Position numbers and translations under genes: made by a program. A stretch of 32,078 bases of DNA from Candidatus Woesearchaeota archaeon (GTDB lineage Archaea > Nanobdellota > Nanobdellia > Woesearchaeales > UBA10216), in NCBI GenBank assembly GCA_018303115.1, contig JAGVYT010000027.1, positions 1 to 32,078 of the forward strand. The letters are read 5' to 3'. Position 1 is the first letter of the stretch. Every line of letters begins with the position of its first letter. The notes beneath the pieces were generated by a model. The model was not told the DNA's origin, made no database searches, and saw only the letters and a list, made by a program, of their open reading frames with translations. Shown here piece by piece: positions 1 through 32,078 of the stretch.

Positions 1-1
1 C

Positions 2-250
2 AAAGTTGTGGGTGAAGAAATTGCCAAAGGAATCACAAGCAGTGATCATCAGACTTTGCTCAATTCAATAAAGCAGAAAATAGAGATACTAAAGGCAAAC
101 CCGGAATACGGGACCCATATTCCTAAAGACAGAACTCCAAAAGAATACGTTAGGGATTATGATGTAAATAATCTGTGGAAAGTTGACCTTTCTGGCGCTT
201 GGAGAAGAGGAAAATATAAAAGAGGTATACTCTTTCGACTTGGCGTTTGA
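2..250 (+). CDS. Truncated RelE/ParE-like toxin, open at the window edge
   Basis: The frame is open from the first bases, so the true start may lie before the window; a GTG at 8 is the first start codon seen. The stretch SSDHQTLLNSIKQKIEILK followed by NPEYG, IPK, PKEY and NNLWKVDLSGAWR matches the middle of archaeal RelE/ParE-type toxins as I know them. The usual C-terminal strands after the conserved Trp-Arg are missing: the frame runs into an unrelated basic tail and stops at 250. The +1 frame stays open to a stop at 285-287 but does not restore the family ending either. Probably a decayed or frameshifted toxin. No antitoxin is visible inside the window. Confidence 0.5.
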   Translation, partial: KVVGEEIAKGITSSDHQTLLNSIKQKIEILKANPEYGTHIPKDRTPKEYVRDYDVNNLWKVDLSGAWRRGKYKRGILFRLGV

Positions 251-296
251 TAAAGTAAAACAGGTAACAAGAAAAGAAAACGTTTAAGGCGGTTAT

Positions 297-905
297 ATGA
301 AGCTGAAAATAGGGATAATGGGCTCAGGGGTGGAGAAAGGAGGCTCTTACCTGACAAAGAATGCAAAAAAACTCGCTTACGAGCTTGGAAGGGAGATTGC
401 AAAGCACAACTGCATACTGGTAAACGGGGCGTGCAGGGGCGTTCCTTACATTGCCAGCAAAGGAGCAAAGGATTCCGACGGCTTTATAATAGGGGTAAGC
501 CCTGCGGAAAACCTGCACGAGCACACTCACAAATACAAGTTCCCGACAGACGTTTATGACATACTGTTTTATACCGGCTTTGGCTTCAAGGGGCGCAATG
601 TAGTCAACGTAAGCAACTGCGATGCCATCATAGTTGTTTCAGGGCACGTTGGAACGCTGAACGAGTTCACAATAGCGTATGATGAAGGAATGGTAATAGG
701 GGTTATGAAAGGAAGCGGGGGAATAGCTGACTTTGTTGATGACGTCATAAGGATAGCGAACAAGAAAACAGGGGCTGTAATGATTTACGACAAGGAGCCT
801 CACGAGCTTGTCAGGAGGGTTATTGATGCAATAAGAAAAAAAGAAGCTTCAGAAGGAAAGAAGCTCAAAAGGGAAAAAAGGCACAAATGCGAGAGGTGCA
901 GATGA
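297..905 (+). CDS. LOG/SLOG-family nucleotide-binding protein (TIGR00725-like)
   Basis: A 202-residue Rossmann-like protein. It opens with IGIMGSG and has LVNGACRGVPYIASKGA and then a GRNVVNVSNCDAIIVVSGH segment followed by GTLNEF. That last part corresponds to the PGGxGTxxE nucleotide-binding motif of the LOG/SLOG superfamily, here with GHVGTLNE in place of PGG. These proteins bind nucleotides or nucleotide-derived ligands; some release free bases from nucleoside monophosphates, but the role of this subgroup is unknown. A Shine-Dalgarno-like AAGGCGGT sits just before the start. It overlaps pyrF by four bases (902-905), which suggests translational coupling and a link to nucleotide metabolism. 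The C-terminal 25 residues are Lys/Glu-rich and end in CERC. Confidence 0.75.
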   Translation: MKLKIGIMGSGVEKGGSYLTKNAKKLAYELGREIAKHNCILVNGACRGVPYIASKGAKDSDGFIIGVSPAENLHEHTHKYKFPTDVYDILFYTGFGFKGRNVVNVSNCDAIIVVSGHVGTLNEFTIAYDEGMVIGVMKGSGGIADFVDDVIRIANKKTGAVMIYDKEPHELVRRVIDAIRKKEASEGKKLKREKRHKCERCR

Positions 906-1735
906 ACTTCACCACAAAACTCAGGAAAAGCGCTGAAAAAAACAACAGCATAGTCTGCTTAGGCATGGATCCCGTAATAGAAAAAATACCTTTTGAGGAA
1001 AAGAATAACGGGAAAAAAATAATTAAATTCTACGGCGATATAATAGAAGCGGTAGCAGGGAACGTATCGGCAGTAAAGCCAAACTACGCCTTCTTCGCCC
1101 AATATGGCTTTCCAGGACTGCGGGCTTTGAAAAAAGTCATCGGCATAAGCAGGAAAAAGAAACTTCCAGTGATACTTGACGCGAAACGCGGCGACATCGG
1201 GAAAAGCAGCGAGGCTTACGCAAGAGAGGTGTTTGACTTCTGGAAGGCGGATGCGGTAACTGTAAGCCCGTATATGGGAACAGACAGCGTGGAGCCTTTT
1301 ATCAGCCGATGCAGCAGCGGCAAGGGCGTTTACGTGCTGGTAAGAACATCAAATACCGGGGCAAGCGATTTGCAGGAAATTATCAGCACCAACGGCAAAA
1401 AAATGCTGATAAAAGTGGCTGAGAAAGTGGTTGAGTGGCACAAGGACGGGGTGGGGGCAGTGGTAGGGGCAACAAATCCTGAAGAGCTGAAAAATATCAG
1501 CGAGTTTTTCTCTTCTGCAAAGAAAAGCGTTCCACTGCTGATTCCCGGCGTAGGCTCACAGGGAGGCAGCGCCAAGGAAGTTGCTGCAATTTTGAAAAAT
1601 ATTGGCGATATAAAAATCCACAGGATAAACAGCAGCAGCGGCATTAATTATGCTTACAAAAAAAATGAAACAAACGACTATGCGGGGGCTGCCGCAAGGG
1701 CTGTCAAGGAACTGAATGAAGAGATAACTCTCTAA
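902..1735 (+). CDS. pyrF: Orotidine 5'-phosphate decarboxylase
   Basis: Converts OMP to UMP, the last step of de novo UMP synthesis, in the cytoplasm. The 277-residue protein has LGMDPVIEKIP near the start, the catalytic lysine/aspartate motif DAKRGDIG at about residues 93-100, and a phosphate-loop region around LLIPGVGSQGG. The DAKRGDIGKSSEAYA form and the length fit the longer subfamily 2 (TIGR02127-type) rather than the short archaeal PyrF. I chose the ATG at 902 because it forms an ATGA overlap with the upstream stop; an in-frame ATG at 887 would add five residues. It is the only pyrimidine gene seen here. Its stop overlaps the stop of the convergent regulator gene by four bases. Confidence 0.93.
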   Translation: MNFTTKLRKSAEKNNSIVCLGMDPVIEKIPFEEKNNGKKIIKFYGDIIEAVAGNVSAVKPNYAFFAQYGFPGLRALKKVIGISRKKKLPVILDAKRGDIGKSSEAYAREVFDFWKADAVTVSPYMGTDSVEPFISRCSSGKGVYVLVRTSNTGASDLQEIISTNGKKMLIKVAEKVVEWHKDGVGAVVGATNPEELKNISEFFSSAKKSVPLLIPGVGSQGGSAKEVAAILKNIGDIKIHRINSSSGINYAYKKNETNDYAGAAARAVKELNEEITL

Positions 1736-2433
1736 CCCTGCACCAGAAGAAGATAATACACCTTATACCGCCTCTTAAGCTCCTTGCAGGCAGAGGCTGT
1801 TATGAACATGGCAAAAATCCCCGCAATGGATGCGCGAGCCTGGCTGCAGATGCTTGTCAGGGCGTCAAAGGTTGTTCCTGCCCGTATAACATCATCCACA
1901 ATGAGGACGTTATCGTTTTTCCTGAGAAGCGACTTTGGAAGGTAAAAAGGAGAGCTTATCGGCTTTTTCCCGGAGCTTTTAGAGGCGTAATGGTCAGAGA
2001 ATGCAAATTCCTGCGTGAGCTTTGCGTAAACAAATTTCACTCCAAGAAGGTTTGCAGTTGCCTGCGCCAGCGGAATGCCGTCAACAGCTGCAGTCAGCAC
2101 TATGCTTACTTTTTTGCTCAGCTCCCTAACTGCCTTGTAAGCTATTACATTCAACAGAAAAGGCTGAGAAAGAATATCGGCAGTAACTATGTACTTGCTG
2201 CCCTTAATTTTTGATGCTTCAATGATTTTCAGGAGGTAATTCTTAATGAAGAAATTGATAAGATGCTCAGCCCTGTCTTTTTTTGGAAGCACATAGCCGT
2301 TTATGTAGCGGTTTAGGACGCCTGCAGGCAGGGAAAGCTCCCTGCTCAACTTCCTGAAAGTCTTCTGCTGCTTCATCGCCTGCAAACAATCCACGGCAAG
2401 CAGCTTTATCTTGGTTTCCTCCAGGGCGTTCAT
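1732..2433 (-). CDS. HTH-phosphoribosyltransferase transcription regulator (PurR/GfcR-like)
   Basis: A 233-residue protein. Residues about 20-50 (RKLSRELSLPAGVLNRYING) look like a helix-turn-helix. The rest is a type I phosphoribosyltransferase fold with the PRPP loop VLIVDDVIRAGTT at about 176-188. This HTH plus PRTase layout is known from archaeal GfcR and, with a different HTH, from Bacillus PurR, where PRPP is the ligand. It is divergent from purA with 106 bases between, so control of purine genes in response to PRPP is a reasonable inference. The start at 2433 is chosen because a TATA box (2456-2465, minus strand) lies about 27 bases upstream, the leaderless spacing. An enzyme of the APRT/OPRT class is the alternative, but the HTH argues against it. 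Confidence 0.8.
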   Translation of the reverse strand: MNALEETKIKLLAVDCLQAMKQQKTFRKLSRELSLPAGVLNRYINGYVLPKKDRAEHLINFFIKNYLLKIIEASKIKGSKYIVTADILSQPFLLNVIAYKAVRELSKKVSIVLTAAVDGIPLAQATANLLGVKFVYAKLTQEFAFSDHYASKSSGKKPISSPFYLPKSLLRKNDNVLIVDDVIRAGTTFDALTSICSQARASIAGIFAMFITASACKELKRRYKVYYLLLVQG

Positions 2434-2455
2434 GTTACAAATGCTTGCACAAAAC

Positions 2456-2465
2456 CTATATAAAG
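2456..2465 (-). promoter_or_regulatory. TATA box of the HTH-PRTase regulator gene
   Basis: CTTTATATAG on the minus strand, centred about 27 bases before the ATG at 2433. This spacing implies transcription starting at or next to the start codon (leaderless mRNA). Two direct copies of TTGCAC (2445-2450 and 2476-2481, 31 bases apart) lie on either side of it and could be operator half-sites; that is speculation. Confidence 0.65.
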
Positions 2466-2510
2466 CTTTGCCGATTTGCACGTCTTGAGAGTGGGAGGGA
2501 TTTACCGCCC

Positions 2511-2518
2511 TTTAAAAC
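2511..2518 (+). promoter_or_regulatory. Likely TATA box of purA
   Basis: TTTAAAAC lies about 26 bases before the purA ATG at 2540. A GAGAGG at 2531-2536 could also act as a ribosome binding site if the transcript has a short leader. The divergent promoters of purA and the regulator are only about 55 bases apart. Confidence 0.5.
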
Positions 2519-2539
2519 AATAAACTCGGCGAGAGGTTT

Positions 2540-3934
2540 ATGATGAACACGGTTGTTGTCGGAGCTTACTGGGGGGATGAGGGCAAAGGCAAGATAGTTG
2601 ACCTGCTGGCAGCTGACGCTGACTGGATAGTGAGGTATAATGGAGGGGATAATGCAGGGCACACCATTGTCGTTGGAGACAAAAAGGTGGTGCTGCACAC
2701 CCTTCCTTCAGGCGTATTGCAGGGAAAGAACGTTGCAATAGGGCCAGATGTTTTCTTCAACCCAGGAAGCTTCCTTAAAGACCTGAATCATGTCAAGGAG
2801 AACGGCTTTAAGCTGACAGGAAAGATTGTGATTGACGAACGGGCGCATGTAATCATGCCTTATCACATCAAGCTGGATGGGGCTAGCGAAAGCTTTATCG
2901 GAACCACAAAGCGCGGAATCGGGCCATGCGCAATGGACAAGGCAGAACGGACAACGGACATAACAGTTGCAGACATGACTGGCGATGGATTTCTTGAAAG
3001 GATAAGAGAAACTGTCGAAGCGAAAAAGGATGAGATGCTGGCCAAAAAGGTTCTTACCACAAAATATGATGTTGAAAGGTATTGCAAAAGAATTCATCAG
3101 GTTTATTCCGAATATGCTGAAAGGATAAGGCAATACGTTGGGGAGTCCAGCTACATTCTTAACGAAGAGGTAAGCAAAGGAAAATCTGTGCTGCTTGAAG
3201 GGGCGCAGGGCTCGCTTCTTGACGTTGTTCACGGAACAAGGCCGTACGTAACATCTTCAAACACAATTTCAGGGGGGGCAGCTGCAAACCTCGGAATTGA
3301 CTTAAGGATGTTCAGGATAACCGGAATAGCCAAGGCATACCCAACAAGGGTTGGGGAAGGTCCCTTCCCTACAGAGCTTGGCAGCTATGAAGATGCTAAA
3401 AAAGAGGAAAGGAACAGGAAACTTACAATTGAGGAAAAAAGGAAGGTTATTGGGGGCGATGAAAGGATTCTTGGAAGATGGATAAGAATGGACGGGGCCG
3501 AGTACGGGGCAACAACAGGAAGGCCAAGAAGAACAGGCTACCCTGACTTTGTTGCACTGAAATACTGCGCAATGATTAACGGAATAGACGAATGGGCAAT
3601 AACAAAGATTGACGTGCTTGGGGGCAAGACGTTCAAGGCTGCAATTGCATACAAAAAGGACAGGAAAATAACAGAGCGGTTTCCATTCAAACTTGAGGAA
3701 TGGAAACCTGTTTACAGCACTAAGCAATACTTCTGGCCAAGCATGAGCGAAGATGAATGCAAAAAGGCGGTAGAATTGGGCTATGAAGCATTGCCTGAAG
3801 GGATGAAGAAATACATAAAAGACCTTGTAGCTTATACTGGGGTGCCTGTAAGCATGATTTCCTTAAGCCCGAAAAGAGAGATAACAGTAATTAAGGACGT
3901 TCTAAGAAGCACTTCGGAGTATCTTGGGAAATGA
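2540..3934 (+). CDS. purA: Adenylosuccinate synthetase
   Basis: Joins IMP and aspartate with GTP to give adenylosuccinate, the first step from IMP to AMP. The 464-residue protein has the P-loop GDEGKGK (12-18), NGGDNAGHT (34-42), TTKRGIGPC, the LLEGAQGSLLDVVHGTRPYV block and TTGRPRRTGYPD. At 464 residues it is longer than the compact archaeal enzymes of about 340 residues, closer to the bacterial size. The start is a double ATG (2540 and 2543). Its stop overlaps the start of purH1 by four bases, so the two are translationally coupled. It heads the first purine block and faces the PRTase-type regulator. Confidence 0.96.
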   Translation: MMNTVVVGAYWGDEGKGKIVDLLAADADWIVRYNGGDNAGHTIVVGDKKVVLHTLPSGVLQGKNVAIGPDVFFNPGSFLKDLNHVKENGFKLTGKIVIDERAHVIMPYHIKLDGASESFIGTTKRGIGPCAMDKAERTTDITVADMTGDGFLERIRETVEAKKDEMLAKKVLTTKYDVERYCKRIHQVYSEYAERIRQYVGESSYILNEEVSKGKSVLLEGAQGSLLDVVHGTRPYVTSSNTISGGAAANLGIDLRMFRITGIAKAYPTRVGEGPFPTELGSYEDAKKEERNRKLTIEEKRKVIGGDERILGRWIRMDGAEYGATTGRPRRTGYPDFVALKYCAMINGIDEWAITKIDVLGGKTFKAAIAYKKDRKITERFPFKLEEWKPVYSTKQYFWPSMSEDECKKAVELGYEALPEGMKKYIKDLVAYTGVPVSMISLSPKREITVIKDVLRSTSEYLGK

Positions 3935-4557
3935 AAAATGTAAGGAACGTAAGGATAAACAGGGCAATTATCAGCTGCTATGAAAAGCGCGGATTAAAGG
4001 AGTTTGCAAGCGAGCTGGTGAAATTAAATCCGGACATTAAGATTTTCAGCAGCAGCGGCACTTACAAAGAGCTTGAACCGGTTGCCAGGAATAATCTTGT
4101 TGAAATTTCTGAGTATGTTGGATTCAGGGAAATGCCTGCAGGACTTGTTAAGACGCTGCATCCGAAGATACACTCAGGAATACTTGCCGAGCTTGAAGAC
4201 CCGGAACAGAAAAGCTACCTGGAAGACAATAAAATAGAAGCGTTTGACTTGGTTGTTGTTAACCTATACCAGTTTGAAAGGGCTGTTTCAGAGGGCAAAT
4301 GCTTTGAAGACGTAAGAAAGAACATTGACATAGGAGGGGTCAGCCTGCTTGAGGCAGCTTCAAAGAATTTCCTGAGAGTTGCTGTTGTTGCCGACCCGGA
4401 GGATTACGCACAATTGATTAACGCCTTGAAAAAGAATAACTGCAGCAGCGACCTGAAAACACGGCTGGGGCTTGCCAAGAAAGCCGTTGCACACCTGCAG
4501 CATTACCTAAGCGAGATAAACAATTATTTTGGAAAACTAAAAGCTGAAGAATTATGA
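3931..4557 (+). CDS. purH1: IMP cyclohydrolase, stand-alone N-terminal half of PurH
   Basis: Closes the ring of FAICAR to form IMP. The 208 residues correspond to the N-terminal MGS-like domain of bifunctional PurH: FSSSGTYKEL, REMPAGLVKTLHPKIHSGIL, VVVNLYQFE and NIDIGGVSLLEAASKNF are all present. The protein ends right after the NNYFG segment that closes this domain in fused PurH, so it is a complete domain and not a truncation inside it. It overlaps purA by an ATGA. The stop codon is part of the left arm of a palindromic repeat (4554-4585), and the transformylase half follows after it. No PurO-type cyclohydrolase is seen in the window. Confidence 0.9.
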   Translation: MKNVRNVRINRAIISCYEKRGLKEFASELVKLNPDIKIFSSSGTYKELEPVARNNLVEISEYVGFREMPAGLVKTLHPKIHSGILAELEDPEQKSYLEDNKIEAFDLVVVNLYQFERAVSEGKCFEDVRKNIDIGGVSLLEAASKNFLRVAVVADPEDYAQLINALKKNNCSSDLKTRLGLAKKAVAHLQHYLSEINNYFGKLKAEEL

Positions 4558-4585
4558 AGCAAACTCACTTTGTTCGTAGCTTCAT
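4554..4585. repeat. Palindromic repeat between the two purH halves
   Basis: Arms ATGAAGC (4554-4560) and GCTTCAT (4579-4585) form a 7-bp stem around an 18-base loop containing CTCACT and GTTCGTA. The same loop recurs three times at 28980-29058 with a different stem. The left arm supplies the stop codon of purH1, and the ATGAAG of the left arm is repeated at the start codon of purH2 (4607). Confidence 0.75.
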
Positions 4586-4606
4586 TTTACCTTGAGGCCA
4601 AATAAA

Positions 4607-5845
4607 ATGAAGGATTACAAAAAAACATACAGTGAAGTCTTAGGAGACCACTTTCCTGAAGGGATGACGATAACATTCGGCAGCCAGAAGCTGCATTACA
4701 GGAAAAGAAAATGGAAATTTAACGGAGATGAAATTGGACTTAGGTATGGCGACAATCCAGGGCAGGAAGCTGCATTGTATGAGCTGGTTTCCAGCAATTT
4801 AAGGCTTGGCGAATGCGAGTATGTCAGCCCTGAGGACGGCATTGTAAGCAACCTTGCAGAGAAAGAGCTTACAGAGACAGGAAAACACATTGGCAAAAGC
4901 AACCTCACAGACCTTGATGCTGCGCTTAACATCCTGAAATATTTTGATGAGCCAACAGCTGTAATTGTAAAGCATAACAATCCTAGCGGGGTTGCAAGCA
5001 GGGACAGCATAAAAGACGCTTATGTGGAGGCAAATTTTGCCGACCGCATAGCAGCATTCGGAGGGGTGCTTGTAGTAAACAGGAAGGTTGACAAAGAGAC
5101 GGCAGAAGAAGTTGTTAAGAATTATCTGGAGGTTGTCGCCGCTCCTGAATTTGATGAAGAAGCTCTAAAAGCACTCACCGTAAAAAAGAACATGCGCCTG
5201 ATGAGAATAAAAAAACTTGAAGCCCTGCAAAAATACAGAAGGCTGAGGACAGTTGAGCTAAAGACGCTTATTGACGGCGGCATAATAGCGCAGCAGTCAG
5301 CAGACAATGAAGTAAGCAGGGATAATATCGCAAACGCTGAAGTGGATTACAAGGGAAACGTTTACAGCACAAGAAGGAAAGCAAGCGAGAAAGAGATGGA
5401 AGACATGCTCTTCGGGTGGAAAGTTCTTCAGGGCGTCATATCAAACTCAATGCTCTTCGCAAAGGACAGGACAACTGTCTCAATATGCGCAGGCGAGCAG
5501 GACAGAGTTGGAGCAACTGAGCTTGCAATAATAAAGGCTTACAAAAAGATGGCTGACAGGATTTGCTTTCAGCGCTATGGAATGCCATTATGGGAGTTAA
5601 CCGACAAAAAGAAAGAGGAAAAAATAGAAAGGGAGGTTGCAGAGAAAAATGCCAACCTTAAAGGCTCTGTAATGGCTTCTGATGGGTTCCTGCCGTTCAG
5701 GGACACAGTGGACGTTGCAGCAAAAGAAGGCGTTACGGGAATAATCCAGCCAGGAGGGTCAACGAGGGATTATCAGAGCATAGAAGCCTGCAATGAATAC
5801 GGCATAGCTATGGTATTCACAGGCAAAAGGGTTTTCAGGCACTAA
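4607..5845 (+). CDS. purH2: AICAR transformylase, stand-alone C-terminal half of PurH
   Basis: Transfers a formyl group from 10-formyl-THF to AICAR, giving FAICAR. The 412 residues match the C-terminal domain of PurH: RYGDNPGQEAALYE, the catalytic Lys-His pair in VIVKHNNPSG, FGGVLVVNRKVDKETAEEV, and the C-terminal SDGFLPFRDTVDVAAKEG and QPGGSTRD. The ATG at 4607 is preceded by GAGG at 4594-4597, so it has its own ribosome binding site; a TTG at 4592 is less likely. The first 50 or so residues before RYGDNP are a lysine-rich extension of the usual interdomain linker. Two PurP paralogues elsewhere in the window are predicted to do the same formylation with formate and ATP. Confidence 0.93.
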   Translation: MKDYKKTYSEVLGDHFPEGMTITFGSQKLHYRKRKWKFNGDEIGLRYGDNPGQEAALYELVSSNLRLGECEYVSPEDGIVSNLAEKELTETGKHIGKSNLTDLDAALNILKYFDEPTAVIVKHNNPSGVASRDSIKDAYVEANFADRIAAFGGVLVVNRKVDKETAEEVVKNYLEVVAAPEFDEEALKALTVKKNMRLMRIKKLEALQKYRRLRTVELKTLIDGGIIAQQSADNEVSRDNIANAEVDYKGNVYSTRRKASEKEMEDMLFGWKVLQGVISNSMLFAKDRTTVSICAGEQDRVGATELAIIKAYKKMADRICFQRYGMPLWELTDKKKEEKIEREVAEKNANLKGSVMASDGFLPFRDTVDVAAKEGVTGIIQPGGSTRDYQSIEACNEYGIAMVFTGKRVFRH

Positions 5846-5865
5846 AGGAACGCCGTGTTGCAAAA

Positions 5866-5874
5866 GTTTTATTA
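5866..5874 (+). promoter_or_regulatory. Likely TATA box of the membrane-protein gene at 5899
   Basis: GTTTTATTA lies about 29 bases before the ATG at 5899, consistent with a leaderless transcript. It marks the start of a transcription unit separate from purA-purH. Confidence 0.45.
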
Positions 5875-5898
5875 AGACCTTATTCAAGCAACCAGTTT

Positions 5899-6951
5899 AT
5901 GCTTATTGACAATTTGTTCAGCAACAAGTTTCTTATAAGGGATATAGAGGCAGAGGAGCTGGTTGAAAGCTTCCTCGTATCAGCCATAGCATCCCTGCTA
6001 GGATACCGGTTTTTCCTCAAGATAACAGGCTACCCTATGCTTGGGGGAGAGAACTTTCACATTGCCCACGTCCTTCTTGGAGGCGTGTTCATGCTAGCAG
6101 CAATCATAATGCTGCTGGTTTTCATAAGCAAACCGGCAACAAGGCTCGCTGCAGTTCTTGGCGGAATAGGATTCGGGCTGTTTATAGATGAGCTTGGCAA
6201 GTTCATAACGCATGACAACAACTACTTTTACCAGCCCACGATTGCAATAATTTACCTTATATTTGTATTGATTTACTTTTTCTCCCAGAGCATAAACCGC
6301 TTCAAGAGGCTGACAAAAAGGGAATACCTGATAAACGCAATAGAAATCAGCAAGGAGGCTGCCTACAACGACCTTGAAGGGCGTGAAAAAACCAAAGCGT
6401 TTGAATTACTGAAAAAATCGGAGCCAAAAAATCCCATGGTAAGAAGCTTAAAGAGAATGCTAAGCCGCATTGATTCAGTTCCCCCGGAAAAGCCAAACCT
6501 GCTTTCCAAAACAAACCGCTTCTTCCACAAGCTGTATAAGATGCTCATCAGCAAAAAGTGGTTTTCAGGGGCAATAGTCACTTTCTTTGTGGCGTATACA
6601 ATAGGCGGGCTGCTAAAGGCAATCTCGCTCATAAGCTCAAAAACATCAGTGCTGTCTGTTTCCGAATGGGGGGAGCTGGTTTCGTCAGCTGCGGCAGGCG
6701 CTTTCGTTGTTGTCGGAGTTTTGCGCATCAAAAGCTCAAGGGTTGACGCTTACAGGATGTTCAAGTATGCGGTGCTTATTTCAATATTCCTGACGCAGCT
6801 TTTCACATTCTACAAGGAACAGCTTTATGCACTGGTCGGGCTTTTCTGGAACATCCTGATATTGATAACGCTGAGGTATATGATAAGCGAGGAGGTAATG
6901 CATGAAAATGGGGGGTTGGGCATTGAGAAAGCTAAAGGGCGCAAGGGCTGA
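5899..6951 (+). CDS. Conserved multi-pass membrane protein of unknown function
   Basis: A 350-residue integral membrane protein. Hydrophobic segments are visible at about 25-45, 53-75, 80-95, 110-135 and, after a charged cytosolic stretch (about 138-215) rich in Lys and Glu, again at about 218-240, 255-275, 285-305 and 312-330. The N-terminal block has HIAHVLLGGVFMLAA and GGIGFGLFIDELGKFITHDN followed by YFYQP. I recognise this as a widespread uncharacterised family found in both bacteria and archaea, with a conserved acidic/His membrane motif; no function is known to me. A 49-residue membrane protein starts inside its last 50 bases with a strong ribosome binding site, so the two are probably co-expressed. 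Confidence 0.8.
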   Translation: MLIDNLFSNKFLIRDIEAEELVESFLVSAIASLLGYRFFLKITGYPMLGGENFHIAHVLLGGVFMLAAIIMLLVFISKPATRLAAVLGGIGFGLFIDELGKFITHDNNYFYQPTIAIIYLIFVLIYFFSQSINRFKRLTKREYLINAIEISKEAAYNDLEGREKTKAFELLKKSEPKNPMVRSLKRMLSRIDSVPPEKPNLLSKTNRFFHKLYKMLISKKWFSGAIVTFFVAYTIGGLLKAISLISSKTSVLSVSEWGELVSSAAAGAFVVVGVLRIKSSRVDAYRMFKYAVLISIFLTQLFTFYKEQLYALVGLFWNILILITLRYMISEEVMHENGGLGIEKAKGRKG

Positions 6952-7051
6952 GCTGGACGCGATTGAATTTCTGAGGGGACTGTTAATAAGCTTTGCGCTA
7001 GTTGTTACAATGATTTTCGTTTTCTTTCTTCTCCTGAGAATGTCGCAGTAA
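6902..7051 (+). CDS. 49-residue single-span membrane protein
   Basis: This small gene begins at ATG 6902, inside the end of the preceding membrane-protein gene and in another frame. A strong Shine-Dalgarno GAGGAGGT ends about six bases before it. The product has a basic N-terminus (ALRKLKGARAELDAIEFLRG) and a hydrophobic span at about 27-45 ending in LLLRMSQ. Predicted topology is one transmembrane helix with the basic end in the cytoplasm. The ribosome binding site, the overlap and the clean hydrophobic segment support a real gene; no homologue is known to me. It may be a subunit or regulator of the larger membrane protein. Confidence 0.6.
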   Translation: MKMGGWALRKLKGARAELDAIEFLRGLLISFALVVTMIFVFFLLLRMSQ

Positions 7052-7118
7052 CTTTTAACTGAAAAAAGGCAAGGGAAGGAAAAGTTGTGGGCAAGACAAA
7101 ACGGAGATTTTCGACATG

Positions 7119-7258
7119 GTGCGGCGTTGTCCCGAATCCTGTTCCTGCTGTTGCTTCTGCACGCTCTTTTACTTCCTCCCTACCTAAAAGGCAAGGAGGG
7201 AGGAAGTAAAATGGAAGCGATAAACATGCGAGAAAGCTCTTTTAGGACAACGCCACAC
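7119..7258. repeat. Structured element with terminal inverted repeats (MITE-like or RNA)
   Basis: GGCGTTGTCC at 7123-7132 and its complement GGACAACGCC at 7245-7254 close the element; pairing extends to about 13 bp with one mismatch. Inside is a perfect 15-bp stem (7167-7181 with 7197-7211) with a pyrimidine-rich 5' arm and purine-rich 3' arm. GCTCTTTT occurs twice (7163 and 7236). It ends nine bases before the ferredoxin TATA box. It fills most of the 248-base gap between 7051 and 7300. It could be a miniature transposable element or a structured transcript; no clear target-site duplication is seen. Confidence 0.55.
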
Positions 7259-7268
7259 AGTGGAATAA

Positions 7269-7276
7269 ATTTAAAT
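7269..7276 (+). promoter_or_regulatory. TATA box of the ferredoxin gene
   Basis: TTTAAATA lies about 28 bases before the ATG at 7300, the leaderless spacing. No ribosome binding site is obvious before the start. Confidence 0.6.
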
Positions 7277-7299
7277 AGAAATAGCTGTTTGCAGAGATC

Positions 7300-7560
7300 A
7301 TGGCAAAGTATCTTGTAAAGTACGACAGGACTAACTGCATTGGTGCTGGTGTGTGCGCCGCCGCTTCCCCGAAATTCTGGAAGATGAACTACGACAGGGA
7401 CGGGAAGGCAGACTTGATAGGCGGAACCCCAAAGGAAGACGGCTGGGAGGAGATTGAGATAAGCGACGCTGATTTAGAGGAAATGAGGGCGACAGCAGAA
7501 ATCTGCCCGGTCAATGTCATACACATAATAAAGAAGGACACAGGAGAGAAGATTATTTGA
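7300..7560 (+). CDS. Small ferredoxin with a three-cysteine cluster motif
   Basis: An 86-residue electron carrier. The cluster motif is CIGAGVC (Cys13 and Cys19) plus CPV (Cys69). In four-cysteine ferredoxins the residue at position 16 is Cys; here it is Ala, so a [3Fe-4S] cluster, or a [4Fe-4S] with a non-cysteine ligand, is expected. The sequence between is acidic, as is usual for ferredoxins that dock to oxidoreductases. It stands alone in its transcription unit with its own TATA box, and no partner oxidoreductase is next to it. Length and motif fit the monocluster ferredoxins common in archaea and actinobacteria. Confidence 0.88.
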   Translation: MAKYLVKYDRTNCIGAGVCAAASPKFWKMNYDRDGKADLIGGTPKEDGWEEIEISDADLEEMRATAEICPVNVIHIIKKDTGEKII

Positions 7561-7644
7561 ATTATATGCGGAATACAAAAATAAATTGCATTAACAAAAT
7601 TTGCACCTTATAAATTTTCATTGCCGTCGCGGTCTCTGACTAAA

Positions 7645-8348
7645 ATGCACAATCATTTGGCAAAACATTAAGAGTTTTTGTCAGTTATGCCAATAAGGAT
7701 AAGCTTCTAGCTGGGGCATTGAAGAAGTGTCTTGAACGTTTTGGCTTAGATGTGTTCCTTGCTCACGAAGACATTATGCCCACATTAGAATGGCAGAAAA
7801 AGACACTAAGTAAAATAAAGCAGACCAATGTGCTTATTGCTCTTCTGACAAACAATTTCAGGGATGCCGATTATACAGCCCAAGAAATTGGTGTTGCAAT
7901 CGCATTACAAAAACTCATTATTTCTCTTAAGGCAGATGTTGACCCATATGGTTTCATAAACAAATATCAAGCTTTTAAGTTTACTTATGATGAATCAAAA
8001 GATAGTGATGGTATTACAAGTTATGATTGCACTAAGTCGTGCGCAGAAATCATAAAAGTTCTTTCGTATTACAAGGAACATGCCTACCCCCTTAAGGGGA
8101 GCTTAATTAGGGCGTTAAGCAGCAGCGGGAATTTTCGCAATTCGAATGAGATAGCCGAATTACTGGATAAATTCAAAGGATGGGCACCTGCACAGCTTTC
8201 TATGTTAATGCGTAGTGGTATAGAAAACAGGCAAGTGTACGAAGCGCATGATTGCAAACAACTATTTAGAAAGCTTTTTGGAGAGTATGAGGGATATATA
8301 GATCTTAGCCTTAGAGATGAGCTTCTGGGCTTAATTGGTGAAGCGTAA
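7645..8348 (+). CDS. TIR-domain protein with an apparent N-terminal frameshift
   Basis: The main frame, open from 7644 to 8348, encodes a TIR domain: LRVFVSYANKDKLLAGALKK, LDVFLAHEDI, VLIALLTNNF and DYTAQEIGVAIA. The Glu in QEIGVA sits where the catalytic glutamate of NADase TIR domains is found. The main frame has no good start codon upstream of the domain. An ATG at 7645 is in another frame and stops at 7669-7671; one extra A in the A4 run at 7662-7665 would join it to the TIR frame (MHNHLAKTLRVFVSY). So either a base is missing from the assembly or the gene is frameshifted. A TATA-like CTTATAAATT lies at 7607-7616. The C-terminal 90 residues are helical and unrecognised. TIR proteins often act in defence; no partner gene is adjacent. 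Confidence 0.7.
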
Positions 8349-8433
8349 CTTCACAAGTTCAATTTCCTTTTTATAGATCCTTAAAAGCTCCCAGTAAATT
8401 CCATTGGGCATTCCGGAAGATTTGCGAAGAGAA

Positions 8434-8754
8434 TTAATTAATTAACTCGACCTTGAAGGAATCCGCGTCCAGCGCAGTCGTCCTGACCTTCTTGCCGATT
8501 CTGAGGCCATAGCTTTTGAGCTGCTCAGGAAGCGTGATTCCCATAGAGTTGCCAACCCTTATCACCCTTCTCTCAGCGTCAATAATTCTGTGAAGCTGCC
8601 TTGACTGAACGTAACGCTCTGCCTGCTCCTTTGTAAGTGTTGTAAAGCCGCATTTAGGGCAAATCATTGCCTCTGCCGCAAAGCCCTCAAAATCGGTCAG
8701 TTTTGGCTTCAAATACGCTCCGCAATCACATCTTATCTTCCTTTTCGTGGCCAT
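8434..8754 (-). CDS. Zinc-ribbon/AbrB-type antitoxin
   Basis: A 106-residue two-part protein. The N-terminus has four cysteines in CDCG (Cys9, Cys11) and CPKCG (Cys32, Cys35), a probable zinc ribbon. The C-terminal part, from about residue 60 (RRVIRVGNSMGITLPEQL then YGLRIGKKVRTT), is a SpoVT/AbrB DNA-binding fold like that of MazE-type antitoxins. It overlaps the end of the upstream small gene by 22 bases, so the two are translated from one mRNA. Zinc-binding antitoxins of the YgiT/MqsA type also combine these elements with small toxins. Role as antitoxin and autorepressor is inferred from architecture and pairing. It converges on the TIR gene. Confidence 0.72.
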   Translation of the reverse strand: MATKRKIRCDCGAYLKPKLTDFEGFAAEAMICPKCGFTTLTKEQAERYVQSRQLHRIIDAERRVIRVGNSMGITLPEQLKSYGLRIGKKVRTTALDADSFKVELIN

Positions 8755-9026
8755 ACGGTTCTCACCTCAATAAAGTTTTGGTGAAATATTGCGATTACAT
8801 TGTACGTTAAGTTCTCCTTGCCGAAGTATCGGCTTAAGCAAAACTTATTCGGCTTTTCACACTTATTTTCAGATACCTTTCCGGTTCTGACTGTTTCTTC
8901 AATCTTATCTAAGTCAAGATTCCAATATTCCTTCCTGTCAAACAAATGCGGAGGGAATGTAACCTCGGCTGTCTTTCTATTCAAATTACGAAGCAAACAT
9001 TCAACCCATATATCGTTATAACTCAT
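8733..9026 (-). CDS. DUF4258-like toxin candidate
   Basis: A 97-residue protein. The core IEETVRTGKVSENKCEKPNK, then CLSRYFGKENLTYNVIAIFH and FIEVRTVWPRKG, resembles DUF4258-type proteins, a RelE-like toxin family often paired with zinc-ribbon antitoxins. It lies first in a two-gene minus-strand operon with the zinc-ribbon/AbrB gene and overlaps it by 22 bases. An AT-rich TTTAAATA on the minus strand at about 9040-9047 lies only about 15-20 bases before the ATG, shorter than the usual leaderless spacing, so the exact promoter is uncertain. The toxin role is inferred from family and neighbour. Confidence 0.6.
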   Translation of the reverse strand: MSYNDIWVECLLRNLNRKTAEVTFPPHLFDRKEYWNLDLDKIEETVRTGKVSENKCEKPNKFCLSRYFGKENLTYNVIAIFHQNFIEVRTVWPRKGR

Positions 9027-9351
9027 ATTATAATCACTATTTAAACTTTATGGTTTATTTTTCCGTCTTTTAGAGCTTAATAAACTTTGAGGGTCAATTT
9101 TGAGAAGATTTTCAGAAAAATTGGAGGATTTGCGGCAAGCACCTCAGTATCTCCGGTTTTTTGCTTAATAATCAGAATTATTGCGGGAATCCCGAAAACT
9201 TTGCCGTTCTACTGTTACACAAACGTGGTCAAAATCTATATAAACTGATACGGATTTATACATTGTTCTCAATTGAGCTATTTAGCTTGGATGGCAGAGT
9301 TTCATGCTGATGCCTGGCCCTGGCTGTCGCCCCCTGGCCCTTGTCAAGGGT

Positions 9352-9394
9352 TAATTTTTCCCTCCCTTAAACTTGTTAAGGAGGGAGGAAATTA
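9352..9394. repeat. Pyrimidine/purine-arm hairpin upstream of purF
   Basis: The 5' arm TAATTTTTCCCTCCCTTAA pairs with the 3' arm TTAAGGAGGGAGGAAATTA (19 positions, two mismatches, three G-T pairs). The 3' arm shares AAGGAGGGAGGAA with the hairpin at 7167-7211. The role is unknown. Confidence 0.6.
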
Positions 9395-9439
9395 AGTTCA
9401 CAAAGTGAACCGAGGCAGCTCAAGAGGAAAAGAAAGGAC

Positions 9440-9450
9440 AAAATATAAAA
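9440..9450 (+). promoter_or_regulatory. Likely TATA box of the main purine operon (purF)
   Basis: AAAATATAAAA lies about 40 bases before the purF ATG at 9488, which would give a leader of roughly 15-20 bases. A GAGGT at 9474-9478 within that leader is well placed as the ribosome binding site. A second AT-rich box (TTTTATT near 9467) is too close for standard spacing. Confidence 0.5.
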
Positions 9451-9487
9451 TAAGCGCCCAGAGCCGTTTTATTGAGGTTTTTAAAAC

Positions 9488-10933
9488 ATGTGCGGAATAA
9501 TGGCAGTTGCAGGCTCGGAAGAGGCGGCGGCTGAGATATACATGGGCATGATTCAGTTACAGCACCGCGGCCAGGATGCCTGCGGGATAACAACCTGCGA
9601 TGTTTCAAGCGGGGAAGTCTTCCGCGTCAAGGATGTCGGATTGGTTTCTGAGGTTTTTAGTAAAGCAAAAGTCAGCTCCCTTAAAGGAACTATAGGAATA
9701 GGCCAGACCCGCTATCCGACAATAGGAGTTGGCGACAGAAGGGAGGTTCAGCCGTTCTTTGTAAAGAAGCCTGACGGGCTTGGACTGGCATTTAACGGAA
9801 ATGTTGTAAACTACCCCCTCCTGAAGAAAAAGCTGAGAGAGGAAAGAAGGGTGTATCTCACATCCAATTCTGATGCAGAAGTGATGCTGCAGGTATTTGC
9901 AGATGAATATGAAAAAAATATCGGGGTTGAAGGAATTTTTAATTCCGTCAAAAAAGTGCATGACGAAATCATAGGGGGGTATGCTGTAGTTATGATAATA
10001 GCAAACAAAGGAATTCTTGCATTCAAGGACCCAAACGGCATAAGGCCGATGGTGAGTGGAGAGAAGTATCTTAACGGGAAAAAAAGCGTTGCATTCGCCT
10101 CTGAAAGCACTGCACTGGCAATGCAGGGCTACAGCAACATCGTTGACCTGAAACCGGGAGAAGCTATTTTTGCAGATGACAAGGGAAATGTTGAAAAAAG
10201 GATTATTGATGCCAACAGCCATGCGCCATGCGTTTTTGAATGGGTCTACTTCTCAACAGTTGAATCGGTAATAGAAGGCAAGCCGGTTTACGAAGTAAGG
10301 AAAAAGCTTGGAGAGCAGCTTGCCGAAAAAATCAAGAAGAAGTGGCCTGGCATGGAAATTGATTTGGTAATGCCTGTTCCTGACACTAGCAGGCCGGCAG
10401 CAAACTCGCTGGCAAGGGCTTTGGGAGTTCCCTACGAGGAAGGGCTGATAAAAAACAGGTATATTGGAAGAACTTTCATAATGCCTGTGCAAAAAATGAG
10501 GGATGACGCTGTAAAGCTAAAGCTTAACCCTGTCGAATCAACTATCAAAGGGAAGAATGTAATGGTTGTGGATGACAGCATTGTCAGGGGAACCACTTCA
10601 AGAAGAATAGTAAAATTATTGCGAAATTCAGGAGCTAAGAAGGTTTACTTTCTCTCAACATTCCCGCCAATAATCAGCCCGTGCTTTTACGGAATAGACT
10701 TCCAGCGCAAGGAAGAGCTCATAGCAGCCAATAAAACCATTGATGAGGTTGAACGCGAAATTGGGGCAGACAAGCTGATTTACATGGACGTTGAAGGCCT
10801 GGAGAAAGCTCTGGGAACAAAGGAGCTGTGCACAGGCTGCCTGACAGAAAAATATCCCACTTCAACAAAGCACGCGAAAGAGCTTGCAGAGCTGAGGGAA
10901 AAGCACATAGCGCAGATATCAGGGAACTGCTGA
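9488..10933 (+). CDS. purF: Amidophosphoribosyltransferase
   Basis: Catalyses the first committed purine step: PRPP plus glutamine to phosphoribosylamine. The 481-residue protein starts MCGI, placing the nucleophilic cysteine at the mature N-terminus with no propeptide. The N-terminal Ntn glutaminase domain has QLQHRGQDACGI and GIGQTRYPT; the C-terminal PRTase domain has the PRPP loop VVDDSIVRGTTSRR. Cysteines in SPCFYG and ELCTGC match the ligands of the [4Fe-4S] cluster found in Bacillus-type PurF. It heads the main purine block, about 46 bases before a stand-alone amidotransferase. Feedback inhibition by nucleotides is typical of the family. Confidence 0.96.
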   Translation: MCGIMAVAGSEEAAAEIYMGMIQLQHRGQDACGITTCDVSSGEVFRVKDVGLVSEVFSKAKVSSLKGTIGIGQTRYPTIGVGDRREVQPFFVKKPDGLGLAFNGNVVNYPLLKKKLREERRVYLTSNSDAEVMLQVFADEYEKNIGVEGIFNSVKKVHDEIIGGYAVVMIIANKGILAFKDPNGIRPMVSGEKYLNGKKSVAFASESTALAMQGYSNIVDLKPGEAIFADDKGNVEKRIIDANSHAPCVFEWVYFSTVESVIEGKPVYEVRKKLGEQLAEKIKKKWPGMEIDLVMPVPDTSRPAANSLARALGVPYEEGLIKNRYIGRTFIMPVQKMRDDAVKLKLNPVESTIKGKNVMVVDDSIVRGTTSRRIVKLLRNSGAKKVYFLSTFPPIISPCFYGIDFQRKEELIAANKTIDEVEREIGADKLIYMDVEGLEKALGTKELCTGCLTEKYPTSTKHAKELAELREKHIAQISGNC

Positions 10934-10979
10934 ACCGAGGAAGCCCGGAAGTTGAGGGAATTAGGGGGTAACAATCAAA

Positions 10980-11666
10980 ATGAAAGCGACAGTGTTAACA
11001 CATGCAGGCATTGAAGGCCCGGGATTGCTGGAGGACATTTTGAAAGAAAGGGGCGTTAAATATGAAACTGTGGATGCAACTACACAAAAAATTCCTGAAA
11101 CAGATGTAATTATAGCAATGGGCGGGCCAATGAGCGCAAATGACAGTTACAGATGGCTAATAAGTGAACTTCAGGGAATAAGAGAACATGTTGATGGGGG
11201 AGGTTACTTTTTCGGAACATGCTTGGGCTCACAACTGCTTGCTAAAGCTATTGGAGGAAGTGTAAGAAAAGCGAAAATAAGAGAGATTGGCAGCTGCGAG
11301 GTGAAACTTACAGAAGGAGGGGTTAAAGATGAATTGTTTGCCGGGTTTGGAAACAGGTTGAAAGTGTTTCAATGGCATGGCGAAACATTCAACAGCTTGC
11401 CTATTGGAGCAGCTGTTATTGCCACAGGAAACGCAATGACTCAAGCTTTTAGATATAAAAATGCTTATGGATTGCAATTTCACCTTGAAGCAACCGAGAG
11501 AATGGTTATGGCTTGGGTAGAAGCTTATCATAACGAAGTGGAGGAAGTTCCTACAACTACTGATAAAGTAATTCAGGGATTTATAGAGAACAGCGACTAT
11601 TACCACGGCGCTGTAAACAGGATTTTTGGAAGATTCCTGGATACGGCTTGCAGGAAAAAAGAATGA
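10980..11666 (+). CDS. Stand-alone class I glutamine amidotransferase, function unassigned
   Basis: A 228-residue protein with a full class I triad: Cys81 in FFGTCLGSQLLAKAIGG, and His168 and Glu170 in YGLQFHLEAT. The fold resembles the GMP-synthase glutaminase domain and GuaA-like stand-alone amidotransferases. It is not PurQ, which is present later, nor the GuaA glutaminase, which is fused in the guaA gene. It has its own GGGGGT ribosome binding site, sits directly after purF and overlaps purD by an ATGA. Its place implies a purine-related task, such as feeding ammonia to an early step or hydrolysing a gamma-glutamyl compound, but no substrate can be named from sequence. Confidence 0.8.
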   Translation: MKATVLTHAGIEGPGLLEDILKERGVKYETVDATTQKIPETDVIIAMGGPMSANDSYRWLISELQGIREHVDGGGYFFGTCLGSQLLAKAIGGSVRKAKIREIGSCEVKLTEGGVKDELFAGFGNRLKVFQWHGETFNSLPIGAAVIATGNAMTQAFRYKNAYGLQFHLEATERMVMAWVEAYHNEVEEVPTTTDKVIQGFIENSDYYHGAVNRIFGRFLDTACRKKE

Positions 11667-12973
11667 AAGTGCTGGTTGTTGGCGGAGGGGCGAGGGAGCA
11701 TGCAATAGTTGATGCCCTGCTCTGCGGGGGTGCAGAAGTTTATTGTTTTATGCCAATGGTTAACCCTGGCATTAAAAAGGCTGCAAAAGGGTATGCGATT
11801 GGAAAGCTTGATGACAATGCAAGCGTTGTTGAGCTTGCAACAAAGAATGACATTAAGCTGGCTGTTATCGGGCCTGAAGCGCCGCTTGAGGCAGGAATGG
11901 CTGACGAGCTTGAGAAAGCAGGAATAGGCTGCGTAGGGCCGACAAGGGAACTGGCGCAGCTGGAGACAAGCAAGGGATTTACGCGAAATTTACTGCGGAA
12001 ATATAATATTGACGCTTCTCCCAAGTTCAGGATATTTGACAAGAACAATATAGGCGGGGCAGAAGCGTTTCTTAACGAGCTTGGAAGGTATGTTGTAAAG
12101 CCTGACGGGTTAACCGGCGGGAAGGGGGTTAAAGTTCTTGGAGAGCACCTCCAAACCAAAGGAGAGGCTCTTGCTTACTGCAGTAAAGTGCTTGAAACGC
12201 ATAAGTCTGTTATTGTTGAAGAGAAATTAGAAGGCGAGGAGTTCAGTTTGCAAACGCTTACTGATGGCAACAGCTTTTTACACTTCCCGCCTGTGCAGGA
12301 CCACAAAAGGGCATTTGAAAACGACACTGGGGCAAATACCGGAGGGATGGGAAGCTACTCAGACGCTAATTTACTGCTGCCGTTTTTGACTGAGGGCGAT
12401 GTTGAAGCAGCAAAGAAGACTACAGAACAGGTTAGTGCTGCAATAAAACAGGAACTAGGAAGCTACAAAGGAGTAATTTACGGCGGCTTCATCAAGACGT
12501 CCTCCGGAATCAAGCTGATTGAATACAATGCAAGGTTTGGAGACCCGGAAGCAATGAACGTTCTGCCATTACTGAAGACTAATTTTGTTGAAATCTGTAA
12601 AGCGGTTGTTGAAGGAAAATTGAGCGGGGTAAGTGCAGAATTTGACAATAAAGCTACGGTTTGCAAGTATGTTGTTCCTCAAGGATACCCTGAAAATCCG
12701 AAAGCAGGAAAGATAACAGTGCCAACCGACACAAAAGCCCTGATTTATTATGCATCTGTTGATGAAAAGGATGGCGGGATATGGACTACCAATTCAAGAG
12801 GCGTTGCTTTTGTGGGGATGGGCGATACAATAGGGGAAGCTGAACAGATTGCAGAGGATGCTGCCTCAAAAGTTACCGGGGCAGTTTACCACCGCAGGGA
12901 TATAGGAACAAAAGAGCTTGTGCAGAAAAGGGTTGAGCACATCAGGCAAATAACAGGAGGTAACGATGCATAG
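11663..12973 (+). CDS. purD: Phosphoribosylamine-glycine ligase (GAR synthetase)
   Basis: Joins phosphoribosylamine and glycine with ATP to form GAR. The 436-residue protein has the N-terminal VVGGGAREHAI, VIGPEAPLEAGMADELE, the ATP-grasp loop VVKPDGLTGGKGVKVL, GANTGGMGSYSDANLL and the metal-binding YNARFGDPEAMNVLP. The ATG at 11663 forms an ATGA overlap with the amidotransferase stop, which makes it the preferred start. It ends just before a row of hairpins separating it from the purN fusion. Confidence 0.96.
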   Translation: MKVLVVGGGAREHAIVDALLCGGAEVYCFMPMVNPGIKKAAKGYAIGKLDDNASVVELATKNDIKLAVIGPEAPLEAGMADELEKAGIGCVGPTRELAQLETSKGFTRNLLRKYNIDASPKFRIFDKNNIGGAEAFLNELGRYVVKPDGLTGGKGVKVLGEHLQTKGEALAYCSKVLETHKSVIVEEKLEGEEFSLQTLTDGNSFLHFPPVQDHKRAFENDTGANTGGMGSYSDANLLLPFLTEGDVEAAKKTTEQVSAAIKQELGSYKGVIYGGFIKTSSGIKLIEYNARFGDPEAMNVLPLLKTNFVEICKAVVEGKLSGVSAEFDNKATVCKYVVPQGYPENPKAGKITVPTDTKALIYYASVDEKDGGIWTTNSRGVAFVGMGDTIGEAEQIAEDAASKVTGAVYHRRDIGTKELVQKRVEHIRQITGGNDA

Positions 12974-12993
12974 CATCACAAAGGTGCTTGAGT

Positions 12994-13157
12994 GTCAAAA
13001 ACCGCCGGTCAGAGACCGGTGGCATGTGGTTTTTGACGCAAAGAAATGGAACATTTCTTGCGCACAAAATCTTCGATTTTGTTGCGCTCAGAATTCCACG
13101 AATATCATGGTTTTTGAGCACACAGAACCCCACTCATCAGAGATGAGTGGAATTCTG
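12994..13157. repeat. Row of tandem hairpins between purD and purN
   Basis: At least four perfect palindromes follow each other. (1) 12994-13003 with 13028-13037 (GTCAAAAACC), enclosing CCGGTC-AGA-GACCGG. (2) AAGAAATG-GAA-CATTTCTT at 13041-13059. (3) ACAAAATC-TTC-GATTTTGT at 13064-13082. (4) CAGAATTCCAC (13089-13099) with 13147-13157, competing with CCACTCATC-AGA-GATGAGTGG (13130-13150). The stems differ, but loops are mostly three bases and spacers are similar (GCGCAC, GCGCTC, GAGCAC). A similar row lies at 29801-29883. Confidence 0.8.
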
Positions 13158-13219
13158 TTGTTTAAAGAACACAGATACGCAGAACCTTCTGATGGAATAA
13201 TGCAGAGGGCAACACGCCA

Positions 13220-14488
13220 ATGACGCTAAAGCAGCTATACAAACCCGGAAATGACAAGATGAAAGTGGCTGCTTTCATGTCAGGCGCAGGCTCTAACCTG
13301 AGGAGAATCCTTGAAGCCCAGGGCAATTTTGAGGTTGTAATGATATTCTCTGACACTGCTGACGAAAGCAAGTGCAATGCCAAAAAGATTGCTGAAGAAT
13401 TTGGAATCAGCTATTATTGCAGTGATATCCGCGAATATTATGGCAGCAGGGGCTATGGCGACAGAAAAGACATGAACATCAGGAGAGAATATGACAAAGA
13501 GACTGCTAAGCTGCTGGAAAAGCACAAAGTTGATGTTGTTGTGCTTTGCGGGTATATGAGCGTTGTGAGCGGGAAGATTTGCGATAGGTATATGACGCTG
13601 AATGTTCACCCTGCCGACCTTAGAATTCTTGATAGCGATGGGAGAAGGCTGTACGCAGGATGCATGGGAGCAGGCTGCGTCAGGAAAGTCATTGAAAACA
13701 AGGGAACTGGGATGAGGAGCTCTACTCACATTGTGACCACTGAGCTTGACGGCGGGCCTGTGCTAATGGTTTCCGATGCCGTAGTGATTGACAGCAATGA
13801 CGAGCATGCACTGCTTGACAGGCTGAAAGAGCAGGGGGACTGGAAGGTTTATCCTGAAACTGTCAAAAGGCTTGCTGAAGGAAGGTTCTGGAGTGACGAC
13901 GGCGTTGTTATTGATATTGTTGAGGAAAAGCTGTTGCTGAGAAACAAGCTGAGAGAGCTAAGGGAGCGGATGAGTGATGAGGATGTTAAGAGCAAAAGCG
14001 GCGAAATAACAAAGAGGCTGTTGCAGCTGCGGGAATACGCAACTGCAAAGACTGTGATGTTTTACATGAGCACAAACAAGGAAGTGCGGACAGAAGCTGC
14101 GGTGAGGGATGCGCTTGCTGCACAGAAAAAAGTTGTTGTTCCAATCAGCGATTTGGACAATGAAAGGATACTGCCATCAAAACTTGAGTCGCTTGATGCG
14201 CTAAGGCCAGGGGCTTACGGCATACTTGAGCCAATTTTGAGGGAAGAGGTTAAGGCTGGCGAGATTGGGCTTGTGATTGTGCCAGGGCTTGCTTTTGATG
14301 AGGAAGGAAACAGGATTGGGTATGGAATGGGATTTTACGACAAGTTTTTGAAAAGGGTTTCAGGGAAAAAAATTGGCTTGGCTTACGAAATGCAGATAGT
14401 TGACAAGATAAGAACTGCAGAAAAGGACGTCTGTGTTGACAAAATAATAACAGAAGAAAGGGTAATTGATTGTGGGGTGGGAAAATGA
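13220..14488 (+). CDS. purN: GAR formyltransferase fused to 5-formyl-THF cyclo-ligase
   Basis: A 422-residue two-enzyme fusion. Residues about 14-225 are a PurN-type formyltransferase: [13 protein letters not shown], the catalytic Asn128 and His130 in LNVHPADL, and Asp177 in TTELDGGPV. Residues about 238-415 are a 5-formyltetrahydrofolate cyclo-ligase: [12 protein letters not shown], then [24 protein letters not shown]. The first part formylates GAR with 10-formyl-THF; the second reactivates 5-formyl-THF. I kept ATG 13220, preceded by AGAGGG; the ATG at 13259 is the alternative and removes 13 residues. The formyltransferase half has extra insertions compared with Escherichia coli PurN. It overlaps glyA by four bases. 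Confidence 0.88.
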
Positions 14489-15822
14489 ACCGCAAAAAAC
14501 TAAAGGAAACGGATGCTGAAATTTTTAAGACAATAAGGGAGGAACTCAAAAGGCAGGAATACGGATTGGAGATGATTCCTTCAGAGAATTTTGTTTCAAG
14601 AGCTGTTATGGAAGCCATGGGAAGCGTGATGACTAACAAGTATTCAGAAGGCTACCCGGGAAAAAGGTATTACGGAGGGAACGAGTTTATTGACATTGCA
14701 GAGAATATTGCTATTGAAAGGGTTAAGAAGCTGTTTAATGTTGCCCACGCCAATGTTCAGCCTTACTCAGGCAGCCCTGCAAATGCGGCGGTTTACCTTG
14801 CATTATGCAAGCCTCACGAAGTGATAATGGGACAAAGTTTGCCTGACGGAGGGCACTTAACCCATGGGTGGAAAACAAGCTTCTCAGGGCTGTTCTTCAA
14901 TGCCATCCAGTATCATGTAAAGACTGACGGGTATATTGATTTTGAAGAAGCCCGCAGCTTGGCTCGCGAACACAAGCCAAAGCTGATATGGGTAGGGGCG
15001 AGTGCTTACGTAAGGAGCTTTCCGTTCAGGGAAATGGCAGAGATAGCAGATGAAGTCGGAGCTTACCTGGTGGCAGATATTGCACACGTGGCTGGGCTGA
15101 TTGTAGGAGGGGCGCACCCTTCCGCATCAGAGCATGCGCATATCATAACAACAACAACCCACAAAACACTGCGCGGGCCCAGAGGAGCGCTGATAATGGT
15201 CACGGAAAAAGGGCTGCGGAAAGACCCTGAGCTGGCAGAGAAGATTGACAAAGCCGTATTCCCTGGATTCCAGGGAGGGCCTCACGACCACACAATAGCA
15301 GCGATAGCAGTTGCGCTGCAGGAAGCAGACAGCCCGGAGTTTAAGGAGTATGCGCATCAGGTTGTTGCAAATGCAAAAGCACTAGCACAGGAACTGATGG
15401 ACAACGGACTAAAGCTGGTTTCAGGAGGAACAGACAACCACCTGATACTGGCTGATTTGACGCCAATCCAGAAAGGGCACGGGGTATTTGCGCAGGAGGC
15501 TCTTGAAGCAGCAGGGATCACTGTAAACAAGAACACTATCCCGCAAGACCCCTCATCGCCATTTTACCCCAGCGGCATAAGAATTGGAACGCCTGCACTT
15601 ACCACGCGTGGAATGAAAGAGGAAGAGATGAAACAGATAGGAAAATGGATGGCCGCTGCAATAAATGAAACTGCAAAGTACAAATTGCCGGAAGAGAAAG
15701 AGGAGCGCAAGGAGCTATTGAAGAAATTCAAGAATGAAATAAAGCGAAACAAAACCCTTAAGCAGATAAAAAAAGACGTGAAGGAACTTTGCAAGAGGTT
15801 TCCGCTGTATGCAAAAAAATGA
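14485..15822 (+). CDS. glyA: Serine hydroxymethyltransferase
   Basis: Converts serine and THF to glycine and 5,10-methylene-THF, supplying both the glycine for PurD and the one-carbon unit for the folate-dependent steps. The 445-residue PLP enzyme has [46 protein letters not shown] and the PLP-lysine motif [13 protein letters not shown] (Lys near residue 226). The C-terminal tail of about 40 residues is strongly basic and lysine-rich. The ATG at 14485 gives a four-base overlap with the purN fusion; GGGGTGG just upstream can serve as ribosome binding site. It overlaps folD by four bases. Confidence 0.95.
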
Positions 15823-16661
15823 CAGCTAAACTAATTGACGGGAAGGAAATCGCGAAAAAAATACGCGAAGGGATAAAAAAAGAGGTTTCAGCTATGGCGA
15901 AAAAGCCGGGGCTTGCCGCGATAATTGTAGGAGAGAACCCTGCTTCAAAAATTTACGTTGGAATAAAAAGGAGGACATGCGATGAAGTCGGCATCTACTC
16001 TGAAGAGCACAAGCTTCCTGAAAAGACAAGCGAGGAAGAGCTGCTTGAACTGATAAGAAAGCTTAATGCAGACGACAAGATTCATGCAATACTTCTCCAG
16101 CTGCCTGTTCCAAACCACATCAATAGCGAGAAAGCGCTTTCAGCAATTGCCCTGGAAAAGGATGTTGACGGCTTCAGCCCGGTAAACATCGGAAGGCTTG
16201 TTTCGGGAAACGAGTCCTTTGTGCCATGCACTCCAAAAGGCATAATCAGGCTTCTTGAAGAGACTGGAATAGAGATTGAGGGAAAGAATGCAGTGGTTGT
16301 AGGAAGAAGCAATATAGTGGGAAAGCCAACTGCGTCAATGCTTCTTAACAGGAATGCCACTGTTACTGTCTGCCACAGCAGGACTAAGAATCTTGGAAAG
16401 ATTACAAAGCAGGCAGACATACTGGTTGTTGCCGTGGGGAAAGCTAATATGATAACCAAAGACATGGTCAAGGAAGGCGCTGTTGTAATTGATGTCGGCA
16501 TGAATGATGTTGACGGCAAGCTTACAGGAGATGTTGACTTTGAAAATGTCAAGGAGAAAGCTTCCTGGATTACTCCAGTTCCTGGCGGAGTGGGGCCGAT
16601 GACAGTTGCAATGCTGCTCGAAAACACTGTAAAAATTTACAACGAGATTGAAATAAAATGA
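15819..16661 (+). CDS. folD: Methylene-THF dehydrogenase/methenyl-THF cyclohydrolase
   Basis: Oxidises 5,10-methylene-THF and hydrolyses methenyl-THF to give 10-formyl-THF, the donor for PurN and PurH2. The 280-residue protein has [16 protein letters not shown] with the catalytic lysine at about residue 50, the LLQLPVP loop, the Rossmann motif [12 protein letters not shown], and [10 protein letters not shown] at the C-terminus. The ATG at 15819 overlaps the glyA stop, and the stop overlaps purM, so glyA-folD-purM are tightly coupled. Folate-dependent one-carbon metabolism in the cell is implied. Confidence 0.96.
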
Positions 16662-17686
16662 CGAGCTACAAAGAAGCAGGGGTGGACGTGGAAGCTAAGG
16701 AAAAGGCTATTGAGGAGATTAAGGCTAGTGTGAAAGAAACGTTTACTGAAGACGTCCTTTCTGCAGCCACAACCTTCAAGTTTGGCGGAACCATCAGCCT
16801 GAAAAGGCTTATGGGCTACAAGGAGCCTGTGCTTGTGCTAAGCACAGACGGCGTGGGAACAAAGATGATTATAGCAGAGAAGATGAAACGGTTTGGCACT
16901 GTCGGGGTTGACATACTGAACCACAGTATTAACGATGTTTTGACTTCAGGGGCAAAGGCAATGTTCTTCCTTGACTACATAGCATCATCCAGACTTGATG
17001 TAAAGGCTGTAAAGGAAATCGTTGCTGGAATCGCGAAGGAATGCAAAAGGCAGGGCATTGTCCTGGCAGGGGGAGAGACTGCAGAGATGCCTGGGGTTTA
17101 CCATGACGGTATGCATGAGCTAACAGGAACGGTAGGAGGGGTTGTTGAACGCGAGAATATAATTGACGGCACCAGAATAAAGGAAGGGGATGTCCTGCTT
17201 GGGCTGGCTTCAAGCGGGCTGCACACCAATGGTTATAGTCTGGCCAGGAAAATCTTTTTTGAAGATAATAATTACAGCTGCGACGACAAAATTGAAGAGC
17301 TTGGAACAACCCTTGGGAATGCCTTGCTTGCCACGCACAGGGAGTATGCAACCCCTGTTTTGCCTTTAGTGGAAAAAAAGCTTGTTAACGGCATTGTGCA
17401 CATAACCGGAGGCGGCTTTCCGGGAAATATGCCCAGAGTAATGCCTAAAGGGCTTGGTGCAAGGGTAAAGCTTGGCTCATGGGATGTTCTGCCGATATTC
17501 AAGCTGATGCAGAAACTTGGAAATGTTGGCGATGAAGAGATGCTGAGGACTTTCAATATGGGAATCGGGCTGGTGCTTGTTGTCAGCAGGGAAAATGCTG
17601 CCGAAGTAAAGAAAATGATTAACGAGGAGGTTTATGAGATTGGGGATGTCGTTGCAGGAGAAGGGGTGCAGTATGAAGGCAGTTGA
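16658..17686 (+). CDS. purM: AIR synthetase (FGAM cyclo-ligase)
   Basis: ATP-dependent closure of the imidazole ring, FGAM to AIR. The 342-residue protein shows the PurM/PurL fold motifs LSTDGVGTK, VLAGGETAEMPG, GLASSGLHTNGYSLARK and HITGGGFPGNMPR. The start overlaps folD by four bases; the end overlaps the PurS-PurS-PurL gene by 14 bases. Length is normal for the family. Confidence 0.96.
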   Translation: MTSYKEAGVDVEAKEKAIEEIKASVKETFTEDVLSAATTFKFGGTISLKRLMGYKEPVLVLSTDGVGTKMIIAEKMKRFGTVGVDILNHSINDVLTSGAKAMFFLDYIASSRLDVKAVKEIVAGIAKECKRQGIVLAGGETAEMPGVYHDGMHELTGTVGGVVERENIIDGTRIKEGDVLLGLASSGLHTNGYSLARKIFFEDNNYSCDDKIEELGTTLGNALLATHREYATPVLPLVEKKLVNGIVHITGGGFPGNMPRVMPKGLGARVKLGSWDVLPIFKLMQKLGNVGDEEMLRTFNMGIGLVLVVSRENAAEVKKMINEEVYEIGDVVAGEGVQYEGS

Positions 17687-20495
17687 AATTTCCAACAGGG
17701 AAAAAACCGCCAGGGACAAAGCAATAGAGGAATCTCTGGCTGATTTTGGAATAGACGCAGATGTCAGAGTGAGTGATGCCTATTATATAAGTGGCAGTCT
17801 TAGCGATGATGACGTTGAGGAAATTTCAGAAAGGCTTCTCAGCGATGCCTTAACGCAGGAGTATGAGATTAGAAGCAGAAGAAAAAAGGGAAGCTGGATT
17901 GTTGAAGTAAGATACAAGGATAATGTAAGCGACCCTGCAGAGGACAGCATAGTAAAGGCAATCAAAGACCTGGGAAAAGATGCCAAGGCTGCCAGGACTG
18001 CCAAGCGCTACTGCATAAAGTCTGACATTTCTGAAAAAGACGTTGAGATGCTATGCAAAAAAATGCTTGCAAACGACATAGTAGAGGAGTATTATTACGG
18101 TTATGAAGAACTGGAAGCTCCTGAGCCGAAAATAACGGAGGGAAAGGCAAAAAACGAGATTAATAAAGTCGAAATTATTGAAGCAGGCGATGAAGAGCTG
18201 CAAAGAATAAGCAGCGAGGGCGTGCTGTCTTTATCGCCTGAAGAGATGAAAGCGGTAAAGGACTACTTCAGGCAGAAAGGGAGAAATCCGACTGACGGGG
18301 AGATTGAAACAATAGCACAGACCTGGAGCGAGCACTGCAAGCACAAGACGTTTAATAGTGAAGTTGAGTTTGAAAGCAATGGAAAGAAAGAATTAATTGG
18401 CAACCTGTTCAAGGAAACGATAGTTGCTGCAACCACTAAGATTGCTGCAAAAAAAGACTGGCTGGTTTCTGTTTTCAAGGACAATGCAGGCATAATAAAG
18501 CTTGACGAAAAAAACAATTTTGCGTTTAAGGTTGAGACGCATAACCACCCTTCTGCACTTGACCCTTACGGAGGGGCCTCAACAGGAATAGGCGGAGTGA
18601 TAAGGGATGTCATGGGAGCTGGCCTGGGGGCTAAGCCCATACTTAACACGGATGTGTTCTGCTTTGCAAGAAGCGATTATGACGGAGAGCTGCCTGCCGG
18701 CATATTACACCCAAAAAGGGTGCTTAAAGGGGTTGTTTCAGGGGTTCGCGATTACGGAAACAGGATGGGCATACCGACAGTAAACGGCGCAATAGTTTTT
18801 CATGATGATTTTCTTGGAGCGCCGCTTGTCTACTGCGGCACAGGAGGGATAATACCAAAAGGGATGGAGAACAAAAAAGCAGGCAAGGGTGAATTGATTG
18901 TCGTGGTTGGGGGAAAGACTGGGAGGGACGGGCTGCACGGGGCAACTTTTTCCTCGGCAATACTGGACGAGAGCAGCCCTGCAAGCGCCGTGCAGATAGG
19001 CAACCCGATTGAGGAGAAGAAAGTTCTTGATGCACTGCTTGAGGCACGCGACAGGGGATTATACAAATGCATTACCGACTGCGGGGGGGGAGGCTTCAGC
19101 TCTGCAATAGGAGAGATGGCTGCTGAAACAGGGGCAGAGGTAGAGCTTGAGAAAGTCCCCCTGAAACATGCAGGAATGCTCCCATGGGAGATATGGATGT
19201 CAGAAAGCCAGGAAAGAATGGTTGTTGCCGTGAAGGAAGAGAACTTGGACGAGTTCATTACTGTTTGCAGAAGCGAGGATGTAGCCGCAACTGTTATTGG
19301 AAGGTTCACAAACAGCAAGCGATTGGTTGTAAGATACAACGACATGGCGCTTGTTGATTTGGACATGGAATTCCTGCATCACGGACTGCCAAATCAGAAA
19401 AGGAAAGCTGTATGGAAGGAAAAAAGCAAAGAAGAGCCGAAGCTGGAAGAAAAAAACGACTACAATGAAGAGCTGAAAAGAATACTCGCCCACCCGACAC
19501 TTGCAAGCAAGGAAGAGGTTATAAGAAGGTATGACCATGAGGTGCAGGGAAACACAATCGGGAAGCCAATGGTCGGGGTTTTTAACGACGGCCCAAGCGA
19601 TGCTGCAATTATAAGGCCTGAGTTTGGAAAAAAGGCTGTTGTAGTTTCTAACGGAATAAACCCCAGATACAGTTTCATAAGCAGCTACTGGATGGCAGCT
19701 TCTGCAATTGACGAGGCGTTGAGGAACATTGTAAGCAGCGGCGGAGACATCAAAACGACTGCACTGCTTGATAACTTCTGCTGGGGCTCAACAGAAAACG
19801 AGGAAAAGCTTGGAAGCCTGGTAATGGCAGCAAAGGCATGCCACGACATTTCTGTTGAATATGAAACGCCGTTCATATCCGGAAAGGACAGTCTGCATAA
19901 CGAGTTTAAGTCAGGCGGCAGGACAATTGCAATTCCCGATACGCTGCTCATTTCAGCGGCTTCTGTAATTGATGCAGAAAACGCGATTACAATGGACCTG
20001 AAAAAAGCAGGGAGCAGCGTTTACATTGTTGGAAAGACTTATGACGAGCTCGGAGGAGGCTATTACTATGATTTGTTCGGGGAGATTGGAGCAAACGCCC
20101 CTAAAGTAAGGGCCAAGGAAGCAAAGAAGAACATGGAAACGCTTACAACTGCAATGAGAAAGGGGATTGTATTAAGCTGCCATGACTTAAGCGAGGGCGG
20201 ACTGGCAGTTGCAGCTGCTGAAATGGCTTTTGCAGGAAATATCGGGATGAAAATAAATGCCGCAGGGATTCCTAATGAGGTTGATACGGGTTACAAGCTA
20301 TTATTTTCAGAGTCAAACAGCAGGTTTTTGGTGGAAGTGGCAAAAGGGAACGAGGAAGAGTTTGAAAAGACGGTTATAACTGCCGCAAAAATCGGGGAAA
20401 CAATTGATGAAAAGAAGTTAATAATTGGCGATGGTTTGATTGACGCTGATATTGACGAGCTTAAAACCGCATGGAAGGGAACTATAAAATGGTAA
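17673..20495 (+). CDS. purL: FGAM synthetase with two fused N-terminal PurS domains (PurSSL)
   Basis: ATP-dependent amidation of FGAR to FGAM, using ammonia from PurQ. The 940-residue protein has two PurS-like segments, about 1-68 (ADVRVSDAYYISG) and 75-143 (WIVEVRYKDNVSDPAEDSIV, then MLANDIVEEYYYG), followed by small-type PurL from about 172. PurL motifs include TWSEHCKHKTF, VETHNHPSALDPYGGAST, GKTGRDGLHGATFSS and FISGKDSLHNEF. In most archaea PurS is a separate protein of about 80 residues that dimerises; here a pseudo-dimer appears to be built in, as in the N-domain of large bacterial PurL. No separate purS is seen. ATG 17673 is preceded by an AGGAG/GGGG-rich site; an earlier start at 17634 is less likely. 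Confidence 0.93.
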   Translation: MKAVEISNREKTARDKAIEESLADFGIDADVRVSDAYYISGSLSDDDVEEISERLLSDALTQEYEIRSRRKKGSWIVEVRYKDNVSDPAEDSIVKAIKDLGKDAKAARTAKRYCIKSDISEKDVEMLCKKMLANDIVEEYYYGYEELEAPEPKITEGKAKNEINKVEIIEAGDEELQRISSEGVLSLSPEEMKAVKDYFRQKGRNPTDGEIETIAQTWSEHCKHKTFNSEVEFESNGKKELIGNLFKETIVAATTKIAAKKDWLVSVFKDNAGIIKLDEKNNFAFKVETHNHPSALDPYGGASTGIGGVIRDVMGAGLGAKPILNTDVFCFARSDYDGELPAGILHPKRVLKGVVSGVRDYGNRMGIPTVNGAIVFHDDFLGAPLVYCGTGGIIPKGMENKKAGKGELIVVVGGKTGRDGLHGATFSSAILDESSPASAVQIGNPIEEKKVLDALLEARDRGLYKCITDCGGGGFSSAIGEMAAETGAEVELEKVPLKHAGMLPWEIWMSESQERMVVAVKEENLDEFITVCRSEDVAATVIGRFTNSKRLVVRYNDMALVDLDMEFLHHGLPNQKRKAVWKEKSKEEPKLEEKNDYNEELKRILAHPTLASKEEVIRRYDHEVQGNTIGKPMVGVFNDGPSDAAIIRPEFGKKAVVVSNGINPRYSFISSYWMAASAIDEALRNIVSSGGDIKTTALLDNFCWGSTENEEKLGSLVMAAKACHDISVEYETPFISGKDSLHNEFKSGGRTIAIPDTLLISAASVIDAENAITMDLKKAGSSVYIVGKTYDELGGGYYYDLFGEIGANAPKVRAKEAKKNMETLTTAMRKGIVLSCHDLSEGGLAVAAAEMAFAGNIGMKINAAGIPNEVDTGYKLLFSESNSRFLVEVAKGNEEEFEKTVITAAKIGETIDEKKLIIGDGLIDADIDELKTAWKGTIKW

Positions 20496-21205
20496 AGGCC
20501 CTGATTCTGAGGAGCGCCGGAATAAACTGCAATGACGAGACTGAGCAGGGGTTCAGAATGGCAGGGGCGGAAACAGAACAGGTTCATGTCAACGAGCTTA
20601 TTTCAGGAAAGAAACAGCTTAATGACTATGATGTGCTGTGCCTTCCAGGAGGATTCAGCTACGGCGACTACATAGCAGGCGGGGCGATACTTGCAAACCA
20701 GATAAACACCAAGCTGAAAAAACAGCTTGAAGAATTCGTAGCAGCAGGAAAAACAGTGGTTGGGATATGCAACGGCTTCCAGGTTCTGGTAAAAACAGGA
20801 TTGCTGCCAGGTGACGGGATGAAAGCAACCCTTACAAGCAATTATTCAGGAAAGTTCGAGTGCAGGTGGGTGAAGTTGATAGGGAAAGATGACGGGATGG
20901 AAGCTCCGGTAGCGCATGGCGAGGGAAAGTTTGTTGCAGACAAAGAAACTCTAAAGAAACTTGAGGATAACAACCAGATTATTTTCCGCTACAGCAGCCA
21001 CTATTACCCGGCAAACCCGAACGGAAGCTTGAACGACATTGCAGGAATAAGCAACAAGCAGGGCAATGTAATCGGCTTAATGCCCCACCCCGAAAGGAAC
21101 CTTACACACGGAAATCATCCTACATGGACAAGGTGGACGAGTAAAAAAGGGGGTGAGGCAGACGGAATGAAATTTTTCAGGAACATAGTGGAGAGAATGA
21201 AATGA
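20489..21205 (+). CDS. purQ: FGAM synthetase glutaminase subunit
   Basis: Releases ammonia from glutamine for PurL. The 238-residue class I amidotransferase has LPGGFSYGDYIAGGAI, the nucleophile Cys94 in VGICNGFQVL, and MPHPERN for the His/Glu pair. The start overlaps purL by seven bases and the stop overlaps purE by four. With the PurS domains fused to PurL, the complex here would be PurSSL plus PurQ rather than the usual three separate proteins. Confidence 0.95.
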   Translation: MVKALILRSAGINCNDETEQGFRMAGAETEQVHVNELISGKKQLNDYDVLCLPGGFSYGDYIAGGAILANQINTKLKKQLEEFVAAGKTVVGICNGFQVLVKTGLLPGDGMKATLTSNYSGKFECRWVKLIGKDDGMEAPVAHGEGKFVADKETLKKLEDNNQIIFRYSSHYYPANPNGSLNDIAGISNKQGNVIGLMPHPERNLTHGNHPTWTRWTSKKGGEADGMKFFRNIVERMK

Positions 21206-21942
21206 CTGTTTTGGCAATATTCGGAAGCAAAAGCGATGAGGAAACTTACGGCAGGGTAGCTGATGATTTGAAAAGGCTTGGAATAGACTTTGAGCTTAGG
21301 ATAGCATCTGCCCACAAGACGCCTGAAATGGTGGATGAAATAATCAGAAAGGATTATGAGCTGATAATAGCAGGGGCCGGGCTGGCTGCGCACCTGCCCG
21401 GAGTAATCGCAGCAAAAAAGATTGTCCCTGTTTTGGGGGTTCCGTGCCCAGGGGCTTATGACGGGCTGGACGCCTTCCTTTCAATAGCCCAGATGCCGCC
21501 AGGGATTCCTGTGCTGGAAGTAAATGCGGACAATGCTGCCATGGAAGCAAAAAAGATTCTGGAGAAAAAGGACAAGGTAGCGGTTGTTGGAGAAGGAAAT
21601 GCTGCTGAGAAGGCAATTGCAACACTTGAAGAGCTCGGGACATCATTTGAAATGGGAGACGTGGCAGAGGATGCTGTTAACATAGTTTTTACAGAGCTTG
21701 GCAGGGCAGTTGGCGAAAGAAAAGAACTGATAATATACTGCCCTGTAGGAGCTGCAGGGGCAGGGGAAGCGGTTGATGCGATGAATGCCGCAAAGCACGG
21801 ATTGTGGGTTGGTGTTAATCGCGGAGAGAATGCGGCAATAGCCGCAGCAGAGATACTTGGAAAAAAAGAAGAAATTGGAAATTACAGGAAAAAACTGGCT
21901 AAAAAGATTGCAAAGGCTGATGAAGAGGCTAAAAAATGCTAA
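21202..21942 (+). CDS. purE: AIR carboxylase/N5-CAIR mutase with a degenerate second PurE-like half
   Basis: Carboxylation step from AIR (or N5-CAIR) to CAIR. Residues 1-120 are a PurE domain: FGSKSDEETYG, IASAHKTPEMVDEII, IIAGAGLAAHLPGVIAAKK and LSIAQMPPGIPV. Residues about 125-236 look like a second, degenerate copy: KVAVVGEGNAAEKAIATLEE, then a WVGVNRGENAAIAAAEIL ending that parallels LEVNADNAAMEAKKIL of the first. The second copy lacks the SAH and AHLPG catalytic motifs. At 246 residues it is much longer than the usual 160. Tandem PurE proteins are known in some methanogens. purK is not in the window, so direct use of CO2 is possible but not shown. It overlaps purC by seven bases. Confidence 0.9.
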   Translation: MTVLAIFGSKSDEETYGRVADDLKRLGIDFELRIASAHKTPEMVDEIIRKDYELIIAGAGLAAHLPGVIAAKKIVPVLGVPCPGAYDGLDAFLSIAQMPPGIPVLEVNADNAAMEAKKILEKKDKVAVVGEGNAAEKAIATLEELGTSFEMGDVAEDAVNIVFTELGRAVGERKELIIYCPVGAAGAGEAVDAMNAAKHGLWVGVNRGENAAIAAAEILGKKEEIGNYRKKLAKKIAKADEEAKKC

Positions 21943-22895
21943 GCGAAGAAGTGATAAGGAAGAACATCAACAACACAATAAAGGAAACTGACTTTCCAAT
22001 GCTTGGGGAAAAGTATAGGGGAAAAGTAAGGGACAATTACACTGATAAAAGCAGCGGCAGACGGGTGATAGTGGTTACTGACCGCATATCCGCATTTGAC
22101 GTTGTCCTTGGAACAGTCCCTTTCAAAGGGCAGATTCTGAACCAGCTGGCTGCTTTCTGGTTTAACGAAACAAAGGACGTTGCTGCCAGCCATTTTATCA
22201 GCAGCCCTGACCCAAATGTAATGGTTGTAAAGCTGTGCAAGCCCTTCCCGGTGGAAGTGGTTGTGAGGAATTACTTGACAGGAAGCCTGTGGAGGGAGTG
22301 CGAGAAAGGACAGGACAATTACGGGCTGAACTTGCCGGCAGGGATGAAAAAGGACCAGAAATTTGATTTCCCCATCATTACGCCAAGCACCAAGGCAGAT
22401 TCAGGCCACGACATGCCAATGAAAAGAAAAGATGTTCTCAAGATAGTGCCTGAAGAGGCTTATGCTAAAATGGAAGAAATGGCATTAAAACTTTTCAAGC
22501 GCGGAAGCGAAATAGCTTCTGAGCGCGGCCTGATACTGGTTGACACAAAATACGAGTTTGGAGAAGCAAGTGACGGTGAGATTCTTGTGATAGACGAAAT
22601 CCACACCCCTGACAGCTCAAGGTTCTGGATTAAGGAAAGCTATGAAAGATTGCTTGGCAAAGGAAAAGAGCAGCAAATGCTGGACAAAGAATATGTGAGG
22701 CAGTGGCTGATAAAAGAGAAGAACTACATGGGAGACGGGCCTGCCCCGGAGATTGGCGATGATGTTAAGGTCAAGGCAGCCAGGAAATACATTGAGGTTT
22801 ACGAGCTGATAACAGGGAAGCAGTTTGAGGCAGCGGAAGGCGATGCTGAGGCGAGGATGAGAGAAAGCTTAATAAAGAGCGGTTTAAAGGTGTAG
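21936..22895 (+). CDS. purC: SAICAR synthetase
   Basis: Joins CAIR and aspartate with ATP. The 319-residue protein has GEKYRGKVRDNYTD, VVVRNYLTGSLW, SGHDMPM, GLILVDTKYEFG and DEIHTPDSSRFW. The length and the C-terminal extension after RFW fit the longer eukaryote-like/ bacterial long form rather than the 230-residue short form. The start overlaps purE by seven bases; purB follows after only four bases. Confidence 0.95.
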   Translation: MLSEEVIRKNINNTIKETDFPMLGEKYRGKVRDNYTDKSSGRRVIVVTDRISAFDVVLGTVPFKGQILNQLAAFWFNETKDVAASHFISSPDPNVMVVKLCKPFPVEVVVRNYLTGSLWRECEKGQDNYGLNLPAGMKKDQKFDFPIITPSTKADSGHDMPMKRKDVLKIVPEEAYAKMEEMALKLFKRGSEIASERGLILVDTKYEFGEASDGEILVIDEIHTPDSSRFWIKESYERLLGKGKEQQMLDKEYVRQWLIKEKNYMGDGPAPEIGDDVKVKAARKYIEVYELITGKQFEAAEGDAEARMRESLIKSGLKV

Positions 22896-22899
22896 GAAA

Positions 22900-24282
22900 A
22901 TGGACAAGTATGATTCAATAAGCCCTCTGGACTACAGGTATTATTCCGGAGAGATTTTTGACAAGCTGCAGCCATACCTTTCTGAAAATGCTGCCATACG
23001 ATACCAGCTGATGGTTGAGGTTGCGCTTGTCATGGCGCTGGCAGAAAAAAGGATATGCAGCAGCAAAATAGCAGGGGAAATAGAAGCGGCTGCAAAGAAA
23101 GTGACAGCTGCCGAGGTTTACGAGGAAGAAAAGAGGATAAAGCACAATATCAGGGCGTTGGTGAACTGCATCAGGCGCAAGGTAAGCGCTGAGGCAAAGC
23201 CTTACGTTCACTTCACTGCAACCTCAAACGACATAACATCAACTTCAGAGTCAATGAGGATAAGGGATGCGGTGGTTAAGGTGCTTCTCCCGGAATTGGC
23301 CGAGCTTGAACGCATTCTTATTGAGATTGCCGAGCGCGAAAAAAATACGCTGCAGATAGGACGCACTCACGGGCAGCACGCAGAGCCAATAACATTCGGG
23401 TTTACAATTGCCTCCTATGTCTCAAGATTAGGAGGGCGCATCCTGAAAATAAAAGACGCTGCTGATGAGCTGCGGGGAAAGTTCTCAGGGGCAGTTGGAG
23501 CGTATAACGCATCCTCGCTTTTTATCAAAGACGCTGAAAAGTTTGAGGAATTTGTCCTTGAAAAGATAAGGATGAAGCCGGGAAGCCACTCAACACAGCT
23601 TGTTGAGGCAGAATACATAACTGACCTGATGCACGCCATTGTTTCTGCAATGGGAGTAATGGCAAACATTTCAGATGACATGAGGCACCTGCAGAGGAGC
23701 GAGATAGCAGAAGTTTATGAGGAGTTTGGGGCTGAGCAGGTTGGTTCAAGCACCATGCCCCACAAGCGCAATCCAATAAATTTTGAGAATGTAAAGTCCA
23801 TGTGGAAGGAATTTGCGCCAAGAATGATTACTGTTTACGCAGACCAGATATCTGAGCACCAGCGCGATTTGACGAACTCAGCATCCTCGAGGTTTAACAC
23901 AGAAATAGTTGCAGCTGCCGTAATATCCGCATCAAGGCTAAAAAAGGTTATGAGCAGGCTTAAAGTGGATAAAGCCAGCCTGAAAAATAATTTTGACAAA
24001 AGCAGCAGCGTTATAGCAGCAGAGCCGGCATACATACTGCTAGCCTCTTTAGGACATCCTGACGCGCATGAAACTGCAAGAAAGCTTACATTAGAAGCCG
24101 GGAAAACCGGGAAGGGTTTTGAGGACTTGCTGCTCAAGGACAGGAAACTGAAGCCATACCTGAAAAGGCTGACAAAACAGCAACTGGATATTCTGAAAAA
24201 TCCTGAAAAGTATACGGGACTGGCGTCAGAGAAAACAGGAAATGTGTGCAGGGAATGGAGAGGGAAGCTCGGGATAAAATGA
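22900..24282 (+). CDS. purB: Adenylosuccinate lyase
   Basis: Removes fumarate at two points: SAICAR to AICAR, and adenylosuccinate to AMP. The 460-residue protein has SPLDYRYYSG, HFTATSNDITSTSESMR, GRTHGQHAEPITFGF and the signature GSSTMPHKRNPINFE of the fumarase/aspartase superfamily. It serves both the IMP branch and the AMP branch headed by the distant purA. A four-base overlap links it to the first purP. Confidence 0.95.
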   Translation: MDKYDSISPLDYRYYSGEIFDKLQPYLSENAAIRYQLMVEVALVMALAEKRICSSKIAGEIEAAAKKVTAAEVYEEEKRIKHNIRALVNCIRRKVSAEAKPYVHFTATSNDITSTSESMRIRDAVVKVLLPELAELERILIEIAEREKNTLQIGRTHGQHAEPITFGFTIASYVSRLGGRILKIKDAADELRGKFSGAVGAYNASSLFIKDAEKFEEFVLEKIRMKPGSHSTQLVEAEYITDLMHAIVSAMGVMANISDDMRHLQRSEIAEVYEEFGAEQVGSSTMPHKRNPINFENVKSMWKEFAPRMITVYADQISEHQRDLTNSASSRFNTEIVAAAVISASRLKKVMSRLKVDKASLKNNFDKSSSVIAAEPAYILLASLGHPDAHETARKLTLEAGKTGKGFEDLLLKDRKLKPYLKRLTKQQLDILKNPEKYTGLASEKTGNVCREWRGKLGIK

Positions 24283-25280
24283 ACTACACAATAGCCACGC
24301 TAGGAAGCCACTCAGCCCTACAGATACTCAAGGGGGCAAAGGACGAGGGCTTTTCAACGATAGCAATATGCGAGAAAGGAAGGGAAAAGCCTTACAGGAG
24401 CTTCAGGGTTGCTGACGAGGTAATAACGCTCAACAGCTTCTCAGAGCTTCCGAAGATAGATGGCAAACTCAAAGAAAGGAATGCCATACTAATCCCTCAC
24501 GGAACTTACACAGGCGTCTTGAGCCAGGAGGCAATTGAAAATCTTGATGTAAACTATTTCGGGAACAGGAAGATACTAAGGTGGGAGTACGACCGCACCA
24601 TGCAGAGGGCGTGGCTGAAGAAAGCAGGGCTGACGCTCCCGAAAATATTCAGGAAGCCGGAAGAAATAGACAGGGCTGTTATAATCAAATTTTTCGGAGC
24701 GCATGGAGGGAAGGGTTTCTTCCTCGCAAAGACTTCCGAAGAATTCTACAGGAAGATAAAGGCAAAGGAAGCAAAGCAATACGTGATACAGGAATACGTT
24801 CTTGGAGCGCCAATGTATATGCACTACTTTTACTCTCCACTAACTGACGAGCTTGAGGTCATGAGCTTTGACAAAAGGTATGAGAGCAATGTAGACAGCA
24901 TAGGAAGGATAGCTGCAAAGGACCAGCTTGACATGGGGCTGGAAACAAGCTACAACATAGCAGGAAATGTTCCGGTTGTTGTAAGGGAATCCCTGCTGCC
25001 GCAGATATTTGAAATGGGGGAAGCTGTTGTAAAGGCATCCAAAAGGCTTGAAAAGCACGGCATAATAGGGCCGTTCAGCCTTGAGACGGTAATAACACCT
25101 GAACTGAAGTTTTACGTTTTTGAAATATCCGCAAGAATAGTCGCAGGGACAAACCTGTTCATCAACGGAACGCCTTACACTGACCTCAGGTATGGCGAGC
25201 CGATGAGCACAGGGCGGCGCATTGCCCGCGAAATAAAGATAGCAATTGAAAATAAACAGCTGGACAAAGTGTTAATGTAA
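24279..25280 (+). CDS. purP: PurP-type formate-dependent AICAR ligase, copy 1
   Basis: PurP enzymes use formate and ATP to make FAICAR from AICAR, the archaeal alternative to PurH transformylase. The 333-residue ATP-grasp protein begins NYTIATLGSHSALQILKGAK, has ICEKGREKPYRSFRVADEVI, GAPMYMHYFYSPLTDELEVM, the GIIGPFSLETVITPELKFYV block and SARIVAGTNLFINGTPYTDL. The ATG at 24279 overlaps the purB stop by four bases. Whether this copy is the AICAR ligase or a paralogue of other function cannot be told from sequence alone. A folate-dependent PurH2 is also present in the window. Confidence 0.88.
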   Translation: MNYTIATLGSHSALQILKGAKDEGFSTIAICEKGREKPYRSFRVADEVITLNSFSELPKIDGKLKERNAILIPHGTYTGVLSQEAIENLDVNYFGNRKILRWEYDRTMQRAWLKKAGLTLPKIFRKPEEIDRAVIIKFFGAHGGKGFFLAKTSEEFYRKIKAKEAKQYVIQEYVLGAPMYMHYFYSPLTDELEVMSFDKRYESNVDSIGRIAAKDQLDMGLETSYNIAGNVPVVVRESLLPQIFEMGEAVVKASKRLEKHGIIGPFSLETVITPELKFYVFEISARIVAGTNLFINGTPYTDLRYGEPMSTGRRIAREIKIAIENKQLDKVLM

Positions 25281-25324
25281 AAATCCATGCAGTTGACATT
25301 CGTAGGCTACAAAAAACAAAACAA

Positions 25325-26446
25325 ATGCAAAATAAGATGATAACACAAAAGGAAATAGCGGAAGTAGTGAAAAAATACGGCAAGGAAATAACAGTAGGAA
25401 CTCTTGGAGGGCATTCGGCTCTTGACGTCTGCAGGGGGGCAAAGGACGAAGGGTTAAGGACTGCAGTGGTGTGCCAGAAAGGAAGGGAGAAGACTTACTC
25501 AAAATACTACAAAAGAATTGTTGATAAGGTAATAGTTGTGGATAAATTTGCCGACATAGCCAAGGAAGACGTGCAGGAAAAGCTCAGAAAGCTCAATACA
25601 GTTTTTGTCCACAGCAGGTATTTCTGGGTTTACTGCAATTTTGGCGAGATTGAAAACAAATTCCTTGTCCCGATTTTTGGCACAAGGCAGCTTGTGAGAA
25701 AAGAAGAGAGGGATGAGGAAAAGAACCAGTATTTCCTCCTTGAGGCAGCGGGGATTAAAACCCCAAAACGGTTTGTTTATCCGAAAGACATTGACAGGCT
25801 TGCTCTTGTAAAAGCTGCTGAAGCGTCTCGCGGTTATGAAAGGGCTTTCTTCTTTGCGGCAAACGAGGCTGAGTATCGCGAAAAAGGAAAGGGGCTTACT
25901 AAGAAAGGAACAATAACAGAAGAAGGGCTGAAAAAGGCCAGGATAGAAGAATTTGTAACAGGGGCGCCTGTTAATTTCAACTTCTTTTACTCTCCGCTAA
26001 CAGGAGAAACCGAACTGCTTGGAACAGACATAAGAAGGCAGACAAATATTGACGGGATGCTGAGGCTTACTGCACCTGAACAGAACGAGATTTTGAAGCA
26101 TGACAAAGTCAAGTACATTGAAACCGGGCACGTTGCGGTTACGGTTAAGGAGTCCCTTCTTGAAAAGGCTTACGAAGCTGCTGAGGCGTTTGTTAAGGCA
26201 ACCCAGAAGCACTACCCTCCCGGAATAATAGGGCCGTTTGCGCTTCAGGGAGCGATAAGTGCAGGGCCTCCAAAAGAGGAGCTTGTTGTTTTTGATGCCA
26301 GCATGAGAATTCCGGGAAGCCCTGGAACAAGGTATACCCCTTACATGAATTACCTTTACGGCAAAGACGTCAGCGCTGGAAGAAGGATAGCAATGGAGAT
26401 AAAAAAGGCAATTAAGGAAAATAAGCTTGGGAAAATAGTTACGTAA
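25325..26446 (+). CDS. purP: PurP paralogue, copy 2
   Basis: A 373-residue paralogue of the preceding gene: TVGTLGGHSALDVCRGAKDE, VVCQKGREKTY, GAPVNFNFFYSPLTGETELL, GIIGPFALQGAIS and the ending SAGRRIAMEIKKAI line up along the whole length. It differs by an N-terminal extension of about 20 residues and an insertion around the lysine-rich KGKGLTKKGTITEEGLKK. Several archaea carry two PurP clades, and at least one clade has no proven function. It follows copy 1 after 44 bases. ATG 25337 is a possible alternative start. A paired-arm hairpin (26449-26487) follows the stop. Confidence 0.85.
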   Translation: MQNKMITQKEIAEVVKKYGKEITVGTLGGHSALDVCRGAKDEGLRTAVVCQKGREKTYSKYYKRIVDKVIVVDKFADIAKEDVQEKLRKLNTVFVHSRYFWVYCNFGEIENKFLVPIFGTRQLVRKEERDEEKNQYFLLEAAGIKTPKRFVYPKDIDRLALVKAAEASRGYERAFFFAANEAEYREKGKGLTKKGTITEEGLKKARIEEFVTGAPVNFNFFYSPLTGETELLGTDIRRQTNIDGMLRLTAPEQNEILKHDKVKYIETGHVAVTVKESLLEKAYEAAEAFVKATQKHYPPGIIGPFALQGAISAGPPKEELVVFDASMRIPGSPGTRYTPYMNYLYGKDVSAGRRIAMEIKKAIKENKLGKIVT

Positions 26447-26448
26447 CC

Positions 26449-26487
26449 GCTGCCACTAATTAATTTTAGTTAATCAATGGTGGCAGC
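26449..26487. other. Inverted repeat between purP2 and guaA
   Basis: GCTGCCAC (26449-26456) pairs perfectly with GTGGCAGC (26480-26487); inside, ATTAA and TTAAT can pair too. It begins just after the purP2 stop and ends 19 bases before the guaA ATG. It may be a transcription terminator, an operator or an RNA structure limiting guaA translation. No standard TATA spacing for guaA is seen. Confidence 0.6.
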
Positions 26488-26505
26488 AGTAGCAAATGAT
26501 GAAAA

Positions 26506-28029
26506 ATGATAATAGTGGTGGATTATGGCTCGCAGGTCTCGCACCTTATTGCAAGGCGAATAAGAAGCCTTGGCGTATATGCAGAGTTAGTGCCGCCTTC
26601 AATTACTGCTGAAAAAATCAGAAAGATGAATCCAGAAGGCATAATACTTTCAGGAGGGCCAAAGAGCGTTTACGAGAAGGACGCTTTTAAGGTTGACAGG
26701 AGAATTCTCGGATTGGGGATACCGGTTCTTGGAATATGCTACGGGCACCAGCTACTTGCGCATACGCTAGGCGGGAAAGTAATCCCCGGCAGCAAAGAAT
26801 ACGGAAAAGAAATTCTCTCCGCAAAAAAATCTCAGCTGCTGAAAGGCCTGGGAAAGCACGAGCAGGTCTGGGTAAGCCATGGCGACTCGGTAGTAAAGCT
26901 GCCAGAAGGCTATGAAGCTGTCGGAAGCACAGACGACTGCAAGATAGCGGCTTTTGAAAACACCCGGAAGAGGATTTACGGAGTCCAATTCCACCCTGAA
27001 GTGCAGCACACGACAAATGGCATGAAAATACTTGATAATTTCATCGAAATTTGCGGTGATAAAAGGGATTACTCAATAAAAGGGCTGGACAGAAAAATCG
27101 TAGCAGAAATAAAAAAGGCTGTGGGAAAGGAAGCCTTAATAATGGGGGTAAGCGGGGGAGTGGACAGCCTGGTTGCAAGCGTTCTGATAAAAAGGGCAAC
27201 GCCAAACCTGTATTGCGTTTTTGTGGACCATGGCCTCATAAGGAAAAAAGAACAGGAAGAGGTTGCAGAGCTTTACAAGAACCTTGGCTTCAGCCACTTC
27301 CTCATGATTGACGCCTCCATGCTTTTCATAAGCAGGCTAAAAGGGGTTGCTGACCCGGAAAAGAAGCGGAAAATCATAGGCAAAACCTTCATTGAAGTGT
27401 TTGAGAAAAAAGTTGATGAGCTTAAGAAAAGGCACCACATCAGATTCCTTGGGCAAGGCACGATTTATCCGGACAGGATAGAATCGGCGAAAAGCTCTGA
27501 ACAGGCAGCAGTAATAAAGACGCACCACAATGTCGGAGGGCTTCCCGATAAGATGAAGCTAAGGCTTGTCGAGCCATTAAAGGACTTATACAAGGACGAG
27601 GTTCGCGAGCTGGGAAAGCTGCTCGGCATAAAAAAAGAACTGCTCTGGAGGCACCCCTTCCCAGGACCAGGATTAGCGGTCAGGATACTTGGAGAAGTTA
27701 CTCCGGAAAGGGTTAATATTTTGAGAGAGGCAGACGCGATATTCACGGAAGAGCTGAAAAAAAGCGGTTACTATAACAAGACATGGCAGGCTTTCGCAGC
27801 GCTGCTTCCAGTAAAGGCGGTTGGGGTAATGGGAGATGCCAGAGCCTACGGCTACATAATAGCATTAAGGGCGGTAACCTCAACAGATGCGATGACAGCA
27901 GACTGGGCAAGACTGCCGGACGAGCTTCTGGAAAGGATTTCCGCAAGGATAACCAAAAAAGTCAGGGGTGTTACAAGGGTTGTTTATGACATCACGCAGA
28001 AGCCGCCAGCGACTATAGAGTATGAATAA
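26506..28029 (+). CDS. guaA: GMP synthase, single-chain form
   Basis: Glutamine-dependent amination of XMP to GMP. The 507-residue protein has the glutaminase domain at the N-terminus (Cys78 in LGICYGHQLLA; His163 and Glu165 in VQFHPEV) and the synthetase domain with the PP-loop MGVSGGVDS at about 213-221, then the C-terminal RHPFPGPGLAVRILGEVTPER and the dimerisation domain ending in PPATIEYE. Many archaea have these two parts as separate proteins; the fused form here is bacteria-like. guaB (IMP dehydrogenase) is not in the window, so XMP must be made by a gene elsewhere. Confidence 0.96.
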   Translation: MIIVVDYGSQVSHLIARRIRSLGVYAELVPPSITAEKIRKMNPEGIILSGGPKSVYEKDAFKVDRRILGLGIPVLGICYGHQLLAHTLGGKVIPGSKEYGKEILSAKKSQLLKGLGKHEQVWVSHGDSVVKLPEGYEAVGSTDDCKIAAFENTRKRIYGVQFHPEVQHTTNGMKILDNFIEICGDKRDYSIKGLDRKIVAEIKKAVGKEALIMGVSGGVDSLVASVLIKRATPNLYCVFVDHGLIRKKEQEEVAELYKNLGFSHFLMIDASMLFISRLKGVADPEKKRKIIGKTFIEVFEKKVDELKKRHHIRFLGQGTIYPDRIESAKSSEQAAVIKTHHNVGGLPDKMKLRLVEPLKDLYKDEVRELGKLLGIKKELLWRHPFPGPGLAVRILGEVTPERVNILREADAIFTEELKKSGYYNKTWQAFAALLPVKAVGVMGDARAYGYIIALRAVTSTDAMTADWARLPDELLERISARITKKVRGVTRVVYDITQKPPATIEYE

Positions 28030-28102
28030 CCTCTGTCACCATTCTTAAATACTCAACAAATTATTAATATGGCGGGGTTTATTACTTGTGGGAGGTGGTA
28101 AA

Positions 28103-28747
28103 TTGGGGTTTTTGAATTTCTTGCACAAGAAGAGGGAGGAAACTGCAGAACTTCCTGCAATGCCGCTTCCGCCGCCTAAAATTGGCAGCGGTGAGCCTGA
28201 ACCGCTGGCTATGCCAAGCGGCGAGGATGAAATAGGCCTGCCTGACTTTCCAGAAAGAAAAGAGAGCGAGGAGCTAAAGCTGCCTGATATAGGAGAGTTA
28301 GAGCCTTTTGAATTTTCTGAAGCCCCGGAGTTTCCTGAAACGTCCGAGCAAGGACTGCAGGAATTGCCTGCTGCAGATACGGAAGTCATAAAAGCAGCTG
28401 AAATGCCTGAACTGGAGTTCCCAGCGCCGGAAGAGCCAAAGCCGGTTGAGGAAGAGGCATCAGAAGTATACAAGCACACTCCGGCAAAGCCCGTAGGCAG
28501 TCTTTTCAGGATAGAAAAAGAGACAGGGCACGTTCCTCAAATCAGAGGCGATGTTTTCATAAGAGCGGAGGACTACAGGGACTTAATTGAAGGCCTTAAC
28601 AGGATGATAACCGGGCAAAAGGAAAAGTTCGCAAAGGAAGAAAAGGACACTTTCAGACTTGAGGAAAGAGAGCATGAAAAGTTCGTAGCCGAAGTTGAGG
28701 ACATTCAACGCAGTCTTATAGTAACTGAAAACACGCTTTTCGAATAA
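28103..28747 (+). CDS. Acidic Pro/Glu-rich protein with C-terminal coiled-coil motif
   Basis: A 214-residue protein. I chose the TTG at 28103 because GGAGGTGG (28091-28098) is well placed for it; a GTG at 28088 lies before that site. The N-terminal two thirds are low-complexity, rich in Pro, Glu and Leu-Pro repeats, and probably disordered. The last 66 residues (DVFIRAEDYRDLIEGLNRM to IVTENTLFE) are helical and align along their length with the next small protein (PVFVKIEKYAEVEETLQQI). No enzyme motif. The three genes at 28103, 28763 and 29094 form a row of related small proteins; function is unknown to me. Confidence 0.65.
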   Translation: MGFLNFLHKKREETAELPAMPLPPPKIGSGEPEPLAMPSGEDEIGLPDFPERKESEELKLPDIGELEPFEFSEAPEFPETSEQGLQELPAADTEVIKAAEMPELEFPAPEEPKPVEEEASEVYKHTPAKPVGSLFRIEKETGHVPQIRGDVFIRAEDYRDLIEGLNRMITGQKEKFAKEEKDTFRLEEREHEKFVAEVEDIQRSLIVTENTLFE

Positions 28748-28762
28748 AGGGGAGGGGACAAG

Positions 28763-28975
28763 ATGAAAGCACCGGTCTTTGTTAAAATAGAAAAATACGC
28801 GGAAGTTGAGGAGACTCTCCAGCAGATAAAGTCAAAGCTGGAAGAAGCAAAAGGCATAATGAATAAAATAAGCGGCATGAAAGTGGAGGAGGAGCAGGAG
28901 CTGAACACGTGGAAGGAAGACCTAAAGCAGATAGAAGAGAAGGTAACAACAGTAGAGCATTCAATGTCAAGATGA
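28763..28975 (+). CDS. 70-residue coiled-coil protein
   Basis: Begins at ATG 28763 after GGGGAGGGG, a strong ribosome binding site. The sequence starts PVFVKIEKYAEVEETLQQI, then a heptad-like helical region rich in Glu and Lys with a single Trp (NTWKEDLKQIEEKVTTVE). It matches the C-terminal 66 residues of the upstream protein. I recall related short proteins in DPANN archaeal genomes, but no function is assigned. The stop codon lies in the first arm of the repeat block at 28972. Confidence 0.65.
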   Translation: MKAPVFVKIEKYAEVEETLQQIKSKLEEAKGIMNKISGMKVEEEQELNTWKEDLKQIEEKVTTVEHSMSR

Positions 28976-29079
28976 AAGCAGACTCACTGCCGTTCGTAGC
29001 CAAACTCACTGCCGTTCGTAGCTTTCATTCCGAAAGCAGACTCGCTGGCGTTCGTAGCTTTCGTTCCGAAAGTTTCATT
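28972..29079. repeat. Repeat block with three copies of the CTCACT/GTTCGTAGC unit
   Basis: Three copies of a 21-base unit begin at 28980, 29002 and 29038, each reading RACTCRCT, three variable bases, then GTTCGTAGC. They are framed by ATGAAAGC (28972-28979), GCTTTCAT (29021-29028), GAAAGC (29032-29037) and GCTTTCG (29057-29063), so several alternative hairpins are possible. The block lies exactly between the stop of the 70-residue gene and the ribosome binding site of the next gene. The single copy at 4554-4585 has the same placement. Confidence 0.8.
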
Positions 29080-29093
29080 TTGGGGTGTTCAAA

Positions 29094-29498
29094 ATGAAAG
29101 AAAGAGAAGAGCCCGTATATGTAGGAATAGAGGAGCCTGCCGAGATAAGGAGAGCCCTTCTGGAATCCTCAAAAAGCCTGATAAAAATACTCCAGCAACA
29201 AGAGATGGGCAGGCAAAGAAGGGAGCAAAAGCACAGGCTTATGAGAGGGTTAAAGGCAACCATGAAAGAGCTTACCAGGCTGCTAGCAGAGCTGAAATCA
29301 CAAATGCCGAAAGTCAGAATAAGCAGCCTGCCTAAGAAACCAAAACCTGTCGCACTGCTGCCGCAAAAATCCAAGATAGTTCCAAAAGAGTTTAAAAGGC
29401 CTGAAGCAGAAAGACCAAGAGAAATGCAACTTACAGAAGCGCAGAAGCTGGAAAGGGAATTGAAAGACATAGAGGATAAATTAAGCAAGCTGGGCTAA
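29094..29498 (+). CDS. Basic coiled-coil protein, third member of the small gene row
   Basis: A 134-residue protein starting at ATG 29094 after GGGGTG; a GTG at 29085 is possible. It begins EEPVYVGIEEPAEIRRALLE, matching the start motif of the previous protein, continues as a helical Arg/Lys-rich region (about 30-80), has a Pro/Lys linker (about 80-112) and ends with a helix (AQKLERELKDIEDKLSKLG). No enzyme signature. It closes the row of three related genes; they may form a hetero-oligomer, which is inference. Confidence 0.6.
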   Translation: MKEREEPVYVGIEEPAEIRRALLESSKSLIKILQQQEMGRQRREQKHRLMRGLKATMKELTRLLAELKSQMPKVRISSLPKKPKPVALLPQKSKIVPKEFKRPEAERPREMQLTEAQKLERELKDIEDKLSKLG

Positions 29499-29615
29499 GT
29501 TCTAAGGCTCTGTTGAAAAAGTCAATTTTGCCTGTTTTAATGATGTTCCTGCTGCCTTTAATTTTATCTCTCCCCTTTAAAAGGTTAAGGGGAAAGATAA
29601 AATATAAGTTCTAAG
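29497..29615. repeat. Direct-repeat-flanked segment with an IS-like end and hairpin
   Basis: AAGTTCTAAG occurs at 29497-29506 and 29606-29615. Right after the first copy the sequence reads GCTCTGTTGAAAAAGTC, which resembles the terminal repeat style of IS6-type elements. Between is a long hairpin (29561-29580 with 29585-29603). No inverted copy of the IS-like end is seen at the right. It may be a miniature element with a target duplication, or a remnant. Confidence 0.4.
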
Positions 29616-29629
29616 ATAAATTTAAATAA
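29615..29629 (+). promoter_or_regulatory. TATA box of tRNA-Leu
   Basis: GATAAATTTAAATAA lies about 30 bases before the tRNA 5' end at 29655, the normal archaeal promoter position. Confidence 0.6.
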
Positions 29630-29654
29630 CAAACAAAAGCTTCTTTTTACACAT

Positions 29655-29791
29655 GCGGGGATGGCAGAGCCTGGTCAAATGCGGCAGACTCAAGAGAGTT
29701 GAGTGGTGAGCGTCAAGCGATGATATGGTCCTCCACTAATGTGAAATCTGCTTCCTTAGTGGATACAGGGGTTCAAATCCTCTTCCCCGCA
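29655..29791 (+). tRNA. tRNA-Leu(CAA) with an intron of about 51 bases
   Basis: The acceptor arms GCGGGGA (29655-29661) and TCCCCGC (29784-29790) pair, with discriminator A at 29791. The anticodon stem is GCAGA/TCTGC with loop CTCAAGA, so the anticodon is CAA (29691-29693). A class II variable arm is present, and the T-arm is AGGGG-TTCAAAT-CCTCT. The intron runs from about 29695 to 29745, after position 37, the usual archaeal site. CTCAA of the anticodon loop can pair with TTGAG (29699-29703) and AGTGG with CCACT inside the intron, consistent with a bulge-helix-bulge substrate. CCA is not encoded. Confidence 0.92.
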
Positions 29792-29800
29792 TTAAATTGC

Positions 29801-29883
29801 CAAGAACACGCTCCGGGGCGTGTTCTTGAGCATGTGTCGGAAGCTTTAGCTTCCGAGCATCATCAGAAACCGAAGGTTTCTGA
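29801..29883. repeat. Second row of tandem hairpins, after tRNA-Leu
   Basis: CAAGAACACGC (29801-29811) pairs with 29818-29828. TCGGAAGC (29837-29844) pairs with 29849-29856. TCAGAAACC (29863-29871) pairs with 29875-29883 around the loop GAA. The spacers are GAGCATGTG and GCATCA, similar to the GAGCAC/GCGCAC spacers of the row at 12994-13157. A further half-stem CTCAGAAAC follows at 29886. Confidence 0.75.
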
Positions 29884-30024
29884 GACTCAGAAACGCTGGC
29901 AGCTTACCACCTGCTGAATCAAAGCGTTAATGCAGTTTCTGCCTACTACCACGACCATTTGTTTGCGCCAATAGAGAAAGCGGAAAAAGCAATGCGGATA
30001 CTGAAAGGTTTGCAGGAATCCTGA
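29884..30024 (+). pseudogene. Orphan open stretch, possible gene remnant
   Basis: One frame is open from a stop at 29881 to a stop at 30022 with no proper start codon. Its translation has protein-like content (LNQSVNAVSAYYHDHLFAPI then EKAEKAMRILKGLQES). I do not recognise the family. It may be the tail of a gene disrupted by the hairpin row. Confidence 0.2.
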
Positions 30025-30083
30025 AAATTTCCACAGGACGTTTGAAGAATCTTCAGAAATTGTTTTGTCGTCGGAAAAAGGTT

Positions 30084-30149
30084 GACCACTTTCTGGCAGA
30101 AACGCCTCGTGGGTTCAAATCCCGTTGGGTGAAAGTCCCACCGCCGGCG
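30084..30149 (+). pseudogene. 3' half of a tRNA-Ser-like gene
   Basis: GACCAC (30084-30089) looks like the 3' strand of an anticodon stem; it is followed by a long variable-arm-like GGCAGAAACGCC, then GTGGG-TTCAAAT (30109-30120). CCCAC (30137-30141) pairs perfectly with GTGGG, and CGCCGGC with G (30142-30149) would be the acceptor strand and a serine-type discriminator. Between T-loop and CCCAC are 16 extra bases (CCCGTTGGGTGAAAGT). No 5' half (GCCGGCG acceptor strand) is found upstream. It may be an attachment-site remnant, a pseudogene, or the 3' part of a split tRNA with a T-arm intron. Confidence 0.5.
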
Positions 30150-30211
30150 CATTCCTTCCTGCCATTCTTCGGGTAAAGTCAACTATCGCGTGTTTCGTTT
30201 TCATTTTACTT

Positions 30212-30252
30212 CATTTCTCTCATCCTTACAAAGTCAGGGAGGAGAGGAAATG
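30212..30252. repeat. Pyrimidine/purine-arm hairpin upstream of the OB-fold gene
   Basis: CATTTCTCT (30212-30220) pairs with AGAGGAAATG (30243-30252) with one bulge. GGGAGGAGAGGAAA in the 3' arm resembles the arms at 7197-7211 and 9376-9394. Confidence 0.45.
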
Positions 30253-30292
30253 ACGCGGCATGCCACTGAACTTGACATTACTATTCTCCGAA

Positions 30293-30303
30293 ACCTATAT
30301 AAA
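30293..30303 (+). promoter_or_regulatory. TATA box of the OB-fold gene
   Basis: CCTATATAAAC is centred about 28 bases before the ATG at 30327, and no ribosome binding site is seen, so a leaderless transcript is expected. Confidence 0.65.
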
Positions 30304-30326
30304 CCATTGAGAAATCCGGATGCATT

Positions 30327-30686
30327 ATGAAAATATCTGAATTGAAGCCGAGGCAGGGCAGCGTTGAGGTAACTGGAGAGATTGTTGAGGTGGAAGAAGC
30401 CAGGATGTTCAACAAGTTCGGAAAAGAAGGGCGGGTGGCAAATGCTGTTCTTAAGGACGAGTCAGGACAGATTAAGCTGACTTTGTGGAATGAACAGGCG
30501 GATCAGGTGAAGCAGGGAAGCAAGGTAACGATAAAAAACGGGTATGTAAACGAGTGGCAGGGAGAGATGCAGCTCACAACAGGAAAGTTCGGGCAGCTTG
30601 AAGTCCTGCCGGAAGCAGGCCAGGTTGAGGAAGTCAAAGAAAAGGATGAAGCGGAAGAAGTTGAAGAAGAACCGCTTGGGGAGTAG
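30327..30686 (+). CDS. Single OB-fold protein (RPA/SOSS-B-like single-strand DNA binding)
   Basis: A 119-residue protein with one OB-fold (about 1-95): VEVTGEIVEVEEARMFNKFG, VANAVLKDESGQIKLTLWN, VKQGSKVTIKNGYVNEWQGE and LTTGKFGQLEVL. The last 25 residues are acidic, as in SSB-type proteins that recruit partners through their tail. This layout is common in archaeal RPA-like and SOSS-B-like proteins that bind single-stranded DNA. A tRNA-binding or other OB role cannot be excluded. It has its own TATA box and lies before tRNA-Phe. Confidence 0.8.
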   Translation: MKISELKPRQGSVEVTGEIVEVEEARMFNKFGKEGRVANAVLKDESGQIKLTLWNEQADQVKQGSKVTIKNGYVNEWQGEMQLTTGKFGQLEVLPEAGQVEEVKEKDEAEEVEEEPLGE

Positions 30687-30817
30687 CTATTTCTATTAAC
30701 ACAATCACTTTTCTAGGGGGCTCTGTATCGAATCTCTTTTTTCCTCCTGCTTATAGTCAAGGAAACATTGAGAGGAGAAGCCAGGACGCTTAGGACAACG
30801 CATTTCCAGGGAAAACA

Positions 30818-30828
30818 ATTTAAATGGT
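30818..30828 (+). promoter_or_regulatory. TATA box of tRNA-Phe
   Basis: AATTTAAATGG lies about 28 bases before the tRNA 5' end at 30851. The downstream dsbB-like gene starts only eight bases after the tRNA and may share this promoter. Confidence 0.6.
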
Positions 30829-30850
30829 CTGCCAACACAAGCTTAACTAA

Positions 30851-30924
30851 GGGAGTGTAGTTCAGCCTGGGAGAACACACCGCTGAAGCCGGTGACGTCC
30901 CCGGTTCAAATCCGGGCACTCCCA
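30851..30924 (+). tRNA. tRNA-Phe(GAA)
   Basis: Acceptor GGGAGTG (30851-30857) pairs with CACTCCC (30917-30923), discriminator A at 30924. The anticodon stem CACCG/CGGTG holds the loop CTGAAGC, so the anticodon is GAA. The T-arm is CCCGG-TTCAAAT-CCGGG. There is no intron, and CCA is not encoded. Confidence 0.95.
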
Positions 30925-30932
30925 TTCAAAAA

Positions 30933-31469
30933 ATGGTAGTTGAGCTGATTAAGTGGCTTTTGCAGACTTTAACCCTGCTGGCGCAGGCAGGGGTTGCAAT
31001 AGCGCTTTTCCACATAATCTTCTACAGGAAGGGATTCTTTTACGAAGCTTACAGGGAGAATAAGGACAAATTGCTGTGGATGGCCTTTGCGGTTGCGCTT
31101 GTGGCAACGCTTGGAAGCCTGTTTTATTCTGAAATCGTCGGGTGGAGCCCGTGCAAGCTCTGCTGGTACCAGCGCATACTCATGTATCCCTTAGTTCTAA
31201 TACTCTGGATTGCTGCCATGAGAAGGGACAATAAGATAGGGGTTTACGTTCTTCCCATGACTGTTATTGGGGCGGTTATAGCCGCATTCCATTACCTACA
31301 ACAGGTGTCCGTAACATTCGCCCAGCTTTCAAAAGGCTGCGCGGCAGACGGGGTTGACTGCAGCGTAAGGTATACGTTCAGCTACGGCTACATAACAATA
31401 CCAATGATGGCACTTACGGCATTTATAATAATAGGACTGCTTGCTTACCTGAAAAGAAAAGAGCGGTAA
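30933..31469 (+). CDS. DsbB/BdbC-family disulfide bond formation protein
   Basis: A 178-residue membrane protein with predicted helices at about 11-31, 47-68, 81-97, 104-121 and 155-175. The pair Cys74-Cys77 is in WSPCKLCWYQR, the CxxC of DsbB-like quinone-linked thiol oxidases; the second pair is Cys136 and Cys143 in the loop before YGYITIPMMAL. It re-oxidises a DsbA-like partner at the outer face of the membrane; no dsbA gene is in the window. The ATG lies eight bases after tRNA-Phe with no clear ribosome binding site. Confidence 0.88.
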   Translation: MVVELIKWLLQTLTLLAQAGVAIALFHIIFYRKGFFYEAYRENKDKLLWMAFAVALVATLGSLFYSEIVGWSPCKLCWYQRILMYPLVLILWIAAMRRDNKIGVYVLPMTVIGAVIAAFHYLQQVSVTFAQLSKGCAADGVDCSVRYTFSYGYITIPMMALTAFIIIGLLAYLKRKER

Positions 31470-31472
31470 GCA

Positions 31473-31484
31473 AAATTTAAATAT
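31473..31484 (+). promoter_or_regulatory. Likely TATA box of the unknown gene at 31512
   Basis: AATTTAAATATG is centred about 33 bases before the ATG at 31512, allowing a very short leader. Confidence 0.5.
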
Positions 31485-31511
31485 GAGCGCAACTATCAAG
31501 AGTTAATAACA

Positions 31512-31862
31512 ATGGCTGAGTTAACACAAGAGGAGTTGGAAAAATCTGTAAATGCTTTTATAGAAGCTCTTGGGCAGAGGCTTAAAGAAGCTGGACAGCC
31601 ACCTGAGTCCATAGACAGCCTTAGGATGCTTAACGGGCTTGACGGGCTTGAGCCCCAGATGTGGGTTGTCGCATACAGCAATAATGAAGGGGGGGTAAAC
31701 TATCCCATAGTAAAGGCAATTAGTGACGCGTATGGAGCATTTGCAGTTGAAGCTATAATGGGTGGACGTCCTGTTTTTGATATGGCGGTGGTGCCAAAGG
31801 GCTCTCAGCTGCCGGTAGATCGAATTCCCGAAGAAGCAGCTTATTTCAGCCTACGGCAATAA
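31512..31862 (+). CDS. Conserved-looking small protein of unknown function
   Basis: A 116-residue soluble protein; I do not recognise the family. The N-terminal third is helical and acidic (TQEELEKSVNAFIEALGQRL). The middle has LRMLNGLDGLEPQMWVVAYS, and the C-terminal part has FAVEAIMGGRPVFDMAVVPK. There are no cysteines, no membrane segment and no zinc motif. It has its own promoter and is followed after about 50 bases by the sliding-clamp gene on the same strand. Confidence 0.6.
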   Translation: MAELTQEELEKSVNAFIEALGQRLKEAGQPPESIDSLRMLNGLDGLEPQMWVVAYSNNEGGVNYPIVKAISDAYGAFAVEAIMGGRPVFDMAVVPKGSQLPVDRIPEEAAYFSLRQ

Positions 31863-31867
31863 AAAAA

Positions 31868-31881
31868 CTTTATAAATAGGG
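31868..31881 (+). promoter_or_regulatory. TATA box of pcn
   Basis: CTTTATAAATAGGG is centred about 38 bases before the ATG at 31912, implying a leader of roughly 10 bases. Confidence 0.55.
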
Positions 31882-31911
31882 CTAAACTCTTGCTTTTTGT
31901 TGTGGATTTAA

Positions 31912-32078
31912 ATGAGACTAACTCTTGCAGAGCCAAAATACCTGAAGGATAGCATATCCATAATTTCTGAGCTTGTGAGCGAGACAAGAATCAAGGTAAG
32001 CAGCGGCGGAATAGAATTGATAGCCATGGACCCTGCAAACGTTGCAATGGTTGTTTTCAAGCTCTTCCCAAGCGCATT
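31912..32078 (+). CDS. pcn: DNA polymerase sliding clamp (PCNA), 5' part
   Basis: Only the first 55 residues are in the window. The sequence MRLTLAEPKYLKDSISIISE, then VSSGGIELIAMDPANVAMV, matches the N-terminal domain of archaeal PCNA, whose trimeric ring tethers DNA polymerase and other replication factors to DNA. The MDPANVAMV segment corresponds to the conserved MDxxHVAL region. It marks the genome as archaeal. The gene continues beyond the window edge. Confidence 0.88.
   Translation, partial: MRLTLAEPKYLKDSISIISELVSETRIKVSSGGIELIAMDPANVAMVVFKLFPSA

Follow-up and report, generated by a model that had tools for sequence, protein, structure and literature searches.

The purD-purN gap and its hairpin row

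In the window, which is the whole stretch of 32,078 nucleotides of Candidatus Woesearchaeota archaeon DNA analysed here, the gene purD (11648-12973) is followed by a co-directional gene for a fusion of purN and 5-FTHF cyclo-ligase (13220-14488), and the gap between them is exactly 246 nt long (12974-13219), the length given in the original prediction. Two further features of the neighbourhood were seen upstream: a TIR_2-domain protein (7719-8348), which precedes the purine genes and lies beside two small minus-strand ORFs without Pfam matches, and a CCCTCCTTAAC-type inverted repeat (TTTCCCTCCCTTAAACTTGTTAAGGAGGGAGGAAA; 9358-9392) just upstream of purF.

The gap contains four perfect triloop stems of 6, 8, 8 and 9 bp on the plus strand, so that the claim of at least four perfect palindromes between purD and purN is borne out. 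A scan for triloop stems gave CCGGTC(aga)GACCGG (13005-13019), which is enclosed by an extra outer stem of 10 bp (12994-13003 with 13028-13037), and CCACTCATC(aga)GATGAGTGG (13130-13150), while AAGAAATG(gaa)CATTTCTT (13041-13059) and ACAAAATC(ttc)GATTTTGT (13064-13082) are interior hairpin modules that are found as the same modules at C23:22900-23019 on another contig of this genome. In 2000 shuffles of the 246 nt there were never more than two such stems, and among the 246-nt tiles of the window only the gap has four. The predicted RNA fold of the gap has a z-score of -8.4 against shuffles, and the single-stranded DNA folds of the element described below, taken alone, have z-scores of -8.7 and -7.6, one for each strand. 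The competing pairing that had been proposed within 13089-13157 exists as well and joins 13089-13106 with 13140-13157.

A strong RNA fold, an alternative pairing and a location between co-directional genes are what would be expected of a cis-acting RNA element of the purine operon, that is, a switch, a processing element or a stability element in the purD-purN mRNA, and the covariation of the stems reported below also speaks for this explanation. However, when the window and the gap were searched against Rfam, the row matched no family at the gathering score and gave a single chance match (E 0.78), and its copies, the junction in relatives and the counterparts of the alternative pairing, which are described in the following sections, all argue against it; we consider it very improbable.

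Dispersed copies in the same genome

The genome searched comprises 993,512 bases on 45 contigs and is 96% complete, and the catalogue of copies is a lower bound drawn from pattern searches, model searches and selected stretches. A segment of 120 nt of the gap recurs with 98% identity on contig C23 beside unrelated genes, where the row runs on into further, other hairpins. The core CCGGTCAGAGACCGG occurs 13 times with at most two mismatches (once for the reversed control), and the right-end sequence TTCTGACATTTTA 16 times (0 for the control). The element copies are about 100 to 180 nt long or longer; their left structure begins with TCTAAAGAACCACC or TGTCAAGAACCACC and is followed by a variable interior of hairpin modules, then by the sharp right end TTCTGACA and then by TTTTA.

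A covariance model of the left structure, R1, was built from nine seed copies, with the window copy and the copy flanking the transposase gene tnpA excluded. It recovers 22 copies in the genome, both held-out copies among them. Of the 22 left structures, 19 fall outside predicted ORFs, two overlap ORF predictions, and the remaining one flanks tnpA. Since copies stand beside unrelated genes, the hairpins are not specific to the purine operon, which counts against the cis-acting RNA explanation.

The tnpA gene and its flanking hairpin

The sole Y1_Tnp gene of the genome is located at C23:154-636 on the minus strand and encodes a TnpA of 160 aa (PF01797, 57.4 bits against a cut-off of 23) with the HUH motif NHVH and the tyrosine motif YIRKQ (Y---Q). 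Its best NCBIfam model is IS200/IS605 with 52.2 bits, slightly below the cut-off of 55, and in sequence it is related to transposases of known structure, 2FYX and 2XM3. Directly 3' of this tnpA is the hairpin CCGCCGGTCAGAGACCGGCGG, and the first hairpin of the window matches the structure abutting the gene. In the relative G010, a tnpA homologue with about 70% identity has the same end, and three G010 contigs terminate within identical copies of this end, as expected of a repeated insertion sequence. C-terminal tnpA fragments in G010 were considered as deletion derivatives and rejected, because the contigs end there and the fragments reflect assembly breaks in repeated copies. The more distant homologues of G032 and G057 (46-51% identity) have a similar outer stem and inner hairpin immediately 3' of the gene, so that the inner hairpin accompanies tnpA homologues of other Woesearchaeales as well.

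When the tnpA flanks are taken together with the dispersed copies, pairing in the inner hairpin reaches 96%, double changes occur in 5 of its 9 pairs, and the covariation score is 0.40, compared with at most 0.22 for slid pairings. A larger set of 43 distinct R1 matches has 42 double-change cells as opposed to 9.8 in shuffles; these matches were aligned by the model and include its seeds, so that the counts lean towards structure, which the slide controls offset in part. Absence of stem covariation had been named in advance as grounds for abandoning the original prediction, and the stems do covary. What covaries, however, is a dispersed repeat that is linked to an insertion-sequence transposase, occurs at unrelated intergenic sites and is missing from the gap in relatives, which leaves the proposal of a purine-operon switch or processing element without support.

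Anatomy of the window element

The left terminal structure of the window element (12993-13039, plus strand) consists of the outer stem 12994-13003/13028-13037 and an inner hairpin with the core GTC(aga)GAC. It has a counterpart of the same kind directly 3' of the tnpA gene (C23:122-186) and is the held-out R1 match of the window, with 32.8 bits compared with 76-88 bits for the best copies, so the window copy is degenerate. The right terminal structure (13089-13157, plus strand), recognised by its pairing and by a second R1 match in the window locus (L167:1638-1670, corresponding to window 13130-13162; 25.8 bits), has the outer stem CAGAATTCCAC/GTGGAATTCTG around the hairpin 13130-13150 and is the counterpart of CAGAATTTTCC...GGAAAATTCTG in other copies. 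The supposed competing pairing of 13089-13157 is therefore best read as the right-end stem of a mobile element, and the fact that other copies have an equivalent right-end stem again speaks against a cis-acting RNA element.

The right end itself is presumed to lie, with an adjoining target-like TTTAA, at about 13158-13165 on the plus strand, a position that follows from the G010 right end ...GGAATTCTGATTAAA; the G010 element ends on the right in CCACCGGTCAAAGAACCGGTGGAATTCTGATTAAA, which resembles the right end CCACTCATCAGAGATGAGTGGAATTCTGTTGTTTAAA of the window element, and the target side of the window copy is a diverged, TTTAA-like sequence. Between this end and the first base of purN (13166-13219, plus strand) there may be a decayed module, CAGAACCTTCTGATGG. 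The window element thus measures about 172 nt (about 12993-13165), and it encloses no ORF of 90 aa or longer on either strand.

Insertion signature and host repeats

The mode of insertion can be read from a second repeat family with the inverted ends GGCGTTGTCCTAAA, which contains the element in three copies (C7, C26 and C35) and lacks it in about 11. Empty copies of this host repeat read ATCGCTTCC directly followed by TTTTATACTTCC, and the filled copy on C35 reads ATCGCTTCC, then CTAAAG...TTCTGACA, then TTTTATACTTCC. There is no target duplication and TTTTA is kept, as established at the family level from empty and filled host repeats. TTTTA stands at 16 exact right ends and in the empty host sites; it abuts the right end, which corresponds to 5'-TAAAA^element on the strand on which tnpA reads forward. 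IS200/IS605 elements insert 3' of a fixed tetra- or pentanucleotide without duplication (PMC7290912, PMC5934647), and the absence of a duplication together with TTTTA at the right end fits this rule. The C35 copy has its left junction in common with the filled copy of a third repeat on C13; the left flank common to these two copies was considered as part of the element and rejected, as it belongs to the host repeat. A miniature inverted-repeat element (MITE) of a DDE transposon was likewise rejected for the hairpin element, which has neither terminal inverted repeats nor a target duplication.

The window itself carries both kinds of host repeat. A copy of the second repeat family with the inverted ends GGCGTTGTCC.../...TTTTAGGACAACGCC lies at 7123-7255 (about 20 copies in the genome, some with the hairpin element), and the third repeat (GTAAAGTCAACTATCGCGTGTTTCGTTTTC...) lies at 30172-30293, empty here and filled at the same place on C13.

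The purD-purN junction in relatives

The nearest named relatives of its purD mark the host as a Woesearchaeota archaeon. In G001, a genome of the same genus, purD overlaps purN, and in G002, also of the same genus, as well as in G011, G016, G017 and G018, both genes lie in a single open frame of 704-866 codons. In two further loci (L069, L070) the genes lie within a few tens of nucleotides of each other. The reading frame of purN in the window is still that of purD. None of the relatives in which the purD-purN junction was read has the element there, a further point against a cis-acting RNA element of this operon. Since close relatives have the two genes fused, overlapping or almost adjoining, the 246-nt gap is read as an insertion; two more distant loci (L067, L071), in which purD and purN are more than 1 kb apart, count against this reading. 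The relatives are too diverged to provide a base-exact empty site at purD/purN. On the simplest account, insertion of the element at the junction would have been followed by an adjustment of the genes, with a new stop and a new start. The earlier suggestion that the row splits the operon therefore holds in the literal sense that an insertion parted genes which are fused or adjacent in close relatives, but the purine-specific element it implied is unsupported. As a separate observation, the single purD-purN frame (L038 and L040-L043, several Woesearchaeales) points to a PurD-PurN fusion protein.

An element of mobile origin may later have been put to use, with the row stabilising or attenuating the purD/purN transcript or separating the translation of the two genes in the manner of repetitive extragenic palindromes (REPs). 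The inserted row still has stable hairpins and purN a start of its own, and a part in mRNA stabilisation or termination has been hypothesised for REPs (PMC3733652), which would suit such a role. However, the copy is degenerate and at this place unique to this genome, and hence there is no sign of selection to keep it here; a later use of this kind seems rather unlikely.

Interior modules

The pattern TCAGAA-N(3-20)-TTCTGA occurs at 59 places in the genome, compared with 2 for the control. The upper stem is fully complementary, with a loop of 3-4 nt, in 26 of the 34 distinct modules listed (shuffled mean 12.2, maximum 20 in 1000 shuffles). The modules follow one another in tandem, and the spacers between them are mostly 6 nt long (GCATGC and GCATCA, for example). 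This arrangement accounts for the unrelated stems with similar triloops and spacers that drew attention to the gap, although divergence from the TCAGAA foot is seen in the interior stems of the row in the gap itself. A similar tandem row is present in the window at 29794-29906, TCGGAAGC(ttta)GCTTCCGA, spacer GCATCA, TCAGAAACC(gaa)GGTTTCTGA, and another of its kind on contig C19. The row at 29794-29906 stands directly after a tRNA gene of 137 nt (29655-29791), which is identified by Rfam, missed by ARAGORN and probably contains an intron or a long variable arm.

G001 and G002, in which neither the R1 structure nor a TnpA of the C23 type was found, likewise have an excess of the modules (11 and 28, compared with 1 and 2), while the counts in most other relatives are near background. 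Because of this enrichment in genomes without the TnpA, the present TnpA need not be the sole agent of their spread; another factor, or a loss of TnpA in G001 and G002, may be involved.

Distribution in the phylum

At E<=1e-6, R1 has matches in 12 of 193 genomes of the phylum. The distribution is patchy, often with several copies in each genome (10 in G073, 8 in G140 and 7 in G154), and nearly all of the positive genomes belong to the same order. R1 matches below about 45 bits in other families were given no weight.

Origin of the hairpin row and comparison with known systems

The copies are dispersed and have sharp ends, one of which is like the end of tnpA, they were inserted without duplication, and their stems covary. 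The row in the purD-purN gap is very probably a degenerate, non-autonomous mobile element derived from IS200/IS605 that was inserted at the purD/purN junction. The degeneracy of the window copy and the enrichment of the interior modules in G001 and G002 weigh against this origin. Its two ends would be hairpin structures of the kind that a Y1 (HUH) TnpA recognises in single-stranded DNA, and its interior would consist of further tandem hairpin modules shuffled between copies. The C23 TnpA or a past relative of it may have mobilised the copies through a single-stranded intermediate. The 246-nt gap would then be an insertion scar and not a conserved regulatory leader, and the element would probably have no dedicated role in purine regulation. 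A suspected purine RNA switch thus becomes a mobile-element insertion, and the locus illustrates one route by which fused or overlapping genes were separated in a DPANN genome.

Among known systems, the closest likeness is to the PATEs, the palindrome-associated transposable elements of Haloquadratum walsbyi (PMC3119063), which are also archaeal, too short for a transposase gene and bounded by near-terminal palindromes of the IS605 type, lack terminal inverted repeats and target duplications, and are often found together with other mobile repeats. The element described here has palindromes near both termini, the left one matching the tnpA-flanking hairpin and the right one resembling the end of the G010 insertion sequence, and it is too short for a transposase and, at the family level, free of target duplication. 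It differs from PATEs in its mosaic interior of tandem hairpin modules, its Woesearchaeota host and its source of TnpA, which is a single IS200-like gene. With IS200/IS605 elements such as IS608 and ISDra2 (PMC5934647, PMC7290912) it shares a HUH/Y1 TnpA, hairpins at the ends and insertion 3' to a fixed tetra- or pentanucleotide, here a pentanucleotide, without duplication. In contrast to these, the window element carries no gene and has tandem interior hairpins, and the target is 5'-TAAAA as opposed to TTAC for IS608 and TTGAT for ISDra2.

The third comparison is with REPs and their mosaic clusters (BIMEs), which are associated with TnpA_REP (RAYT) proteins (PMC6006769, PMC2817692, PMC8266576). 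Dispersed intergenic palindromes, mosaic clusters and a single Y1 transposase gene flanked by the same palindrome are common to both, while the archaeal host and the defined, insertion sequence-like ends set the present element apart. A true archaeal REPtron, in which a domesticated, single-copy TnpA_REP-like protein maintains rows like those of REPs and BIMEs, would agree with one tnpA among many dispersed palindromes and with tandem mosaics that have constant TCAGAA feet and variable, self-complementary tops. We nevertheless regard it as doubtful, as the TnpA is class 1-like in its size (160 aa), its Y---Q motif and its IS200/IS605 NCBIfam score (52.2 bits, cut-off 55), the end of the G010 homologue is repeated as in an insertion sequence, and the ends are insertion sequence-like with a pentanucleotide target. 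By inspection, the feet are TCTAAAG/TGTCAAG and TCAGAA and not the 5' GT[AG]G foot of REPs, and the C23 TnpA has YIRKQ, of the class 1 type, and not the Y--NP motif of TnpA_REP classes 2 and 3 (classes according to PMC6006769). Only subclass 1.1 (IS200-like) TnpA_Y1 has been reported from Archaea (PMC6006769), and we found no description of such an element for Woesearchaeota in the open literature. An archaeal counterpart of the bacterial REPtron/BIME system can be put forward tentatively: one IS200-like TnpA would maintain and shuffle rows with constant TCAGAA/TTCTGA feet and varying, self-complementary upper stems, so that structure rather than sequence would be kept and rows would be built module by module from single-stranded intermediates.

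Because neither a GT[AG]G foot nor TnpA motifs of the REP type are present, the element is filed as a PATE-like derivative of IS200/IS605 that works in part like a BIME. With one small TnpA, two defined ends, a TAAAA-type target and a mosaic of modules, it offers a compact system for testing the relation between archaeal IS200-type elements and bacterial REPs.
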